Assembly: GCF_000021965.1 (NCBI RefSeq)
Contig: NC_011832.1
Location: 2,521,242 to 2,585,241 of the forward strand
Source: Methanosphaerula palustris E1-9c
GTDB lineage: Archaea; Halobacteriota; Methanomicrobia; Methanomicrobiales; Methanospirillaceae
Reading direction: 5' to 3'
Length of the DNA: 64,000 nucleotides
Shown: positions 1 to 64,000 of the stretch, one piece after another
Layout: every line of letters begins with the position of its first letter
Numbering within the stretch: position 1 is the stretch's first letter
The notes under the pieces: model-generated
What the model was told of the DNA's origin: nothing
What the model saw: the letters and a program-made list of their open reading frames with translations, nothing else
The model's database searches: none
Position numbers and translations under genes: made by a program

Positions 1-118
1 TCACCTGATCCAGGCGCAGCCCCATGTCGAAGACGACAATCTCTTTGCCGCATCGGACGGCGGTCATATTACGACCAACTTCGTCGTAACCGCCGACGCC
101 TATCACTTCAATTTCCAT
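1..118 (-). CDS. rnj: Ribonuclease J-like beta-CASP nuclease (N-terminal part)
   Basis: Only the first 39 codons are in the window; the gene runs off the left edge. The visible start is [20 protein letters not shown], which matches the opening beta-strand and GGxxEVGRN turn of archaeal RNase J-type metallo-beta-lactamase/beta-CASP proteins. These act in the cytoplasm as 5'-3' exoribonucleases in RNA decay and processing. The active-site HxHxDH motif lies outside the window. The ATG at 118 follows a GGAGGAAAT-type ribosome binding site and is 15 nt after the IPP isomerase stop, so it is probably the last visible member of the mevalonate-pathway operon. Family placement is from the N-terminus only. 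Confidence 0.8.
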
Positions 119-132
119 TATATTTCCTCCGT

Positions 133-1206
133 TTAGTGTACACCCAGCGCACCATTGGTGCCTGAAATGATCACCCGAGTCCGCTTCAGTGCGGCAATGT
201 CCGGCGAACCAGTCAAAAACATCGTCACCTTCAGCTGGTGCAGTAATCGCTCAATTGTATTGGAAAGCGATTCTTCACCTTTTAGCGCCGGGTTCAGCAG
301 TGGGAGTGCCATCCCTGCAAGGTCAGCACCCAGCGCCACTGCCTTGGCCATATCGATCCCAGTCCGAACGCCACCGGTGGCGATCACCGGCAACCCTGCT
401 GGCACCACCTCGCAGAGGCTGGTCACCGTCGGGATCCCCCATGAGAGAAACTCCTCCCCGAGGGAGACCAGGTGCCGATCCTGGTCCCTGCTACTTTCAT
501 CGGCACGGATCGCTTCAATGGCGGCCCAGGAAGTCCCTCCTCTGCCACCGGTATCGATCGCCGCTGCCCCTGCCCCGGCGATCCTCCTGGCTGTTTCGCC
601 GGCAATCCCCGACCCGGTCTCCTTGACGATCACCGGGTAGGACGCCTCCTCACAGAGCGAGGCGAGGGCTGCCATACATCCCCTGGCATCGTGATCCCCT
701 TCCGGCTGAATCGCCTCCTGCAGGAAGTTCAGGTGGACGGCCAGGGCATCACCCCTGATCATCTCCACAGCCCGATCGGCCCACTCGATCCCGTGGTCCC
801 TGAGTTGTACGACCCCGATGTTGGCGCAGAGGAACGCTGAGGGAGCCATCTCCCTAACCACCCCAAAGGTTCCTTCCAGGTCAGGATTCTCGAGTGCCGC
901 CCGCTGCGAGCCAACTCCCATACCGAGGTTGAACCGTTCTGCCGCCCGGGCAAGCTGCTCGTTAATGACAGTCGTCTCCGGATGTCCGCCGGTCATCGCC
1001 GCGATAAAGAGCGGAGAACCGAACAGATGACCGAGGAACCTTACCCCAGTATCGATCTTGCCCATATCACACTCAGGGAGGGCGTTATGGATCAGACTGA
1101 CCCCCTGAAACCCGGGATCCCCCTGTTCGACCTCGTCCTGGCTGCAGATCCTGATATGATCCAGTTTTCGTGACGAGGTCTGATGGATGATCGTCATGGT
1201 CGTCAC
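133..1206 (-). CDS. fni: Type 2 isopentenyl-diphosphate delta-isomerase
   Basis: This FMN- and NADPH-dependent TIM-barrel enzyme interconverts isopentenyl and dimethylallyl diphosphate for archaeal lipid synthesis. Seen motifs are RKLDHI near residue 13, AAMTGG at 69-74, GVGSQR at 97-102, HLN at 158-160, the QPEGD stretch near 167, VKETG at 194-198, GRGGTSW at 221-227 and TGGVRTG near 277. These are flavin, diphosphate and substrate-binding signatures of the type 2 family, and the 357-residue length is normal. The first possible start is a GTG at 1206 that overlaps the TGA of the kinase gene before it (GTGA); an ATG at 1197 is the alternative. The overlap suggests translational coupling with isopentenyl phosphate kinase, which makes its substrate. 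Confidence 0.95.
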
Positions 1207-1958
1207 GCCATCCTGACCACAGTCCCGCCATGGTCACGCTGGTGCAGAAAGTCTTGTAACCGGGAGACTGCAAATATGTGCGACTCCACACCTCCTCCAG
1301 CCAGAACCAGCAGTTCCCGGATCTTCCCCTGCATCCCTCCGGTCACGTCGACACTGGAGGAGGTACCGATCGAAAGTCCTTCGATATCAGACGGCGTGAT
1401 CGACCTGACCACCTGACCCTCCGAGGAGAGAACCCCAGGCACATCCGTAGCAAGTCCGACCCTGCCAACCGCCAGTTGAGGTGACAGCGCGCTGATCACC
1501 TGATCGCCCGATACGATACAAGCTCCCCTCCTCCGGTCCAGCACCACATCCCCATGCAGCACCGGTGTGATCCCAAGGGCATTCAGCCGATCGAGCAGTT
1601 CCACCGGGGCAGAGACGAGACGGCCGTCGTCAGCAAGGCAACTATCGAGGAGATGAACGCCGATCGCATCGATCCCTTCGTTCTGCAGGGCTTCGACGAC
1701 CGCCCGATTCAGGGCGGTAACCGCCCGGTGGGTGACCCCAATACCGACAGCGTTCGAGCGGTCCGCACCAAGGTCGAGGTGATATTGGTGGGCCTCAGGA
1801 TGCCCGCAGGAACCGGCGCCATGGACGATATATCCGGAGAATGCGCTCTCTTTCAGAGTTGAGGCTATCGTCGCCAATTGCTGGCGATCTATCACGTCCT
1901 TTCCCGCCTTGTCGGTGATCACACTGCCACCGAGTTTCAGCATCACCTGATTATGCAT
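1203..1958 (-). CDS. ipk: Isopentenyl phosphate kinase
   Basis: This amino-acid-kinase-fold enzyme phosphorylates isopentenyl phosphate to isopentenyl diphosphate, the last kinase step of the archaeal modified mevalonate pathway. It shows the N-terminal LKLGGSVITDK (residues 7-17) and HGAGSCGH (46-53), whose final His is the family-specific catalytic/substrate-binding residue. A C-terminal DVTGGM segment fits the nucleotide-binding part. I chose the ATG at 1958 because it follows a GAAAGGAG ribosome binding site and starts close to the LKLGG strand; an in-frame extension to 2021 would have an atypical N-terminus. It overlaps the end of mevalonate kinase by 8 nt, so the two are likely coupled. 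Confidence 0.93.
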   Translation of the reverse strand: MHNQVMLKLGGSVITDKAGKDVIDRQQLATIASTLKESAFSGYIVHGAGSCGHPEAHQYHLDLGADRSNAVGIGVTHRAVTALNRAVVEALQNEGIDAIGVHLLDSCLADDGRLVSAPVELLDRLNALGITPVLHGDVVLDRRRGACIVSGDQVISALSPQLAVGRVGLATDVPGVLSSEGQVVRSITPSDIEGLSIGTSSSVDVTGGMQGKIRELLVLAGGGVESHIFAVSRLQDFLHQRDHGGTVVRMA

Positions 1959-2820
1959 CGTTCTCCTTTCTGGCTCCGACCGTATCGATGGAGGTGATGA
2001 AGGCTCTAGCATCGCAGGCATCGATGGCCGCTGCCACCCGCCCCTTCATATGTTTTGGACAGAGCGCAATCATACATCCACCACCACCGGCACCGGTAAG
2101 TTTTGCCCCAAAAGCCCCGGCATTACGGGACGCGATCACCAACTTTGAGAGGGTGGGGTGGCCGACCCCAAGCACCTCAAGTAGTGCCTCATTGATGTTC
2201 ATCAGTTGCCCGAGCTGCCTGGGGTTGGAGAGGTTCCGAACTGCACTGAGCGTCAGCGCCCCCATCGCTTCCATTACAGGGTTCATCACATCAGGAAATT
2301 TTCGCTGCCCTTCTGCGACCAGTTCGACCATCTTTGCAGTGCTGTGCGAGACGAGCGTGTTCCCGACCACCAGATTCAGGTTCTGTGGTGGAATCTTCCT
2401 CCGCGATTGTCCAGTGATCAGTACCATCCCTCCGATCGTCGACACGTAGGTGTCCGTCGGACTCGCCCGACCTTTCTGCACGGCCCGTTCGATCTGGTAA
2501 GCAGTGAGAGCGATCTCCTCACGGGTACGATCGAGATCGAACTCGTCGTTGATCGCCGAGAGGGTGGCCACCGTAACGGCCGCCGACGAACCGAGCCCTG
2601 ACGAGGAGGGCATCTGCGAATTCACATAGACCGAACCTGTCACCCCCATCGCCTTGAAGCATCCGTCGATATACGGGGATTTGGCAGGGGTCGGGTGACG
2701 GTTCTTCCGGACCGTCACAAAGACCCGCGGTTTGATGGCCATTGCAAGCCCTGGCTTACCATAAACCACCGCATGTTCACCGAACAGAAATACCTTGCCC
2801 GGCGCACTCCAGGTCACCAC
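1951..2820 (-). CDS. mvk: Mevalonate kinase
   Basis: A GHMP-family kinase that phosphorylates mevalonate to 5-phosphomevalonate. It has the N-terminal SAPGKVFLFGEH motif (5-16), the ATP-binding PSSSGLGSSA loop (71-80), the catalytic Asp region SPTDTYV (about 120-126) and the C-terminal LTGAGGGGC glycine-rich motif. At 289 residues it is a usual archaeal size. Translation starts at a GTG (2820), 1 nt after the MEMO gene stop. It is followed with overlap by isopentenyl phosphate kinase and IPP isomerase, giving three isoprenoid steps in one run. The phosphomevalonate steps in between (dehydratase/decarboxylase) are not in this window. Confidence 0.95.
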   Translation of the reverse strand: MVTWSAPGKVFLFGEHAVVYGKPGLAMAIKPRVFVTVRKNRHPTPAKSPYIDGCFKAMGVTGSVYVNSQMPSSSGLGSSAAVTVATLSAINDEFDLDRTREEIALTAYQIERAVQKGRASPTDTYVSTIGGMVLITGQSRRKIPPQNLNLVVGNTLVSHSTAKMVELVAEGQRKFPDVMNPVMEAMGALTLSAVRNLSNPRQLGQLMNINEALLEVLGVGHPTLSKLVIASRNAGAFGAKLTGAGGGGCMIALCPKHMKGRVAAAIDACDARAFITSIDTVGARKENDA

Positions 2821-2821
2821 C

Positions 2822-3610
2822 TCATATCACCGCAATCGCTGCATACCCAACGACGGAAGCACGATCCCCGGTCACATCCCCACTCGTTGCATACTTCAGA
2901 AGTTCTCCCTTCTCAGCCCCTGCTTCAATAGAGGCCGTGATCATCGCTGCGATAGTACCATATCCACAGGCTGAAGAGCCACGTTCACGTAGACGGTTGT
3001 AGAAGAGTTCGATCTCCAGAGACTTTAATGCCTCTATCGCGTACAGGTCCTGACCCTTTGCCACGGTTTCAGGGACATAGTGGGAAAAGTCGCTCGAAGC
3101 AACCACCCGTATCTCCCGCCGGGTCTCTCGAGCCGCCCGTGCGATCATCCGACCGAGCCTGACTGAGGATGCAAGGTCCTGATCTCCCATCAGCACTGGA
3201 GCGATCCTGGCCCGTGGAAATCGGTATTTGATGAAGGGCATCTGCACCTCAAGCGAGTGCTCGTCGGCATGATAGGACTCGTTCACTGGAAGGTCAAGCG
3301 CTGATACCAGGTCAGTATCGGTGTCGACAATCCCGAGTGGAGTCTCCCAGGGAACCGCTGAGGTGCAGGTAGGATAACCACGATGACTCGGTCCGATCAC
3401 CACAAAAGTTCCATCAAATGAAGAAGGGAGCGTGGCATAAGCCAGTGCCGCGACCGCACCGGAATAGATGTACCCCGCATGCGGGGCAACTATCCCACTG
3501 GCACTGGTCTCATGACCGGTTACTGCAAAGAACTTTCCAAGCAGTTGTTCCAGATGGCTGGGTTCCCCAGGATAAAACATACCCGCCACTGCGCATGTTC
3601 TGATCTTCAT
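2822..3610 (-). CDS. MEMO family protein
   Basis: The 262-residue protein belongs to the MEMO1 family, a fold related to class III extradiol dioxygenases. Seen signatures are the start MKIRTCAVAGMFYPG, the VAPHAGYIYSG motif near residue 42, the GPSHRG motif near 73, an EHSLEVQMPF stretch near 116 and SSDFSHY near 170; their His/Asp/Cys residues form the presumed metal site. The archaeal function is not settled; the family commonly sits next to mevalonate-pathway genes, as here, where it directly precedes mevalonate kinase. It begins 28 nt after the S2 gene. The family call is sure, the role is not. Confidence 0.9.
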   Translation of the reverse strand: MKIRTCAVAGMFYPGEPSHLEQLLGKFFAVTGHETSASGIVAPHAGYIYSGAVAALAYATLPSSFDGTFVVIGPSHRGYPTCTSAVPWETPLGIVDTDTDLVSALDLPVNESYHADEHSLEVQMPFIKYRFPRARIAPVLMGDQDLASSVRLGRMIARAARETRREIRVVASSDFSHYVPETVAKGQDLYAIEALKSLEIELFYNRLRERGSSACGYGTIAAMITASIEAGAEKGELLKYATSGDVTGDRASVVGYAAIAVI

Positions 3611-3637
3611 TAGGGAACCTTTCGCGTTCTGGTATAT

Positions 3638-4246
3638 CTACAGATCGATCTCGAAGTCTTCCTGGGTCAGTGAGGTGGTCACACCACGAATGCGGAGGAT
3701 CTCACGGGTCAGCAGGAAGTAGATCATCGAGAGGGCCTTGCGCCCCTTGTTATTGGTGGGAATAACAAGGTCCATGAACTGAGTCATATTGTTGGTATCA
3801 CAGAGGCCCACAACCGGGATCCCACTCTGCACGGCCTCCTTGACAACCTGTGCATCACCGATCGGGTCGGTGATGAAGACGACTTCGGGCTCGAGGTAAC
3901 CGTTCAGGTTCTGGTTAGTCAGTGACCCGGGGATGAACCGTGCAGTCTTTGCAATCCCACCGATGGCATCTGCGAACTTCTTGGCTGGGTACTGCCCATA
4001 CTGACGGGAGGTGACGACCAGAATGTTCGAAGGGTTGAACTGGGAGAGGAACTTCGCCACAGTCTTGATCCGCTCATCAGTCTCCCTGATATCGATGATA
4101 TAGAGGCCATCCCCGCGGACGCGGTAGATGAACTTCTTCATATCCTTGCTCTTCTGCTGGGTGCCGATATGGATACCGGCGGCCAAGTACTCCTCAACGG
4201 GAATCAGGGGTTCTTTTAACTCAATTTCCATTTCATTTGCTGTCAT
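3638..4246 (-). CDS. rps2: 30S ribosomal protein S2
   Basis: A 202-residue archaeal S2 (uS2) of the small ribosomal subunit. It contains the typical [17 protein letters not shown] opening (25-41), the [17 protein letters not shown] region and the PGSLTNQ / [10 protein letters not shown] sequence, where other S2 proteins carry the conserved RW-x-PG-TLTN and PD motifs. The ATG shares one base with the enolase stop (TAATG), so it is probably translated by re-initiation from enolase. Order enolase-S2-MEMO-mevalonate kinase is a conserved archaeal arrangement. Confidence 0.97.
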
Positions 4247-5433
4247 TAGATCTGCTCCTCAATGCGTATCAGTTCATTCAGTTTTGCTATCCGTTCGCCG
4301 CCAACGACGCCGGTCTTTAAGAATATGCACCCAAACGCTGTCGCCAAGTGTGCAATGGTGGTATCTGTGGTCTCACCGGAACGGTGGCTCATCACGGTAT
4401 CCATCCCATGAGTATGAGCCATCTGAACCGCTTCATAGGTATCGGTCAGGGTCCCGACCTGATTCGGCTTGATCAGTACAGCATTTGCCGAACCGATATC
4501 GATCCCCTGCATGATCCGCTCGGTGTTGGTCACGAAGAGATCATCACCGCAGATCAGACAACGGTCACCGACCGCTTCAGTCAGGTCTGAGAAGCCCTCG
4601 AAGTCGTCCTCACGGAGCGGATCCTCGACATAGATAAGGGAGTAACGGTCGACCAGTTCGCCGATGTAGGCGATCTGGTCTTCAGTGGTTCGGTCGGCAT
4701 CCTTGTAATGGTAATGGGTATCGTTCCAGAGTTCACTGGCGGCGACATCGATCCCCATCGAGATCGTGATGTTCATCTCATCAGAGATGGCCGTCACAGC
4801 CTGATGCACCGTTTCAAAGGCAGTGATGTCGTCGATGTGCGGAGCCCATGCCCCTTCATCTCCCTTTCCACAACCCTTGCCCAGTGCAATCAGCAGTTCC
4901 TTGACCTTCCGATGGACTGCTGCATTCGCAAATACTGCCTCCTCTGCATCAGAGGCTCCAGTTGGAACGACCAGAAACTCCTGAATGTCAGTGGCATCCA
5001 CAGCATGAGCTCCGCCGCCGATCACATTCCCGAGTGGGAATGGGGTCTCCTTGATGAAAGCTCCACCCAGATAACGATAGAGATCCATTCCATTGGCACT
5101 TGCTGCTGCCTTGGCATTTGCCAGCGAGAGGGCGACCGCGATGTTCGCCCCGATCTTTGAGAGATCTGGTGTGCCATCGATCGAACGGAGCTGCTGATCG
5201 AACTCTGCCTGATCTCCAGCATCCAGCCCGATCAGTGCAGGGATCAGGTTCTGCTCTGCATCATCGATCGCTTCGTCGACGGGTCGAACCTTCGCTTCAT
5301 AGACACCGGTGCTTGCACCGCTCGGTGCAGCCGCCCGACCAAAGCCACTCTCTGTGACCATGTCGACCTCCACCGTCGGGTTTCCTCTGCTGTCCAAGAT
5401 CTTTCTGAGCTGGACCGCCTGAATAATCGTCAT
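4246..5433 (-). CDS. eno: Enolase (phosphopyruvate hydratase)
   Basis: Interconverts 2-phosphoglycerate and phosphoenolpyruvate in glycolysis/gluconeogenesis. The 395-residue protein has the opening [15 protein letters not shown], the GAxTG-like loop [11 protein letters not shown], the ligand region VEDPLREDD with GDDLF, a [10 protein letters not shown] segment containing the catalytic Lys, and SHRSGETTD near the C-terminus. It is somewhat shorter than bacterial enolases (about 430), mostly at the C-terminus. It starts 4 nt after the RpoK stop and abuts S2, so it is embedded in the transcription/translation operon. Confidence 0.97.
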
Positions 5434-5437
5434 CTAA

Positions 5438-5608
5438 TTATTGCCTCCTCTTCACCGTGATGGGGATTATACCCTGGTTGTACTCCTCAAGGGCGATCTC
5501 TAGGGGATCTGACTTGGTAGTCCTGACCAGAATAGGTGCTCCCATCGATATCTGCAGAGACCGAGCACCGATGATCCTTGCTCGTTCATACCGAGTATAC
5601 GATTCCAT
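5438..5608 (-). CDS. rpoK: DNA-directed RNA polymerase subunit K
   Basis: This is the archaeal homolog of eukaryotic Rpb6 and bacterial omega, a small subunit that helps assemble RNA polymerase. The sequence [20 protein letters not shown] and the later [20 protein letters not shown] are diagnostic. I prefer the ATG at 5608 (56 residues), which begins at the conserved TRYE segment and has a GAGG-containing leader; an in-frame ATG at 5626 would add six residues (MILRRR). It lies between tRNA-Pro and enolase. Confidence 0.93.
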
Positions 5609-5640
5609 TCTCCGCCTCAAAATCATTCATTTATGAGAAA

Positions 5641-5713
5641 TGGGGTCGCTGAGATTCGAACTCAGGTCACAGCATCCCGAACGCCATAGGATTCCAGGCT
5701 ACCCCACGACCCC
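5641..5713 (-). tRNA. tRNA-Pro (CGG)
   Basis: A 73-nt cloverleaf folds on the minus strand. The acceptor stem GGGGTCG pairs with CGACCCC and is followed by discriminator A; the T arm is CTGAG-TTCGAAT-CTCAG. The anticodon arm TGGCG / TGCTG (with G-U pairs) encloses the loop TTCGGGA, giving anticodon CGG for the Pro codon CCG. No CCA is encoded. No intron is seen. It lies between rpoN and rpoK inside the operon, so it may be processed from a long transcript. Confidence 0.9.
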
Positions 5714-5724
5714 TCATGTTCAAA

Positions 5725-5913
5725 TTACTGGTATGGGTTTAACTCATCAATAATCTCTTTGTGTGTCAGCAGCATTCGTCTGCAGCAGTACTGCGTCAGA
5801 CCGAGGTCGTCGAGGATCGCTCCAGGATCCTCGCCGGCATCTCTCCGCTGTTTAAACTCTTCCCAGGCGGTAGAAATTACTTTTCCACATGTGAAACATC
5901 GTACAGGTATCAT
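5725..5913 (-). CDS. rpoN: DNA-directed RNA polymerase subunit N
   Basis: A 62-residue archaeal Rpb10 homolog that binds one zinc ion and bridges the D/L assembly platform to the large polymerase subunits. It shows the invariant N-terminal [11 protein letters not shown] (CxxC) and the second zinc pair in [13 protein letters not shown]. The length is normal. It starts 28 nt downstream of S9 and is followed 11 nt later by tRNA-Pro. Confidence 0.97.
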
Positions 5914-5941
5914 TGATGATCGGTCTCTTATCAGTATATAA

Positions 5942-6343
5942 TTAACGGTATGATTTCTGGACTTTGGCGCGGGCGCCCTTTCCGTGCGGTTTCTTTGCCT
6001 CTTTCTGACGTGAATCGTTGACCAGCAATGTCCGGTCGTAGGCTACATACAGATCCTTGAGTTGTGGATCGTTGTGCCAGTTCACGATAGCGCGCGCAAG
6101 AGCGGTCCGGACAGCTTCTGCCTGACCCATAACCCCGCCGCCTTTTACATCGATGATCACATCGACGTCTTCAACGCCCTTGGGATTCAAAAGGATCGGC
6201 TCGGATATCTTCATCCGGACAACTTCGGTCCCATATACCTCAAGCGGAACAGAGTTGATTCGAATGACCCCTTTGCCAGCCTTCAGAGTGGCGCGAGCGA
6301 TCGCGGTTTTCCGCTTTCCACTGGTGTTTATGACTTTTACCAT
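5942..6343 (-). CDS. rps9: 30S ribosomal protein S9
   Basis: A 133-residue uS9. The N-terminal [20 protein letters not shown] and the C-terminal basic tail ending AKVQKSYR are typical; in the family this tail reaches the P-site t[23 protein letters not shown] matches the conserved core helix. It follows L13 by 9 nt and precedes RpoN, the standard archaeal order. Confidence 0.97.
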
Positions 6344-6352
6344 TATATCTCC

Positions 6353-6775
6353 TCAATACTTCGACCCAAGGAAGGTGCTTACAGCGCCGACTGTTATATA
6401 GCGCGATGTGTTCAGGCGGTCGATATGTGCCTCATCGAGTTTCTCGATGGGCTGATTTTTCAGATCCACAGGAACACCGACATAGGCCTTGATGGCCTTG
6501 AAGGCCTCGATACCCCGCTGGCGTTTGTAGGGAAGCATCCCCCGAATCGTCCGCTTTACAATGTGATCAGGCCTGCGGGGGAAGAACGGTCCGCCCTCGC
6601 GGGAACCTCGTGTCCGCTTGACACGGTAGTGCTGGAGTATACTCGCCCTACCGCCAGAGATCACGGCCTTCTCTGCGTTGATGAGGGCGATCTCCTCGCC
6701 ATCAAGGGCACGCTTTGCCACAATTGAGGCCATCCTTCCGAGCAGGAGTCCTTCTGCATCAATAATCGTCACCAT
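6353..6775 (-). CDS. rpl13: 50S ribosomal protein L13
   Basis: A 140-residue uL13. Recognised by [20 protein letters not shown] at the N-terminus, the [10 protein letters not shown] segment, and [19 protein letters not shown] in the centre. It starts 4 nt after the L18e stop, so it is tightly packed in the operon. Confidence 0.97.
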
Positions 6776-6779
6776 CTGC

Positions 6780-7148
6780 TCACCTCAGAATCCTCACGCG
6801 GCTCCCCTTCGGGTTGTTCGCGAGCAGTTCTTCAATCGTCATGCATGTGCCCTGTGCCTTGGCGATCTTGCTGACCGCCGATTCACTGAAGTTCAATGCA
6901 GCGACCCTGACCGACTGGTTCAGCATCCCGCTCCCGAGCACCTTGCCCGGAACGAGGATTGTCTCGCCCTCGGCAGCATACCGATTGATCTTGCTTATAT
7001 TCACCTCTGCGTGCGCACTGGTGGACGCCTCGAGACGATTTGCAATATCTCGCCAGATCTTTACCTCACCTGTACGCGATGCGTCCTTCAATGTGGTGAT
7101 GAGGCTGGTAAGGCGTGGATTTGTCTTCTTCACTCTTCCTGTCATCAA
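6780..7148 (-). CDS. rpl18e: 50S ribosomal protein L18e
   Basis: A 122-residue archaeal/eukaryotic-type large-subunit protein (eL18). The N-terminus [20 protein letters not shown] and the [12 protein letters not shown] and [10 protein letters not shown] segments match the family. Its ATG directly follows the RpoD stop with no gap, consistent with coupled translation. Confidence 0.96.
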
Positions 7149-7970
7149 CTATCCCTCGGATATCTCCTGTAATTTTTCAGCCAGCTCGTTTGATTCGTTC
7201 TTCAGATACAGCAGCGATTGCCGTATAATCGTCCGGACCGGAAGGGATCCGTCACTCTCCACCACGCCGATGAACCGGGTGGCATCGTCGGAGATCCGAA
7301 TCCCCGGCTCATCTCCGATCCCTGTACTCAGGCATGCCTTTTCACAGAGTTTGCAGAGTGAACAGGACTCGAGCTTTCCCTCTTCGACGGTGAGCACACC
7401 GCCCTTCAGAACCAGTACATCTCGTGGGCACTGGTCAACACAGGTACCACATGCATCGCAGTGGGTCTCGACCGTGATTACCGGATAGTTCTTGTATCCG
7501 CAGTTGATTGTGGGCTGCCACTTGGCATGGACCTTTCCAAGGTTCATCTCGGCACGTGCCTCAATGACCACCTTCTGCCCCTTCTCAAGCTTCACGATCG
7601 GGATCTTCTCATCAACAGGGACTGCCTCAGGGTCTGATGGTATCAGATCCCGTGAGTAGACCATCCCCGGTCCCTCGACACTCAACGTATACATCGTCGA
7701 ACAGCGGTCGCATCCTGCTCCTTCACAGGTACACCGATCTGCAGAGACATAAAGGTCCGAGTTGGTCTTCAGCGGGACGAGCCCGATCCGGTGTGCCAGC
7801 ATCTCATCAAACAGAGCACTGGTATTGTCGTAGATTTTAATATCTTCTATCGCAAGTTTCGGAACTTCACTGCACATCGCTCTCCGGATGGCATTGATGA
7901 ACGAAGGACTCACGCCAGTCAGCGTATAACGCGCTACGGTGTTGTCAAGTCTGCTGAATACGAGATCCAT
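7149..7970 (-). CDS. rpoD: DNA-directed RNA polymerase subunit D with ferredoxin-like domain
   Basis: Homolog of eukaryotic Rpb3/alpha; with RpoL it nucleates polymerase assembly. The N-terminal half has TLTGVSPSFINAIRRAMCSE and MLAHRIGLVPL, and a CTCEGAGCDRC stretch likely to bind zinc. A ferredoxin-like insertion follows near residues 170-215, with CDACGTCVDQCP and CSLCKLCEKAC. Each has a complete CxxCxxCxxxC cysteine set, so two 4Fe-4S clusters are plausible. This domain is known in many methanogen RpoD proteins and absent in others. Length is 273 residues. Situated between S11 and L18e. Confidence 0.97.
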   Translation of the reverse strand: MDLVFSRLDNTVARYTLTGVSPSFINAIRRAMCSEVPKLAIEDIKIYDNTSALFDEMLAHRIGLVPLKTNSDLYVSADRCTCEGAGCDRCSTMYTLSVEGPGMVYSRDLIPSDPEAVPVDEKIPIVKLEKGQKVVIEARAEMNLGKVHAKWQPTINCGYKNYPVITVETHCDACGTCVDQCPRDVLVLKGGVLTVEEGKLESCSLCKLCEKACLSTGIGDEPGIRISDDATRFIGVVESDGSLPVRTIIRQSLLYLKNESNELAEKLQEISEG

Positions 7971-8366
7971 TCAGACTCTCCTTCCCCGCCGGCCACCCTT
8001 TGCACGAATGCTGTCGTGGGGAACCGGAGTTACATCCTCGATGCGACCGATGCGCATACCTGCCCGGGCGAGTGCACGGATTGCTGCCTGTGCGCCTGCC
8101 CCAGGAGATCGCTGCTTGCCGCGACCAGGTGCTCGGACCTTGATATGAAGCCCGACGAACCCCTTGTCCATCGCTGCCTGCGCAACATCCCCGGCCATCT
8201 TCATTGCTGCGTACGGGGAGGACTCGTTCCGGTCCTGCTTGACGACCATACCGCCGCTGCTCTTGGTCACAGTCTCTGCACCAGTCATATCGGTGACGGT
8301 GATGATTGTATTATTGAATGAGGCGAAGACATGTGCGACTCCCCACTTTTCTCTGTCATTTGCCAT
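7971..8366 (-). CDS. rps11: 30S ribosomal protein S11
   Basis: A 131-residue uS11 located in the platform of the small subunit. Signatures are [20 protein letters not shown] near the start, the [20 protein letters not shown] segment, and the C-terminal [20 protein letters not shown]. It abuts RpoD without a gap. Confidence 0.97.
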
Positions 8367-8372
8367 GCTGAC

Positions 8373-8918
8373 TCACCGCCTCTTCTTGTTGATCCGCTCG
8401 ATCTCCGGGTGCCCCTCACTAGTCAGTGGGGAGGTCCCATAGTAAGAGATCAATGTCTCCTGATCCCGTGGAACACGGTAAGACGGAATGTCCACACGTC
8501 GGCCTGCGATTGCGATATGACCATGAGTTACCATCTGACGAGCCTGCTTTGGTGAGCGTGCGAGACCCTGCCGGTAGACCATCGTCTGCAGGCGGCGCTC
8601 AAGCGGCTGCTGGATCTTCAATGACAACACATCACCAATGTCTGCATCCGGTCCAAGCAACCCAATCCTGTTCAGGTGACCGAGCAGATGTTCCTTTTTC
8701 GTGGCGATCTGCTGCTCGTCGGAGCTCTGTGACATGAACGCAAGCAACTCCCGTGCCGCTTTGCGGTACCTGCGGAGCACACTCTGTGCTCTCCAGACCT
8801 CACGCTTGTTCCGAAGGCCGTACTCGATAACAATACGGGTCTCATCCTCGATCCGCTGCTTCTCAAACGGACGTTTTGGGGCTTCATACCCCTTCGTGTT
8901 CTTGCCTGGATACCCCAT
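8373..8918 (-). CDS. rps4: 30S ribosomal protein S4
   Basis: A 181-residue archaeal uS4, one of the first proteins to bind 16S rRNA. It has the basic [20 protein letters not shown] start and an S4 RNA-binding domain ([20 protein letters not shown] through [18 protein letters not shown], about residues 105-155). It lies between S13 and S11 as in most archaea. Confidence 0.97.
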
Positions 8919-8930
8919 TTATTCACGACC

Positions 8931-9386
8931 TTAGTCTTTCTTCCTCTTCACGCCGACAGTGGTGCCGGTTCTACCAGTAGACTTGGTCCGCTGTCCGCGC
9001 ACCTTCTGTCCGGTCTCATGCCTGATACCACGGTAACATCGGATCTTCCGAAGAAGGTTCACGTCCTCATCGTTGGTCATCGCAAGGTCTGAACCAAGGA
9101 TATGCTTGCTCTCGCCAGTATAGACGTCCTTGATACGGTTGCGCATCCACGCAGGGATCAGCGCACCATAGTCAGTGACGACATCGCGGATCCGGTCGAC
9201 GTCCCCATCGGGAAGGCGACCGAGCAGTTCATGTTCGTTGACGGCTGCACGGCGGGTGATAATCCCAGAGGTGTGCCTACCGACACCAGGGATCCCAGTC
9301 AGGGCTACCCTGACTGACTTGGTCCCGTCGAGGTCAGTGTTGCTGACCCGTACAAAGTATTTTATGTCCTCTTCTTCTTGAGCCAT
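8931..9386 (-). CDS. rps13: 30S ribosomal protein S13
   Basis: A uS13 of the small-subunit head. The conserved core [15 protein letters not shown] and the C-terminal [20 protein letters not shown] are present. I chose the ATG at 9386, preceded by a GAGGAGAG ribosome binding site, giving 151 residues ([14 protein letters not shown]). A longer in-frame extension reaches 9458, but it would run through the tRNA-Ser gene, so it is not credible. This is the first protein gene of the leftward operon. Confidence 0.95.
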
Positions 9387-9416
9387 TGAACTCTCCTCAA
9401 TGAGATAATCTTGTAG

Positions 9417-9501
9417 CGCTGAGGGAGGGATTTGAACCCTCGAGTCCCAGGGGGACACAGGTTTAGCAAACCTGCGCCATACCAGGCTTGGCTACCTCAA
9501 C
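9417..9501 (-). tRNA. tRNA-Ser (GCT)
   Basis: An 85-nt type II tRNA on the minus strand. The acceptor stem GTTGAGG pairs with CCTCAGC with discriminator G. The anticodon stem CAGGT/ACCTG encloses TTGCTAA, so the anticodon is GCT (Ser AGC/AGT). The long variable arm expected of tRNA-Ser is present, and the T arm is GAGGG-TTCAAAT-CCCTC. It sits 30 nt upstream of the S13 start, at the head of the ribosomal operon. No CCA is encoded. Confidence 0.93.
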
Positions 9502-9604
9502 AGAGAATCTCGCATCTTTCGACACTCGCAGCGCGATTTGACTGCTCCATGAATGGTGCTTTATCATATAAGACGGGGGGATTAATAACTGTTGTGGCAC
9601 TCCA

Positions 9605-10576
9605 TCAGAGAACCGGCTTCTTCCGTTCGACACCCCCGGCGATCAGTGCAGAGGTGACCAGCGGCAGAGCGATCGTCGCATCGACAAAGCACTGGACACG
9701 CGGCGAGGTGACCTGCTCCTTTCCCCATGAGATCGCCTCTTCAAAGGTACAACCCGAGAGACCACCCCAGTGAGGAGCGTCGCTGGTATATTGGACGGCG
9801 TACGCATGACCCTGACAATCCGCATTATGGATCGAGGCGATCACCTGAGTCTGCTGGATGAAGTTCTTCGGGACACCCCCGCCAATATATACCACTCCAG
9901 TCTTACCAGCCTTCTCGACGATCGCAGTCACCTCGTCGGCGTCAGAGAGCTGATCGATCTGAACGTCCACACCAGATCGCCGGGCCATTAGCAGACCTAT
10001 GCCGATCGATGAGTCACAGAGCGCAGGAATAAAGATCGGGACATTGACCGAGACACAGGTGCTGATCAACGAGGTCCCGTCAGGATACGTTTCCGAGAGC
10101 CACTTTCCGAAGACCTGAATGAACGCCCGGGAAGAGCCCTGGAACGGAGCATGGTCCCGGGCGAAGTCGGCGATGATCTGGTCGACAGTTCGGAACTCTC
10201 CCTCATAGGCAAAGATATCATAGATCCGGTCGATTCCCTTGGAGAAGAGTTCACCATCATCGACATGGTGATGGCCTATGTAGTGGTGCACCCCGATATG
10301 CTCGCAGGCATCGTGGAAGATGTTAGCTCCGGTGGAGACGATGGCATCGACATATCGATGCCTGACCAGTTCGACAAGACACTGCTGCATCCCAGCTGGG
10401 ATCATCGCACCCGAAAGACCGAGCAGAATGGTGCAGTCGGGGTCGTTGATCATCTCGGTCCAGACCCTGACCGATTCTCCAAGTTTCCTCCCCTGGAAGC
10501 CTGTCGCGCTCATCCCCTTCAACAACGCCGCCACGTCGCGTTCCGGGATCACGGGTTCTGTTGGATGCATCGCCAT
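9605..10576 (-). CDS. dys: Deoxyhypusine synthase
   Basis: Transfers the aminobutyl group of spermidine to a lysine of archaeal initiation factor aIF5A. The 323-residue protein shows LLGLSGAMIPAG (52-63), the NAD-binding STGANIFHD (81-89), an HHHVDDGE segment near 102, and GGGVPKNF (232-239), where Lys237 sits at the position of the catalytic Lys. DAPHWGGLSGCTFEEAISWG near residue 275 matches the substrate pocket. Related homospermidine synthase-like proteins are the main alternative. A TATA-like TTTATATAC lies on the minus strand near 10605-10613, so the gene probably has its own promoter. Confidence 0.93.
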   Translation of the reverse strand: MAMHPTEPVIPERDVAALLKGMSATGFQGRKLGESVRVWTEMINDPDCTILLGLSGAMIPAGMQQCLVELVRHRYVDAIVSTGANIFHDACEHIGVHHYIGHHHVDDGELFSKGIDRIYDIFAYEGEFRTVDQIIADFARDHAPFQGSSRAFIQVFGKWLSETYPDGTSLISTCVSVNVPIFIPALCDSSIGIGLLMARRSGVDVQIDQLSDADEVTAIVEKAGKTGVVYIGGGVPKNFIQQTQVIASIHNADCQGHAYAVQYTSDAPHWGGLSGCTFEEAISWGKEQVTSPRVQCFVDATIALPLVTSALIAGGVERKKPVL

Positions 10577-10680
10577 AATCGTCGACTAATCATTGGGAGG
10601 TGCAACGTATATAAACTCTATCTGTTTCTTTCTGTTTAGGCGATAAACACCAGTTCAACGGTAGAAAGAAGGGGAATATG

Positions 10681-10739
10681 AAGGGGAATATAAAGAGGAA
10701 TATAAAGAGGAATATAAAGAGGAATATAAAGAGGAATTC
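10681..10739 (+). repeat. 12-bp tandem repeat (AAAGAGGAATAT)
   Basis: Three perfect copies of aaagaggaatat (10692-10727) are flanked by diverged copies at 10681-10691 (aaggggaatat) and 10728-10739 (aaagaggaattc). A further looser copy lies just left of 10681. The repeat sits in the gap between the divergent-end deoxyhypusine synthase promoter side and the 3' end of the exported-protein gene. No ORF uses it. It could vary in copy number by slippage. Confidence 0.9.
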
Positions 10740-10769
10740 ATCGCAATCGAACAGGACAATCCTTGTAAT

Positions 10770-11585
10770 TCAGGACTGAGGCGTTGGCATCCCGCTGCCC
10801 GGGGTGCTGTTCTGCAGGTACTTCTGGGGGATCCGGACCTCTATCGAGTACGACTGGATGTACTTGGTGTTGATGATGAAGTAGTAGTCATGGTTCCCTT
10901 CAAAGAATTTCTCGACAAACGGTCCGCCATAACTGTTCCCCGGTGGAGTGATCACCCGGACGAACCGGTTCGGGTCCTCGGCATCGACCACTTGCATCGA
11001 AAACTTTGGAACCACCACGTCAGGAGAGACTGTGGTAGTAAGGGTATACCAGATCTCGAAGTACGGGTACGGGATGTGTATTACATCGGTGGTTCCGCTC
11101 CAGCGGCCATTTATGGTCGCGAAGACCCTAGTCGTCTTGTCTGCCCCGCCATCCGGCTTCGGTACATTCATCGTTGGATAAGTATCGATCACACTGACAT
11201 TATATCGGGCGGGGTCGACGAAGGGAACCGTTTTCGGTGTGAACGATGTGGAGAGTGTCTGAGTGGTGGTGAGCCCCACAAATGGGAGGCCGGAGGGGAG
11301 AGGAGGCGTCGAATTTTCCCCAGACCCATTTCCAGAAATATTGGTTGTCGTGCCATTTCCCGATACAACTGAATTAGTATTGTTGGCCTGCGTCTGGTTC
11401 GTTGCCCCTGACTGATTGGAGGAGGTCGCCGGCGTCTGCGTTCCATTCAGGGTGGTGACAGTCGGCGTCACCGTCGGAAGGCCTGTGTTGGCAGGTTTGC
11501 CAGTAATAGCCGGTTTCACTACCAGTGCCAGGATGATCACGATTGAGAGCGCGAGGATAACATACCGGATATCCTGCTTTTCCAT
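10770..11585 (-). CDS. Hypothetical membrane-anchored extracytoplasmic protein
   Basis: A 271-residue protein of unknown function. Residues 6-26 form one hydrophobic segment (VILALSIVIILALVV), followed by a Pro/Thr and then Asn/Thr/Gly-rich linker (about 30-95) with many NxS/T sequons, and a folded-looking C-terminal domain (about 105-260) rich in Tyr, Thr and Val. This layout fits an N-terminally anchored surface protein with a glycosylated stalk. The minus-strand gene is divergent from the archaellin array (218 bp to the first archaellin start), so it may share their regulation. I do not recognise the C-terminal domain. Confidence 0.75.
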   Translation of the reverse strand: MEKQDIRYVILALSIVIILALVVKPAITGKPANTGLPTVTPTVTTLNGTQTPATSSNQSGATNQTQANNTNSVVSGNGTTTNISGNGSGENSTPPLPSGLPFVGLTTTQTLSTSFTPKTVPFVDPARYNVSVIDTYPTMNVPKPDGGADKTTRVFATINGRWSGTTDVIHIPYPYFEIWYTLTTTVSPDVVVPKFSMQVVDAEDPNRFVRVITPPGNSYGGPFVEKFFEGNHDYYFIINTKYIQSYSIEVRIPQKYLQNSTPGSGMPTPQS

Positions 11586-11727
11586 AATATATTCACGTTG
11601 GCTTGAGGATTATTTATAATCCTATAATTCTGATCGGCAGGGTATCCTATGAGCCAGGTGAATTATCTGAATCAATTGATAGAAAAAATGAATAATTCCG
11701 AAATTTCGCTTGTTTCCGATTGAAAAC

Positions 11728-11737
11728 AAATATATAA
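11728..11737 (+). promoter_or_regulatory. TATA box of first archaellin gene
   Basis: The sequence aaatatataa lies about 66-75 nt before the ATG at 11803. This is consistent with an archaeal promoter whose transcript would begin near 11760. The second class A archaellin has a similarly placed TTTATAAG near 12730, and the segment gatatagaatacc follows both boxes, so the two leaders are related. Confidence 0.55.
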
Positions 11738-11802
11738 CTCGACTGCGTTCAAAGATATAGAATACCGTAAAAATCTGGTATTCAGTTAAGAAGGTGAACA
11801 GG

Positions 11803-12396
11803 ATGAATACTATTAGAAGAAATGAAGACGCATTTACCGGCCTCGAAGCGGCAATTGTACTTATTGCATTTGTCGTCGTTGCGGCGGTGTTCTCATACGT
11901 GGTGCTGGGCGCAGGGTTCTTCACCACACAGAAGAGTCAGGAGACTGTACATACTGCTGTAGGTCAGGCATCATCAGCCATTGAGATTGTCGGTAACGTC
12001 TACGGTCAGGCAGACAATGCAGGGGACGATATAAGTTCAGTCGTCTTCAGCGTCGGCCTCGCAGCAGGCGCGACCCCAGTGGACATCAACAAGACCGTCC
12101 TGACCTTCTCAACAGGAGATACCGTAGAGACCCTGACATTCGCAGGATCAGCTGATCCCGCAGGAGCAGCAACTCCTGCAGCGGGTCAATGGGCAATTAC
12201 TCATCAGGAGAACAGCCTTGGAACAGAAAACAAGGTGCTCGACAGTGGAGAACAATTCACCATCACGGTTAAGCCAACGACAGCACTGAAGGCATACGCT
12301 GGATTTAACATCGACGTCAAGCCCGCAGTCGGAGCAGCACTTGCAATCCACAGAACTGTTCCAGCATACACCGATAAGGTGAATCTCCTCTACTAA
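11803..12396 (+). CDS. flaB: Archaellin, class A copy 1
   Basis: Major filament subunit of the archaellum. The class III signal peptide MNTIRRNEDA ends before FTGLEAAIVLIAF, and the cleavage by prearchaellin peptidase would leave the hydrophobic filament-core helix (about 11-45). The C-terminal beta domain has a conserved NKT glycosylation sequon in VDINKTVLTF. The ATG at 11803 follows AAGGTGA; an upstream in-frame GTG at 11794 lies inside that site and is unlikely. The protein is 197 residues. It is about 98% identical in DNA to copy 4 (16217-16810) through the coding region, but the flanks differ. A T-run after the stop may end transcription. Confidence 0.95.
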   Translation: MNTIRRNEDAFTGLEAAIVLIAFVVVAAVFSYVVLGAGFFTTQKSQETVHTAVGQASSAIEIVGNVYGQADNAGDDISSVVFSVGLAAGATPVDINKTVLTFSTGDTVETLTFAGSADPAGAATPAAGQWAITHQENSLGTENKVLDSGEQFTITVKPTTALKAYAGFNIDVKPAVGAALAIHRTVPAYTDKVNLLY

Positions 12397-12399
12397 TAC

Positions 12400-12406
12400 T
12401 TTTTTT
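12400..12406 (+). terminator. T-run after archaellin A1
   Basis: Seven Ts start 4 nt after the stop codon. Archaeal RNA polymerase can terminate on such runs without a hairpin. Comparable runs follow copies A2 (13397-13403), A4 (16814-16821) and A5 (18966-18973), so each archaellin is probably a separate transcription unit. Confidence 0.5.
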
Positions 12407-12803
12407 ATCCTTTCAGTGAAGGTTCTCCTAGACCCAGTTTAGGCAATTCATACCAAGGCAGACTCCGGACCGGAATCAGCACACGGTTTGATCCTCCTGA
12501 ATATTGGAAAGGTACCACCTTCCGGCGCCAGAAAATCACATTTGAGAGTGCGAAGATACTGGATTCATATATTTTGCAGTTCCTTTCATGTATTCAGTCA
12601 GGTTCGTGAATTATTTATAAAACCATAATTCTGATTACACACTAATTCGTATGGACCATTGAACTGGGAATTTCACTGATAATAAAATTGGAATAGTTCC
12701 ATAATTACGCATATTTCATATTGCAAATATTTATAAGTTATAACTACATTCAATGATATAGAATACCGGGGAAACCCTGTGTTCAGTCAAGAAGGTGAAT
12801 AGA

Positions 12804-13394
12804 ATGAAATCCATTAGAAGAAATGAAGACGCATTCACCGGTCTCGAAGCGGCAATTGTGCTTATTGCATTTGTCGTCGTTGCGGCGGTGTTCTCATACG
12901 TGGTGCTGGGCGCAGGGTTCTTCACCACACAGAAAAGTCAGGAGACTGTACATACTGCCGTAGGACAGGCATCATCAGCCATTGAGATTGTCGGAAATGT
13001 CTACGGTAAAGGCACTGCTGGGACCTCAGTTGACACGATTGTCTTCAGCATTGGCCTCGCAGCTGGAGCAACCCCAGTCGATATCAACAAGACCGTTCTG
13101 ACCTTCTCAACAGGAGATACTGTGGAAACACTGGCATTCGCAGGATCGACTACCACGGATGGATCAGGTACTGTGACAGCAGGGAAATGGGCCGTTTCCA
13201 GTCAAGATAACTCCCTTGGAACAGAAAACAAGGTGCTCGACAGTGGAGAGCAGTTCACCATCACGGCAATGCCATCAACAGCACTGAATGCATACGCTGG
13301 ATTTAACATCGACGTCAAGCCCGCAGTCGGAGCAGCACTTGCGATCCACAGAACTGTCCCGGCATATATCGATTCAGTGAACCTCCTCTACTAA
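12804..13394 (+). CDS. flaB: Archaellin, class A copy 2
   Basis: A 196-residue archaellin with signal peptide MKSIRRNEDA before FTGLEAAIVLIAF. The first 55 mature residues are nearly identical to the other class A copies, whereas the central variable part (GKGTAGTSVDTIVFSIGLA, and DNSLG later) resembles copies 3, 5 and 6 more than copies 1 and 4. The NKT sequon is kept. The ATG at 12804 follows AAGGTGA. A spacer of about 400 bp separates it from copy 1 and contains a TATA-like TTTATAAG near 12730. It is followed 192 bp later by a class B archaellin. Confidence 0.95.
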   Translation: MKSIRRNEDAFTGLEAAIVLIAFVVVAAVFSYVVLGAGFFTTQKSQETVHTAVGQASSAIEIVGNVYGKGTAGTSVDTIVFSIGLAAGATPVDINKTVLTFSTGDTVETLAFAGSTTTDGSGTVTAGKWAVSSQDNSLGTENKVLDSGEQFTITAMPSTALNAYAGFNIDVKPAVGAALAIHRTVPAYIDSVNLLY

Positions 13395-13396
13395 TC

Positions 13397-13403
13397 TTTT
13401 TTT
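13397..13403 (+). terminator. T-run after archaellin A2
   Basis: Seven Ts immediately after the stop codon, the same position as behind the other class A archaellins. Likely intrinsic archaeal termination signal. Confidence 0.45.
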
Positions 13404-13586
13404 ATTTCCAGAGATGTCTGATTCAATCGATTTTCCATCAGATACCATTGAGTGAATGGATCACCAGACAGATTCCCCTGCTCGCTCAGTTATTAAAGAG
13501 AAAACTCGAAAAGGATACACAGTAACCTATTTAGAGAACTCAGAAACTCACACTCCAATGAAGGATAAAAAGGAGATGAAACAAGG

Positions 13587-14147
13587 ATGGAAGATGCATT
13601 CACCGGACTTGAGGCTGCAATCGTTCTGATAGCCTTCGTTACGGTCAGTTCGGTCTTCTCATTTATGGTTCTGAGCGCAGGGTTTATGACCACTCAGAAA
13701 GCACAGGAGGTCGTGCATGCTGGAGTGGATCAGGCAACGAGTACCTTGCAGATACAGGGGGAAATATATGGAAGCACAGATAGTCCAGGTGGTCCGGTGA
13801 CCACGGTGACGATCATGTTGAAGACCGGGGTTCCCTTCGGGTCCGTCGATCTCAATAAAACAACATTTCATATATCAACCGATTCAACAAACGAAATCCT
13901 CCATAAGGGAACAGACCTAACCGATCCTGGACCTGGCCAGTGGACTATCCATGAACGAACGGGAGATAGCACCGGACAGACTGCTCGTCTCGGAATGAAT
14001 GATCAGATCACCGTCGAGTTGAGGCCATCATCCCCACTCCAACCAGGCAGAAGGTTTACGCTAGAAGTGAACCCGTCTGGGACCGTAGGATTTACAATTA
14101 CTCGATCAATACCAACCTCAACAGACCACATCGTTACCTTATATTGA
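13587..14147 (+). CDS. Archaellin, class B copy 1 (divergent)
   Basis: A 186-residue archaellin paralog. The filament-core segment (FTGLEAAIVLIAF, then VTVSSVFSFMV) is clearly homologous to class A, but the outer domain differs throughout except for VDLNKTTF, which keeps the NKT sequon. The in-frame start is an ATG giving only MEDA before the predicted cleavage, with no basic residue in the signal; an in-frame stop at 13566 excludes a longer form with a standard start. An AAGGAG site lies at 13570-13575, 11 nt from the ATG. Lower similarity between the leader and class A leaders suggests separate or weaker expression. It may be a minor filament component (inference). Confidence 0.88.
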   Translation: MEDAFTGLEAAIVLIAFVTVSSVFSFMVLSAGFMTTQKAQEVVHAGVDQATSTLQIQGEIYGSTDSPGGPVTTVTIMLKTGVPFGSVDLNKTTFHISTDSTNEILHKGTDLTDPGPGQWTIHERTGDSTGQTARLGMNDQITVELRPSSPLQPGRRFTLEVNPSGTVGFTITRSIPTSTDHIVTLY

Positions 14148-14266
14148 AAGAGGCTTCGTTTAGCAGGGGGATGAATCTCTGAAAAATCCGGGCTCTCTTC
14201 AGTCCAGCCGGTCTTGGATATGACAAAGATCAGTCCAAGAGGTCTTCCCAAAACTATTATCTCCAA

Positions 14267-15085
14267 TTATCCCCAGGGGTCTCCGTATGACCTTTATCGA
14301 AATTGGTGATGAACTCTGGAATCTTATTAGCCCCTTATTTCCCCCACAAAACCTCCGATGGGTCGTCCACGTTCTGATGAGCGTGGTTTGATCAATTGGC
14401 ATTCTTTACGTACTTTCCACTGGTTGCTCTTGGACTGATGTTCCTCGACAATATGGCACTAAATCTACAACACACCAGTTTCACTTGTTACTCAGTACTC
14501 AGGGAAGACATGACCAGATATTTGCCCTTATCCAAAACCAAGGTTATTATCTCTCCCAATTCGATCTCTCCTGTTGTTCGATTGATACTACCACGATCCC
14601 AGAAAAAAGAGGATTGCTAGGCTTTTACAGACTGGATCGAATTCAAGGCAGCAAAATGAGTGTTCTCGTAGAATGGCATGGTAGACCACTCGCCTACATC
14701 ATTGTTCCAGCGAACGTACATGATGCAATGACGTATCACCGACGTTAACGGTGTTCAGAATTCAAAGGCCGATTGGAAGGCCGATCACACGATCACAGGA
14801 GATTCTCGCAGATGCAGCGTACGATTCCATAGCCATCAGAACAATCAATCGTAGACGCGGAATTAAGACGATGATTCCAGTCAAACGGAGAAATCGCAGG
14901 CGACCCAAAAGAGGACGATCATATCGATTCGATCCCATGATCTACCGTTCTCAAGGAGCAGTTGAACGGTTCTTTAGTTAGGTCAAAGCATTCAGAACGA
15001 TCTCACCCAGATATGAACGGCTCGAAGAATCATTTCGAGGACTGGTCATCGTCGCCTGCATACTGATATTATGAAGACATTTGAG
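14267..15085 (+). mobile_element. IS5-type insertion sequence remnant (transposase pseudogene)
   Basis: A degenerate DDE transposase reads from the ATG at 14287 to the TGA at 15074, with frame changes and stops. Fragments in order are MTFIEIGDELWNLISPLFPP; a Trp-rich TDVPRQYGT-like region near 14430-14470; CCSIDTTTIPEKRG, RIQGSKMSVLVEWHGRPLAYI and NVHDAM; then ILADAAYDS, GIKTMIPVKRRNRRRPKRG and GAVERFFS. The D, D and E of the catalytic triad can be placed in IDTTT, ADAAYDS and AVERFF. The TAG after FFS replaces an expected Trp codon. No clear terminal inverted repeats were found. It lies between class B copy 1 and class A copy 3. Confidence 0.85.
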
Positions 15086-15109
15086 ATGATCTCCAGGATT
15101 ATCAACTGA

Positions 15110-15235
15110 AATGATCGTCAGTATAGGAATGTCCATCCTTAGTTTGAGCCGGGACATCTTTTTTAAGGGGTTCTTCCCACAACCAGTATCAATGAGATGG
15201 ACAGTTTTACCACGAACGATAATCATAGTGAAAAT
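15110..15235 (+). repeat. Inter-archaellin spacer repeat, copy 1
   Basis: This stretch downstream of the IS remnant matches 18110-18230 in the same orientation, with shared blocks such as gagccgg / aagccgg, ttcccacaacc, and atgag-aga-gg/aagaacat ahead of an AT-rich leader. The direct repeat shows that the spacer was duplicated together with archaellin genes, although the IS pieces beside the two copies point in opposite directions. It is not coding in any convincing frame. Confidence 0.65.
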
Positions 15236-15367
15236 TTTCAAATATATTTTGAAATAACCCCCATATTACTTGAATTTAAAATAGATTAACTTAAATTGTA
15301 TTGTCTCATCAAATAGGGGTAGATTAATGGATATGTGTCATATTTCCATTATTTGAAGGCGAAGAGA

Positions 15368-15958
15368 ATGAGAGATCAAATCAAAAATGAAGATGCATTT
15401 ACCGGTCTCGAAGCGGCAATTGTGCTCATTGCATTTGTCGTCGTCGCAGCAGTGTTCTCATACGTGGTGCTGGGCGCAGGGTTCTTCACCACGCAGAAGA
15501 GCCAAGAGACTGTACATACAGCCGTAGGACAGGCATCATCAGCCGTTGAGATTGTCGGAAATGTCTATGGAAAAGGTACTGCTGGAACCTCGATAGGCAC
15601 AGTCGTCTTCAGCATCGGCCTCGCAGCTGGGGCAACTTCGGTCGATATCAACAAGACCGTATTGACCTTTTCGACCGGCGAGACCATCGAAACCCTGACA
15701 TTCGCAGGATCGGCTACCCCGGATGGATCAGGAACTGTAACGGCAGGAAAATGGGCTATTACCAGGCAGGACAACTCTCTCGGAGCAGAAAATAAGGTGC
15801 TCGACAGTGGAGAGCAGTTCACCATCACGGCAATGCCATCGACAGCACTGAAGGCATACGCTGGATTTAATATCGATGTCAAACCAGCAGTCGGAGCAGC
15901 ACTCGCAATCCACAGGACCGTCCCGGCGTACATCGATGCAGTGAACCTCCTCTACTAA
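15368..15958 (+). CDS. flaB: Archaellin, class A copy 3
   Basis: A 196-residue archaellin with signal peptide MRDQIKNEDA. The core helix and QETVHTAVGQASSA segment are the same as in the other class A genes; the variable domain has TAGTSIGTVVFS and the NKT sequon. The ATG at 15368 follows GAAGGCGA, a leader shared with copy 5 (TTGAAGGCGAAGAGAATG), unlike the AAGGTGA leaders of copies 1, 2, 4 and 6. An in-frame upstream TTG/ATG extension to 15335 lacks a ribosome binding site. It is the first gene after the IS5 remnant. Confidence 0.95.
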   Translation: MRDQIKNEDAFTGLEAAIVLIAFVVVAAVFSYVVLGAGFFTTQKSQETVHTAVGQASSAVEIVGNVYGKGTAGTSIGTVVFSIGLAAGATSVDINKTVLTFSTGETIETLTFAGSATPDGSGTVTAGKWAITRQDNSLGAENKVLDSGEQFTITAMPSTALKAYAGFNIDVKPAVGAALAIHRTVPAYIDAVNLLY

Positions 15959-16216
15959 TACTTTTTTACTTACTCGATCTTGAAGAAGACTTAACCAACA
16001 GGAAGAAAGAGGTTTAGATGGAGTGTCCGCTGCCCATCTGTGCATTCCAAGGACCATATACACCCATAATGACCTATCAACTGGCCATTTTCTTTAGATT
16101 CTATAAATATCCACATAAATTAATTATTCACAATAGAATAATATAAATATTATAATAACCTCAATAGTAATTAGAATATCAGAGTGATCTGGTGTTCAGT
16201 CAAGAAGGTGAACACG

Positions 16217-16810
16217 ATGAAATCTATTAAAAGAAACGAAGACGCATTTACCGGCCTCGAAGCGGCAATTGTACTTATTGCATTTGTCGTCGTTGCGGCG
16301 GTGTTCTCATACGTGGTGCTGGGCGCAGGGTTCTTCACCACACAGAAGAGTCAGGAGACTGTACATACTGCTGTAGGTCAGGCATCATCAGCCATTGAGA
16401 TTGTTGGTAACGTCTACGGTCAGGCAGACACTGCAGGGGGCGATATAAGTTCAGTCGTCTTCAGCGTTGGCCTCGCAGCAGGCGCGACCCCAGTGGACAT
16501 CAACAAGACCGTCCTGACCTTCTCAACAGGAGATACCGTAGAGACCCTAACATTCGCAGGATCAGCTGATCCCGCAGGAGCAGCAACTCCAACAGCGGGT
16601 CAATGGGCAATTACCCATCAGGAGAACAGCCTTGGAACAGAAAACAAGGTGCTCGACAGTGGAGAACAATTCACCATCACAGTTAAGCCGACGACAGCAC
16701 TGAAGGCATACGCTGGATTTAACATCGACGTCAAGCCCGCAGTCGGAGCAGCACTTGCAATCCACAGAACTGTTCCAGCATACACCGATAAGGTGAATCT
16801 CCTCTACTAA
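16217..16810 (+). CDS. flaB: Archaellin, class A copy 4 (near-identical to copy 1)
   Basis: A 197-residue archaellin. Outside the signal peptide (MKSIKRNEDA versus MNTIRRNEDA) it differs from copy 1 at only about three amino acids (for example QADTAGGD versus QADNAGDD, TPTAG versus TPAAG). DNA identity falls away immediately after the stop codon and upstream of the ribosome binding site, which points to gene conversion rather than recent segmental duplication. The ATG at 16217 follows AAGGTGA. The NKT sequon is kept. Confidence 0.95.
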   Translation: MKSIKRNEDAFTGLEAAIVLIAFVVVAAVFSYVVLGAGFFTTQKSQETVHTAVGQASSAIEIVGNVYGQADTAGGDISSVVFSVGLAAGATPVDINKTVLTFSTGDTVETLTFAGSADPAGAATPTAGQWAITHQENSLGTENKVLDSGEQFTITVKPTTALKAYAGFNIDVKPAVGAALAIHRTVPAYTDKVNLLY

Positions 16811-16813
16811 TAC

Positions 16814-16821
16814 TTTTTTTT
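16814..16821 (+). terminator. T-run after archaellin A4
   Basis: Eight Ts four bases after the stop codon, equivalent to the runs behind copies 1, 2 and 5. Confidence 0.45.
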
Positions 16822-17042
16822 ATTTCCAGACCCTTGTTGTAGCAGTTAATCAAAGAGAACAAATACGCAATCATGAAATGATTCTGGTTCTACCGATTAT
16901 CTTTCGAATAACAAAATAGATCATCCGATCCCCTACTCAATCCACCACTAAAGAGATACCTCGAAATGGATAAGCATCAATCTTATGAGATAACCATTGG
17001 AACCCACCTTCGAGAGAAGGTCCATAGGGAGATGAAAGAGAG

Positions 17043-17603
17043 ATGGAAGATGCATTCACTGGACTTGAGGCTGCAATCGTTCTGATAGCCTTTGTCACAG
17101 TAGGTTCGGTCTTCTCATTTATGGTTCTGAACGCAGGGTTCGTAACCACCCAGAAGGCACAGGAAGTAGTACATACTGGAGGAAGCGAGGCTGCGATTAC
17201 CCTCCAAATCCATGGAGATATCTATGGCAGCGCCGATAGTTCAGGGGGACCGGTGACCATGATAACGATGATGCTGAAGGCTGGGGTTCCCTCGAGTTCC
17301 ATCGATCTCAACAAAACCACATTCCATATCTCAACCGATTCGACAAACGAGATCCTCCAAAAGGGAACGGATCTGTCGGATCCCTCCCCAGGACAGTGGA
17401 CAATTCACGAACGATTCAGTGAGAACAACGGACAGATCTCTCGTCTCGGACCCAATGACCTGGTTACCATAGAGATCAGACCTTCATCCCCACTCCCCCC
17501 AGGTAAAAGATTCACACTGGAAGTGAACCCGACCGGAGCAACAGGTTTTGTCATAACACGATCAATACCTACCTCAACAGACCATATGATCGTCTTATAT
17601 TGA
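17043..17603 (+). CDS. Archaellin, class B copy 2 (divergent)
   Basis: A 186-residue partner of class B copy 1 (about three quarters of residues shared by eye). It has the same four-residue signal MEDA before FTGLEAAIVLIAF, again with no basic residues, the VTVGSVFSFMV core, IDLNKTTFHIS with the NKT sequon, and the ending ITRSIPTSTDHM-VLY. Like copy 1 it follows a class A gene (232 bp after copy 4) and lies before IS-derived DNA, so A-B-IS-A is a repeated block. GGGAGATGAAAGAG supplies a plausible ribosome binding region. Confidence 0.88.
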   Translation: MEDAFTGLEAAIVLIAFVTVGSVFSFMVLNAGFVTTQKAQEVVHTGGSEAAITLQIHGDIYGSADSSGGPVTMITMMLKAGVPSSSIDLNKTTFHISTDSTNEILQKGTDLSDPSPGQWTIHERFSENNGQISRLGPNDLVTIEIRPSSPLPPGKRFTLEVNPTGATGFVITRSIPTSTDHMIVLY

Positions 17604-17960
17604 TGAGTGTGGGGCCTCAGCAAAAAGCAGAATCTCAGAAATATTCCTGCCATCCCCTTCCGGATTCGAACCTGAATTGATGTTCAGACATCTGATCCCT
17701 TTTTTTGGCTCTGATGAAATGCTTCAACTATGATGACAATCACTACAGATTGAACTACCTTCGTGAGGTTATAGAGGATCATTTTGACCTTGATCTCATT
17801 GACCTGTTACCAATTTTTTCGTGCCTTCAAGTCATCTCCGTAGCGTGCCAAAAGTGATGTAAAGTAAAAATACCCTGTATTCAACCTAGAATTGCGTGAA
17901 AGGTGAAACAGGGCCATGATACCATTATCATTTATCGAAGAACTCATCCCAAAAGTCTCC
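17604..17960. other. Non-coding spacer with a short uncertain ORF
   Basis: No convincing gene is present between class B copy 2 and the inverted IS fragment. One forward frame from 17718 reads 47 codons beginning MKCFNYDDNHYRLNYLREVI and ending near 17861. It looks protein-like at its start but is short and unmatched, so it may be the broken N-terminus of another transposase or a chance ORF. Confidence 0.4.
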
Positions 17961-18102
17961 ATAGTATCAGTATGCAGGCGACGATGACCAGTCCTCAAAA
18001 TGATTCTTCGAGCCGTTCATATCTGGGTGAGATCGTTCTGAATGCTTTGACCTAACTAAAGAACCGTTCAACTGCTCCTTGAGAACGGTAGATCATGGGA
18101 TC
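17961..18102 (-). mobile_element. Inverted fragment of the same IS5-type transposase
   Basis: About 140 bp are the near-exact reverse complement of 14930-15070, covering the transposase C-terminus from the DPMIYRSQGAVERFFS segment to the end. It keeps the same premature TAG after FFS that the forward copy has. So the two fragments share an already-damaged ancestor, or have exchanged sequence since the damage. Only the 3' end survives here. Confidence 0.88.
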
Positions 18103-18109
18103 TTCACCG

Positions 18110-18230
18110 ATATGACTGCCCCGATAGAGATATTCACCCTTGATTCAAGCCGGATTCAACACATAAGAAGTGTACTTCCCACAACCTGCTTTAATGAGAA
18201 GAACATTTTATCCCAAAATCAATAATCCTG
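18110..18230 (+). repeat. Inter-archaellin spacer repeat, copy 2
   Basis: Direct, diverged copy of 15110-15235 located in front of class A copy 5, just as the first copy precedes class A copy 3. The AT-rich leader and GAAGGCGA ribosome binding region that follow are also shared. Confidence 0.6.
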
Positions 18231-18370
18231 GCGATTAACTACTACTAAAATCTTAAAATATCACCATATATCATTAATCTAAAATGGATTAGTTTAAATA
18301 TTAATATCACATTAGTAATGAATAGAATACTGAATAGTTTCGGTATTCCTATTTGTTGAAGGCGAAGAGA

Positions 18371-18961
18371 ATGAAATCTCTAATCAGGAATGAAGATGCA
18401 TTCACCGGTCTCGAAGCGGCAATTGTGCTCATCGCATTTGTCGTTGTTGCGGCGGTGTTCTCATACGTGGTGCTGGGCGCAGGGTTCTTCACCACACAGA
18501 AGAGCCAAGAGACTGTACATACTGCCGTAGGACAGGCTTCATCAGCCGTTGAGGTTGTAGGCAATGTCTACGGAGAAGGTACTGCTGGAACTTCGGTTGA
18601 TACAATCGTCTTCAGCATCGCCCTCGCCGCAGGGGCAACCTCGGTTGATATTAATAAAACTGTATTGACCTTTTCAACCGGTGATACCGTCGAAACACTG
18701 ACATTCGCGGGTTCTGGTTCAACAGATGGAGCAGGTACCGTAACAGCAGGGAAATGGGCAATTACCGGACAGGATAACTCCCTTGGAGCAAAGAATAAGG
18801 TGCTCGACAGTGGAGAACAGTTCACCATCACTGCAATGCCATCAGCAGCACTGAATGCATACGCTGGATTTAATATCGATGTCAAGCCTGCAGTCGGAGC
18901 AGCTCTAGCAATCCACAGGACCGTGCCGGCATACATCGATGCAGTGAACCTCCTCTATTAA
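18371..18961 (+). CDS. flaB: Archaellin, class A copy 5
   Basis: A 196-residue archaellin with signal MKSLIRNEDA before FTGLEAAIVLIAF. It resembles copy 3 in the leader and the central domain, and differs mainly in short stretches (EGTAGTSVDTIVFSIALA, GSGSTDGAGT, GAKNKV). The NKT sequon is present. The ATG at 18371 follows GAAGGCGA; an in-frame extension to 18353 is less likely. A run of eight Ts follows the stop. Confidence 0.95.
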   Translation: MKSLIRNEDAFTGLEAAIVLIAFVVVAAVFSYVVLGAGFFTTQKSQETVHTAVGQASSAVEVVGNVYGEGTAGTSVDTIVFSIALAAGATSVDINKTVLTFSTGDTVETLTFAGSGSTDGAGTVTAGKWAITGQDNSLGAKNKVLDSGEQFTITAMPSAALNAYAGFNIDVKPAVGAALAIHRTVPAYIDAVNLLY

Positions 18962-18965
18962 TCCC

Positions 18966-18973
18966 TTTTTTTT
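18966..18973 (+). terminator. T-run after archaellin A5
   Basis: Eight Ts five bases after the stop codon, equivalent to those behind other class A copies. Confidence 0.45.
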
Positions 18974-19042
18974 ACCAATTCAGTCTGTATTGTGACTGAA
19001 GATCAAAGACGTCTTCCTAAACCAATTATCAGATCTTTATTT

Positions 19043-19125
19043 CCCTGGACCTCCGTACGACTTTCGTCAGATTGATGATGAACTTAAAAATATAATCCGC
19101 TCTACTCCAAAATTCTTCAAAGGAT
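19043..19125 (+). mobile_element. Decayed 5' end of an IS5-type transposase
   Basis: The stretch around cctccgtacgactttcgtca, then gatgatgaact, aligns with the left part of the IS remnant at 14279-14330 (tctccgtatgacctttatcg, then gtgatgaact). The preceding bases (ccaattat) also match. It is too diverged and short to code. It marks a third IS trace inside the array. Confidence 0.55.
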
Positions 19126-19261
19126 CTGACAGGTCAACTCATACACAAACATAAGTCGCGAGTTCCACCAAACATGAAGTCCCCCTTGGACGTTGCATGG
19201 GTCCACTATGAGAATACGCACATCCACCTATTAAAAAATGATTAGGAACATACCAGCCACA

Positions 19262-19350
19262 CAGCAGCAATTATATTCTACATCCGTCGATATCGCTAGC
19301 GGTGCTCTCATACGTTGTGCTTGGCGCAGGGCCCTCTACCACACTGAAGA
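19262..19350 (+). pseudogene. Archaellin fragment (signal and core helix region)
   Basis: About 85 bp can be aligned with the archaellin core-helix coding region: gcagcaatt near the start, then gcggtgctctcatacgttgt, gcttggcgcaggg and accacactgaagag. The equivalents in intact genes are gcggcaatt, gcggtgttctcatacgtggt, gctgggcgcaggg and accacacagaagag. Indels and stops break the frame, and no start or C-terminal domain remains. It is a ninth, dead archaellin locus between copies 5 and 6. Confidence 0.7.
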
Positions 19351-19528
19351 GAAAAACGGATTCCACCAACAGAAAAAAATGCTGTTTCAACGTAACACAA
19401 TATGCAATTTGTGAAATGAAATTAGATATCGACGATGCAGTATAAATAATTTTAAATAGTAAAATATCAATTTATTCTATATATTAATCATCCATTTTGA
19501 TCTCCCATAAAGACAGAAGGTGACCAGA

Positions 19529-20131
19529 ATGAATCTCTCCATCGGATCTGCAACAAATAATGAAGCCGCGTTCACCGGTCTCGAAGCGGCAATAGTACTG
19601 ATTGCGTTTGTCGTCGTCGCATCAACCTTCACCTACGTAGTGCTGGGTGCAGGGTTCTTCACCACACAGAAAAGTCAGGAGACTGTACATACTGCCGTGG
19701 GACAGGCATCATCAGCTGTTGAGATTGTGGGTAATGTCTATGGAAAAGGCATTGCTGGCACATCGATCGACACGATCGTATTCAGTATCGGTCTCGCTGC
19801 AGGGGCAACCCCGGTGGATCTCAATAAAACCGTATTGACCTTTTCTACGGGTGATACTATTGAGACACTGGCATTCGCTGGATCCGGTTCAACAGATGGA
19901 TCAGGTACAGTCACAGCAGGGAAATGGGCAATTTCAAGCCAGGACAACTCCCTTGGGGCAGAAAACAAGGTGCTCGACAGCGGGGAACAGTTCACCATCA
20001 CAGCAATGCCATCTACAGCGCTGAATGCCTATGCTGGGTTTAATATCGATGTCAAGCCCGCAGCAGGAGCGGCCCTTGCGATCCACAGGACCGTACCGGC
20101 ATACATCGATGCAGTGAACCTTCTTTATTAA
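19529..20131 (+). CDS. flaB: Archaellin, class A copy 6
   Basis: A 200-residue archaellin with a longer and less basic signal peptide (MNLSIGSATNNEAA) before FTGLEAAIVLIAF. The core has VVVASTFTYVVLGAGF, so it is the most diverged class A copy in this segment, while the outer domain is close to copies 2, 3 and 5. The NKT sequon is kept. The ATG at 19529 follows AAGGTGA; a GTG at 19520 lies within that site. It is the last gene of the array and converges on the acetolactate synthase operon. Confidence 0.95.
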   Translation: MNLSIGSATNNEAAFTGLEAAIVLIAFVVVASTFTYVVLGAGFFTTQKSQETVHTAVGQASSAVEIVGNVYGKGIAGTSIDTIVFSIGLAAGATPVDLNKTVLTFSTGDTIETLAFAGSGSTDGSGTVTAGKWAISSQDNSLGAENKVLDSGEQFTITAMPSTALNAYAGFNIDVKPAAGAALAIHRTVPAYIDAVNLLY

Positions 20132-20198
20132 CCCTATTTTTATTATTCAAAAAAAAGAGTATAAACAAAAAATTATCAGAGAATTAGGAGAGGCTGGC

Positions 20199-20684
20199 TC
20201 ACTTCGCCCCCCGAGGCAGGGCAATCTTTCCGGTCCGAACAAACTCCTTGATCCCATACTGCCTGAGCAGTTCTTCGAGTGCATCAATTTTCTCAGAGTC
20301 GCCGGTCACCTCCAGCACCACTGTCTTCGCCCCGACGTCGACGATCTGGGCCCGGAAAATATCAGCGATCTGCATCACCTCAGCCCGGCCGGCACCGGGC
20401 TCGGCGGTGACCCGAATCAGAGCCAGCTCGCGGTCGATATAGGCCCGTTCGGTCAGGTCGGAGATCCGGATCACATCGATCAGTTTGTGGAGCTGCTTCT
20501 TCACCTGCTCGACCATCGGGTCATCCCCGATCACGACGATGGTGATCCGCGACATCCCCGACTCCTCGCAGGTGCCAACGGCCAGCGACTCGATATTGAA
20601 CCCGCGGCGCGAGAAGAGCCCGCTGACCCGGGAGAGAACACCGGCCCGGTTCTCGACCAGCACCGAAAGGGTATGCGCCCTCAT
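20199..20684 (-). CDS. ilvN: Acetolactate synthase small (regulatory) subunit
   Basis: The 161-residue regulatory subunit of acetohydroxyacid synthase, used in Val, Leu and Ile synthesis. It begins with the ACT domain signature HTLSVLVENRAGVLSRVSGLF followed by RRGFNIESLAVG, and includes DVIRISDL and ELALIRV segments; the C-terminal half fits the second ALS small-subunit domain. These domains bind valine in characterised enzymes. Its ATG overlaps the large-subunit stop by 4 nt, so the two are coupled. Confidence 0.97.
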   Translation of the reverse strand: MRAHTLSVLVENRAGVLSRVSGLFSRRGFNIESLAVGTCEESGMSRITIVVIGDDPMVEQVKKQLHKLIDVIRISDLTERAYIDRELALIRVTAEPGAGRAEVMQIADIFRAQIVDVGAKTVVLEVTGDSEKIDALEELLRQYGIKEFVRTGKIALPRGAK

Positions 20685-22357
20685 CGCTCCCGCCCCCCGA
20701 TCATCTCATTGATCGCAGCACCGGCCGGCACCATCGGGAAGACATTCTCTTCCCGTTCAACCCGGAAGTCCAAGAGGAATGGCCCATCGGTGGCGATCGC
20801 AGTCTTCAGGGCCTCATCCACCCCGGAGACGGTAGTGACCTGCATCCCGTCGATTCCGTACGCTGCTGCGATCTTCACGAAGTCCACGGCCGGCAGCTCG
20901 GTGAACGAGTACCGCCGGTCATAGAAGAGTTCCTGCCACTGACGGACCATCCCGAGGTAGAGGTTGTTGAGGATCACAATCTTTACCGGGATGTTGTACT
21001 GCGCGACGGTACCGAGCTCCTGTATATTCATCTGGAAGGACCCGTCACCGGCAACGACGAAGACCTGTTCATCGGGGCGGGCATACTGAGCACCGATGGC
21101 CGCCGGGAAGCCATAACCCATCGTGCCGAGACCGCCGGAGGTGATCCACTGCCGCGGCTCTTGAAAGCAGTAATACTGGGCCGTCCACATCTGATTCTGC
21201 CCGACCTCGCTGGTGATCACAGCCTTACCACCAAGCAGTGCCGAGAGTCGCTGGATCACATACTGCGGATGGAGGAGCCCGTCGTCACAGTACCGAAGCG
21301 GATGGTCCCGCTTCCACGCGGCAACCTGCTCCAGCCAGGCGGACGACTGCTGCTTCTTCTGCAGACGGGAGAGGAGTTCACCGAGCACACACTTGGCATC
21401 GCCAACGATCGGCACCTCCGGTTGCCGGTTCTTCCCAATCTCGGCCGGGTCGACATCGATGTGGATCACCCGAGCCCCCGGCGCGAAGGTCGAGAGCTTA
21501 CCGGTGACCCGATCATCAAACCTGACTCCGACGGCAATCAACAGGTCCGCCTCGGTGACAGCGAAGTTCGCGTACTCGGTCCCGTGCATCCCGAGCATCC
21601 CGAGGTTGAGCGGGTGGTCGCCCGGAACGGCACCGAGACCCATCAGCGTGGTTGTCACCGGGATCATCAGTTCCTCGGAGAGGGCAAGCAGCTCTGCCGA
21701 TGCACCGGCCGCGATCACACCCCCACCCGCATAGATCAGGGGGCGTTCGGCCTCCCGGATAAGCTCGGCGGCCTTCTCGATCTGTCGGGGGTGACCCTGC
21801 CGGGTCGGCTGGTAGCCACGGAGGACCGGCTTTGGAGCGATGACGATATCGTCAGGCACCGATCCGGTCATCATGTCTTTCGGGAGATCGATCAGCACCG
21901 GACCGGGCCGACCGGTGGACGCGATATAGAACGCATCGGCGAGCACCTGCGGAATGTCGGCGACCTTTTTTACCAGGTAGTTATGCTTGGTCACCGGCAT
22001 CGTGATCCCGGTGATATCAGACTCCTGGAACGCATCGTTACCGAGCAGGTTCGTCGGAACCTGACCGGTCAGGGCGATCAGCGGTACCGAATCCATGTAT
22101 GCGGTCGCGAGGCCGGTGACCAGGTTGCATGCCCCCGGTCCCGAGGTCGCCAGGCATACCCCGGTCTTCCCGCTGGCGCGGGCATATCCGTCCGCAGCAT
22201 GCGCTGCTGCCTGTTCATGCCGCATCAGGATATGCCTGAGTGGCGAGTCATACAGTTCGTCATAGATCGGTAACACCGAACCCCCGGGGTAGCCAAAGAT
22301 TGTAGTAACCCCCTGCCGGTGCAGCCCTTCAATCAGGACCTTAGCGCCTGTCTTCAT
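20681..22357 (-). CDS. ilvB: Acetolactate synthase large (catalytic) subunit
   Basis: A thiamine diphosphate enzyme that condenses two pyruvates to acetolactate, or pyruvate with 2-oxobutyrate to acetohydroxybutyrate. The 558-residue chain shows the N-terminal GVTTIFGYPGGSVLPIYDEL with RHEQAAAHAADGYARASGK, which holds the catalytic Glu. The TPP-binding GDGSFQMNIQEL is near 440, followed by NNLYLGMVRQWQ. The FAD-binding middle domain is also recognisable. It overlaps the synthase gene upstream by 17 nt and the small subunit downstream by 4 nt. Confidence 0.97.
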   Translation of the reverse strand: MKTGAKVLIEGLHRQGVTTIFGYPGGSVLPIYDELYDSPLRHILMRHEQAAAHAADGYARASGKTGVCLATSGPGACNLVTGLATAYMDSVPLIALTGQVPTNLLGNDAFQESDITGITMPVTKHNYLVKKVADIPQVLADAFYIASTGRPGPVLIDLPKDMMTGSVPDDIVIAPKPVLRGYQPTRQGHPRQIEKAAELIREAERPLIYAGGGVIAAGASAELLALSEELMIPVTTTLMGLGAVPGDHPLNLGMLGMHGTEYANFAVTEADLLIAVGVRFDDRVTGKLSTFAPGARVIHIDVDPAEIGKNRQPEVPIVGDAKCVLGELLSRLQKKQQSSAWLEQVAAWKRDHPLRYCDDGLLHPQYVIQRLSALLGGKAVITSEVGQNQMWTAQYYCFQEPRQWITSGGLGTMGYGFPAAIGAQYARPDEQVFVVAGDGSFQMNIQELGTVAQYNIPVKIVILNNLYLGMVRQWQELFYDRRYSFTELPAVDFVKIAAAYGIDGMQVTTVSGVDEALKTAIATDGPFLLDFRVEREENVFPMVPAGAAINEMIGGRER

Positions 22358-23843
22358 CTCTTCTCCTCAGCAATCTGTTCATTCCCTGCACCACCGCCTC
22401 TACACTGGCCGCGATGATGTCGGTTTCAGCGCCTCTGGACGTACGTGTCATTTCACCATTACTTAATGTTGCGGTCACCTCGACGAGCGCGTCGGTCCCG
22501 CCAGTGATGGCATCCACATGGTACTCCAGCAGACTGATCGCGGCCACGTCAGCCACCGACCGGCGGAGCGCTTCGATCGCCGCGTCCACCGGCCCGGTGC
22601 CGGTCGCGGCGTTGGTCACCTCCGCGCCGTTCACCAGCAGGGTCACCGAGGCCGTCGGAAGAACCCCAGACCCCGAGACCACCGTGAACTGCTTCAGCAC
22701 CAGCACAGGTTCGGTCGAAACCTCCAGCACCGCCTCTGCGATCGCAGCCAGGTCGCCATCAGTGACCCGGTGCCCCTGGTCACCCAGATGTTTGACCCGT
22801 GCAACGATCACCTGCAGCTGGGCCGGGGTCGGGCGATATCCCGACTCCTGCAGCGCGGCCTCGACACTGGCACTCCCCGAGTGCTTGCCGAGGATGATCC
22901 GCCGGGTCCTACCGACCGTTTCAGGGGCGAGCGGCTCGTAGGTCGACGGGTCCTTGAGGATCCCGTCGGCATGGATACCACTCTCATGCGTGAAGGCCAG
23001 TTCCCCGACGATCGGTTTCTGGGCCGGCAGGGGTACCCCAGTCAACCGTGAGACGAGGACAGAGAGAGGGTAGAGACGTTCGGTCCGGATCCTGGTGTCA
23101 TAACCGTAGAGCCGCTCCAGCGCCATCACCACCTCTTCGAGGGGAGTGTTTCCTGCCCGCTCGCCCAGACCATTGACGGTCACATGAGCACACGATGCTC
23201 CTGCCTTAAGGGCCGCGATCGTCGTCGCCAGCCCAAAACCGAGGTCGTCATGACAGTGGATCGAGAGGGGCGCGATCGCCGCCAGCGGCGGGATCATCAG
23301 GGCGGTCCGTTCCGGAGTCATCAGCCCGACAGTGTCACAGAAACAGAGCCGGTCGGCCCCGTGTTCGACACCGCTGGCAAAGACCTCCGCCAGAAAGGAC
23401 TGATCCGCCCGGGAGGCATCTTCACCACTCAGTTCCACGATCAGACCCCTCTCCTTAGCATAATCCACAGCCTTATTCGCCATCGCTGCCACGGTTGCCC
23501 GATCCTTCCGGAGTTTCTTCTGGATGTGCAGGTCGGAGACCGGCACCACCAGGTGGACTGAATCGACACCACATTCAACAGCGGCATCGATGTCACCGGT
23601 CATCGCCCGTACAAACGTACAGACCTCGACCCCCAGTCCGGCATTGGCGATCTGTCGGATCGCTGCCCGGTCTCCTGGAGAAGCAGCGGCTGAGCCGGCC
23701 TCGATCACATCGACACCCACAGCTGCAAGGGCTGTGGCAATGATACATTTCTGATCCGGTGTCAGTGAGACGCCCGGTGTCTGTTCTCCATCCCGAAGGG
23801 TGGTATCAAAAAAGCGCAGTTTTTCGCCAAATAAAGCAATCAC
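22341..23843 (-). CDS. (R)-citramalate synthase / 2-isopropylmalate synthase family
   Basis: A 500-residue DRE-TIM acyltransferase: FFDTTLRDGEQTPGVSLTP (12-30), IEAGSAAASPGD near 46, VHLVVPVSDLHIQKKLRK near 97, HCHDDLGFGLA near 195 with NGLGERAGNTPLEEVV near 224, and a C-terminal LeuA-type allosteric domain (about 370-495). The EAGSA and VHLVVP segments look closer to archaeal citramalate synthase (acetyl-CoA plus pyruvate, isoleucine route) than to isopropylmalate synthase as I recall them, and the ilvB neighbour fits that. LeuA is the alternative; the sequence alone does not settle the keto-acid. It heads the operon. Confidence 0.85.
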   Translation of the reverse strand: MIALFGEKLRFFDTTLRDGEQTPGVSLTPDQKCIIATALAAVGVDVIEAGSAAASPGDRAAIRQIANAGLGVEVCTFVRAMTGDIDAAVECGVDSVHLVVPVSDLHIQKKLRKDRATVAAMANKAVDYAKERGLIVELSGEDASRADQSFLAEVFASGVEHGADRLCFCDTVGLMTPERTALMIPPLAAIAPLSIHCHDDLGFGLATTIAALKAGASCAHVTVNGLGERAGNTPLEEVVMALERLYGYDTRIRTERLYPLSVLVSRLTGVPLPAQKPIVGELAFTHESGIHADGILKDPSTYEPLAPETVGRTRRIILGKHSGSASVEAALQESGYRPTPAQLQVIVARVKHLGDQGHRVTDGDLAAIAEAVLEVSTEPVLVLKQFTVVSGSGVLPTASVTLLVNGAEVTNAATGTGPVDAAIEALRRSVADVAAISLLEYHVDAITGGTDALVEVTATLSNGEMTRTSRGAETDIIAASVEAVVQGMNRLLRRRDEDRR

Positions 23844-23999
23844 TCATAGTAATATACACCACCTACCAATTTGATGGGACTGCTATATAAGTCTTCAGAC
23901 CGTCAGCTGCCCAGAAACACCGGAGCTGATGACACTTATTACCTAATACAGACAAGCATTATACCAGCAACAGTAGCATGTTGAGGCAGATGTGGTCAT

Positions 24000-24476
24000 A
24001 TGGGAACAGCAATTGACGGTGTGGTTATCAAGCCACTGAAAGTCATCCCTGATGAACGGGGATGGCTGATGGAGATCCTCCGGAATGATGACCCGATCTT
24101 CACCCAGTTTGGACAAGTCTACATGACGACCGCGTACCCCGGCGTGGTGAAGGGGTGGCACTACCATAAAAAGCAGACCGACAACTTCACCTGTGTCCAC
24201 GGGATGATGAAGGTCGCCCTGTACGACAAGCGGGAAGGATCGTCGACCTATGGAGCACTGATGGAGATCTTCGTCGGGGAGAAGAACCCAGTGCTGATCA
24301 GCGTGCCGCCGGGTGTCTACCATGGATTCAAAGGAATCGGAACAGAGACAGCGTTCTTCGTCTCGGTCCCGACACTTCCCTACAACTATGCCGAGCCAGA
24401 TGAGTACCGCCTTCCACCGGACACCGATGAGATCCCGTACGACTGGGGTCTGCTGCCCGGGCTCAAGCATGGATGA
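24000..24476 (+). CDS. rfbC: dTDP-4-dehydrorhamnose 3,5-epimerase-like protein
   Basis: A 158-residue cupin of the RmlC family, which epimerises C3 and C5 of dTDP-4-keto-6-deoxyglucose. Seen are the start VIKPLKVIPDERGWLMEIL, the active-site KGWHYHKKQTDNF near 57-69, and ISVPPGVYHGFKG near 101. It is about 25 residues shorter than classic RmlC, and YHKKQ replaces the usual HxQ context, so a related 3-epimerase is possible. It opens a rightward nucleotide-sugar operon and ends 6 nt before the dehydratase. Confidence 0.88.
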   Translation: MGTAIDGVVIKPLKVIPDERGWLMEILRNDDPIFTQFGQVYMTTAYPGVVKGWHYHKKQTDNFTCVHGMMKVALYDKREGSSTYGALMEIFVGEKNPVLISVPPGVYHGFKGIGTETAFFVSVPTLPYNYAEPDEYRLPPDTDEIPYDWGLLPGLKHG

Positions 24477-24482
24477 GGTGGG

Positions 24483-25457
24483 ATGATGAGACTACTGGTG
24501 ACCGGCGGGTCAGGATTCATTGGTTCAAACTTTGTCAGGTACATGCTCAAGGAGCATCCTGACCTGGACCTGGTGAACCTGGACAAACTGACCTATGCCG
24601 GCAACCCGGCCAGCCTGAAGGATCTGGAAGACGACCCCCAGTATACCTTCGTATACGGGGACATCTGCGACCCCCAGGTTGTTGAGAAGGCGATGAGTGA
24701 ACACGAGTGCGACACGGTCGTCCACTTCGCCGCTGAGAGCCACGTGGACCGGTCGATCCACGACGCCTCAGCCTTTGTCAAAACCAACCTGCTTGGGACC
24801 GCGACGATGCTGGAGGCCGCGAGAAAAAACGGGATCACCCGGTTCATTCATATCTCGACCGATGAGGTCTACGGGTCGACGCTCGAAGGGGCGTTCGTCG
24901 AGACCGACCGGCTCGAACCGTCGTCGCCGTACTCCTCCTCAAAAGCCGGGTCCGACCTGCTGGCGAAGGCTTATGCGACCACATACGGGCTGAACGTCTC
25001 GATCACCCGCTGCTCCAACAACTACGGTCCGTACCAGTTCCCAGAGAAGTTGATCCCCCTCTTCGTCACCAACCTGCTCGAGGGCGGGAAGGTGCCGATC
25101 TACGGAACCGGGAAGAATGTCCGGGAATGGATCTATGTGCTGGACCACTGCAGAGCTATCGACTTCGTGCTCACCCACGGGGCAAAAGGAGAGATCTACA
25201 ACATCGGGTCAGGAGTCGAGAAGACCAACCTTGCGATCACCGACCAGATCCTCGCTCTGCTCGGGAAGGACCAGTCCTCGATCGAGTATGTGCAGGATCG
25301 GCCAGGGCATGACTTCCGGTACGCGATCAACTGCACGAAACTGGAGACGATGGGTTGGAAGCCGGCCTACTCGTTCGAAGAGGCGCTGACAGCCACCATC
25401 AACTGGTACAGGGAGAACCCATGGTGGTGGAAACCCCTGAAGCACCCGGCAGTCTGA
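24483..25457 (+). CDS. rfbB: dTDP-glucose 4,6-dehydratase
   Basis: An extended SDR that converts dTDP-glucose to dTDP-4-keto-6-deoxyglucose. It has the NAD-binding LVTGGSGFIGSNFVRYML (5-22), HFAAESHVDRSI near 81, the STDEVYGS segment near 124, and the active-site YSSSKAGSDLL near 151. Also seen are TRCSNNYGPYQFPEKLIPLF near 176 and the closing REWIYVLDHCRAID. Length 324 is normal. ATGATG at 24483 gives two possible starts after a GGTGGG site. The next gene starts inside its 3' end. Confidence 0.97.
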   Translation: MMRLLVTGGSGFIGSNFVRYMLKEHPDLDLVNLDKLTYAGNPASLKDLEDDPQYTFVYGDICDPQVVEKAMSEHECDTVVHFAAESHVDRSIHDASAFVKTNLLGTATMLEAARKNGITRFIHISTDEVYGSTLEGAFVETDRLEPSSPYSSSKAGSDLLAKAYATTYGLNVSITRCSNNYGPYQFPEKLIPLFVTNLLEGGKVPIYGTGKNVREWIYVLDHCRAIDFVLTHGAKGEIYNIGSGVEKTNLAITDQILALLGKDQSSIEYVQDRPGHDFRYAINCTKLETMGWKPAYSFEEALTATINWYRENPWWWKPLKHPAV

Positions 25458-26275
25458 AAGGCTGTTCAGATGAAAAAGCGTCGCTCCGAACCCTGATCTT
25501 CGGGGGGACCGGCCGACTCGGCAGGGTGCTGCAATGCACCTATCCCAGTTCGGTCGCAGTCGGCCACACTGTCCCGATCACCGACAAGGAGGCGGTCAGG
25601 GCGCTGGTCGAACGGGTCAGGCCAACCCTGGTGCTGAATGCCGCGGCATGGACCGATGTGGACGGGTGCGAGATCGATCAGACACGTGCTCTTCTTGTGA
25701 ACGGCGAAGGGCCGGGATACATCGCTACAGCCTGCAAGGAGGTCGGGGCCACCCTAGTCCACTTCTCCACCGATTATGTCTTCTCTGGTGACCGGATGGT
25801 CTACTACGAGGACGATCCCGTATCGCCGATCAACGTCTATGGCAGGGCCAAGGCGCTCGGGGAGGAGCGGGTGATGGCTGGCTGCCATGACTATCGGATC
25901 ATCCGGACCTCCCGCCTCTTTGGGCCGTACGGCGAGAACTTCGTCACGTTGATGCTCCAGCGTTCTGCTGATAAGAAGACGGTTACGGTGATCAATGACG
26001 AGGTCAGCTCGCCGACCTACATCCCCGACCTCGCCAGCATGGTGCCGGCTGTGATCAGTGCTCAGCCCGGGATCTATCATGTGACTAACAGCGGGTCCTG
26101 CTCCTGGTACGAGTTCGCGGCTGCGGTGATCGGAAACGCGGTCCCGGTACATGCCGCGCAGTGCAGAAAACGGGCACCCCGCCCTCGATCCTCGGTGCTC
26201 TGCTCGCGAACCCTCCCCCCCCTCCGCTCCTGGCAGCAGGCACTCGGTAAGTATCTACAGGAACTGAACCGATGA
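25421..26275 (+). CDS. rfbD: dTDP-4-dehydrorhamnose reductase
   Basis: Reduces dTDP-4-keto-rhamnose to dTDP-L-rhamnose. A Rossmann GGTGRLGRV motif lies near residue 26, then NAAAWTDVDGCE, HFSTDYVFSG and the catalytic YGRAKALGE (the usual YGxxKxxGE). The start at 25421 (ATGGTGGTGG, overlapping the dehydratase by 37 nt) leaves a 22-residue leader before the usual RTLIFGG start; no better standard start exists closer to it. The C-terminus (APRPRSSVL onward) aligns with the normal RPxxSxL ending, so it seems intact despite the Cys/Arg-rich tail. Confidence 0.9.
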   Translation: MVVETPEAPGSLKGCSDEKASLRTLIFGGTGRLGRVLQCTYPSSVAVGHTVPITDKEAVRALVERVRPTLVLNAAAWTDVDGCEIDQTRALLVNGEGPGYIATACKEVGATLVHFSTDYVFSGDRMVYYEDDPVSPINVYGRAKALGEERVMAGCHDYRIIRTSRLFGPYGENFVTLMLQRSADKKTVTVINDEVSSPTYIPDLASMVPAVISAQPGIYHVTNSGSCSWYEFAAAVIGNAVPVHAAQCRKRAPRPRSSVLCSRTLPPLRSWQQALGKYLQELNR

Positions 26276-26448
26276 TACCTGCCGATCGGTAGACTGGACC
26301 CACGTGGGAAGAGAAGAGAGGATCCAGAGGACACCTTGAATGATGGTGATGGTTTTTCTCAGCAAATAACCAGCAGATTCTGACTCTTTCAGTTCCGAAA
26401 TGGAAGAGTCACCACCCTATATAACCTATCAGGGAGAGATCAGATCAG

Positions 26449-27168
26449 ATGAAAGGTGTAATACTGGCGGGAGGCACAGGCTCGCGCCTCCTTCCCCTGA
26501 CGAAGGTCACCAACAAGCATCTGCTACCGGTCTATGATCGGCCGATGATCTTCTATCCACTCCAGAAACTGATCGAAGCCGGGATCGAGGAGATCATGAT
26601 CGTCTCAGGGCGGGGACATGCCGGCCATTTTCTGGAGCTGCTCGGGTCCGGAGCGGCCTTTGGGGTCAGGCTGACCTACGAGATCCAGGACGGAGCCGGC
26701 GGGATCGCCCAGGCCCTTGGGCTGGCCCGAAAATGGGCGCAGGGTGAGAGCATCGCCGTCATCCTCGGTGACAACATCTTTGAGGATGACTTCCGCGAGA
26801 AGATCACCTCGTTCACCTCCGGCGGCAGGATCTTTCTCAAAGAGGTGCCCGACGCCAACCGATTCGGGGTCGCTCAGGTGAAAGGGGACCGGGTGATCGG
26901 GATCGAAGAGAAGCCGGAAGAGCCGAAGTCCAATCTGGCCGTGACCGGGCTGTACCTGTACGACTCCGAAGTCTTCGATATCATCAGCACTCTGAAACCC
27001 TCGGCCAGGGGTGAACTGGAGATCACCGATGTCAACAACGCCTACATTGCCAGAGGAACGATGGGGTTCTCAGTGTTATCGGGGTTCTGGTCTGATGCCG
27101 GGACCTTCGATTCGTTGATGCGAGCCAGTCTAATGGTGCAGGAGCACAGAAAAGCAGGAAAACAGTGA
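26449..27168 (+). CDS. rfbA: Glucose-1-phosphate thymidylyltransferase
   Basis: Forms dTDP-glucose from glucose 1-phosphate and dTTP, the first step of dTDP-rhamnose synthesis. The 239-residue chain begins MKGVILAGGTGSRLLPLTKV, the nucleotidyltransferase signature, and continues with NKHLLPVYDRPMIFYPL, then LGDNIFEDDF and EEKPEEPKSNLAVTGLYLYD. It is shorter than the bacterial RmlA (about 290) and matches the short archaeal form. A GGGAGAG lies upstream. A 173-bp gap after the reductase suggests its own promoter or an internal one. Confidence 0.95.
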   Translation: MKGVILAGGTGSRLLPLTKVTNKHLLPVYDRPMIFYPLQKLIEAGIEEIMIVSGRGHAGHFLELLGSGAAFGVRLTYEIQDGAGGIAQALGLARKWAQGESIAVILGDNIFEDDFREKITSFTSGGRIFLKEVPDANRFGVAQVKGDRVIGIEEKPEEPKSNLAVTGLYLYDSEVFDIISTLKPSARGELEITDVNNAYIARGTMGFSVLSGFWSDAGTFDSLMRASLMVQEHRKAGKQ

Positions 27169-27174
27169 TATTAT

Positions 27175-28308
27175 ATGACAGAACAGACACGGATCGGCGT
27201 GGTCGGGACCGGGTTCATCGGCAAAGGGATCGTGATGTCCCTCGAGAACCAGCCCGATCTTCGGATCAGCCATGTACTGACCAATTCGGATATCTCCCGA
27301 CGGAATGACTATCCAGGAAAACACCTGTTGACCAACTCGGTGGAGGACCTGATCAGCGGGTCTGACCTGATCGTCGAGTGTAGCGGCGAAGCTGTCTCGG
27401 CCACCTATGTGGTCGACAAGGTGATCAAGGCCGGCCTCCCGGTTGTGACGATGGACGCGGAACTGCAGGTGACGACCGGGTCGTACTTTGCCAAGAAGGG
27501 GTTCATCACCGAGGCCGAGGGAGACCAGCCCGGCTGTCTGGCAGCGCTCGACGAGGAGGCCCGGCAGATGGGCTTCTCCCCGCAGGTCTACGGGAACATC
27601 AAGGGGTATCTGAACTACACTCCAACCATCGAGGATATGCGGTTCTGGTCCCAGAAGCAGGGGATCAGCCTCGATAAGACCACTGCCTTCACCGATGGAA
27701 CGAAGGTTCAGATCGAACAGGCGCTGGTCGCCAACGGGCTCGGAGCCCAGATCCTGCAGGACGGGATGCTCGGCCCCGAAGCAGATGATATTCAGTCCGG
27801 CGGGCTGATCCTCGCCGAAGCCGCAAAGAAGATGGGGACGAAGGTGAGCGACTACATCCTCGCCCCAGGCGCTCCCGCCGGGGTCTTCATCGTCGCAGAG
27901 CACGAGGAGCGGCTCATTCCCTATCTCAGATATTATAAGATGGGCGAGGGGCCCTGGTACACCCTCGTTCGAAATTTCCATCTCTGCCACCTCGAAGTGA
28001 TCAAGACGATCCGACGGGTGCTGGACGGGGGAGAGGTGCTGTTGAACAACAGTACTGCCCCAACGGTCAGTGTCGGTGCGATCGCAAAGCGGGATCTCGA
28101 ACCAGGACAGATCCTCAAGCGGGGAATCGGATCCTTTGATGTACGGGGGACAGCGCTCACCATTGCGAACAACTCCCAGCATGTCCCGATCGCTCTTCTC
28201 ACCGGGGCCGTGCTGACCGAGCAGGTCAAAGCGGGTGCACAGATAACCTTCGACGATGTCGAGGTACCGGCAAGCCTGGCCTGTGATATCTGGTTGAAGA
28301 ATAATTAA
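27175..28308 (+). CDS. NAD(P)-dependent dehydrogenase with C-terminal SAF domain
   Basis: A 377-residue protein of the group annotated as predicted homoserine dehydrogenase with SAF domain (COG4091). It has a Rossmann start IGVVGTGFIGKGIV (7-20), SGSDLIVECSGEAVSA near 62, KAGLPVVTMDAELQ near 87, and a C-terminal SAF segment near 305-370 (AKRDLEPGQILKRGIGSFDVRG). SAF domains occur in sialic-acid-type synthases and other carbohydrate enzymes. True homoserine dehydrogenase activity is not shown. It follows the thymidylyltransferase by 6 nt, so a role in making or modifying a nucleotide sugar or its branched precursor is suggested (inference). Confidence 0.8.
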   Translation: MTEQTRIGVVGTGFIGKGIVMSLENQPDLRISHVLTNSDISRRNDYPGKHLLTNSVEDLISGSDLIVECSGEAVSATYVVDKVIKAGLPVVTMDAELQVTTGSYFAKKGFITEAEGDQPGCLAALDEEARQMGFSPQVYGNIKGYLNYTPTIEDMRFWSQKQGISLDKTTAFTDGTKVQIEQALVANGLGAQILQDGMLGPEADDIQSGGLILAEAAKKMGTKVSDYILAPGAPAGVFIVAEHEERLIPYLRYYKMGEGPWYTLVRNFHLCHLEVIKTIRRVLDGGEVLLNNSTAPTVSVGAIAKRDLEPGQILKRGIGSFDVRGTALTIANNSQHVPIALLTGAVLTEQVKAGAQITFDDVEVPASLACDIWLKNN

Positions 28309-28352
28309 TAGAAAAAGTGATATGAGAGAGAGACTCTCCCTTTTTTCCCTTT

Positions 28353-29234
28353 TTAACTTCTGTTTCTTAAGAGTGCCATCAGCGAATGAAGGATCAGTCC
28401 AGAGGTGATCAATAGCAGTCCGGTCAGGGTCAGCAACGCTCCGATGGATATCGTGAAGAACGGGATCTGCGTGGTCTGGGTATACCGGTACGCCCCCCAG
28501 GTGGAGATGATCAGGCCGAACAGGGCGATCAGGATCCCCGGGGTGCCGAAGGCCGTCAGCGGCCTCTTCGCTCCGATGGTCCCGATGATATTGGTCAGGA
28601 CCCCAAATCCATGGGTCAACGGGTTCTTCTTGTGCTTGTGCGGCACCTCATACTTCACTGAGATCGGTACCTCGGTGATCGTATATCCCCTGGACGAGAA
28701 GGACGAGAGCATGTCAGACTCGACATTATAGCCATCGGACTTCAGTTCCAGATCCTCAAGGGCACGCTTGGAGAGGGCCCGGAAGCCGGACTGCGAGTCG
28801 GTCGAGTGGTAATCTGAGGAGGCGTTCGTGAAGATGTTCAGCACGATCTGACCGAACCGCCGGTAGAGCGGAATGTCATAGTCGGTCTCGAGGAATCGAG
28901 ACCCGATCACTAGGTCCGCCCGTCCCGAGAGGATCGGGGCGACCACTGCCGGGATCTCATCCGGGCAGTGCTGTCCGTCACCATCGATCAACACCAGCGC
29001 CCGATACCCACCGTCACGGGCATAGTTCATCGCGTCCCGGACACCGGCACCCTTCCCGAGGCACCCCAAATGGGAGATCACGGTCGCTCCTGCCAGAGTT
29101 GCGATCTCGGCCGTCAGATCTTTTGAACCATCGTCGATGACCAGCACCTCGTCGGCATACTGCCGAGCTTTCAGAACCAGCGACCCGATGGTGAGCCCTT
29201 CATTGAAACAGGGGATCGCAACCAGCACCTTCAT
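28353..29234 (-). CDS. Family 2 glycosyltransferase with two membrane segments
   Basis: A dolichyl-phosphate sugar synthase-like protein. The GT-A domain has MKVLVAIPCFNEGLTIGSLV, VLVIDDGSKDLTAEIA, the DGDGQHCPDEIP region containing the DxD metal site, and SGFRALSKRALEDL near 155. Two hydrophobic segments (about 235-258 and 264-290) close the chain. The ATG at 29234 begins at MKVLVA; a start at 29261 would add nine residues. It converges with the dehydrogenase gene. Likely role: moving an activated sugar onto a lipid carrier for surface protein glycosylation. Confidence 0.88.
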   Translation of the reverse strand: MKVLVAIPCFNEGLTIGSLVLKARQYADEVLVIDDGSKDLTAEIATLAGATVISHLGCLGKGAGVRDAMNYARDGGYRALVLIDGDGQHCPDEIPAVVAPILSGRADLVIGSRFLETDYDIPLYRRFGQIVLNIFTNASSDYHSTDSQSGFRALSKRALEDLELKSDGYNVESDMLSSFSSRGYTITEVPISVKYEVPHKHKKNPLTHGFGVLTNIIGTIGAKRPLTAFGTPGILIALFGLIISTWGAYRYTQTTQIPFFTISIGALLTLTGLLLITSGLILHSLMALLRNRS

Positions 29235-29396
29235 CGGCTGCGCTCCATCGAAGAACTCCATGTACAGTACAACGGACTAATCGAAATACACCCCATCAAC
29301 GCAGGCACGAAATTCGTGCGAGTCATTATAGATCTCGATCCTGAGCCATATGTACTTTCTCCCAGAGCGGCGAGGTGACGAAAAAAATAGGATGGA

Positions 29397-30443
29397 TTAG
29401 TGGGTGGAGAAGTCCGGACGAGTCTTCAGCGCCTCGACCAGGAGATCGACCGCAGCCTCGAGATCGGCGATGTCGAGCACCTCTACCGGGGAGTGGATAT
29501 ACCGGGTCGGGATCGAGAAGGAGGTGCAGGGGATGCCAGCTCGGGTCAGGTAGATAGATGAAGCGTCGGTCACTCCGCCACTTCCAACCTCGAACTGGAC
29601 CGGGATCTGGGCTTTCTCTGCGGCGTCCCGAAGCCATGAGATCATTCGTTTATGGGCGACTACACCCCGTCCGCCCGCCTCGACGATGGCGACGACCGGC
29701 CCCTTGCCCATCTTCACCGGGGCGTCCTTCTGCTCGATGCCGGGATGGTCTCCGGGGATCGTCACGTCGGTGGCGATTGCACAGTCAGGATCGATCCCAA
29801 AGGCGCTGGTCTTCGCCCCCTTACATCCGACTTCCTCCTGGACGGTGAATACGGCATAGACCGTGGACGGGGACTTCATCCGCTGCATGGCCTTAATGAG
29901 CATCACAACGCCGGCCCGGTTGTCAAAGGCCTTGCCACTGACACGGTTGTTCGATAATTCAGCAAACGAACGGTCGACGGTGACCGGGTCACCGATTTCA
30001 ATTCCGAGAGCTGCGACCTCCTCAACCGATGCGGCACCGACATCGACGAACATCTCCTCGATCTTGACGCCCCGTTTCCGTTCTTCGTCCTTCATCATAT
30101 GCGGAGGCTTGCCACCGACGACGCCGGCGATCATCCCGTTCTTTCCATGGATCAGGACCCGCTGGTTGTACAGGGTAGGGGCATACCAGCCGCCGATCGG
30201 GACGAACCGGATGAACCCCTTCTCATCGACATAGCTGACCATCAGCCCGATCTCGTCCATGTGGGCGGCCAGCATCACCTTGAAGTCATCGCCATGTTTG
30301 ACGGCTATCAGGTTGCCCATCGTATCTTCGAGAATCTCGTCGACATAGGGGGTGATCTCCTTCTTAATCAATGCATAGATACTCTCTTCGTTGCCTGATG
30401 TGCCATGGGCATCTGATAGTTGCTGTAACAGTTTTTTTACCAT
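29397..30443 (-). CDS. M42 family metallo-aminopeptidase
   Basis: A 348-residue tetrahedral-type aminopeptidase or endoglucanase-like M42 peptidase of the cytoplasm. Metal and catalytic residues are seen in MLAAHMDEIGLMV near 57, KAFDNRAGVVML near 171, VFTVQEEVGCKGAKT near 199, ATDVTIPGDHPG near 219 and a late STH terminus. Members form dodecameric shells that trim peptides released by the proteasome. It starts 2 nt after the aminotransferase stop, so they are likely co-transcribed. Confidence 0.93.
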   Translation of the reverse strand: MVKKLLQQLSDAHGTSGNEESIYALIKKEITPYVDEILEDTMGNLIAVKHGDDFKVMLAAHMDEIGLMVSYVDEKGFIRFVPIGGWYAPTLYNQRVLIHGKNGMIAGVVGGKPPHMMKDEERKRGVKIEEMFVDVGAASVEEVAALGIEIGDPVTVDRSFAELSNNRVSGKAFDNRAGVVMLIKAMQRMKSPSTVYAVFTVQEEVGCKGAKTSAFGIDPDCAIATDVTIPGDHPGIEQKDAPVKMGKGPVVAIVEAGGRGVVAHKRMISWLRDAAEKAQIPVQFEVGSGGVTDASSIYLTRAGIPCTSFSIPTRYIHSPVEVLDIADLEAAVDLLVEALKTRPDFSTH

Positions 30444-30445
30444 GA

Positions 30446-31558
30446 TTATTTCCTCATCACTTCTCTGATTCGCCCGAGGGCTGTCGCCAAGTCTTCACGA
30501 GAGGCGGCGTAACTGATACGGGCATAGTTGGGTTCATTGACCCCGAAGGCCTCACCGGGCACGATCGTGACCCCATGCTCGATGATCCTGTCGGCCAGGG
30601 CCGGGTCCATCGGGACGAAGAGATAGAAAGCCCCCTCCGGCCGCGGGAAGACGAAACCAAGATCGGTCAGCCCACCATAGACCAGGTCCAGACGGGCCTG
30701 GTACTCATCATGCATTATGCCAATACAGGTCTGGTCGCCAGTATAGGCCTCGACGGCAGCATACTGTGCGATTGAGGTGGCACAGGCCTGGGCATACTGG
30801 TGAAGTTTGATACACTGGGCGAGATGCTCCTCCGGCCCGGCCAGACACCCGACCCGCCAGCCAGTCATCGCATAGGTCTTGCTGGTCGCATTGATGGTGA
30901 TCACGTCATCACCGAACCGGGCAGGGCTGGTATGCGAGACCCCATAGGTGAAGTGTTCGTAGACCTCGTCTGAGACGACGGTGACGCCGGCATCCATCGC
31001 GTACTCGACCAATGCTCTGATAGATGCTTCCGGTTCTACAGCCCCGGTCGGGTTGGCAGGAGAGTTAATGACAATCAGCCGGGCTCCGTCCATTGCTGCC
31101 TTGGCCTGCTCGACATCGATATGGAACCGGTCGTCGAGTTTGAGTCCTTCTGGTCTTCCTCCGGCGATGGTGGCCAGGGCCGCATACGAGACGAAGCCGG
31201 GGTCCTGTACCAGCACCCGGTCGCCAGGGCTAACCAGGGACTGTATCACCAGATGGAGGGCCTCACTGGCTCCGGCAGTGACGATGATCTGGTCAGGGGT
31301 GTACCTGATCTGGTTCTCACGCAGGAATTTCGCGGCCAGGGCTTCGCGGAGTTCTGAGATCCCAGCATTGGGTGTGTACCCGGTTTTATTCCCCCTTATG
31401 GCAGCGATAGCAGCCTCACCGATATTCGCCGGTGTCGGCAGGTCGGGCTGTCCGAGGCCAAGGTTGATCGAACCCGGGCCGGCTCCTTCAAACCATTTCC
31501 TGATCCCAGAGACCTCCACAGATGCGATTCCAGGGGCATATGCTCTTCTGATCATCAT
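30446..31558 (-). CDS. Pyridoxal-phosphate aminotransferase (class I/II)
   Basis: A fold-type I aminotransferase. It has NLGLGQPDLPTP near 32, TAGASEALHLVIQ near 94, NSPANPTGAV near 164, VVSDEVYEHF near 196, and SKTYAMTGWRVGCL near 227, with the PLP Lys in SKTYAMTGWR. Substrate is probably an aspartate or aromatic amino acid; motif evidence does not decide. I chose the first of two adjacent ATGs (31558), which follows GGGGGAAAAAA; a longer extension to 31615 overlaps the next gene. About 370 residues. Confidence 0.9.
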   Translation of the reverse strand: MMIRRAYAPGIASVEVSGIRKWFEGAGPGSINLGLGQPDLPTPANIGEAAIAAIRGNKTGYTPNAGISELREALAAKFLRENQIRYTPDQIIVTAGASEALHLVIQSLVSPGDRVLVQDPGFVSYAALATIAGGRPEGLKLDDRFHIDVEQAKAAMDGARLIVINSPANPTGAVEPEASIRALVEYAMDAGVTVVSDEVYEHFTYGVSHTSPARFGDDVITINATSKTYAMTGWRVGCLAGPEEHLAQCIKLHQYAQACATSIAQYAAVEAYTGDQTCIGIMHDEYQARLDLVYGGLTDLGFVFPRPEGAFYLFVPMDPALADRIIEHGVTIVPGEAFGVNEPNYARISYAASREDLATALGRIREVMRK

Positions 31559-31574
31559 TTTTTCCCCCAAGGTG

Positions 31575-32174
31575 TCACTCCATGTTCGCGTGTCGCGACT
31601 TGAGCTGGGTCTCATCGACCTTCCGGAGTTCCATCAACCGCGAGATGATCGAGTCAGCAAAGATCATCGACGTGGTCTCAAAGATGGTGCCAAGCGGAGC
31701 GAACGATTTATGTTCGCCGGTCATCTGACGGATATCGAACTCAGAGGAGTCATCTGGAATTTCGTCACGCACCGACTCGAGGACGACAATGCAATCGGCG
31801 ATCCTACCGATCCGTGAGTCGGGGTTGGAGGTGATAAGGCCGATATTTCCCCCAATCTCCCTAGCAGTCTCGGCGATATCAGCGACGGTCTTGGTCTTCC
31901 CGGATCCTGAGAGGACGACCATCGCATCCTGAGGGGTGAAGGACGGAGTAATTGTCTCCCCGACCACGAACGATGACAGACCGAGATGCATCAACCTCAT
32001 CGCAAAGGCCTTGGCCACGAGGCCTGACCGGCCGGCACCCATCACATAGATCCGATCCGCTTTCAGAAGCATGTCGATGAACTGATCGATCTCTTCATCA
32101 GATATCGTATCTGCAATCGATGCCACCTGTGTGGCCATCAATTGCATCATTCCCTGTACCCTGTGCTGTTCCAT
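31575..32174 (-). CDS. hxlB: 6-phospho-3-hexuloisomerase
   Basis: A 199-residue SIS-domain isomerase that interconverts 6-phospho-3-hexulose and fructose 6-phosphate. With hexulose-phosphate synthase it provides ribulose 5-phosphate in archaea that lack the oxidative pentose pathway. It has YVMGAGRSGLVAKAFAMRLM near 44, VVLSGSGKTKTVADIA near 86, and MTGEHKSFAPLGTIFE near 152, which are sugar-phosphate and catalytic segments. The synthase partner is not in this window. It lies 16 nt upstream of the aminotransferase. Confidence 0.93.
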   Translation of the reverse strand: MEQHRVQGMMQLMATQVASIADTISDEEIDQFIDMLLKADRIYVMGAGRSGLVAKAFAMRLMHLGLSSFVVGETITPSFTPQDAMVVLSGSGKTKTVADIAETAREIGGNIGLITSNPDSRIGRIADCIVVLESVRDEIPDDSSEFDIRQMTGEHKSFAPLGTIFETTSMIFADSIISRLMELRKVDETQLKSRHANME

Positions 32175-32262
32175 ACCTTCTCCCTGTATGCATCACCTTC
32201 TGTGGAGAAGAGGATTTCGGGGTGGGGGATCGATCAGACTTATGCCTGATTAGAGCCAGATC

Positions 32263-32595
32263 ATGGGTATGGCATCTGTACTCTTACTTCTCTTCACTGA
32301 GATTTTGATGATCTTCTTTCTGGGCATCGGGTATCTGATCCGATTCAAGGGCAAGGTCACCCTGGTCGCCGGATATGATCCCAAACGGGTCAGAGACAGC
32401 ACAGGGCTCTCCACCTGGATTGGAAACAGTCTGCTGTTGATAGGGGTCATTGGGGTTATCACCTTCCTTATCGAGGTGCTGGTGGATGCCCAGGCCCTAG
32501 CAGCGTTCTTCACCTTCGCACTCATCATCGTACCGGTTGTCAGTATAGTCACTGCCTGGGGAGCCAGGAGATTCTACAAGAAGGAAGTAGAATAA
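32263..32595 (+). CDS. DUF3784-type small membrane protein
   Basis: A 110-residue protein with three hydrophobic segments (about 4-24, 49-67 and 76-100). The loop after the first segment (KGKVTLVAGYDPKRV) is the recognisable part of DUF3784 proteins, whose function is unknown. It is transcribed rightward, divergent from the isomerase gene. A 290-bp gap follows with nothing recognisable before the S-layer gene end. Confidence 0.75.
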   Translation: MGMASVLLLLFTEILMIFFLGIGYLIRFKGKVTLVAGYDPKRVRDSTGLSTWIGNSLLLIGVIGVITFLIEVLVDAQALAAFFTFALIIVPVVSIVTAWGARRFYKKEVE

Positions 32596-32885
32596 TTTTT
32601 CAAATCTCTCTTTTTTTATAGATTATTTCATCAGAGTGATCAGTACGATTTCGCTGAACAGGTATCTTCGGTCTCTTACCTGATAACATGAGAGGAAAGC
32701 CGTCCCCACACATCCGAGGAAGGAGCATTTGGGACTCTGATATGAAGACCGATCAATAGCAGTGGATGGATTCTAAAGAATCGTTCAAGAGCAGCCCATC
32801 GATATCTGATGATAACAGATCTCTTGTTCACTATCGACAGTAGATCCTGATGGTGCAATAAGACACCGACAAAAAAAAGGGGTGA

Positions 32886-35615
32886 TTAGTTTCTGCGTGC
32901 GACCAGGAAGGCAACTGCACCGAGACCAATCAGGGCAACCAGGGCACCGAATCCGGGTGACTGGGTTGGAGCTGTTGAGGTGGTGTTGTTAACCCTGGTG
33001 GTTGATGCTGCAGAGGTTGCTGCCGAGGTTGAGGAACCGGTTGCGTTGGACTTAACAGTTGAGATTGCAGCGGTTGTCGCTACAGCTGAAGTGTTGTTGC
33101 TAACTGCTCCGGTCTCAAGGAGGTTGAAGGTACTGGTCTGTGAAGTACTGGCCTCGATGGACTCTACCTTGACGGTGTACTGGTCTGCCTTGAACGCAGA
33201 TGCGTCGACGGTGAAGTTCCAGGTGTTACCATTGTCGCCTGCGACGATGGTGGTTGAGCCTGAGACTCCGCTGAAGTCGCCGGCCTGGGTCTTGTCAGTT
33301 GGCTTGAATGATGATGACAGGACGTCGACCAGGACTGTGTCGCCTACTGCGAGGTTGGTGGTTCCGCTGATGTCGAACTTGTCTCCAACGTTCTTGTCAG
33401 GGATCGCGTTGATGTTGATGTTCGGCTCATCGATGACGAAGCTGAGCTTGGTGTACTTGTCGTCAATGTTTGCGCCGTTCAGCAGGTCAACGAGTGCATT
33501 GGCTGCGTCTGAACCCTGGAGTCTTCCTGCGCCTTCTGCGACGAAGAAGTTACCGCTGGTGTCGTAGACACGGGTGACTGAGCCGTTCTTGAATGGTGCG
33601 ACATCGAAGACGCCGTTGCCCATTGGGTGCTGGATGACTGCGAAGTACTGTCCGGAAGCGAGGTTCTGGGTTGTACCGCGGTCGATGGTGATCTCATATG
33701 TGCCGTCGTCGTTCACTGTCTCGGTGTTGTACGCGAACAGGTTCTTTCCGACGATCCAGTATGCTACTGAGCTGGGCTTGCCTTCTGCAAGTCCATCGAT
33801 GATTAACTTGTCGCCCTTGGCAACCGTTGCTGCTGATGCATTGGCGGTTACGAATGGCTTCTTGATGATGACGGATGCAGTTGCGTACTTGGCATCCTTA
33901 AGGTTGTCCTTGTCTGCCGGGACACCCACTGCATAGACAGTGTATGAACCTGCATCGATGTTCAGGTTGCTGGTCTCCCATTTGTATGACCAGGTGTCGT
34001 CAGTGTTGACGGTTTCCTGGGTGAATGAGCCTGCATTCCCGTTCACGACTGCTGAGATGTCAGTGAGACTGGCACCGTTGGTCGGGGTGTTTGGACCGGT
34101 GATGAACAGGTAGACGTTGGATGAGTCAGTGTTCTTACCGCTCAGGGTGACCGATTCACCGAGGAAGTAGCTCTGATTGCCGCTTGAGGTGATGGTTACC
34201 TCACCCTTGCTGACCTTGACCTTGACAGAGTCGGACTTGAACTCGCCGTTTGCGTCAGTCCACTGGACCTTGATCGTATAGGTCTGGTCCTTGGTGCTGG
34301 AGTTGGTCGAGAGACCGACAGTTCTCTTGCCGTTGTCGTCAGTGGTTACGTTTGCAAAGTATGCTGAAACGCCTGTGTCAGGGTTGGTACCTGGTGCGAC
34401 ATCGGATGCAACGGTCTGGCCTGCACTGTTGTAGACGTAGCTACCGGTGGTTGCTGATCCAACTGCAACACCATTCTGGCCGCTCTTGATTGCCGGTGGC
34501 ATCTCGCCGTCGGTTCCCTTGAGGGAGCTGGTGCCTGAGACCCACATGTTGTATGCCTGGTTTGGTCTGCCGCTGATTGAGATCGCAAAGTCGTTGTTTC
34601 TGATGACACCTGCATTTGCATCAGCGTTGCTGGTGATTGCAAGGGTGTCCTGGCCGATGGTCAGGGTGTAGACCGACGAGATGGTCTTGCCTGTGTTATC
34701 TGCACCTGATGACGGATCCTTGTAGTTGTCTTTCATGCCGTTGGCATTGGACTCTACCCAGATCTTGTAGTCGCCGTCCTTGTAGTCCTTGTAGTTGGTA
34801 TCCCACATTGCTCCGGACGTTCCGGTTCCCTTCACGAAGAAGGAGCTGGAGGAGACAGGGATGTTGACAAGTCCGTTGGACTGCTTGAGGTCATCGTACA
34901 GTGCGACGTAGACGTTGCCTGACGGGTCCTTTACCTTGATGGTGACGGGTGCCCCGGTAACTCCACGCTGGGTGAATGCATCGAGGTTGCTGTCGATCCT
35001 GAAGTTCAGGAGTGTGCCTTCAACAACCTGCTTGTTGGTGACATCCTTTCCAGTCTTGGCGTCGAAGATCTTCATCGCGACCGATGGATCCTTGACGGTG
35101 AACGCTGCAGTCTTGGTCTCCAGGTTGTACCATACACCGGTCTGGGTGCCTGGTGCAATGTACACGTTCGATGCATCGCTGATGACGAGTGTTGCATCTG
35201 GCGAGTTGGTCTGGATGTTGGATCCGGACTGGTACCATCCAAGGGTCTGGCCGTTCTGGATGCCTGCAAGGGTGTTCAGGTTCAGGCCTGCTTCACCGAT
35301 GTAGACTGACCCGCCGGCTGGGACAACCTTGATGTTGCCGGTTGCATTCGTAACGTTAGTAGCGACGGTTGCTACAGTGGTCACATTGCTAACATTGCTG
35401 ACGACCGTTGTTGTGGTGGTCGTTGTGTTGTTCGTTGCATTGGCTATTGCCGCCAGTACATCTGCCGAAATTGTTACAGTTGGCACTGCGGTGGTGGTGG
35501 TGTTGTTCACTGTCGTCGTGGCAGTGGTGGTCGGATCTACTGCCGCCACTGGGGCAACAAGAACCAACGCTAACAACACCAGTGAAACCAGTGCTATGCT
35601 CAATTTTTTTATCAT
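32886..35615 (-). CDS. S-layer surface glycoprotein with PGF-CTERM sorting signal
   Basis: A 909-residue exported protein. It begins with signal peptide MIKKLSIALVSLVLLALVLV ending at AAVDP, followed by a Thr/Asn-rich stretch to about residue 95. Then come an S-layer-like domain (YIGEAGLNLN onward) and repeated immunoglobulin-like beta domains that open with FFLGESVTLSG-type or VAKGDKLIIDG-type strands. The C-terminus has a Thr-rich stalk, PGF, a hydrophobic helix and VARRN. That tail is the substrate pattern for archaeosortase A, which would remove it and link a lipid. Many NxS/T sequons suggest heavy glycosylation. The ATG at 35615 is chosen for the signal peptide; an earlier in-frame start is 15 nt upstream. 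Confidence 0.93.
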   Translation of the reverse strand: MIKKLSIALVSLVLLALVLVAPVAAVDPTTTATTTVNNTTTTAVPTVTISADVLAAIANATNNTTTTTTTVVSNVSNVTTVATVATNVTNATGNIKVVPAGGSVYIGEAGLNLNTLAGIQNGQTLGWYQSGSNIQTNSPDATLVISDASNVYIAPGTQTGVWYNLETKTAAFTVKDPSVAMKIFDAKTGKDVTNKQVVEGTLLNFRIDSNLDAFTQRGVTGAPVTIKVKDPSGNVYVALYDDLKQSNGLVNIPVSSSSFFVKGTGTSGAMWDTNYKDYKDGDYKIWVESNANGMKDNYKDPSSGADNTGKTISSVYTLTIGQDTLAITSNADANAGVIRNNDFAISISGRPNQAYNMWVSGTSSLKGTDGEMPPAIKSGQNGVAVGSATTGSYVYNSAGQTVASDVAPGTNPDTGVSAYFANVTTDDNGKRTVGLSTNSSTKDQTYTIKVQWTDANGEFKSDSVKVKVSKGEVTITSSGNQSYFLGESVTLSGKNTDSSNVYLFITGPNTPTNGASLTDISAVVNGNAGSFTQETVNTDDTWSYKWETSNLNIDAGSYTVYAVGVPADKDNLKDAKYATASVIIKKPFVTANASAATVAKGDKLIIDGLAEGKPSSVAYWIVGKNLFAYNTETVNDDGTYEITIDRGTTQNLASGQYFAVIQHPMGNGVFDVAPFKNGSVTRVYDTSGNFFVAEGAGRLQGSDAANALVDLLNGANIDDKYTKLSFVIDEPNININAIPDKNVGDKFDISGTTNLAVGDTVLVDVLSSSFKPTDKTQAGDFSGVSGSTTIVAGDNGNTWNFTVDASAFKADQYTVKVESIEASTSQTSTFNLLETGAVSNNTSAVATTAAISTVKSNATGSSTSAATSAASTTRVNNTTSTAPTQSPGFGALVALIGLGAVAFLVARRN

Positions 35616-35639
35616 CTTGCTTTCCTCCATGTAAAGTAA

Positions 35640-36340
35640 TCAGCTTACTTCTGTTAGTGGAATGATCCACCCGCCTGTTCGACATATGTCGAATTCGGGT
35701 TCTGCTTGCTCTATACTCCGAACGACGGAATATGGTTGAATATTAGTAGAACACTTGATATATCCTTTGTGGTTGAGTTGAACATGCAACCACCTGCAGC
35801 ATAAAGAGGGATACTGATATTTCGGTCTATTCTGCCGATTATCGGATCGCAACGGATGGAGCATCGATGGCTGGGAAGTACAGGTGGCCCGGGCCGACTG
35901 CCTGAAGAGGTGACGCGCACGAGTATATCAGAAATCACCGGATCTCTGCCGGCTTCGGCACTGTGATCCCGCAGCTGATCAACGATCGACCGGCGAGCAC
36001 GGTGATCGTCGGAAGCTGCAGAGATCAGTCCCCCATCCATCTGCATGAAGGTACGAAACCACACCTCACCTCCAGCCACCCCGAGAGATGGTCCATTGGA
36101 TCCATTGATTGGATCCATTGTATTGTTCTCATCTGGAGGTGCGTCTATATTATAGTGCAGTTTCCTGCACATCCGATCCGTCCCGGAATTTCACCCATGA
36201 CGGCCAGGAGAGAGCCTCATGCACCATGAACGTTTCGGGCCGGCTGATGATCGGGAGGTGCTTGACCCCCCATTTTTCCGGAATGAATGGTCAACCTGCT
36301 TCTTAAAGATGAAGAAGTCGACGGTATGAGAAGAATCCCC
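35640..36340. other. Long non-coding region upstream of S-layer and pilin genes
   Basis: About 700 bp without a convincing gene; the ORFs here lack good starts and family likeness. It holds the S-layer leader with a 16-bp palindrome (35678-35693), a TATA-like GATATATC on the minus strand near 35756-35763, and a direct repeat of ttggatccattg (36094-36121). Its length suits regulated promoters for two abundant surface proteins. Confidence 0.5.
35678..35693. promoter_or_regulatory. 16-bp perfect palindrome in the S-layer gene leader
   Basis: ttcgacatatgtcgaa is a perfect inverted repeat about 63 nt before the S-layer start codon, and downstream of a TATA-like element near 35756-35763. It would lie near or in the 5' UTR. 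It could be a repressor/activator operator or an mRNA hairpin that protects an abundant transcript. Confidence 0.5.
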
Positions 36341-36347
36341 TTTCGGA

Positions 36348-36358
36348 ATATATATATC
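36348..36358 (+). promoter_or_regulatory. TATA box of first pilin gene
   Basis: aatatatatat lies about 66-76 nt upstream of the ATG at 36424. The upstream context ttcgga is similar to that of the second pilin (ttcgaag before tatatatatt at 37524-37533), so the two promoters are related. Confidence 0.6.
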
Positions 36359-36423
36359 TCCGAGGTGCGTACTATCAATCAATACTGCAATGCACGAATG
36401 TTGCATTATTGAAGGTGAACATA

Positions 36424-36798
36424 ATGAAGATGACACGAAATGAAGATGCAGTTTCGCCGGTCATCGGGGTCATCCTGATGGTCGCGGTGACAGTGATTCT
36501 CGCAGCAGTGATCGCGGCGTTCGTATTCGGGATGTCCGGGAATATTTCAAAGGCTCATGTCGTAGCAGCAACAGGCCAGGTTGACTCAACTGGAAATGTT
36601 GCTGTCACCTACCAGGGAGGACAGGATGCAGCTCAAGTTCAGAGTATGAACGTAACTTTTGATGCAGGAAATACCAATGTCGTCAAACCTCTTCCAATAA
36701 CTGTAGGGTCATCAGTATCAGGTATTAAGGGCCATACTGTCGTTGCCGCTACATTCAAGGATGGCTCTACGTCAGTCATTCTGGATACCACTTACTGA
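36424..36798 (+). CDS. Archaeal type IV pilin, copy 1
   Basis: A 124-residue pilin precursor with signal peptide MKMTRNEDA, cleaved before VSPVIGVILMVAVTVILAAV. That segment is the archaeal pilin N-terminal domain (class III signal, EppA/PibD-type processing), followed by the core helix ending FVFGMSG. The C-terminal domain is small and beta-rich, with a VTYQGGQDAAQV segment shared with copy 2. The ATG at 36424 follows GAAGGTGA; an in-frame TTG at 36409 is less likely. It has its own TATA box. Typical role is adhesion pili. Confidence 0.92.
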   Translation: MKMTRNEDAVSPVIGVILMVAVTVILAAVIAAFVFGMSGNISKAHVVAATGQVDSTGNVAVTYQGGQDAAQVQSMNVTFDAGNTNVVKPLPITVGSSVSGIKGHTVVAATFKDGSTSVILDTTY

Positions 36799-36878
36799 AT
36801 TTCTTAAATTATTCTTTTTTCAAAGATATGAGATGAATATCACTGATCTATTAAATCTACGATCTAGAGGGCAGAGAT

Positions 36879-37397
36879 GTGCGTGTAAAGACAGAAATTC
36901 TCCTGATCGTATCAATTCTCAACATTATTCCATTCACAATCATTATCATCGGGGACTGGCTGGGTGCCAGCATCCAATCTCCATGGTTCACCTATATCAT
37001 CTCTTACCAAGGCACAAGCCTGATTTCTGCCTACTCAAACCTGGGATATGTCACTTCAGGAATCCTCTCCCCCAAATCCACCATCTCGATCGTCCTCTGG
37101 GAAACCGGCACCGTCCTTCTCGCAGCTGCAACCTGTCTGCTGTTCTATGAACACACCAACGCATCTCCCCGCCATAAAGTTTCCGGCACCCTGACGATCC
37201 TCGCCGGCATCGCAATGCTCGCCTCGCTGGTGCAGCAGTACGGCCCCCTCCTCCATGGGCCGGCCGGCATCGCCATCCCGGTCGGGCTGCCGCTCGTTTT
37301 TGCCGTCGGGTGGTGGGTGTACAGGTACGAGGAACCTGTCGATCCATCACCTGCCGGTGAACAAGCAGCCGGTGAGGGAGAACAGGAACTGCAATAA
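36879..37397 (+). CDS. Predicted multi-pass membrane protein between pilins
   Basis: A 172-residue protein with about four hydrophobic segments (residues 7-25, 65-88, 100-118 and 126-146) and a charged Glu-rich C-terminal tail. The start is a GTG at 36879 with GAGGGCAGAG just before; no in-frame ATG fits. I do not recognise the family. Its location, 80 bp after one pilin and about 200 bp before another, suggests a pilus- or envelope-related role by context only. Confidence 0.7.
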   Translation: MRVKTEILLIVSILNIIPFTIIIIGDWLGASIQSPWFTYIISYQGTSLISAYSNLGYVTSGILSPKSTISIVLWETGTVLLAAATCLLFYEHTNASPRHKVSGTLTILAGIAMLASLVQQYGPLLHGPAGIAIPVGLPLVFAVGWWVYRYEEPVDPSPAGEQAAGEGEQELQ

Positions 37398-37523
37398 GTT
37401 CTCACCAGCGGGATCCTCCGTCCTATCCAGAGGAAGAACCTACCGACAGTTCATCCACTACATACCGATCCATCCCATTATCCCCGAATCCCAAAAAAAT
37501 ATCGGACGGATTCCAATTCGAAG

Positions 37524-37533
37524 TATATATATT
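37524..37533 (+). promoter_or_regulatory. TATA box of second pilin gene
   Basis: tatatatatt lies about 61-70 nt upstream of the ATG at 37594, with the same ttcg-type context as at pilin copy 1. Confidence 0.55.
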
Positions 37534-37563
37534 CTAACATGGCGTTGGTTCACTCAATCGGAA

Positions 37564-37581
37564 ATGCACCTGACGGTGCAT
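37564..37581 (+). promoter_or_regulatory. Hairpin in the second pilin leader
   Basis: ATGCACC-TGAC-GGTGCAT forms a perfect 7-bp stem with a 4-nt loop in the predicted 5' UTR, 12 nt before the start codon. No strong ribosome binding site follows, so the hairpin could affect initiation or message stability. Confidence 0.45.
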
Positions 37582-37593
37582 CCGACGGATACC

Positions 37594-37968
37594 ATGATGA
37601 AGATGACACACAACGAAGATGCAGATTCACTGGTCATCGGGGTCATCCTGATGGTAGCAGTTACGGTGATCCTCGCAGCAGTGATCGCAGCATTCGTATT
37701 CGGGATGGCCGGAAGTATCGAGAAGCAGTATGTCGTCGATGTGGGGGGGCAGGTGGATACTGCCAGCAATACAGTTCTTCTCACCTATTATGGCGGACAG
37801 GATGCGAACAGAGTTACCGGACTAAACTATTCCGTCGATGGCGGTATACCCGGTTCAATCTCCCCAGTTGTAGGCACTTCCGTATCAGGCATTCCAAGGG
37901 GTCATATCGTTGTCACTGCATCCATTAAAGATGGACCAACCGTGGTGATTCTTAATAGCAATTATTAA
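37594..37968 (+). CDS. Archaeal type IV pilin, copy 2 (divergent cleavage site)
   Basis: A 124-residue pilin related to copy 1, with shared ILMVAVTVILAAVIAAFVFGM core and a YYGGQDANRV stretch. The signal is MMKMTHNEDADSLVIGV, where the usual AVSPVIGV is replaced by ADSLVIGV: the conserved Pro after cleavage is Leu and the residue after Ala is Asp. This may slow processing or alter filament packing. Two adjacent ATGs (37594, 37597) compete. It has its own TATA box and a leader hairpin. Confidence 0.85.
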   Translation: MMKMTHNEDADSLVIGVILMVAVTVILAAVIAAFVFGMAGSIEKQYVVDVGGQVDTASNTVLLTYYGGQDANRVTGLNYSVDGGIPGSISPVVGTSVSGIPRGHIVVTASIKDGPTVVILNSNY

Positions 37969-38310
37969 TTTCAATTTTTCCGTTCTTTAACAGACCGTAC
38001 CCACCACACAGCCACGATGATCGAAAAACCTTCAAGAATATTGAAATATCCTGGGCATACATCAGAAATATCCTCCCAAAACTGAAATTACCCCATCCTC
38101 GTCACTATAATTCCATGATAGCGAATGCAACAACCGTCCATCACTGGTTCCCAGCACCCATTCAATCCCCGCCCACAGAGCAGCGGAGTCCCCCCTCCCA
38201 GGGGCCGGCCTACCTTCGGTCGGAGAAAAACAACTGACACTGAACGCAGACCATCCATCGGCGTGAGATCGCCTGTACTCACTCCATGATGAACTAAAAA
38301 AGAAACCGGA
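37969..38310. other. Spacer without a recognised gene
   Basis: The 340 bp between the second pilin and the lipoprotein gene end have only short ORFs without ribosome binding sites or family likeness. The two genes converge here, so this is a double 3' region. I see no strong hairpin. Confidence 0.5.
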
Positions 38311-39696
38311 TCAGGCCGGAAGCGGGATCGGGATCGTCGTCTGAACCGATACCGGGACCACCGGCTGTGGCACTGTCGTCCCTGCCTGAGTCGGCAGCGA
38401 TGGAACCGTCGTCTGCTGCGTCGTCGGTACTGAAGGCACCGTCGTCTGGGGTGCAGTCGTCTGAGATACCGTCGTCTGGGGTGCAGTCGTCTGTTGCGTT
38501 TGCACAGTCGTCTGAACAGTCGACGACGTAGACTGGGTGACCAGTCCGCCCTGCGTCGGTGATGTCCGGGTCGTCCCTTGAGTCTTCGTCATCTCAGACG
38601 TCGCCGTCGTCACAGCCGCTGTCGTCGCGTTCGACCGAACGGTCTCGGCCTGGGTGGTGTTCGAGGTGAGTGGCCCGGAGCTCGTCTGCGTCGTGTTCAC
38701 GGTCACCGGAGTATAGACCGATCCATCCCCATTGGATACCGGGTAAACAGGAACCACATAGGTCGATGTAGATGAGGTTGCCATCGTCGTCGGCTCTGTT
38801 GTCGTCACTGTGGTCGTAGCGGTGGTCGTCGCCGTCGTCCGGGTGGTCTGATTTGGCGTCTGGTTCGACGTCTGGTTCTGAACCACCGTCTGGCCAGGGA
38901 CCGTTAAATTCCCGAAAGAAGCGATGGAAACCGCCGGCGCCAGTCGAACCAGTGACCAGCCGTTCCCTTCACCGAGAGTGTCCCCGGGCAGCTTATCAGC
39001 GGTCGAGTAGGCCAGTGGCAAACCCCGCCAGGTACTCTGTTTGGTCCCGTCCAGCCGCTTGAGAACCCCAAAGTCACGCAGGTTCAGTATCGTCGGTCCT
39101 GATGCCTGCTCGGTGTAGAACGGCGTCTTGCCAGTCTCGTTCTTCACACTCGGCGTCACCATGGTCGTCTCAGGAGTGGCGGCCGTGCTGTTTGCTGATC
39201 CGTTTCCATAGACATAAAGCGCCCTTCCAGCGCCATCGGTCAGGTACAGGCCGGGCTGATCCTTCTCCTCGACCATCAGCGTGAAGTCAGGACGGATCGC
39301 AAACCAGATATTCGAGGCCGTGTCCAGCTTCAAATCCCCTGCATTCTTGTCATTGAAGTAGTAATACAGCGGCCAGCCCTTGTAAGTAGTCTGCTTCTTT
39401 CCATCAGTCCGGGTCAGAATCCCAAAATCCGAGATATTGATCCCAGGCGAAGAGACCACATTCTCAGCATAGAAAGGCGGATAATACCGGCTGAACTCCC
39501 CAAGGTCAGTAACCTTCCCGGTTCCAGGCACATCCTTAGCGAGGAAATAGAGCGCCTTTCCATTGGAATCGGTCAAAATTGAACCAACCGACGGATGATC
39601 ACTCAACTTCACCGACAGTGAAGAGGACTGGGTACACCCTGCACTGAGCAGCAGAGCTGCGAGCAGAGCTGCGATTACCAGCGGTGATCTCTTCAT
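38311..39696 (-). CDS. Lipoprotein with two COG4315-type repeats and a Thr-rich tail
   Basis: A 461-residue exported protein. Residues 1-21 are a lipoprotein signal, with LLLSAGC giving the lipid-attachment Cys. Two copies of the secreted repeat (lipoprotein_15, COG4315) follow: one near 35-145, with LTDSNGKALYFLAKD and TTYKGWPLYYYFND, and one near 150-255, with LTDGAGRALYVYG and STWRGLPLAYS. The rest is Thr/Gln/Pro-rich with TTAPQTTV-like repeats, a glycosylated stalk type of sequence. The function of this repeat is unknown. Confidence 0.88.
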   Translation of the reverse strand: MKRSPLVIAALLAALLLSAGCTQSSSLSVKLSDHPSVGSILTDSNGKALYFLAKDVPGTGKVTDLGEFSRYYPPFYAENVVSSPGINISDFGILTRTDGKKQTTYKGWPLYYYFNDKNAGDLKLDTASNIWFAIRPDFTLMVEEKDQPGLYLTDGAGRALYVYGNGSANSTAATPETTMVTPSVKNETGKTPFYTEQASGPTILNLRDFGVLKRLDGTKQSTWRGLPLAYSTADKLPGDTLGEGNGWSLVRLAPAVSIASFGNLTVPGQTVVQNQTSNQTPNQTTRTTATTTATTTVTTTEPTTMATSSTSTYVVPVYPVSNGDGSVYTPVTVNTTQTSSGPLTSNTTQAETVRSNATTAAVTTATSEMTKTQGTTRTSPTQGGLVTQSTSSTVQTTVQTQQTTAPQTTVSQTTAPQTTVPSVPTTQQTTVPSLPTQAGTTVPQPVVPVSVQTTIPIPLPA

Positions 39697-39840
39697 AGCA
39701 GAACCCCGGTCTTGGCACTCATAGATGAGAATATGTTGGAGTCTCCCCTTATATGATAACTATGGTCATGGCACCGTAGAACCTGGAAATAGGTATTATA
39801 CGAAGAGATAATGAGAATTAACGTGAGAGACATGCACAGA

Positions 39841-40410
39841 TCAGATCCGTTTAATCAGTTCTGCAACATTCTCGGCAAACCGTCGGATCCCCTGGATTCC
39901 CTCTTCATCCTTCCAGATATCGCCCGGGTTCCCCCCAAAGAGCATGTTCCAGGAGAGAGATCCAGGCACGATCATATCGTTGCTCAAAAAGAACATCACC
40001 ATCTCTTGGAGACTGCTGGTCTGCCTACCACGCCGTGCCACCACGACCGGCCCCCCCAACCTTCCAGGTGAGGAAATTCCTTCGCCCTGGAGACCATCCC
40101 GATCCGCTGCAGAGCGGCCATCATATCGCCCCCGGGCCGTTCCAAAATAGACCGGAGCCCCAGCGATCAGCCCATCTGCCTCCCGGACCTTCTCGATCAC
40201 ATCACCGAGTCCGTCATCAAGTACACAGGTTCCCTGCTCCTGACATTTTCTACAGGCTATGCATGACCGAATCTGCATCAGACCAAGTGGGATCACCTCA
40301 GCTTCGACACCTGATGCTCTGATGATAGAGGCACATTCATCGAGTATCTGCCGGGTATTTCCATCCTGACGAGGGCTACCACAGAGCAGCACAACCTTCT
40401 TATCAGTCAT
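39841..40410 (-). CDS. Flavodoxin-like iron-sulfur flavoprotein, internally frame-shifted
   Basis: A 189-residue NADPH-dependent FMN reductase/iron-sulfur flavoprotein. The N-terminal half is normal: VVLLCGSPRQDGNTRQIL (FMN loop), CIACRKCQEQGTC (cluster cysteines) and GLIAGAPVYFGTARG. The C-terminal half from VVVARRGRQTSS to WNMLFGG is also normal. Between them (about residues 95-121) the reading frame is wrong: an expected DMMAALQRIGMVSRA can be read in another frame, and a FLTWK-like piece in a third. Three indels at short homopolymer (G/A) tracts cancel out, so the ORF stays open. Either the protein carries a scrambled segment or these are sequence errors. Confidence 0.8.
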   Translation of the reverse strand: MTDKKVVLLCGSPRQDGNTRQILDECASIIRASGVEAEVIPLGLMQIRSCIACRKCQEQGTCVLDDGLGDVIEKVREADGLIAGAPVYFGTARGRYDGRSAADRDGLQGEGISSPGRLGGPVVVARRGRQTSSLQEMVMFFLSNDMIVPGSLSWNMLFGGNPGDIWKDEEGIQGIRRFAENVAELIKRI

Positions 40411-40473
40411 CAGGGGCGAAGCTAGGCTACACCGGTTGTTAGGTTTGTCGCTAAAAGAGGATATTCCAAACCT

Positions 40474-40677
40474 TTAGAACCCGGCCAGACGGAGGAACGT
40501 ACCCAACGTCAACCCGGCCATCGTTGTAGACGCAGCAAAAAGACCGATACAGATATTCCCAAGCATTGGACCTACCTTCATCTCCACATAGGGACGATCC
40601 AGATATCGCCGCCTGTCCTTTCGGAACAGGGGAACATCAGATGATACGATTGGCCTGTTCTTCTTAATTTTCATCAC
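40474..40677 (-). CDS. Small hypothetical membrane protein
   Basis: A 67-residue basic protein: residues 1-34 are Lys/Arg-rich and residues 35-63 form one hydrophobic segment (NICIGLFAASTTMAGLTLG). No family is recognised. The arrangement fits a single-span membrane protein with its N-terminus in the cytoplasm. Evidence is only the ORF and its composition. Confidence 0.5.
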   Translation of the reverse strand: MMKIKKNRPIVSSDVPLFRKDRRRYLDRPYVEMKVGPMLGNICIGLFAASTTMAGLTLGTFLRLAGF

Positions 40678-40772
40678 TGATCACCACGGATCTAAAGTAA
40701 TAATTACCTAATATTCAACATCATATAAATACTCATCTGCCCGTTCGATACCAAAAAGGGAGGTTCTGCCGT

Positions 40773-40970
40773 TTACGGCTCCCCATTGTCATCCTCCGGC
40801 AGGATCACCCAGGCCAGCAGGTAGAGGAGGATGCCAGGAACCACCCCGGTCAGTGAGATCAGGATCCAGACCAACCGCACCAGGTTCGAATCAATCTCGA
40901 AGTACTCACCTATCCCGCCACAGACCCCTGCAAAGACCCGGTCTCTCCGCGATCGAAGCAATTGCTTCAT
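40773..40970 (-). CDS. PspC-domain membrane protein
   Basis: A 65-residue protein with the PspC (phage-shock protein C) domain, beginning MKQLLRSRRDRVFAGVCGGI then GEYFEIDSNLVRLVWILISL and a LYLLAWVILPED ending. In other organisms PspC-like proteins sense or respond to envelope stress, usually with a longer cytoplasmic part; this is the minimal form. An in-frame upstream start at 40979 would add three residues. Confidence 0.88.
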   Translation of the reverse strand: MKQLLRSRRDRVFAGVCGGIGEYFEIDSNLVRLVWILISLTGVVPGILLYLLAWVILPEDDNGEP

Positions 40971-41006
40971 AATCACCACTAGGGATAAGACATATTTATA
41001 ATCATC

Positions 41007-42362
41007 TCAAAGCCGGCCAAAGAGCATGACCACATCATCGAAATCCAATCTCCCGTTACCATTCAGATCTTCATAGAGACCAAACACTGATAGACCAGCA
41101 GAGAGCGGAACCTCCACCGTCCCATGAGCATAGGTATCAAAAACTCCGGTCGATGGAATCGGGACCGTGCCGAGCTCGGGATCGTTATCAAGCAGAGTGA
41201 CAGAATGGCCAGCCCCCGGACTGAATACTTACAGGTCAACCCGAAAAACCCTGAAGCAGTAACATTCAGCGTGCAACGAGTCCACTCCCCGTCCCGGATA
41301 AACTGAGGTATAGCCCCACTGCTGGTCGACTCGATGTCAACCCCATCGGTCCGGTAGGTGCCCCCCAGGTTGGTTGGGGAGGTGTCATGATACCCAACCC
41401 CCTCACCGCCAGTAATATAGTCCTCAGCCTGGACGATCCCGGGTACCTGATGAAGCGTAGGTATCTCTGTCGGAGAGACCGTGGTTGTCGGCACCTGCCC
41501 GGCCTGCCACCCGGCAATGCGTGTCCAGAAGTCCAGGTTGCATATGCCTTTCTATTTGCGTTCAACGGTCCGGTTTGCGCTGCACCGCACTGACACCAGT
41601 CCACCCCTTCATCATGTTGGTCCTGCCAGCCCGGGCCCAGTTATGCTGCCAGTTATCATAGTTACAGCCGTTATCTGCGCCACGGCTCAGGTACTCGTTC
41701 CCGTCAGGGTCGTAACTCTCGATGTCTGCGAAGTCAAAGAGCACCTTGTCGTGTGCCCTACAGTACGCCCGGATCTGATTGTTCCACTGGTTCAGATTCC
41801 CGGAGAGACCGGTCCCATCGAGGTGGCCGGTCATAGAGACAAACACAACCTGATGATAGTCGACCTCGAAGGAGTCCATCAGTGAGAGATACATATCGAC
41901 ATTCGCCGAGGAGGCAGAGAAGAACTCTCCGCACCAGGACCAGAAGACAACGTTGGTCTTTGGATGGCTATTTAAATAATTCCAGGTCATTGTAGACTTG
42001 GAGGAGAAATCCGGGTTACCGAGGTCATTCCAGACCCCCTTCCACATCCAGATCCAGCGCTCCACCAGAGTCCCACCTTTGTTCCAGGCAAAGTTGAGCC
42101 AGGGTACGGGACATGGGGAAAGGAGACCAGACTTATCATCCCAGTAGTCATCTGGGAACCATGCGAGGTGTGTCCATAACGATATGCAGATTCTGTTTCG
42201 CCTGATCTTTCGCCATACCTGGGAGAGCAGAAAAATCTGTTGTCGTGTGATCGATGATCAACAGCGCCGTCCTGGCCTCCTCCGTCTGCTGCTGGCGGGG
42301 ACGATCAGAAGGAGCAGAAGCAGGACGATAAGAACATTCTGTTTGGACATAGAAGATGCCAT
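41007..42362 (-). pseudogene. Broken secreted protein gene with CBM6-like and dockerin-like parts
   Basis: Read leftward from the ATG at 42362, one protein is scattered over several frames. The order is a signal peptide (MASSMSKQNVLIVLLLLLLI); TALLIIDHTTTDFSALP and AKQNLHI; YGHTSHGSQ; FPDDYWDDKSGLLSP; a long intact core (VVFVSMTGHLDGTG, KVLFDFADIESYDPDGNEYL, CNYDNWQHNW); QTGPLNANRKAYA; FWTRIAGWQAG; a CBM6-like VPGIVQAEDYITGGEG region; and the dockerin-like ending LYEDLNGNGRLDFDDVVMLF. At least four frame changes separate these pieces, so it is probably nonfunctional. The family appears to be a secreted SGNH-like carbohydrate-active protein. Confidence 0.8.
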
Positions 42363-42508
42363 GACTGAACATTGTGATAAATCCTCGGAATTTACTGATT
42401 TTGGATAGACAATCCAATCAAAAGAAGATATACCCAGAGGAATCTGAGAAAATGTCGGGGGAAAAAGAGAGATGGTTTTCAAGAGGCCGCATCAGAAGAA
42501 TGCTGGGC

Positions 42509-42655
42509 TCAGTTCCGGCCATGAGGGTGCTTAGCTGGGTGCGCCTTCTTGGTGGCAGGTGACCTGACTGAACTCTCGACCTTTTCAGGGGATACACTCT
42601 TCTCAGCGGGCGTACTCTTGGTTGGTACCGTCTCACGGCCCTTGTTTTTGGACAT
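42509..42655 (-). CDS. Small basic hypothetical protein
   Basis: A 48-residue ORF of Lys, Ser, Thr and Pro with a C-terminal KKAHPAKHPHGRN tail. The start MSKNKGRETVPTK follows a GAGGAAC ribosome binding site at 7-9 nt spacing. The composition resembles small disordered nucleic-acid-binding proteins, but no family is recognised. A 12-bp palindrome lies just upstream (42669-42680). Confidence 0.5.
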   Translation of the reverse strand: MSKNKGRETVPTKSTPAEKSVSPEKVESSVRSPATKKAHPAKHPHGRN

Positions 42656-42668
42656 TACGTAGTTCCTC

Positions 42669-42680
42669 GGTGTCGACACC
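42669..42680. promoter_or_regulatory. 12-bp palindrome upstream of small basic ORF
   Basis: ggtgtcgacacc is a perfect inverted repeat overlapping the leader of the 48-codon gene that starts at 42655. It may be an operator; a related half (gtcgac) repeats at 42682-42687. Confidence 0.4.
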
Positions 42681-42882
42681 AGTCGACAGAAGAGGAATAC
42701 CCTGTGAGGGTGTATATACCTATGGGTAAAGACACACCAATATAAAATTCAACCAGACCATCAGAGAGATAAGAACGCTCCACAGGGTTTTCCAGGCTGG
42801 AACTCGAAGAACCCAAAAATGGAGACGGAACCCTCATCCAAGATACGGAAGATAGAAGAGGGAACCCTACCAACGCATCACC

Positions 42883-43308
42883 ATGAAGTTCTCGGTCAGC
42901 ATTCCAGATGATATCATTGCGCTCATAGATACCAGAGCATCGACGGAAGGTGTGACCCGGACGGAATGGATCAGACAGGTCGTCACCCTTGCCTGCACCC
43001 CGGTAGAAGCAGGCCGAGCACCCGAGAACCCCCAAGATAGCACCTTACAGAACCCGCAAAGAACCCCAGAGAACCCCGACAATTCCCAGCAGATCCGTGA
43101 TCTGGAGGCAGATGTGAGACGGCTGGAAGAGCTGGCTGAGGAGAAGGATCGGCGGATCGCAGACCTCAAGGGGATCAGTGATCGGCTCCTCGACCAGGGG
43201 GAGCGATACCAAGTCCTCCTGCAACAGCAGACCAGAATTTCAGCCGGCTCCCCACTCTCTGAACCATCAGCAACGGTGAGACCACCCTGGTGGAGATTCT
43301 GGAAATGA
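42883..43308 (+). CDS. Ribbon-helix-helix protein with coiled coil
   Basis: A 141-residue protein. Residues 1-36 form a MetJ/Arc/CopG-type ribbon-helix-helix (MKFSVSIPDDIIALIDTRAS then TRTEWIRQVV). A Pro/Asn-rich linker (about 44-70) carries repeated ENPQ/QNPQ/ENPD units. Next is a predicted coiled coil (about 72-115; IRDLEADVRRLEELAEEKDR), then a C-terminal PPWWRFWK. That layout, with a short Trp-rich end, occurs in some plasmid and mobile-element DNA-binding proteins. Three GAACCC motifs lie in the 75 bp before the ATG and four more lie in the linker coding region. Its stop overlaps the next ATG. Confidence 0.75.
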   Translation: MKFSVSIPDDIIALIDTRASTEGVTRTEWIRQVVTLACTPVEAGRAPENPQDSTLQNPQRTPENPDNSQQIRDLEADVRRLEELAEEKDRRIADLKGISDRLLDQGERYQVLLQQQTRISAGSPLSEPSATVRPPWWRFWK

Positions 43309-43448
43309 GCAAAAGGACACCTGGGATCGCCGCTGATCGACAGTCTGATGTAGAACCTCCCCGCCAGTCGGGTATCATCTTTCAGGTCGATGGAATTCTG
43401 GTACCGGGAAGACGACCTGAAATAAAAACAGAGATCTACATATCGTAA
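43305..43448 (+). CDS. Small hypothetical ORF coupled to the RHH gene
   Basis: A 47-residue ORF whose ATG overlaps the TGA of the ribbon-helix-helix gene (ATGA). It starts MSKRTPGIAADRQSDVEPPR and contains GIIFQVDGILVPGRRP. No family is recognised. The overlap suggests translational coupling, but short length keeps confidence low. The following 43449-43622 shows no gene. Confidence 0.4.
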   Translation: MSKRTPGIAADRQSDVEPPRQSGIIFQVDGILVPGRRPEIKTEIYIS

Positions 43449-43622
43449 AACTGAACCAATAAGAATTGTTCAAATTCAACAATGAAAAAAGTCAGACAAC
43501 CCATATTTCAAAGGTCTCGATCCTGCTACAGTGAATGAGCCCCATGCTCCAGAGATCAGATAAAAACAAAGAACCAAAAATCACTTGGAAAAAAAAGCCG
43601 GAGATGATCCTTACCCGGATCT

Positions 43623-43901
43623 TCAGACCACTCCTTCAGAAACGGGCTTGAGCCCATAGAGACTCTGACGGGCATCGGGGATGTAGAACCGCACAGAGAG
43701 GATCCCCACGTCACGCAGTCTCCCAATCGCGTACCTGACTGTCCGGGAAGGAAGCGTGGTCCTTTCGATCAGATCCTTCTGGGTCAGTGCACCTTCAGAT
43801 TCGAGCACCCGGTATACGAGTTTTGCCGATGGAGGCAGATGAACTAAGCTGTCTACTGGGCTGACGCCCTGGATCTCAACTTCGGAGACAAAAACGATCA
43901 C
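43623..43901 (-). CDS. Winged-helix transcriptional regulator
   Basis: A 92-residue MarR/TrmB-like DNA-binding protein. The core PPSAKLVYRVLESEGALTQK then DLIERTTLPSRTVRYAIGRL fits helix-turn-helix plus wing (about residues 22-75). No ligand domain is present. It is isolated from a possible target; the divergent YbjQ gene lies about 170 bp upstream on the other strand. Confidence 0.82.
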   Translation of the reverse strand: MIVFVSEVEIQGVSPVDSLVHLPPSAKLVYRVLESEGALTQKDLIERTTLPSRTVRYAIGRLRDVGILSVRFYIPDARQSLYGLKPVSEGVV

Positions 43902-44074
43902 TCATGACGTATCACATATAATCATTGGAGTTCACAATTGTTAACTATTTCGATCAGAAGAACATGGTTTAAGATCAGGGGTGAAGGAAGTACCTGAAAA
44001 ATCAGAAATATCAATCCTGAAAACAGCGAGATAGCCTCATTAACCTGCACGATCATAGTCATCCTCTGATCACT

Positions 44075-44434
44075 ATGGTAGAATGTATCATTGTCAGTAC
44101 CCCATTTGTGCCCGGACATAAGATCACGAAGAACATTGGATTCACCTGGGGCCTGATCGTCCGGAGCCGGGGCCTCGGCGGGAACATCGTCGCTGGTCTC
44201 CGAACGATCACCGGAGGGGAGATCCACGAGTACACCCAACTTCTCAACGAATCGCGATCCCAGGCCCTCGATCGAATGAAGGATCATGCGACCGAGATGG
44301 GAGCAAACGCCGTCATCAGCGTCGGATTCGACTCTTCAGAGATCGGTCAGTCGATGACCGAAGTGCTGGCCTACGGCACCGCCGTTGTCATCGAACCCGA
44401 GACTGCCCCGTCCAACCCGGTCAGGTTGACCTGA
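44075..44434 (+). CDS. YbjQ/UPF0145 family protein
   Basis: A 119-residue pentameric beta/alpha protein of the YbjQ (DUF74) family. It opens MVECIIVSTPFVPGHKITKN, continues GLGGNIVAGLRTITGGEIHE, then ARxxA-type helix DRMKDHATEMGANAVISVGF, and ends VLAYGTAVVIEPE. Heavy-metal binding has been proposed for the family, but no conserved cysteines support that here. No partner gene is adjacent. Confidence 0.9.
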   Translation: MVECIIVSTPFVPGHKITKNIGFTWGLIVRSRGLGGNIVAGLRTITGGEIHEYTQLLNESRSQALDRMKDHATEMGANAVISVGFDSSEIGQSMTEVLAYGTAVVIEPETAPSNPVRLT

Positions 44435-44569
44435 TGGGAATAACCGAAACAGTCCGGTTCAGCATAGCCCGAGCATGAACGATCCGATCATCGCTGTTGC
44501 GATGAAGAACTGATAACCCTTTTTTTTATGATGGAAGGCACAGGACGATCCTGAAATAGAACGTCGACC

Positions 44570-45175
44570 ATGGTACTGCATACAGAGGTATGGAAGATGC
44601 AGGAGCAGATCGAAAGAATAATTGTGTATGTACAGACGGTCTTTGAGGAGTCCGGGTCGCACGGGTTCGACCATACCCTCCGGGTCACCCGGCTCTGCGA
44701 AGGCCTGGGCGAGGACGAAGGGGCTGATATGAGGGTCGTCCTCCCGGCCGCCCTGCTGCATGATATCGGACGCCCCCTCGAAGAGAAGCAGGGGATCGCC
44801 CATGAGAAGGCTGGTGCAGTGATCGCAGAGGAGTTCCTCAGATCGATCGGATATGACAAGACCCTGATCCCGAAGATCACGCACGCTATCCGAACGCACC
44901 GGTATCGCTCAGAGAACAGACCCGGGACCCTGGAAGCGATGGTCCTCTCCGATGCAGATAAACTGGATGCTATGGGGGCGATCGGGATCGCCCGGACGTT
45001 CATGCAGGCAGGGGAACGGAACAGGACGATGACAGACGCCACCGATCATATCCATGAAAAACTGCTGAAATTAAAGGGAATGATGTACACCAGGGGTGCC
45101 CGAGGGATGGCTGAGAAGCGACATACAGTGTTGAACAAGTATCTTCAGGCCTTCGAGGCTGAACTCTCCCATTGA
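44570..45175 (+). CDS. HD-domain phosphohydrolase
   Basis: A 201-residue HD-superfamily protein. Metal ligands are seen in SHGFDHTLRVTRL (His near 28), LPAALLHDIGRPLEE (HD near 61), then HAIRTHRY and SDADKLDAMGAIGI, which is the usual final Asp. Such domains hydrolyse phosphomonoesters or nucleotides. A start at 44570 (MVLHTEVWK) or the internal ATG at 44597 (MQEQIERII) are both possible. Not part of a clear operon. Confidence 0.9.
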   Translation: MVLHTEVWKMQEQIERIIVYVQTVFEESGSHGFDHTLRVTRLCEGLGEDEGADMRVVLPAALLHDIGRPLEEKQGIAHEKAGAVIAEEFLRSIGYDKTLIPKITHAIRTHRYRSENRPGTLEAMVLSDADKLDAMGAIGIARTFMQAGERNRTMTDATDHIHEKLLKLKGMMYTRGARGMAEKRHTVLNKYLQAFEAELSH

Positions 45176-45187
45176 ACGCCGACTGGT

Positions 45188-45953
45188 TCACCGAGAGAGC
45201 CAGACTGATAGGTCGGTCTGATCCAGACCCGGGCCGGTCCCTTTTCTGACCATCAGACCCTCATCCCGGGCGTACCGTGTCACTGCAGCGCTGACTGTCT
45301 GCCAGGAGATGATCGGGAACGGATCAGAGAATCCCCGACCGATCCGGTACCGAATCGGCCGCTCTACAGTGAAGGCCGGGTGCTCGCCAAAGACCAGCGC
45401 ATGGTTTGGAGCAGGTGAAGATCTCGAAGGCAGGAGACCCCTGGGTGAGCGATGCTGGCCTGGCGAACTGGGTGATCGGCCGTGTCCAGGTCCCCTGCCG
45501 GTCGAGCTTGAAGAAGCCCTTCCCCCCCTTCTTCCCGACCACCACCGGGCACGCCCGAAAGACGGGGTCACCGAGGAGGGGAAGATGTGTTTCGTCATCG
45601 ATATCCAGACAGCAGATCGTGTAATGATCGGCAGTCGGATAGTTCATGTCGATCGAGATGGAGAGGATCTCGGGCCCCCATCCCCTGACCCCCGGGATCT
45701 GCCAGAATTGTTCGATCGCATTGAGCCGTTCCTGCGTCGGAAGATGGAACGAATCCCGAACCTCCCGACCGAACCGCTCGCGGCCGAACCTTGAGAGGAG
45801 AACAGAAGCGGACGGGGGATTGTCCTGGTAGACGCCGTAGCGTGAGATCACCGAGACCGGACTCTTGGAGCGGGGCCGACACGGGATTGCAGTGATCCCG
45901 TTTATCGAAAGCCAGTCGAGGATCGGGCCGGCGATGAAGCAATGATGGTCCAT
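45188..45953 (-). pseudogene. Primase-polymerase-like gene with a frameshift
   Basis: The first part, read leftward from 45953, resembles the bifunctional primase-polymerase N-terminal domain: ITAIPCRPRSKSP, RYGVYQDNPPSASVLLSRF, the HYTICCLDIDDETH segment with its DxD, and VVVGKKGGKGFF. Near 45408 the frame breaks after FEIFT. The remainder, HALVFGEHPAFTVERPIRYR through to DQTDLSVWLSR, continues in another frame to the stop at 45188. A one-base indel joins them. It appears to be a solitary degenerate replication-type gene, unless the frameshift is an error. No mobile-element neighbours are seen. Confidence 0.65.
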
Positions 45954-45958
45954 GATCC

Positions 45959-46468
45959 CTACTCCTCAGGAGATCCCACCTCAGATGGCCAGATTGCGAT
46001 CAGCAGGATGGCGACCGCGCTACCGATGACTGACTCACAGAACCGAAGGCCCGCGTTGATGATCGGGTTCAGATCGGGATTCAGAAACGAGATCACCATG
46101 ATCACCCCGACCGTCAGGGCGGCGAGGCGAGGGTGACCCGGAATATGAAGTTCCTGGCAGATCAGAACGGTCAGGCCGATCATGATCGCCATCCCAAACG
46201 GGTTGAACGGCAGGAAGGAGAGGTAGAGCCCACTCATCACCGCCCCTACCAGTGAACCGAGGACCCGGAGCCATGCGTTGTCGATGGTGTCCTGCCGGGT
46301 CTCCTGCATTACCACGATTCCCGAGACCATCGACCAGAGCGCCCCGGTGGTCGTCATAATCGGGGTACCGGAGATCGATCCCGTGAGATAATACGCCCCT
46401 AAGTAGGCCAGCAGGGATACGAGCAGATACTGGACTGTGATGGTGATATACTGGACCTGCCCTCTCAT
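45959..46468 (-). CDS. FUSC-type membrane protein
   Basis: A 169-residue integral membrane protein with about five or six hydrophobic segments. The TTGALWSMVSGIVVMQETRQ then DTIDNAWLRVLGSLVGAVMS pattern is the conserved part of the FUSC/aromatic-acid-exporter families. It is far shorter than full transporters, having only the membrane domain, as in several archaeal homologs. Starts 5 nt after the primase-like gene end region on the same strand, possibly co-transcribed. Confidence 0.8.
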   Translation of the reverse strand: MRGQVQYITITVQYLLVSLLAYLGAYYLTGSISGTPIMTTTGALWSMVSGIVVMQETRQDTIDNAWLRVLGSLVGAVMSGLYLSFLPFNPFGMAIMIGLTVLICQELHIPGHPRLAALTVGVIMVISFLNPDLNPIINAGLRFCESVIGSAVAILLIAIWPSEVGSPEE

Positions 46469-46595
46469 GGTTTACCATACCTCTTCTCGGGCTTTCGGAA
46501 AAAATATCGGATCGTGTATCATCGGTCGGGCATGATCTCCTAACCGAGATGACAAAAAACGGAACTACTATCTACCCCCTGGGCCATCATCTTCC

Positions 46596-46979
46596 ATGCA
46601 TCAGCACCTACGTGACACCATCGGGCTCGGAATGGCCTTCTGGCTGATCGGGTACCTCCTCTCGCTCGTCCTCTACTTCATCCTGCCACCCGGGGTCATG
46701 GGCTGGATCCTCTTTGTCGTACTGACACCGGTGATGATCGGAGTCACCTGGCGGTGGTTCAGAGATCGGAACCTCCCGGTTACCTATTACCTGAGGGTCG
46801 CACTCACCTGGACCGCGATCGCGGTGGTGGGTGACTATCTCTTCATTGTGCACCTCTTCTCATCTCAGGGTTACTATCAGGCCGATGTGCTCGTCTATTA
46901 TCTGGTGACATTCCTGATCCCGATGGGCGTAGGAATTGGACTGAACCGGAAAGGCGATGAAGCCCGGACCACCAGATGA
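46596..46979 (+). CDS. Hypothetical four-helix membrane protein
   Basis: A 127-residue protein with four hydrophobic segments (about 12-30, 34-52, 68-87 and 97-117). No charged active-site pattern is seen and no family is recognised with confidence. It is single and converges on the winged-helix gene at 47200, with an array of GAACCC motifs between them. Confidence 0.65.
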   Translation: MHQHLRDTIGLGMAFWLIGYLLSLVLYFILPPGVMGWILFVVLTPVMIGVTWRWFRDRNLPVTYYLRVALTWTAIAVVGDYLFIVHLFSSQGYYQADVLVYYLVTFLIPMGVGIGLNRKGDEARTTR

Positions 46980-47038
46980 TCACCCGCGGTTCATCGATCT
47001 GTTGGAGAAAGTCAGATGGATCAGAACCATCGACGATT

Positions 47039-47130
47039 GGGTTCCTTGAGAACCCTCAAAATGAGAAAATATTTTAGTTGAGTCTGGGTTAGAACCCAGA
47101 ACCCCATAAAGAACCCATTTGAGAACCCTC
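47039..47130. repeat. GAACCC repeat cluster with two inverted repeats
   Basis: Within 92 bp the hexamer GAACCC occurs at 47050, 47092, 47099, 47111 and 47123, plus GGGTTC at 47039. The last three direct copies are spaced exactly 12 bp apart. Two hairpins are formed: GGGTTC-CTTGA-GAACCC (47039-47055) and TCTGGGTT-AG-AACCCAGA (47083-47100). The twelve-mer ttgagaaccctc occurs at both 47046 and 47119. The cluster lies between two convergent genes. A similar hexamer cluster surrounds the ribbon-helix-helix gene (42809-43076). Confidence 0.85.
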
Positions 47131-47199
47131 CTCAGGGGGACTGGAGATCATCCAATGCGGGATTTTTCCGGAAAACTGGAGAGACCCATCACCCAACAC

Positions 47200-47475
47200 C
47201 TACAGTCGAAACCCCGGGACCGTCTCAAAGAGGTTCTGATAGAGTCTGGAGAAGAGGGCGATATATTCGGGTGCCCGTTCGGTTGCAGCATAGGTGGTCT
47301 TCTCCCCTGCCAGTACTTTCAACAGGTATCCCCTGGTGACCAGAAACTCGAGATACTCCTGCCCGGTCTTTGAGTTGAGGTCACAGCGGTTGATGATCCC
47401 GGTGAATGACCTCGGTGTTTTGCAGAAGACAAGGATCTCCCAGTAGATCTCGTAGGGCGTCCTTCTTCCACTCAT
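47200..47475 (-). CDS. ArnR1-type winged-helix regulator
   Basis: A 91-residue archaeal winged-helix DNA-binding protein. The sequence PYEIYWEILVFCKTPRSFTG then INRCDLNSKTGQEYLEFLVT and GYLLKVLAGEKTTYAATERA is the typical small archaeal regulator fold. The C-terminal helix would mediate dimerisation. Its ATG overlaps the stop of the membrane-protein gene by 4 nt, so the two are one operon. Confidence 0.85.
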   Translation of the reverse strand: MSGRRTPYEIYWEILVFCKTPRSFTGIINRCDLNSKTGQEYLEFLVTRGYLLKVLAGEKTTYAATERAPEYIALFSRLYQNLFETVPGFRL

Positions 47476-48110
47476 GGGCTGTACTCCTCCATCATTCTCT
47501 GGAGTTCTTCTTCAGACCGGGCGATCTCCATCATCCTTCGATCCCAGACCGAGGAGTACTTCCAGAAGAGATACGAGTTGAGGAGGCTGACCAGACTCAT
47601 CCCCAGAGTGATCAGTGCTGAAGGGAGCAGCAGGGAATTGAAGAGATCGATGGTGAATGCCCCGGCGGTCAGCCCGAGGGATACAAACTCGATACTGTTC
47701 AGGATGCCGAGCACGAAGAAACAGACGCCACCAAGGGTGCATACCAGGATCATCTGTTCGATGACCGGTTTATTCTCCCGGTACTGGGTGATCATCCTGA
47801 CGATCAGCCCGGTGATCTCCTCCTCAGTGCCCTGGTCGGCCAGGGCGCTCAAGGCCTCCCGGATCTCCTGCACTCCACAAAAGATTCTGGCGCTCGAGGA
47901 GATCCATTTCAATCCCAGCAGGAATGCCAGGGCAGCCAGGACGAGGATCACCATTGAGACTCTGGGGGATCCTGGTATCGAAGTGACCTGCTGGACGATG
48001 GTGGAAACCCCAAAAGCTATCGCCAGAGCACCAAAAACCAGGTTCAACAGGGAGAGGAGGAAGAACGCTCGAAGTTCGTTCTCGAACCGTTCACGCACAT
48101 GCTTGTTCAT
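47472..48110 (-). CDS. Hypothetical membrane protein
   Basis: A 212-residue protein with four predicted membrane segments (about 17-40, 54-72, 125-145 and 152-180) and Glu-rich cytoplasmic ends (ARSEEELQRMMEEYSP). I chose the ATG at 48110 (MNKHVRERFENELRAF); the longer form to 48194 would add an unusual hydrophobic leader. It is coupled to the winged-helix gene, so a membrane sensor plus regulator pair is conceivable (inference). Family not recognised. Confidence 0.7.
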   Translation of the reverse strand: MNKHVRERFENELRAFFLLSLLNLVFGALAIAFGVSTIVQQVTSIPGSPRVSMVILVLAALAFLLGLKWISSSARIFCGVQEIREALSALADQGTEEEITGLIVRMITQYRENKPVIEQMILVCTLGGVCFFVLGILNSIEFVSLGLTAGAFTIDLFNSLLLPSALITLGMSLVSLLNSYLFWKYSSVWDRRMMEIARSEEELQRMMEEYSP

Positions 48111-48235
48111 CGCCGTATTCACTGGACTAATGGTAGGTCTGATGGTTATAAAAACGGCCATGAATCTGAAGTACATAGCAGCGTTCGCCGGCATCGAACG
48201 ATCAAAAAAGGGCTGGGGGGGAAAGGAATAGCAGA

Positions 48236-49315
48236 TTACAGCCCCTCGATGAACCGGAACAGACCCTGAGGAACCGTGATCTCAAACCGCGTACCCCTGC
48301 CGGGTTCACCGGTCTCCCGGATACTCATCCCGGAACTTTCGAGGATGTCATGCACAAAGGTGATACAGAAATCCTGTGCCCTGACGATCTCACGGGTGAA
48401 GAGATCCCGTTTTCTGCTACCGGATAGACCAGCACTGTTGTCCTCATAGGTGAGGCAGAGACCATCGGGCACCTCAGTACAGGTGATCCGGACCTCAGGA
48501 TTTGTGCTCTGGTTCTTCAGAGTATATTCGATCAGGAGGGAGAACATCCGGTCAAGGGTCGGATCACAGAAGAGTTCCAGGTGATCCAGATCGAGGTCAA
48601 TCCGGAGGAGAGTTACGCCAATTCTGGACCAGGCCTGATGGACTGCATCTTCAACACTCATCCACCGCCGGGGGAGCGAACCGATCTTCTGGTAATCCAT
48701 CGTGTACTGGAGCAGGTCATGGATCTGGCCAAGTAGTCGCTCCTCTGCCTCGATGAATGCCATGCCCTTCTCGTCCTGGGTCAGGTCCCGTGAAAGGTCG
48801 ACATATCCCCGGATACCACTGATCTTGTTTTGGATCTCATGCCAGGCGACAATGTTCATGAGATCGAGTTTCTTGCGAATGAGGGTGAACTGACGCTCCA
48901 TTCGTCTCCGTTCTGTGACATCGGAGATCACATAGGCAAATCGCGGATTCCCGCTCACCGATATACACAGATATCTGACCGTTGCAGAGAAGAAGTGCTC
49001 ATCGTCATCAAACCACTGGGTGTATTCAAAGGAGACCGGCTGGTCCAGGCGTCGACTCTCCTCACAGTGCTGAATCCAGGTTCGATTATTTCGGACGAGA
49101 TCATCGATTTCCGGTATGATCCGGGGTAGGGAGTTCCCCTTCTTCTGTTTCAGAAACCCGGAGGTGCAGGGATTATCAGATATATCAATGATATCAGTGT
49201 CCACGACTTCAGCAATTCCCCGAAAGAGACCCGGGGTATCAGTGATATTCTGAATGCAGGAACTGCAGTCCATCAGTGAATAATCTGCGCGCTTGCGATC
49301 GGTGACCATCATCAT
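48236..49315 (-). CDS. PAS-domain sensor histidine kinase
   Basis: A 359-residue cytoplasmic histidine kinase. An N-terminal PAS-like domain (about 25-140) includes SFEYTQWFDDDEHFFSATVR and FAYVISDVTERRRMER. The phospho-acceptor region is NIVAWHEIQNKISGIRGYVD near 165. The HATPase part has IEYTLKNQSTNPEVRI (N box), TYEDNSAGLS (G1-like, with DNSAG instead of DNGxG) and GEPGRGTRFEITVP (G2). It has no membrane segment. No response regulator is adjacent, which is common for methanogen kinases. An inverted repeat in the promoter (49335-49355) may control it. Confidence 0.9.
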   Translation of the reverse strand: MMMVTDRKRADYSLMDCSSCIQNITDTPGLFRGIAEVVDTDIIDISDNPCTSGFLKQKKGNSLPRIIPEIDDLVRNNRTWIQHCEESRRLDQPVSFEYTQWFDDDEHFFSATVRYLCISVSGNPRFAYVISDVTERRRMERQFTLIRKKLDLMNIVAWHEIQNKISGIRGYVDLSRDLTQDEKGMAFIEAEERLLGQIHDLLQYTMDYQKIGSLPRRWMSVEDAVHQAWSRIGVTLLRIDLDLDHLELFCDPTLDRMFSLLIEYTLKNQSTNPEVRITCTEVPDGLCLTYEDNSAGLSGSRKRDLFTREIVRAQDFCITFVHDILESSGMSIRETGEPGRGTRFEITVPQGLFRFIEGL

Positions 49316-49334
49316 TATGAATCACACACAATCC

Positions 49335-49355
49335 ACATTATCCCGGTGATAATGT
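49335..49355. promoter_or_regulatory. Inverted repeat upstream of histidine kinase
   Basis: ACATTATC-CCGGT-GATAATGT has perfect 8-bp arms, located 20-40 bp before the ATG at 49315 on the minus strand. Just beyond lies a TATA-like GATATACATT and two ttttaacg copies (49364-49385). It may be an operator or leader hairpin. Confidence 0.5.
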
Positions 49356-49548
49356 ATATCATTACCGTTTTAACGATTTTAACGCCATTAAAATAAATTA
49401 CGTCGTTGTAATCCCGGGGCTGAATACAACTGGAGACATCCTCATAACAGACACTCAATACCGCTGTCAGGAGGTGGATCCGAGGTGCCGATCCAGAGGG
49501 ATTTTCCATAGAGAAGAACAAAGTCCTCTTGGTTATCCGGTGCACACT

Positions 49549-50331
49549 ATGAGCGATCTCTTAAGCGTCATCTCAGCCTCTGAAAAGAGGCGCAATCTTC
49601 TGATTCTCCTGAACAGTGGACCAAAGGAATGGGATGAGATCAAACATACCCTCAATGTAACCTCCACCGGGATGCTCCCCCAGGTAAAAATTCTCGAAGA
49701 TGAACACCTTATCGAGAGAGATGGAAAGAACTTCTTCCTCACCCCGATGGGGAGGGTGCTGACTGCACAGATGATCCCCCTGATAAAAACAATGGATGTC
49801 TTTGATCGGGAGAAGAAGTACTGGCACGAACACTCCCTCGATGCACTCCCGTATGAACTCCTGCTCGATATCAGTGACCTCGGAAATTATAAGATCATTG
49901 AAAATTCTGATGAAGAAATCTTTGATATCACCACATTTCTCAACAATATTGCCACCTCAAAGACAGTGAAAGGGATATCTCATGCAGTGCACCCACGGTA
50001 CCCTGAATTCTTCTTAAACCTTGCAAAAACCGGTGTCGAAGCATCATTGATCCTGACCCCGGGAGTGTATAAGATCATGAAGGATAAGTACTACGATGCC
50101 TTTGAAGAGGGGTTACGCTACAAGACATCAAGCGTGTACGTATCAAAGGATGATATAAAATTCTCGTATACTGTCACGGACTCATACTTTTCGATCTCCC
50201 TCTTCTATAATAACGGTGTCTTTGACTCGAAGAACGACCTTATCAGTCGTGACCAGTCTGCACTTGCATGGGGAGAGCGTATCTTCTCATACTACAGAGA
50301 CCGGTCGGAAAAAATTGAGTCTTTGGATTAA
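49549..50331 (+). CDS. FilR1/DUF1724-type transcriptional regulator
   Basis: A 260-residue archaeal regulator. A winged helix-turn-helix (about 1-85; ISASEKRRNLLILLNSGPKE then EDEHLIERDGKNFFLTPMGR) is followed by the DUF1724 (FilR1 middle) domain (about 110-255; FDITTFLNNIATSKTVKGIS). In Methanothrix the FilR1 proteins take part in control of methanogenesis or filament formation; here the target is unknown. The ATG at 49549 is chosen, giving MSDLLSVISASEKRR. It converges on the prenyltransferase with a 4-nt overlap of the ends. Confidence 0.9.
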   Translation: MSDLLSVISASEKRRNLLILLNSGPKEWDEIKHTLNVTSTGMLPQVKILEDEHLIERDGKNFFLTPMGRVLTAQMIPLIKTMDVFDREKKYWHEHSLDALPYELLLDISDLGNYKIIENSDEEIFDITTFLNNIATSKTVKGISHAVHPRYPEFFLNLAKTGVEASLILTPGVYKIMKDKYYDAFEEGLRYKTSSVYVSKDDIKFSYTVTDSYFSISLFYNNGVFDSKNDLISRDQSALAWGERIFSYYRDRSEKIESLD

Positions 50332-51155
50332 CCCACAACACACGCCCTGATGGTCAGTCCGATGATCGGCTCCCAGCTGATCACAAACTCCCTCATCTTC
50401 CTGAAGATAAGTGAGGGTCTGTCTTCAAAGGATGAGGAATAGACCATCAGAAACGCGATAGTGACCACCAGGCTGAAGAGCAGGATGATCCATTCACTCC
50501 GGATGATATGGAGGTTCAGCGCGTAGATCATCACGCCGTACAGCCCCAGCAGGATCAGGATCAGCACACCTCGGGTCATATTCTCCCCGAGACAGGCCGG
50601 CAGGGTCCGGATGCCTGCCATCATGTCCCCCTTGACATCCTTGAAATCGTTCACACAGGAGTTGACGAAGACTCGCGATCCATAGAAGAGGAAGATAATA
50701 CCGACCGTCACGAGACTGGTGGTCCACTGACTGATGATCAGGGCGATCGTTCCTCCCCAGGTGATCCCGACGATGATGTTCTTTACGCCGACACTTCCTT
50801 TGAGTTTGATCGTATGGGACCCGATCCGGATCCCACGGGTATAGAAGTACCCCACGATAAAGGGGAAGAGAGGTGCGAGGTATATCCCGTCCATGCCAAG
50901 GATCGACGCCCCCAGAAGAAATGTCACGGCACTGGCGATGAGACCGGCATTCCGGTTTGCACCACACAGTTCACTCTTATTGATCGCATCCTCTTTACAG
51001 TCGAGGGCACGGTCCAGTGTATAGGTGGAGTAGATGATCAGTATACAGGCACAGTATACCGGTATTCTCATAGCAAGACCTGCGAGGAGGAAGGCAATGT
51101 GCAGCCGAAGTCCCCCTGATAGTGCGACAACTGTGGATGAATTCAACAGTCGCAT
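50328..51155 (-). CDS. UbiA-family prenyltransferase
   Basis: A membrane prenyltransferase with about eight hydrophobic segments. The first Asp-rich motif is in YTLDRALDCKED near 45, and the second in NDFKDVKGDMMAGIRTLP near 172. These bind Mg-prenyl diphosphate. In archaea the family includes geranylgeranylglycerol phosphate geranylgeranyltransferase and chlorophyll/heme O or menaquinone-type enzymes; this sequence does not decide the substrate. I chose ATG 51155 (MRLLNSS); an in-frame start at 51179 would add eight residues. An AT-rich leader with three attataa blocks lies upstream. Confidence 0.85.
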   Translation of the reverse strand: MRLLNSSTVVALSGGLRLHIAFLLAGLAMRIPVYCACILIIYSTYTLDRALDCKEDAINKSELCGANRNAGLIASAVTFLLGASILGMDGIYLAPLFPFIVGYFYTRGIRIGSHTIKLKGSVGVKNIIVGITWGGTIALIISQWTTSLVTVGIIFLFYGSRVFVNSCVNDFKDVKGDMMAGIRTLPACLGENMTRGVLILILLGLYGVMIYALNLHIIRSEWIILLFSLVVTIAFLMVYSSSFEDRPSLIFRKMREFVISWEPIIGLTIRACVVG

Positions 51156-51179
51156 CGTTGGTGTGGCAAAAGGAGTCAC

Positions 51180-51461
51180 ACCTTAAAAAATTTCTTGTGT
51201 TCTATTATTATAACCGCATTATAATTTTTTATCTGATTATAATCTTGCAGATTGACCCATCCATCATATCATCTGTATACCCAGTCACCTGACCTGATGA
51301 AACAGAACCACGAGGAAGAGTCGACTCATCTCCATCTCAGATTTGTCAGGAATATCAGAAAGCCTCATCTCCCATGAAAGGAGAATGAAGGCTCGATGAT
51401 CACACAGGGCATCATCAAAAAACTCTGGGATGAGACTGGAGTCGGAAACGTCGCCCTATGA
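51180..51461. other. AT-rich leader and spacer without a recognised gene
   Basis: Contains the probable promoter of the prenyltransferase (three attataa-like blocks at 51205-51245) and an unremarkable stretch with small ORFs only. Confidence 0.4.
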
Positions 51462-51665
51462 ATGGATGAAACGATGACCGTGGTGCCAGCCAACTATCCA
51501 GATGAGACCGCCGGAGAACGACCGATGGTCATCCTCAAGCCCATCGCCCTGGTGAATCAGTACGAACTGCTGGACTTCGCCCTGAACGATGAAGGATTAC
51601 TTGAAGAAATCGAACGGGTGGTCAGGACCGCCGGCGGCGTGATCACCCGGGGCCAGAGACAATAA
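51462..51665 (+). CDS. Small hypothetical protein
   Basis: A 67-residue acidic ORF: MDETMTVVPANYPDETAGER then VILKPIALVNQYELLDFALN and a short helical C-terminus. No family is recognised. No strong ribosome binding site is obvious, though the ORF is compact and has a protein-like composition. It ends just before the transporter gene end. Confidence 0.45.
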   Translation: MDETMTVVPANYPDETAGERPMVILKPIALVNQYELLDFALNDEGLLEEIERVVRTAGGVITRGQRQ

Positions 51666-51697
51666 AACCCTGGTCGGGGATGATCCCCGCTCTCCCA

Positions 51698-52888
51698 TCA
51701 GGTGGTGTCAGCCTTCCGGGGGACTCTGACGAGGAGAAAGAGGATGGCCGCGATGAGTATGATCACCGGGAAGAGGGTCAGGGTCGCGGTGAGGCCGAGA
51801 TGGTCGGCGACCGCTCCGGAGACCGATACACCCAGTCCGCCGGCACCCATCGCGATCCCCATAAAGAGACCCGAGATCATGCCGATCTGTGAAGGGATCA
51901 TCTCGTGAGCCATGGCGATGGTGACAGAGAACGACGACCAGAGCAGGAACCCAAAGGTCATGATGGCGGCGATCTGCGCGACCCCGTGGGTGAGAAGGAT
52001 CAGTGCGAAGGCAGGGATGGCTGCAAACGTGGAGACGACGACGATCGGCTTTCTGCCCAGACGATCTGATAGTATGCCACCGGTGATCTGCCCGGCGACG
52101 CCGGAGAGGAGCATGACGCTGACGAGCATCGTGGCCGTCAGGATCGGATAACCATTCAGGACCAGATACGTGGGGAGGAACGTCATCGTCCCGAAGGTCA
52201 CCCAGGCCCGCAGGGTGCTCCCGCCGAAGAGGAGGAGCACCGGCCGCCAGTTTTCATGGTCGGACATGGCAACCTTCCTGACGACCGGACAAGTATCAGG
52301 GATCGGACTGACGAGGAGGATCAGGGCACCGACCACCGCTGGAATGACCAGCCAGGTGACTGCAGGGATCCCTCCGAAGGTCAGCACCAGCCCCCCGAGG
52401 ATCGGGCCGAGTGCCTGTCCGAGGTTGCCACCTACGACAAAGAATGAGGTGATCCGCCCCCGGTCTCCCTGACTCGCGATCGCATCGACCTTGCAGAGCG
52501 CACCGGGATGGAAGGTGGCATGGCCGATACCGGATATCGCGACGCAGACGAGCAGGATCAGGTAGTGATCAGTGAGCTGACCGACGAGGGCAATGCCGAG
52601 GCCGGAGAGGAGGATCGAGAGGCCGACACTGACCCGGAACCCACGACTGTCGGCCAGCCGCCCGAAGACTGGCTGGAGGAGTGACGAGATCAGACTGTGC
52701 ATCACCGGCAGGAGAGCTGCCTGGAAGTAACTGTAGCCCATCGTCGTGATCAGCACCGGCTGCAGGGCCATCAGCACCGGTGCATAGATATCATTGATCA
52801 GATGGGCCAGTGCCAGTTCAGAGATCTCCTTTAGCCTGGCGGAGGTCCGGGCCGGCCGGGTCTGCCCGGTGCCCGGTTCTGCCTCCAT
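51698..52888 (-). CDS. Major facilitator superfamily transporter
   Basis: A 396-residue 12-helix MFS exporter. The first half has NDIYAPVLMALQPVLITTMG and a GRLADSRGFRVSVGLSIL A-motif near 80; the second half has GGILSDRLGRKPIVVVSTFA near 270. The sequence resembles fosmidomycin-resistance-type drug exporters but substrate cannot be assigned. It is directly downstream of a MarR regulator (0 nt gap), so it is probably controlled by it and by the inverted repeat at 53397-53435. Confidence 0.9.
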   Translation of the reverse strand: MEAEPGTGQTRPARTSARLKEISELALAHLINDIYAPVLMALQPVLITTMGYSYFQAALLPVMHSLISSLLQPVFGRLADSRGFRVSVGLSILLSGLGIALVGQLTDHYLILLVCVAISGIGHATFHPGALCKVDAIASQGDRGRITSFFVVGGNLGQALGPILGGLVLTFGGIPAVTWLVIPAVVGALILLVSPIPDTCPVVRKVAMSDHENWRPVLLLFGGSTLRAWVTFGTMTFLPTYLVLNGYPILTATMLVSVMLLSGVAGQITGGILSDRLGRKPIVVVSTFAAIPAFALILLTHGVAQIAAIMTFGFLLWSSFSVTIAMAHEMIPSQIGMISGLFMGIAMGAGGLGVSVSGAVADHLGLTATLTLFPVIILIAAILFLLVRVPRKADTT

Positions 52889-53389
52889 TCATCTCACCTC
52901 CCGTGACTGCAGCCGTGCCGTAAGGAGTTCCTCGATTCGTTCATCATAGACAGATTCAAACGCATTGAAGAAACGGGCGATCAACTCCAGTTCCTCCTCT
53001 GAAAGGGGGCCGACCCGTTCGGTGGTCCTCGTGTAGATCTCCTTATGAGTCTGTTCATGGTACCTGTAGGCGACCCATCCCTGGTCGGTCAGCTCGAGCG
53101 AGACCTCCCGTTCGTTCTTCCGGCCCCGGACTTTCTTCACCAGCCCGCGTCCAGCCAGTTTTGTGACGGCCTGTGAGGCGGCCGAAGGGGTCACCCCGAG
53201 CAGGTCGGCGATGACCCGGACATTGTTCTCCGGGGTGGCGCCGATCGCCTGAATGGTATGGATCTCAGAGAGGAAGAGTGACTCCTTCACCCCGTAATCA
53301 CGAGGGATGCTCTCCATCTCATTGACCTTGTTCCGAAGCCGCATCCAGATCTGGTACACTTCCTGCATGGTGATGGGGTGAGATGCCAT
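52889..53389 (-). CDS. MarR-family transcriptional regulator
   Basis: A 166-residue MarR protein: winged helix about 45-110 (NNVRVIADLLGVTPSAASQA then VTKLAGRGLVKKVRGRKNER, with the wing NEREVSLELTDQGW) and a helical dimerisation end (AFESVYDERIEELLTARLQ). The ATG at 53389 is preferred; an upstream in-frame ATG at 53398 is possible. It heads an operon with the MFS gene and lies beside an inverted repeat that is a likely auto-operator. Confidence 0.93.
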   Translation of the reverse strand: MASHPITMQEVYQIWMRLRNKVNEMESIPRDYGVKESLFLSEIHTIQAIGATPENNVRVIADLLGVTPSAASQAVTKLAGRGLVKKVRGRKNEREVSLELTDQGWVAYRYHEQTHKEIYTRTTERVGPLSEEELELIARFFNAFESVYDERIEELLTARLQSREVR

Positions 53390-53396
53390 AATGATC

Positions 53397-53435
53397 AACC
53401 AATTATATACTTAATTAATAAGTCACTAATTGGTT
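53397..53435. promoter_or_regulatory. Probable MarR operator
   Basis: AACCAATTA (53397-53405) and TAATTGGTT (53427-53435) are perfect 9-bp inverted arms separated by 21 bp of AT-rich DNA (atatac, ttaattaataag) that probably holds the promoter. The element starts 8 bp upstream of the MarR start. Binding could repress the MarR-MFS operon. Confidence 0.6.
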
Positions 53436-53552
53436 TAACTATTTTGTATCAATCCACCCGGTTCGGCATATTCCCTTTCACCAGGGAGCGACAATTGGCA
53501 TAAAGACTGGACAGATGATACCATTATATATTCAACCGATATAGTGCCCCCT

Positions 53553-54026
53553 ATGAAAGAAGAAAGCCGGCTCCCATTGCCGCCATTCTCATTCGAGACC
53601 GCGGTGGAGAAAGTACGAATGGCAGAGGATGGATGGAACTCAAGGAACCCAGAACTGGTCTCGCTGGCCTACAGTATCGACAGCAGATGGCGCAACCGGG
53701 CCGAGTTCGTCAATGGTCGCGAAGAGATCGTCGCGTTTCTGAAACGGAAGTGGGCGAAGGAACTCGAATATCGCCTGATCAAGGAGATCTGGGCGTTCCA
53801 GGAGAACAGGATCGCCGTACGATTCGCCTATGAATGGCATGATGATGCAGGGAACTGGTTCCGTTCGTACGGTAACGAGAACTGGGAGTTCGATCAGACC
53901 GGCCGAATGAGTGTGCGCCATGCCAGCATCAACGACCTGCCGATAACCGAGGGGGAACGGAAGTTCCACTGGCCGCTCGGTCGACGCCCCGATGATTACC
54001 CCGGCCTGTCTTCCTTTGGCCTATGA
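53553..54026 (+). CDS. DUF1348 / SnoaL-like protein
   Basis: A 157-residue protein of the NTF2-like fold. It has [20 protein letters not shown] near 15, [20 protein letters not shown] near 40, then [20 protein letters not shown] near 90 and [13 protein letters not shown] near 120. DUF1348 proteins are widespread and uncharacterised. The ATG at 53553 follows GTGCCCCCT, with a second in-frame ATG at 53544. It is divergent from the MarR operon. Confidence 0.9.
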
Positions 54027-54079
54027 CCAAGGAAAAGGAAAGAACCCTTTTTTTGACACTGATCTCACTCCCCGCCACA

Positions 54080-55218
54080 ATGAACCCGGCCCACGATCAC
54101 CTGGCCGCCCTCTGCACTGAGTCATAGGAGAGCGACCGACCGGTTCGGCCGGCAGTCGACGGGCTGAGGAGTACATCCAAGAAGAACTCGAAGCGCTCGG
54201 GTATCAGGTCGAGGGGCAGGAATTTTTGACCAGGAACTGGACGGTGGAGGAGGCGATCTGCCAGTGCGGAGAGGAGACGATCTTGGTGGTGTAGATCGGA
54301 TCGATGGACGACATGAAGCAGCCAGACCTTGTCGGGAAGGTCGTCATCGCCCACGGGGACCTGACCGCAGAGCCGCTGATGCCGAAGAACTTCCGGTTCT
54401 ACTGGCATGAACCGCACCGGGAGATCATACGGGTCATCGAGGAGAAAGGGCCGGCCACCCGGATCACGGTCTCTCCCCGGTAGGATTACGCAGTGCCGGT
54501 GATCATCTCGCCGGAGACTTCCAGATCCCCCCCCGTACGGTCACCTCACCGGCAGGGGACCACCTCCGCTCGCACCCGGACTCCCCGATCACCCTGACTT
54601 AAAAACCAGGATCAGCCCGATCTGGGCCGCCAACGTGATCGGCTGGCAGGGGACCAGGAAAAGAGGATCGTCCTCTGTGCAAACCAGAACACCAAGCATT
54701 ACACCCCCGGTGCCCTCGACAATGCCTCGGGGGTGGCTGCCCTGCTCCTCCTCACCTGGAGGTTCGCTGAGCAGCCGCCGACCATCGGACTGGAGGGTCT
54801 TCTTCAATGGGGAGGAGTGTTACCATGTCCCGGGTGAAGGAGCGTACCTCGATGCCGGCTCCCCGGACCCGGCGAAGGTCGCCCCGGCAATCAATATCGA
54901 TGGGATCGGCCTTTTTTATCACCGGTCAGGCATTTCGTATTATGGATGTCCAGAGGACATGGTCGTCACAGCTGAGCAGGCAAGAGAGCCTTTTCCAGAC
55001 CCGGAACGGACCGAGCCCTGGCCCCAGGGGGATCATATGATCTTCCAGGGCGTACCGACGATGGCCATCTCGGCTCTTACAGCGTTCGGGGTGATCGAGC
55101 AGGTGATCCATACCCCGGCCGATTCCTGGACGGGTTGGACGAAGCCCTGATCGAGAGGACAGTCGACGCGGTTGAAGCGATCGTCAGGGCTCTGAATCGG
55201 GAAGGAGCGATCATGTAA
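54080..55218 (+). pseudogene. M28-type peptidase pseudogene
   Basis: Fragments of a zinc aminopeptidase (M28) follow in order but in changing frames. MNPAHDHLAALCTES ends at a TAG; then RRAEEYIQEELEALGYQVEG, NWTVEEAICQCGEETILVV (stop), DDMKQPDLVGKVVIAHGDL and RITVSPR (stop). Later come KRIVLCANQNTKHYTPGALD with NASGVAALLLL, FFNGEECYHVPG, AINIDGIGLFYHRSG and a final ALTAFGVIEQVIHTPADSW. At least three in-frame stops and several frameshifts mean it cannot make a normal enzyme. Metal-binding residues (D in GALDNAS, E in NGEE) are still visible. Confidence 0.85.
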
Positions 55219-55300
55219 TACCAGCATCACAGGGCACCTCCCCTACCGCGATCTCTTTGTGGTCTCCGGGCAAATGATCTGAATCTATGTCCCGATCATC

Positions 55301-57121
<1,821 letters not shown>

Positions 57122-57425
57122 TACCTAGCGTGCTGACCAGTTCTTCTGCAGGAGAGCAGTAGGTTTTAATAATCCCAGGATGATATGGGGCAGGTCTGCC
57201 CTGTCGAAAGAAGTCTCTGAGGCAGATGCGGTACAACCCGGTTCAATCGCCGATAGAGTAGGGGTGACAGGCATGATCCCCGCTCGGTCAGTCGGGAGAT
57301 GGAAGTACCGTCGGAACAATCGGAGGTAATATTTTGACACCGATTCCTGACACCAGAACAGATAGAAGAATGGCGGTGGGATCACAGATGAGACCCGGAA
57401 CGGGGTGCTCCATCAGGGAGGAAGA
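57122..57425. other. Spacer without a recognised gene
   Basis: About 300 bp after the RecQ gene. A cctgtcgaaagaag-type stretch and an ATTTTGACACC segment near 57330 are unremarkable, and I see no gene or strong hairpin. Confidence 0.4.
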
Positions 57426-57608
57426 ATGATCCACCTCACCCTCACCGACACCGATGCATCGACACTCTCCGGCATGCTCACCGGTTATCTCTCTGATCTC
57501 CGGATGGAGATCGCTGACACCGAGCAGCTCGGTTTTCGTCAACAACTCAAGGAAGAGGAGGTAACCATCAAGAAGATACTCGTGATGCTCACCGAGCACC
57601 AGAACTGA
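57426..57608 (+). CDS. Small conserved-looking hypothetical protein
   Basis: A 60-residue amphipathic protein: MIHLTLTDTDASTLSGMLTG then YLSDLRMEIADTEQLGFRQQ and a Lys/Glu-rich helical end. It resembles short helical proteins found in methanogens and bacteria that I recall as uncharacterised. A GGAGGAAGA ribosome binding site lies directly before the ATG. Confidence 0.75.
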   Translation: MIHLTLTDTDASTLSGMLTGYLSDLRMEIADTEQLGFRQQLKEEEVTIKKILVMLTEHQN

Positions 57609-57634
57609 AGTCCCCGGTACCGGGAAGATCATCA

Positions 57635-58168
57635 CTGGTCTTTAAGAGGTATCCAAGCGAAATCTGGATACCTGAGTGTGATCGTCTGTCGTTCGAATGC
57701 CACCAGTGCGGAGAATGCTGTAGCCATCTTGGTCTGGTTCACATCATCGAAGAGGACCGAGGAGCATTGCGGTTTCTGGTCCGGAACCAGTACACCGGGG
57801 AGCGGACGCCGGTCATCGTCGACCCTGACAAGATCGAACTCTTTCTTGACAGGAGTACCTTCATCGAACGTCCCGAGGCATGTCCGTTCTTTCGGTTCAA
57901 TCGATCATCGGCGAAAGGCTACTGCACCGTCCACCTGACCCGCCCAGAGATCTGCAGGGACTACGGCTGCTGGCGGCTGCTGATCCTCGACACCGGGGGG
58001 AAGCGGGCCGGCCGGATCATGGGTCAGCGTCATCTGGCGTCAGAAGACCCGGGACTGACCAGACTCTTTTCAGACCAGATCGATCCCCTGGTGGAGCCCG
58101 ATGACCGGGTCTGGGATGACAGGGTGATACAGATGCTGGAGCGGGCAGGGTATACCGTCCGAAGATGA
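57635..58168 (+). CDS. YkgJ-like cysteine-cluster (zinc/iron) protein
   Basis: A 177-residue protein of the YkgJ/UPF0153 family. Its N-terminal Cys set is FECHQCGECCSHLGLVHI; later CPFFRF, YCTVHLTRPEICRDYGCW complete the CxxxC-like metal-binding pattern. No ATG, GTG or TTG occurs in frame between the previous gene and the Cys motif. The best start is a CTG at 57635 (protein start VFKRYPSEIWIPECDR), with GGGAAG shortly before. The only downstream standard start (TTG at 57767) would lose the cysteines, so a non-canonical start or a mutated start codon is implied. Confidence 0.75.
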   Translation: MVFKRYPSEIWIPECDRLSFECHQCGECCSHLGLVHIIEEDRGALRFLVRNQYTGERTPVIVDPDKIELFLDRSTFIERPEACPFFRFNRSSAKGYCTVHLTRPEICRDYGCWRLLILDTGGKRAGRIMGQRHLASEDPGLTRLFSDQIDPLVEPDDRVWDDRVIQMLERAGYTVRR

Positions 58169-58169
58169 T

Positions 58170-59212
58170 CAGAGAGACCCGACCCAGTTCATACACCCCC
58201 TGTCTCTTTTCGTGAATCAGCAGGGAGAGGACGATCATGCCGATACAGAAGAGAATGCCGACGGTGAAGGTGTGCTGAAACCCGATCAGCACCTCGCCGG
58301 CCATCTGATGGAGATGGATCGCACCGGTGGCCCCGGGTTTCTCAAAGACCCGGATCCAGTGATCGAAGAGAACCTTAAAGACCACGATCCTAATGGTGCC
58401 CCGAGGTACCGGGAGAAGTACCAGAGCGCTGACGCCGAACCCTGGTGATCCTTCTGGCTGAAAGAGAGGACGAGCCGAAGGTTGGGCGGAGAGAAGAAAC
58501 CCATCGAGAGCGCCCGGAGCCCGAGTGCGATCAGGATCAGTATCAGGGGCATTGAACTGTCGAAGATGACGAAGAGCAGGAGGATCCCTGCGAGGGTACA
58601 GAGCCATCGGGAACCAATCCTGTCCGAAAGGGTACCGGCCACCGGCCCGAAGACGATGATCAGCAGAGATGACACCACCAGCAATAGCCCGGCGAAGTTG
58701 GCGGTATACCCTTTCACCAGTTCAGAGTAGAGTGGGAGCAGAAAGACCGTCCCGGAGACCACCATGCGGTTGATGAAGGCCGTTCCGATCCCCATCGTGA
58801 ACTGTGGCTGTTTGAGGAGGTGCAGGTCGAGGGGGGAGGGCTGGTACCATTCTCTGAAGAGAAAGGCCGAATTGATCAGCAGCGAGAGAAGGAGGAGGAG
58901 GATCGGTCCTGAGGTCCAGCCCCGTTCCTTTCCCATGGAGAGTGCGGCTATTCCGGTCCCTACGCCAGAAAATATCAGCACCGACCCGAGGGTATCGAAC
59001 CCCAAGGTCGCCATCTTCCTCTGACCTGAATCGGAGGGGATGACAGCCAGGGCCAGGAGAACAGCGACGATACCGAACGGGATATTGATGAAGAAGATCC
59101 ACTACCAGGAGAGGAAATGGGTGAGGAGGGCACCCAGCCTGAACCCGGCGGCGAGGCCGAGGCCGCTGGCTGAGGAGAGGTACCCGAGAGCCCTGCCCCT
59201 CAGATCGTCCGG
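58170..59212 (-). pseudogene. MFS drug-exporter pseudogene
   Basis: The minus-strand remnant begins abruptly at RGRALGYLSSASGLGLAAGF near 59190. It runs through ALLTHFLSW, a TAG in place of a codon in the conserved SWxWIFFINIPFGI motif, then RKMATLGFDTLGSVLIFSGV and later helices (FAGLLLVVSSLLIIVFGPVA, GTLSDRIGSRWLCTLAG). A frameshift near 58440 moves the ending into another frame (EVLIGFQHTFTVGILFCIG). The N-terminal six or so helices are missing. It resembles the 14-helix EmrB/QacA type. Its 3' end approaches the YkgJ gene on the other strand. Confidence 0.8.
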
Positions 59213-59402
59213 GTATCACTCAAGAGAGTCAGTTCCCAGGGCGTATCTGGCTTTCAAAACGATTTCATCAGAATCCCGCGGCCCCTCGATCACTGGGGGT
59301 GAAGAGAGACGATGCTGGTCAGGGATCTGCTGGCGACCCATGGTCTTTATAGACTGCAACATATATCTGTGATACCCGAGGTTATTGTGGGGAGAGAGAG
59401 CT

Positions 59403-59723
59403 ATGAAGAGCGTACAGGGAGCGTCGACGATATCACACCATTCGGTGGTCGCCAGGATCAGGGCCAGGCCTGACATGGGCGGGAGAGTACAGCAGGAGAT
59501 GGAGAATCTGGTCGAACTGACAAGACGTCTGGACAAGGGGTGCATCTCCTACGAACTGTTTCAGGACAGTGAGGATAACGACCTCTTCTGGTTCGTTGAG
59601 ACATGGGAGGACGAGGAACATCTGAAGAGACACCTGGAGTCGGACCATATGAAGGAATATTTTCTGGCTATGGAAGACCTGGTCGAAGAGACCGGAATAC
59701 ACCACCTTAACAAGATCCGGTAA
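59403..59723 (+). CDS. Antibiotic biosynthesis monooxygenase-like (YgiN-type) protein
   Basis: A 106-residue dimeric alpha-beta barrel of the ABM/YgiN group. It shows the VVARIRARPDMGGRVQQEME start and VELTRRLDKGCISYELFQDS then FWFVETWEDEEHLKRHLESD with the closing HMKEYF. In characterised members this fold oxidises quinols or degrades heme, but many are uncharacterised. ATG 59403 (MKSVQGAS) is preferred to 59385. No operon partner. Confidence 0.85.
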   Translation: MKSVQGASTISHHSVVARIRARPDMGGRVQQEMENLVELTRRLDKGCISYELFQDSEDNDLFWFVETWEDEEHLKRHLESDHMKEYFLAMEDLVEETGIHHLNKIR

Positions 59724-59779
59724 CGGAATTATCCCACACAGGGAATGGATCCCAATCCATTTTAAAAAACGTTTTGGGG

Positions 59780-60994
59780 TCAGAGGTTGATATGGAGCAC
59801 TGTCGCCGGCGGAAAGCCGTTGAAGTAGGTGGACGAGGCGATCGAGTAGGCACCGATATTCTCTGAGTAGACGAGGTCGTTGATCTCAAGATCCGGCAGT
59901 TCGGCGCTGAGCGTGATCGTGTCGAAGGCATCGCAGGTCGGGCCGAAGACCGCTGAGATCTGAGTTTCTCCCTCCTTAAAGGCCAGCACCGGGTAGGTGT
60001 TGTGGTCGAAGACCTGCCCGGAGTAGGTGTGGTAGACCCCATCATTGATGTAATAGCCGGGCTTTCCGTCGCGGAAGGCCTTCCCGATCACCTTGGAGAC
60101 GAGCGTGCAGGCGTTGGCCACCAGGAACCGCCCGGGTTCGGCCAGGATCTGCATGTCAGGAGGGAAGAGCCGCTCGATCTCGGTGTTCAGCCTCCTGGCA
60201 AGGAGGTGAAAGGACTTCACCTCCGGGTGGTACCGAACCGGAAAACCGCCACCAATGTCGAGGATTCGGATCTTCTGGCCGGTTCGGGTCTCGACCTCCT
60301 CGATGATATTAGCCGAGAGTTCCAGGGCCTGGACATAGTTATCAAAGTTGGTGCACTGGCTGCCGACATGGAAACTGAGCCCCTCGGTGACCAGTCCCAT
60401 CGCAAACGCTTCGGAGATCAGGTCGACGGCTTCCCCCGGTTCAGCCCCGAACTTGGAGGAGAGTTCAACCATCGATCCGGTATTGGGAACCCGGATCCGT
60501 AAGACCAGCCCCGCATGGGGGGCATAGGTCCGGATCTTCTTCAGTTCCTCGCTGTTATCGAAAGTGACAAGCGGCTTGTACTGGTTGAGGGCCTCGATGG
60601 TCTCGATCGGCTTGATGGTATTGGCATAGATGATCTTGTCCCAGATCCATTCCTGCCGCTCTTTATCTGGCAAGTCCTTGATGTTCTCGTAGACGACCAT
60701 GAACTCAGGCATGGAGGCGACGTCGAAACTGCACCCCATATCGAAGAGCGTCTTCACGATCTCAGGGTTCGAGTTGGCCTTGACCGCAAAGTACACCTGG
60801 ACATCGGGCAGATGTTCACGAAACTCCCGGTAGTTCTGCCGGATCTTCTCATGATCGATGACAAAGATCGGGGTTCCATGCTCCTGTGCCAGGCTCTGCA
60901 ACAGTTCCTTCCTCTCCTGGTCGATATGGAGGAGACTGTCGTCACAACCTTCTGAAATATAGTTCTTATCCCCGGGCTCCGGCACCGTTGTCAT
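59780..60994 (-). CDS. PLP-dependent ornithine/lysine-type decarboxylase
   Basis: A 404-residue fold-III decarboxylase of the eukaryotic ODC/DAP decarboxylase group. The PLP Lys is in VYFAVKANSNP (Lys72), with HVGSQCTNFDNY near 210, DIGGGFPVRY near 250, and EPGRFLVANA near 290. The catalytic Cys region is GPTCDAFD (351-358), which points to ornithine/lysine decarboxylase rather than DAP decarboxylase. It could supply putrescine or cadaverine for polyamines, and a deoxyhypusine synthase, which needs spermidine, is in this window. Substrate is unproven. It is a single gene with a long 5' leader region. Confidence 0.88.
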   Translation of the reverse strand: MTTVPEPGDKNYISEGCDDSLLHIDQERKELLQSLAQEHGTPIFVIDHEKIRQNYREFREHLPDVQVYFAVKANSNPEIVKTLFDMGCSFDVASMPEFMVVYENIKDLPDKERQEWIWDKIIYANTIKPIETIEALNQYKPLVTFDNSEELKKIRTYAPHAGLVLRIRVPNTGSMVELSSKFGAEPGEAVDLISEAFAMGLVTEGLSFHVGSQCTNFDNYVQALELSANIIEEVETRTGQKIRILDIGGGFPVRYHPEVKSFHLLARRLNTEIERLFPPDMQILAEPGRFLVANACTLVSKVIGKAFRDGKPGYYINDGVYHTYSGQVFDHNTYPVLAFKEGETQISAVFGPTCDAFDTITLSAELPDLEINDLVYSENIGAYSIASSTYFNGFPPATVLHINL

Positions 60995-61254
60995 TACAGA
61001 ATTACATCATTGCACGAATAAGAAGTTTTTGACTCTTCAATCATTTTCGAGCCCGAAAAAAACCCCGATTCCCGGACATATCGACCGATAATCTCCCCTC
61101 TCCATCCCTACATCGCCCCACCGTCATCACCCAGGCCGGAACAGTTGGACAGGCGCAGAGGACTCCGTCACCGGGAACACGCACACCATCAAATCCCAGC
61201 CGATCCAGATCGACCTGGGCGGACTCGGTACCCCCACCGATCCATCGATCCCAT
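60995..61254. other. Spacer with a possible gene remnant
   Basis: No intact gene. A plus-strand stretch at about 61160-61260 reads protein-like (TIKSQPIQIDLGGLGTPTDP) without a start, preceded in another frame by ITQAGTVGQAQ. This resembles the tail of a secreted protein split by a frameshift, but it is too short to be sure. Confidence 0.35.
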
Positions 61255-61950
61255 TCAGTCGACGATCAACCGCTTCAGGAACGGGGACCGGATCTTCAGC
61301 AGGTTCAACCCCAGTGCGAGAAGGTAGACGGCAGCCAGTTTCGATCTCCCGACCCGCTCGAATCGCCTGGGGGAACTACAGATCACCCGATCAATCTGGA
61401 CCAGTCTCCCATAGGATCTGACCGCCCTGCAGAACTCGATATCCTCACAGTAAGGGATCGGTGAAAATCTACCGGACTGAACGAAGATTCTCTGGTCGAC
61501 AAAGATCCCGAAGTCCCCGAAGAAGGTCTGAAGACGGCGGGCGAGCCAGTTCACCACCTGACGACGGACCTCTTCCGGCCGGTCCGACTCAACGAAACTC
61601 TGCAAAAAAGCCCCGCCGACGACCCCGGGAAGGGTGCATGCCTCCTCGATCACCCGTAACGAGTCCGATGGGATCACGCAGTCGACATGAAGGAAGAGAA
61701 GGATCTCTCCCCGTGCCACTGCTGCCCCGGCATTCATCTGAATACTCCTCCCGGGGGATGTGGAGAGGATGGTCACCAGTGCAGGAAAACCTCGTATACA
61801 TTCATTCAGAAGAGAAGGGGTCGTGTCTGAACTGCCCCCATCGACGACGATCACCTCGAAATCTCCGTCCAGGGAGGCAAGGCGGTCGAAAAATAGCCGG
61901 ACGGTCCCCTCTTCGTTCAGTACAGGAGTGATGATCGAGATGAGGGTCAT
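61255..61950 (-). CDS. Family 2 glycosyltransferase (rSAM/arsenosugar-associated type)
   Basis: A 231-residue GT-A protein resembling TIGR04283-type transferases. MTLISIITPVLNEEGTVRLF, VIVVDGGSSDTTPSLLNE, PGRSIQMNAGAAVARGEILL with FLHVDCVIP, and EDIEFCRAVRSYGRLVQIDR are the recognised parts, and KLAAVYLLALGL closes the chain. The ATG at 61950 begins at this conserved start; a longer form would overlap the neighbouring gene. Such proteins often stand beside rSAM enzymes, and here a radical SAM gene lies on the opposite strand 730 bp away. Confidence 0.85.
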   Translation of the reverse strand: MTLISIITPVLNEEGTVRLFFDRLASLDGDFEVIVVDGGSSDTTPSLLNECIRGFPALVTILSTSPGRSIQMNAGAAVARGEILLFLHVDCVIPSDSLRVIEEACTLPGVVGGAFLQSFVESDRPEEVRRQVVNWLARRLQTFFGDFGIFVDQRIFVQSGRFSPIPYCEDIEFCRAVRSYGRLVQIDRVICSSPRRFERVGRSKLAAVYLLALGLNLLKIRSPFLKRLIVD

Positions 61951-62019
61951 GGTTCCAGTGGTTATCGAATCAGTCGAAGATACCAAGGTATTTAAATATT
62001 CTCTGCTATTCTCCGCATA

Positions 62020-62676
62020 ATGACATTCAACTTCAGACAAGGGATGACTGCCGGAACTGGCTTCCTCCTGCTGGGATTGGCCTGGCTGGGGTTCTGGCTG
62101 GGGCCTGCTCTCCCGCTGTACCAGACCGACCCACGATGGGCACATAACTTTGCATTCGCACTGATATTTATTACGGTCGGCATCGCCTACCTGCGTCCAT
62201 CGGTCCTGACCGGCATCGGGGCGGTGGTCGCCTCGTTCATCACCATTCCGACGGAACTTGCGTTCTGGTCGGGATTGACCGCGACAGAAATAGAAGCAAT
62301 CCTCCTCGTTCTGGTCGCCGGGGCTGCAGCGATCGAATGGTGGACGAAGGGACCGTTGGTCGCTCCGAGCCCACGGGCTGGATTATGGGCGAAGATCCAC
62401 CTGCCGATCTTTTCCGCCCTCGGCATCGCCCATATGCCTTTCATCTTCTTTCTGTCCAGGTGGGCGAACGACGTCCCCTACCTCCAATATCTCCCGATCG
62501 AACACGAGTACTCGACCACGATCTTCAATGGAATGTTGCTGGTGCTGGTGCTCCTGGCGATCGTTGGGCAGTACGCGAAGAACATCGGACGATTCAGCAT
62601 TCCAGAGGCAGGGTTCGTCTGGTCTGTACTGATGCTCCTCATCCCGCTCGCCTCGATCGGGATCCTCGGGTCGTGA
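62020..62676 (+). CDS. Hypothetical multi-pass membrane protein
   Basis: A 218-residue protein with about six hydrophobic segments (around 10-30, 44-62, 63-82, 88-106, 124-142 and 168-188). It starts MTFNFRQGMTAGTGFLLLGL. No family is recognised. It is divergent from the glycosyltransferase (69 bp between starts), and its TGA overlaps a possible GTG start of the radical SAM gene, which suggests co-translation with it. Confidence 0.75.
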   Translation: MTFNFRQGMTAGTGFLLLGLAWLGFWLGPALPLYQTDPRWAHNFAFALIFITVGIAYLRPSVLTGIGAVVASFITIPTELAFWSGLTATEIEAILLVLVAGAAAIEWWTKGPLVAPSPRAGLWAKIHLPIFSALGIAHMPFIFFLSRWANDVPYLQYLPIEHEYSTTIFNGMLLVLVLLAIVGQYAKNIGRFSIPEAGFVWSVLMLLIPLASIGILGS

Positions 62677-62681
62677 CAGCC

Positions 62682-63776
62682 ATGATCCAACAGCATGTGT
62701 CTCACCATCATCCCACCGGCGCCTGCCCACAGACCGTCGCTGCCGGCGGGTGTCTGCATCCCGATCATCGGGAGGTGGTTCGGTACTTCGAGATGAACCG
62801 GGTCTACACAGTACAGATCGAGTCGTGCCTGCTCTGCACGCAGGGATGCCGGTACTGCTACGCGGCCGGGGCGGACGCCCCATCGACCGAACTCTCGGCC
62901 GAGTGTATCGGCAGGGTGATCACCGAGGCGGCCGAGATCGGGGTCCGGGCGATCGACTGGCTCGGCGGCGACCCGCTGCTCAGAGGGGACTGGGCTGCAC
63001 TGGCAGGGGTGGCAGAGGAGAACGGGCTCTTCAACAATATCTGGACGAGCGGAATCCCGCTGGCCGATCCGAAGGTGGCTGAAGATGTGGCAGCGATGAC
63101 TGGCAGCGGATTCGTCAGTGTCCATCTCGACAGTCTGAATGAAGCGATCTATGGGACACTCCACAACGGGGAGCCAGGACCAAAGATCCAGGCAATCCTC
63201 GACGGGGTGGAGAACCTCTTCGCAGCCGGCAAGAGAGCGGATCAGGTGATCAACTGCATCACCTTCACCCGCCCGCTCGCCGGGGATGATCTGGAAGAGA
63301 CAATCCGGTTCTTCTCGGCGAAGGGAATACGGACCTGCCTGACGCAGATCTGCATGGCCGGCCTCGGCAGGGAGCATCCCGAATGGGTCCCATCCAGAGA
63401 GGAGGTGGGAGAGGCCGTCAGGCTGCGGGACCGGATCGACTACCCCGGCTCAGACTTCTCGATGGGCACGATGGATGTGAACAGATACTACTGCGGGGGA
63501 ATGGTCTGTGTCACGGTGGAGGGTGAGGTAACCCCGTGCTCGGTGATCCGACAGGGGTTTGGAAATGTGAACGACCGACCGCTCGGAGAGATCATTACCG
63601 ATCACCAGAGCGACCTCCTCTTCCTCCCCCTCCGAAACGAGAGCACTATCCGGCGCTGTGGCGCCTGCAAAAACCGGCAGGTCTGCTGGGGATGCCGGGC
63701 GACGGCCTTCTACACCTCCGGCGACCTGATGGCCGACGACCCGAACTGCCCCGGGATGGAGGAACTGGTCCAATGA
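62682..63776 (+). CDS. Radical SAM/SPASM-domain enzyme
   Basis: A 364-residue radical SAM protein. The 4Fe-4S signature is CTQGCRYC (CxxxCxxC) near residue 52, in the CLLCTQGCRYCYAAG segment, followed by DWLGGDPLLRGDW and SVHLDSLNEAIYG. The C-terminus has the SPASM-type cysteine set: YYCGGMVCVTVEGEVTPCSV, CGACKNRQVCWGC and MADDPNC. Such layouts occur in peptide-modifying and other maturase enzymes. An extra Cys pair precedes the domain (CPQTVAAGGC). An in-frame GTG at 62673 overlapping the upstream stop is the alternative start. Its stop overlaps the methyltransferase ATG by 4 nt. Substrate unknown; no precursor peptide is seen. Confidence 0.88.
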   Translation: MIQQHVSHHHPTGACPQTVAAGGCLHPDHREVVRYFEMNRVYTVQIESCLLCTQGCRYCYAAGADAPSTELSAECIGRVITEAAEIGVRAIDWLGGDPLLRGDWAALAGVAEENGLFNNIWTSGIPLADPKVAEDVAAMTGSGFVSVHLDSLNEAIYGTLHNGEPGPKIQAILDGVENLFAAGKRADQVINCITFTRPLAGDDLEETIRFFSAKGIRTCLTQICMAGLGREHPEWVPSREEVGEAVRLRDRIDYPGSDFSMGTMDVNRYYCGGMVCVTVEGEVTPCSVIRQGFGNVNDRPLGEIITDHQSDLLFLPLRNESTIRRCGACKNRQVCWGCRATAFYTSGDLMADDPNCPGMEELVQ

Positions 63777-64000
63777 CACAGAGAGGGATAGATCTGAGCA
63801 TCGCCGATGTCTGCGAAGCGTACGCCGGGCCAGTCGGATCACTCTGGGAACTGCTGATGGGGGAGGAGATCCATGTCGGCGGTGTTCAGGAGACCGATAC
63901 CCTGGCAACCCTGGCCGGCGTTCGGGTCGGGGATCACCTCCTCGACATCTGCAGCGCCCTCGGTGGGCCGGCCCGCCACCTTGCGGCCAGATATGGGTGC
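63773..64000 (+). CDS. SAM-dependent methyltransferase (N-terminal part)
   Basis: The first 76 codons are visible before the window ends. The sequence MTQRGIDLSIADVCEAYAGP then GSLWELLMGEEIHVGGVQET is typical of small-molecule methyltransferases (ArsM/UbiE-like), and VGDHLLDICSALGGPARHLA is motif I (usually DxGCGxG; here DICSALGG). Starts with ATGA overlap from the radical SAM gene, so it is the same operon. Substrate cannot be assigned. Confidence 0.8.
   Translation, partial: MTQRGIDLSIADVCEAYAGPVGSLWELLMGEEIHVGGVQETDTLATLAGVRVGDHLLDICSALGGPARHLAARYGC

Follow-up and report, generated by a model that had tools for sequence, protein, structure and literature searches.

The archaellin genes at positions 11803–20131 of the window (the whole analyzed stretch of 64,000 nucleotides from Methanosphaerula palustris E1-9c) form an array of eight intact genes, six of type A and two of type B. 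We suggest, with a probability of roughly 0.6, that the A genes are separately transcribed genes for major archaellins, that the B genes code for minor archaellins, and that the subunits are assembled by one distant motor. On the sequence evidence, the locus has grown by tandem duplication from a single A–B pair; the insertion of IS elements and the decay of one copy followed and, on the best reading, the conversion of a whole gene between A1 and A4. For the question why many archaea retain several archaellin genes, the locus offers a clean case with a known direction of change, transcription units that appear separable, and one motor that would act in trans. The copy number has been published before; what is gained here is the layout, the ancestry, and testable predictions.

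Gene content of the array

All eight genes are full-length open reading frames on the plus strand with no internal stops. The A genes are A1 (11803–12396, 197 aa), A2 (12804–13394, 196 aa), A3 (15368–15958, 196 aa), A4 (16217–16810, 197 aa), A5 (18371–18961, 196 aa), and A6 (19529–20131, 200 aa), and the B genes are B1 (13587–14147) and B2 (17043–17603), both 186 aa. A3 has an ATG start, and an alternative upstream GTG start is possible at 15335. Together with B3, a third B archaellin gene outside of the array (G000:C1:914063), the genes score 88.9–127.5 bits with the PF01917 profile, all above the curated cut-off of 29.5 bits (E = 9.6e-37, 1.7e-35, 1.1e-33, 1.0e-34, and 2.0e-33 for A1, A2, A3, A5, and A6; 4.5e-25 and 6.2e-26 for B1 and B2; A4 likewise over the cut-off). 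The A proteins are 79–97% identical to each other, A6 being the most divergent and having the longest leader, and B1 and B2 share 76% identity. In addition, the array holds three IS remnants and the N-terminal remnant of a decayed ninth archaellin (19234–19351, plus strand; blastn against A3, E = 2.9e-11) with a core of 53 bp that is 85% identical to A1, A4, and A5. Thus open reading frames, profile, and DNA alignment agree with the preliminary description, which had listed eight archaellins, a decayed copy, and IS pieces.

The proteins carry a class III signal peptide with a G/LE site (the slash marks the predicted cleavage position) in front of a hydrophobic helix. The stretch EDAFTG/LEAAIVLIAF is found in seven of the eight array genes, and A6 reads EAAFTG. 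The leaders of B1 (MEDAFTG) and B2 have seven residues, and those of every tabulated homologue are longer (minimum eight). The AlphaFold model of A2 matches the solved archaella 9i5h, 7txi, 7ofq, and 5tfy (E ≤ 3.3e-11, best E = 3.6e-13) and shows the predicted archaellin fold of an N-terminal helix and a beta-sandwich head. The A proteins differ from each other at only 3 of 44 positions in the core helix but at 41 of 139 in the head (P = 0.002).

Origin of the array

At the orthologous, syntenic site the two nearest relatives (L021 and L022) have exactly one A–B pair, which adjoins hyp10770, the next gene, and rps13; no further archaellin genes were found in these two genomes. In the phylogenetic tree the A genes of the array join the first gene of the relatives (UFBoot 100), and the B genes, B1 being placed in the B clade, join the second (UFBoot 98). 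Thus one A gene has given rise to six and one B gene to two in the array, and a third B gene lies elsewhere. For the gene-1 and gene-2 clades of the remaining genomes of the order, the trees gave no assignment of A and B. On this sequence comparison the direction of change is known, and the tree indicates that both types separated anciently and have been retained side by side.

The preliminary description had proposed that the blocks A2–B1–IS–A3 and A4–B2–IS′–A5 correspond to each other. For genes and spacers this is borne out by pairwise DNA comparison, with 78% identity between 12779–14147 and 16192–17603 (1,419 columns) and 83% identity between 15170–15967 and 18172–18970 (800 columns), and the leaders of A3 and A5 are indeed alike. 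Together with the single A–B pair of the relatives this similarity supports a tandem block duplication. The equivalence of A2 and A4 holds by position and fails for the gene body, as the body of A4 is A1-like and not A2-like. The region upstream of A4 resembles those of A2, A3, and A5.

The IS pieces have to be taken out of the proposed blocks. A degenerate transposase copy with a reading frame interrupted by stops lies between B1 and A3 (14296–15089, plus strand; 89% identical to G000:C1:2317693-2318474), and a trace of similarity to it starts already at 14234. An inverted fragment between B2 and A5 (17944–18115, minus strand) is 95% identical to the reverse of 14919–15089, and a further trace is found at 19003–19084 (plus strand; 72% identical to 14234–14315, blastn E = 2.8e-5). 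The two larger pieces lie in opposite orientations and resemble each other more closely than the blocks do, and thus did not simply belong to what was duplicated. For the same reasons the IS element as agent of the block duplication is ruled out.

Probable gene conversion, and selection

A1 and A4 are 97% identical at the DNA level, and this similarity breaks off sharply about 30 nt upstream of the start and 10 nt downstream of the stop, the flanks being only 41–53% identical. The best reading of this pattern is one recent whole-gene conversion. Ongoing intragenic conversion was rejected: when 93 silent polymorphic codons were examined with a GENECONV-like permutation test, no pair had a significant tract (global P ≥ 0.65). 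The N-terminal end of the genes shows less synonymous variation than their middle (P = 0.004), which could also come from codon bias.

Most gene pairs are under purifying selection. For the A pairs except A1/A4, dN/dS is well below 1 (for example, dN 0.06 and dS 1.22 in the middle part of A2 and A6), and dS ranges from about 0.2 to above 1. These values argue for a long-term constraint on each copy and against a recent amplification.

Putative transcription signals

In the motif scan every A gene has a TATA-like box on the plus strand upstream of its start: A1 at 11731–11736 (−72), A2 at 12730–12735 (−74), A3 at 15290–15296 (−78), A4 at 16142–16147 (−75), A5 at 18293–18299 (−78), and A6 at 19451–19457 (−78). 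A box between −82 and −68 is thus present in six of six A genes as compared to 0.64 expected from shuffles, the motif list having been picked once the sequences were known. The two nearest relatives have TTAAATA at −83 and −82. Poly-T runs resembling terminators follow within 6 nt of the stop codon in all six cases on the same strand, namely T7 after A1 (12400–12406) and A2 (13397–13403), T6 after A3 (15962–15967), T8 after A4 (16814–16821) and A5 (18966–18973), and T5 after A6 (20137–20141); as background, a T6 run lies within 20 nt downstream of 0.5% of the window positions. Both kinds of signal were called by their match to a consensus, and since they are in part shared by common descent, the copies do not count as independent tests. 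The same examination found neither a TATA-like box nor a poly-T run after the stop for B1 and B2. In Thermococcales, the most abundant archaellin gene carries the strongest poly-T (PMC10665913). The leaders fall into three classes: A1, A2, and A4; A3 and A5; and A6.

Comparison to other archaellin loci

Nine archaellin paralogs were reported for M. palustris by Makarova et al. (2016; PMC4858521), the same number as the eight array genes and B3. The passages of that paper considered here give only the number, and block structure, A and B types, and regulatory layout are absent from them; they also state that such genes are at times found in a separate locus and often stand alone. What stands out is therefore only the length of the run and its layout, that is, six self-contained A genes and two B genes distant from the motor genes. 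In fact, the run of eight is the longest found among 159 genomes of Methanomicrobiales and the next longest run found in the order has six, in line with the earlier remark that the array exceeds the usual two to four. Archaellin numbers in related genomes range from 0 to 14, and a claim to the most archaellins of any genome is ruled out by a genome with 14 model matches (G065).

As in the arlB/flaB loci with several archaellins known from Methanomicrobiales and other Euryarchaeota, tandem PF01917 genes encode proteins with class III signal peptides and a common N-terminal core, and poly-T runs follow the genes; Thermococcus kodakarensis has five tandem archaellin genes (PMC10665913). Unlike these loci, the array has eight intact genes in a row, separate promoter-like boxes for the A genes, and no adjacent motor operon. 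Two divergent archaellin types side by side are also known from Methanocaldococcus villosus, whose archaellum is a heteropolymer of ArlB1 and ArlB2 (PMC8821640, PDB 7ofq), but the array of M. palustris has six A genes together with two B genes. In Methanospirillum hungatei of the same order (PDB 5tfy; PMC4704411) the archaellin genes are likewise unlinked to the motor cluster, with three FlaB genes as compared to nine in M. palustris. The run of six archaellins in Methanocalculus chunghsingensis (L080) is also an amplified two-gene unit adjoining a homologue of hyp10770; it differs in its strict 1-2-1-2-1-2 order and in the motor operon directly downstream.

Motor genes and possible function of the array

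As noted before, there are no motor genes beside the array. The set ArlCDE, F, G, H, I, and J is present at about 1.97–1.98 Mb of G000:C1, ∼550 kb away, in an intact operon. ArlJ, ArlI, and ArlH match their NCBIfam models above the cut-off, ArlF and ArlG give weak profile matches below it, and ArlG and ArlCDE were assigned by synteny. In the literature searched no report on motility or filament composition of M. palustris was found.

We suggest that each A gene is its own transcription unit, with its TATA-like box and its poly-T terminator, and that transcripts reading through from A2 and A4, or else a weak promoter, most likely serve the B genes. Nearly equivalent major A subunits and the divergent minor B subunits would be made jointly or in ratios depending on the conditions, and processed at FTG/LE, and the single motor would assemble them in trans. 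The product would be mixed filaments with a common core and differing outer surfaces. A bolder version, which we consider rather unlikely, is a deliberately heterogeneous archaellum in which six A isoforms, co-expressed from promoters of their own, are interleaved with minor B subunits on one motor, so that its composition could be tuned for stiffness, adhesion, or virus resistance; the two-gene pair would then be what was amplified throughout the order.

The A genes could instead be condition-specific paralogs ("ecoparalogs"), selected by the environment through their differing leaders and giving nearly homopolymeric filaments. The three leader classes and the salt-dependent FlaA2 and FlaB of Haloarcula marismortui (PMC6528647) fit this idea. 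Nevertheless, it appears improbable, as the A proteins barely differ in charge, size, and glycosylation motif (all have the same single sequon, and the pI is 4.5–4.7 in five of six and 5.0 in A3), and as the main split of the proteins, A1 and A4 from the rest, departs from the leader classes, A2 having the leader of A1 and A4.

The same sequon and the nearly equal pI values also mean that the six copies may be redundant and serve dosage only. Copies arisen by unequal crossing-over would then be kept for more subunit or simply be undecayed so far, and the high identity of the A proteins, the decayed copy, the IS remnants in the spacers, and the variable archaellin count of related genomes are compatible with such a nearly neutral expansion. 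The dS values and the low dN/dS ratios speak against it and make it a doubtful explanation.

A reservoir for switching, as the preliminary description had considered alongside the mixing of subunits, would consist of silent cassettes varying a single expressed gene by conversion, for example, against viruses using the archaellum; the A1/A4 near-identity with its sharp edges and the low N-terminal synonymous variation would suit it, but we regard it as very improbable, since purifying selection and intact promoter-like boxes argue against silent cassettes, all copies are full length with start and leader in place of one expression locus with truncated promoterless donors, the A genes have the TATA-like boxes and terminators absent from cassettes, within-gene mosaic tracts were not found apart from the whole-gene case of A1 and A4, and none of the open reading frames of the array stood out as a recombinase gene. 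Mixing of subunit types thus fits the sequence better than switching.

The locus also draws attention to hyp10770 (10770–11585, minus strand), an uncharacterized surface protein with a transmembrane helix, a disordered linker, and a beta-sandwich. It has no homologue in the PDB by sequence, and its fold gives at best weak matches to beta-sandwiches (GOLD/CUB-like). The gene is divergently oriented and accompanies the archaellin genes as a conserved neighbor throughout the order.

Organization and duplication of the array

The complete genome (2,922,917 bp, with the window at bases 2521242–2585241) was searched for archaellins. In agreement with the preliminary description, the array (11803–20131) consists of eight intact archaellin genes, all on the plus strand and six of A-type and two of B-type, and the decayed archaellin (19234–19351) and the IS trace (19003–19084) were upheld as well. 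Protein identity is 79–97% among the A-types, 76% between B1 and B2 and 39–43% between the types. The ninth intact archaellin, B3, is a stand-alone B-type gene on the minus strand at 914 kb adjoining unrelated genes (L009:7995–8564); by coordinate it is about 1.6 Mb from the array.

Self-comparison of the sequence confirmed the array and the proposed tandem block duplication: A2–B1 matches A4–B2 (78% over 1.4 kb) and the spacer plus A3 matches the spacer plus A5 (83% over 0.8 kb). In addition, A1 and A2 are alike together with their upstream regions (80%, 0.9 kb), and A1 matches A4 with 97% over 634 bp. The IS pieces had been placed inside the corresponding blocks. This correspondence holds for genes and spacers but not for the IS as duplicated together with the block: as the pieces are mutually inverted and 95% alike, we infer that the block duplication preceded either their arrival in the array or their conversion.

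The 97% identity of A1 and A4 begins about 30 nt before the gene and ends 10 nt after it, identity in the adjoining 120 and 108 nt is 41% and 53%, and the upstream region of A4 resembles those of A2, A3 and A5 (63–66%). Thus, the A4 mosaic is best read as a single recent whole-gene conversion. When 93 silent polymorphic codons were tested by permutation, no pair showed a significant within-gene conversion tract.

Ancestry and comparison with the order

The archaellins nearest to the A-type are the first genes of the archaellin pairs of the two nearest relatives (loci L021 and L022; 60–61% identity, UFBoot 100), and those nearest to the B-type are the second genes (UFBoot 98). These pairs have the neighbours found in the window, namely rps13, the next gene and the divergent hyp10770, and the two genomes, whose completeness is unstated, yielded no further archaellin. 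The one additional match, in genome G188, is weak (42 bits) and resembles the ArlF/G match of M. palustris. Groupings, common neighbours and single pairs together indicate that a single A and a single B gave rise to the six A and two B genes of the locus, a third B being located elsewhere.

In the rest of the order archaellins are usually directly upstream of the motor operon and often paired, with first and second genes in two distinct clades (one of 33 proteins with support 1.00, one of 34 proteins with support 0.92), an order-wide grouping to which the A- and B-types may or may not correspond. In 159 genomes of the order (completeness 85% or higher), counts of PF01917 matches lie between 0 and 15; the 10 of M. 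palustris are the nine archaellins and one ArlF/G-type match. Makarova et al. (2016, PMC4858521) had already counted nine archaellin paralogs in this species. Inspection of every genome with eight or more matches bore out that the run is unusually long, the next longest comprising six archaellins (G104 and the Methanocalculus chunghsingensis locus L080). The latter run (L080:5998–9567) repeats the order-wide pair three times in strict 1-2-1-2-1-2 order and is directly upstream of the motor operon, whereas M. palustris has eight genes and a distant motor. Four genomes of genus g12 (G064–G067), complete or near-complete, show the reverse of the M. palustris layout: the 11–14 genes that match the archaellin alignment in each are mostly single and dispersed.

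Motor, regulation and possible function

The array was described as lacking adjacent motor genes, and indeed ArlCDE-F-G-H-I-J are intact at about 1.97–1.98 Mb, with CheF and CheY/CheB-like genes. Archaellin genes are likewise unlinked to the motor in M. hungatei (PMC4704411), a feature common to both archaella.

All six A genes have a TATA-like sequence whose first base is at −72 to −78 (0.64 of six expected from composition-matched shuffles) and a run of 5–8 T 3–6 nt past the stop codon, although, the A copies being homologous, these are not six independent observations. The relatives have TTAAATA at −83 (L021) and −82 (L022) and a poly-T run between the A and B genes; just past the stops of B1 and B2 poly-T is absent. 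In Thermococcales the most abundant archaellin gene is followed by the strongest poly-T (PMC10665913), and by analogy the A-types may be major and the B-types minor subunits. Most likely, the A genes would provide several separately transcribed major archaellins and the B genes a minor subunit, delivered to one distant motor.

Variable positions among the A-types are rarer in the core N-terminal helix (3/44) than in the head (41/139; P=0.002), and dN/dS is well below 1 in every pair divergent enough for measurement. A single NKT sequon is the same in all nine archaellins. The leaders of B1 (13587) and B2 (17043), MEDAFTG, have seven residues, none basic, and are shorter than every tabulated archaellin leader of relatives (minimum 8).

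The uncharacterised neighbour hyp10770 (10770–11585, minus strand, 271 aa) has a TM helix, a disordered P/T/S linker and a C-terminal beta-sandwich; its sequence has no match in Pfam, NCBIfam or PDB. Its presence follows that of archaellins (both in 133 of 159 genomes, archaellin only in 5, hyp10770 only in 3, neither in 18), in counts that assume the status of three unlisted genomes and ignore phylogeny. Homologues are found divergent beside archaellin genes at about 45 loci of the order.

Follow-up and report, generated by a model that had tools for sequence, protein, structure and literature searches.

Evidence for homology-limited gene conversion between two archaellin genes of Methanosphaerula palustris E1-9c

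Introduction

How did two archaellin genes that stand apart in one array of Methanosphaerula palustris E1-9c come to be almost the same from end to end, when the DNA around them is not? The initial annotation of this locus attributed the likeness to gene conversion rather than recent duplication. We examined the pair in a stretch of 64,000 nucleotides (the window), corresponding to bases 2521242-2585241 of the single-contig 2,922,917-bp genome; coordinates below refer to the window.

Organization of the archaellin array

The array contains six class A (A1 to A6) and two class B (B1 and B2) archaellin genes, all on the + strand, in the order A1 A2 B1 A3 A4 B2 A5 A6. It is bounded by a divergent gene (10770-11585, - strand) and, on the other side, by a gene pair beyond 20199 that, judging by its translations, is acetolactate-synthase-like. 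The Arch_flagellin domain (PF01917) was present, and the translations showed a class III leader, with a predicted cleavage site, followed by the FTGLEAAIVLIAF core helix. The putative conversion partners are A1 (11803-12396; PF01917 E-value 7.2e-37) and A4 (16217-16810; 127 bits, above the PF01917 cut-off), each encoding 197 aa. The remaining class A genes are A2 (12804-13394), A3 (15368-15958), A5 (18371-18961), and A6 (19529-20131), the most diverged; all six are intact ORFs. B1 and B2 occupy 13587-14147 and 17043-17603, respectively, and B2 starts 232 bp past A4. The initial annotation placed A2 and B1 between the two copies; both lie there, but so does A3.

Both class B archaellins carry a four-residue leader, M-E-D-A, ahead of the FTGLEAA core, and no alternative ATG, GTG, or TTG start was found between the upstream in-frame stop and the annotated start of either gene. 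Among 141 archaellin genes surveyed (see below), the nearest ATG was never less than five residues away. According to a review excerpt, FlaK requires at least five leader residues and PibD cuts leaders of three or four residues (PMC4307647).

Several other features were recorded in and around the array. A piece of archaellin core-helix sequence at 19234-19351, between A5 and A6, is probably a dead gene. Remnants of a repeated, insertion-element-like sequence lie downstream of B1 (14300-15089) and of B2 (17944-18115); elsewhere in the genome this sequence has an 89% match over the entire query and several fragments, and a Pfam search of one of its ORFs gave no match. The remnant at 17944-18115 matches 14919-15089 at 95% identity in inverted orientation, which places inverted copies on both sides of the A3-A4-B2 block. 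The divergent gene at 10770-11585, which gave no Pfam match, encodes a protein with a hydrophobic stretch at its N terminus and a part rich in Pro, Thr, and Ser; a gene of the same kind (approximately 7736-8426, - strand) also sits upstream of the archaellins at a Methanogenium locus (L100, discussed below). A cluster more than 500 kb away from the array (G000:C1:1974000-1986000) contains a T2SSE ATPase beside a KaiC-type ATPase and an Arch_flagellin-domain protein, and is probably the archaellum motor operon, judging by inferred gene names.

A bounded tract of near identity between A1 and A4

The near identity reported in the initial annotation was confirmed: its coordinates are exact ORF stretches, and the alignment of A1 with A4, 594 bases free of indels, contains 580 matches. 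Since the two genes are not identical, they do not represent a collapsed assembly repeat. Four of the 14 mismatches fell in the first 21 bases, which encode the leader predicted to be cleaved, and ten in the other 573. The mature proteins differ at three positions (codons 76, 79, and 130 of the class A alignment).

To delimit the similarity, we fitted a two-rate change-point model to the ungapped A1/A4 comparison. The resulting tract is 634 bp long with 17 mismatches (97.3% identity in local alignment), covering 11773-12406 on the A1 side and 16187-16820 on the A4 side, both on the + strand. It extends from 30 bp upstream of the ATG to 10 bp beyond the stop codon, and each edge shifts by just 1 bp within 2 log units of support. 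The edges are thus sharp, but fall close to the coding ends rather than directly on them, with the ribosome-binding site and the T-run inside the tract. The initial annotation had named even divergence over gene and flanks as the outcome that would refute conversion; this was tested for and not found, and divergence instead rises abruptly at both tract edges. Near identity limited to such a tract, between paralogues of the same genome, is characteristic of gene conversion.

Divergence within the tract was uneven, with seven mismatches in the first 51 bp versus ten in the remaining 583 (Fisher test with slightly different bins, 8/64 versus 10/571, P=1.3e-4). This unevenness may indicate that a tract edge falls within the leader or that there were two events. 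The main tract differs by 1.7% between A1 and A4.

Synonymous divergence and codon agreement

A synonymous comparison of all class A pairs set A1/A4 clearly apart. Over the full coding region, dS for A1/A4 was 0.056 (bootstrap 95% interval, 0.021-0.100), whereas the remaining 14 pairs ranged from 0.420 to 1.206. The value for the class B pair, B1/B2, was 0.79 (0.58-1.11), a silent-site divergence approximately fourteen times that of A1/A4. In a three-way comparison of A1, A2, and A4, alignment columns beyond position 36 grouped A1 with A4 at 81 sites, A2 with A4 at four, and A1 with A2 at four, and all three differed at two. In the first 36 columns, which include the leader, the corresponding counts were one, two, and two, so that the A4 leader sites siding with A2 are few, a point against conversion.

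The dN/dS ratio was low in all class A pairs (0.07-0.25). If A1 and A4 stemmed from an old duplication and selection on protein and codon usage had preserved their likeness, such constraint would be expected; however, of 144 degenerate codons whose amino acid is invariant, A1 and A4 agreed at 139, compared with 77-113 in the other pairs. Equally constrained class A pairs therefore differ at 31-67 of these codons and A1/A4 at only five. Codon preference was rejected as the cause of the likeness, and we consider that long-term selection can almost be dismissed as an explanation.

Flanking sequences point to other relatives

Flank homology was assessed for all 15 class A pairs on each side with dinucleotide-preserving shuffles, leaving out the shared edge zone. 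The 5' flank of A4 (15977-16180, + strand) was homologous to that of A5 (z 6.8) and unlike that of A1 (z -0.9). The spacer between A4 and B2 (16823-17042, + strand) was homologous, by shuffle test and alignment, to the A2-B1 spacer at 13407-13586 (z 13.9) and showed no homology to the 3' flank of A1 in the shuffle test (z 0.5). Among the 3' flanks A2-A4 was the only clear pair, the next reaching 2.0; among the 5' flanks, A1-A2 (14.9), A3-A5 (15.2), and A4-A5 stood out, and the rest were at or below 2.7. Class A genes have the ribosome-binding site, coding region, and T-run in common, and their flanks are mostly unrelated.

The flank relationships are themselves reassorted. A2 resembles A1 upstream and A4 downstream, A4 resembles A5 upstream and A2 downstream, and A3 and A5 are alike in their 5' flanks but not in their 3' flanks. 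Moreover, A2-B1 (12779-14147) aligned as a block to A4-B2 (16192-17603) over 1,419 columns, which makes A2, like A4 the gene preceding a class B gene, the positional counterpart of A4. Sequences otherwise located around other class A genes therefore border the A4 site on both sides, correctly ordered and oriented, and both flanks and neighbour genes reflect another, older relationship than the A1/A4 bodies do, as gene conversion would leave them.

An older tandem duplication is also visible at A1/A2, including approximately 270 bp of upstream sequence. The duplicated segment reaches into the divergent gene at 10770-11585, whose 5' end it includes, and has left a relic upstream of A2 (matching pieces, 11536-11585 and 12535-12590).

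Recombination tests and direction of transfer

A GENECONV-type run test on all sites of the coding region, the check suggested in the initial annotation, did not flag A1-A4 (pair P 0.72, global P 1.0). The test has little power for this pair because the whole coding sequence sits inside the tract, and the case for conversion consequently rests on the flanks and the neighbouring genes. In the core-helix region the same type of test on all sites gave runs for A1-A5 (global P 0.0008), A4-A5 (0.0015), and both A1-A2 and A4-A2 (0.019). No run was found with silent sites only, and PHI-type tests, run with either six or five class A copies, gave no significant result (P 0.31, 0.38, and 0.47); additional mosaicism among the class A copies was dropped on these grounds. 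With regard to silent-cassette antigenic variation, in which unexpressed donors would supply one expression site with mosaic variants, the observations are that all six class A genes are intact and that no further mosaicism was detected. The proposal that conversion shuffles variable domains among copies is likewise unsupported, since the tract encodes the mature protein in full, as one piece, and the runs inside the coding sequence are weak.

The ten differences in the main tract comprise about equal numbers of A1-unique and A4-unique states, and coding dS relative to A2 is nearly the same for both genes (A1/A2, 0.42; A2/A4, 0.45). Given these similar values, we did not assign donor and recipient.

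Archaellin pairs in other genomes

We searched 61 genomes, including that of M. palustris itself, and scanned contigs at 64 loci. No other genome of the genus was listed among the 61, no locus among the 64 was titled Methanosphaerula, and the search gave no sister species or second strain with the pre-conversion state; the nearest archaellin copies in other genomes were 64-66% identical in protein. In one genome of the same family, thirteen matches to the A1 protein were dispersed across the chromosome, unlike the array described here.

For a survey of pairwise divergence, 148 HMM-matched ORFs were collected and seven without the sought leader motif were excluded, as were pairs aligned over fewer than 240 bases. 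The 152 pairs left were reduced to 145 once duplicates were removed, and these were drawn from 43 loci or genomes other than the present one, most of them in Methanomicrobiales; one set of 18 stretches represents nine of the 61 genomes searched. With dS calculated for the mature region only, as against the full coding region in the window, none of the 145 pairs was as low as 0.06 and only one was at or below 0.2. This single comparable pair (dS 0.128) belongs to a Methanogenium MAG (L100, 8952-9525 and 10030-10603). Its near identity stops at the T-run past the stop codon, and no flank homology was detectable further out (5' z 0.4; 3' z 1.8). A third archaellin-like stretch, apparently incomplete, follows this pair at approximately 10802-11302. 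The next pair, in Methanogenium cariaci, had a dS of 0.308 and homologous 3' flanks (z 11.9), and ordinary duplication would also fit it. Cases of this kind thus occur, but only a few were present in the 145-pair sample.

Origin of the A1/A4 likeness

Taken together, these data strongly support interlocus gene conversion as by far the best explanation of the A1/A4 likeness, and we put the probability that homology-limited conversion between the two loci homogenised A1 and A4 at roughly 0.86. Recent duplication of A1, in tandem or as a block with later rearrangement, would account for the high identity, the common strand, and the location in one array, and older duplications are visible here in A1/A2 with its upstream sequence and in A2-B1 with A4-B2. 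The flanks of A1, however, did not travel with A4; those around A4 belong to other class A genes, and the neighbouring B pair is far older than the A1/A4 bodies. We therefore regard A4 as most improbable as a recent copy of A1. The same flank pattern would arise if the body of A4 had come by homologous recombination from an A1-like gene of another strain rather than from A1 on the same chromosome, in which case divergence between strains, not later mutation, could account for the 1.7% mismatch in the main tract. Strain-to-strain identity of Halorubrum flaB2, as presented in the part of PMC7349177 relied on here, also ends at the signal-peptide region. Such an origin requires an external donor; none was found, the closest copy in another genome being 66% identical in protein, and we judge it unlikely.

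Gene conversion within the array would have proceeded as follows. A class A gene was probably already present at the A4 site, and its body was replaced by that of A1, or the reverse; with other class A flanks around an A1-like body, the most economical account is that a gene body already in place was replaced. Homologous recombination between the coding regions would have copied one body over the other and left the flanks unexchanged. Class A genes may be seen as islands of homology between unrelated flanks, to which recombination would naturally be limited. The tract edges lie where homology between the A1 and A4 loci ends, shortly before the ribosome-binding site on one side and in the T-run past the stop codon on the other, and a sharp, coding-sized boundary could thus form with no special signal or dedicated machinery.

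Relation to known systems

Gene conversion between mtrA-1 and mtrA-2 is described in Methanomicrobiales and Methanococcales, in a study whose excerpt names M. palustris among the species examined (PMC4632066). There, as with A1 and A4, methanogen paralogues from the order of M. palustris are homogenised in one coding region while adjoining parts differ. The mtrA case, in that excerpt, is recurrent homogenisation across many species, whereas A1/A4 would be one recent event in one genome and covers the whole coding region of a filament gene. Concerted evolution has also been described for the tandem flagellin genes (fla) of Alteromonadales and for seven archaeal genes, all from methanogens, in a table that, in the part of the source used here, is without an archaellin (PMC6053082). 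Those fla genes share with A1/A4 the homogenisation of filament-subunit paralogues in tandem location, but belong to a protein family unrelated to archaellins.

Archaellin arrays of the same gene family as A1-A6 and B1-B2 have been documented. An excerpt of PMC4858521 gives up to nine archaellin paralogues for M. palustris, in agreement with the nine matches found here, and describes them in terms of duplication; PMC4307647, as excerpted, mentions an array of five similar flagellins with hypervariable regions. The term gene conversion is absent from the main text of both papers, and a search of titles and abstract openings in the open literature, with subscription journals mostly outside its coverage, gave no report of archaellin gene conversion. 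Three papers mention both archaellins and gene conversion, one of them in its reference list alone. The process itself has been described before, in methanogens and for bacterial flagellins.

Implications

A1 and A4 provide a clean natural example of conversion limited to roughly the coding region of an archaellin. They also call for caution with archaellin gene trees, which may misstate gene history because coding sequence and flanks point to different relatives. A near-same mature filament protein would now be made from two unrelated upstream regions, and conversion might also keep subunits compatible. Elsewhere, an archaellum is known to be a heteropolymer in which two subunits alternate (PMC8821640). 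More speculatively, and with low confidence, the archaellin arrays of Methanomicrobiales might be cassette sets in which recombination repeatedly shifts whole subunit bodies between upstream regions. The reassorted flanks and the Methanogenium MAG pair would then be traces of this process, which would change which filament variant is expressed in which condition and would perhaps allow escape from archaellum-binding viruses.
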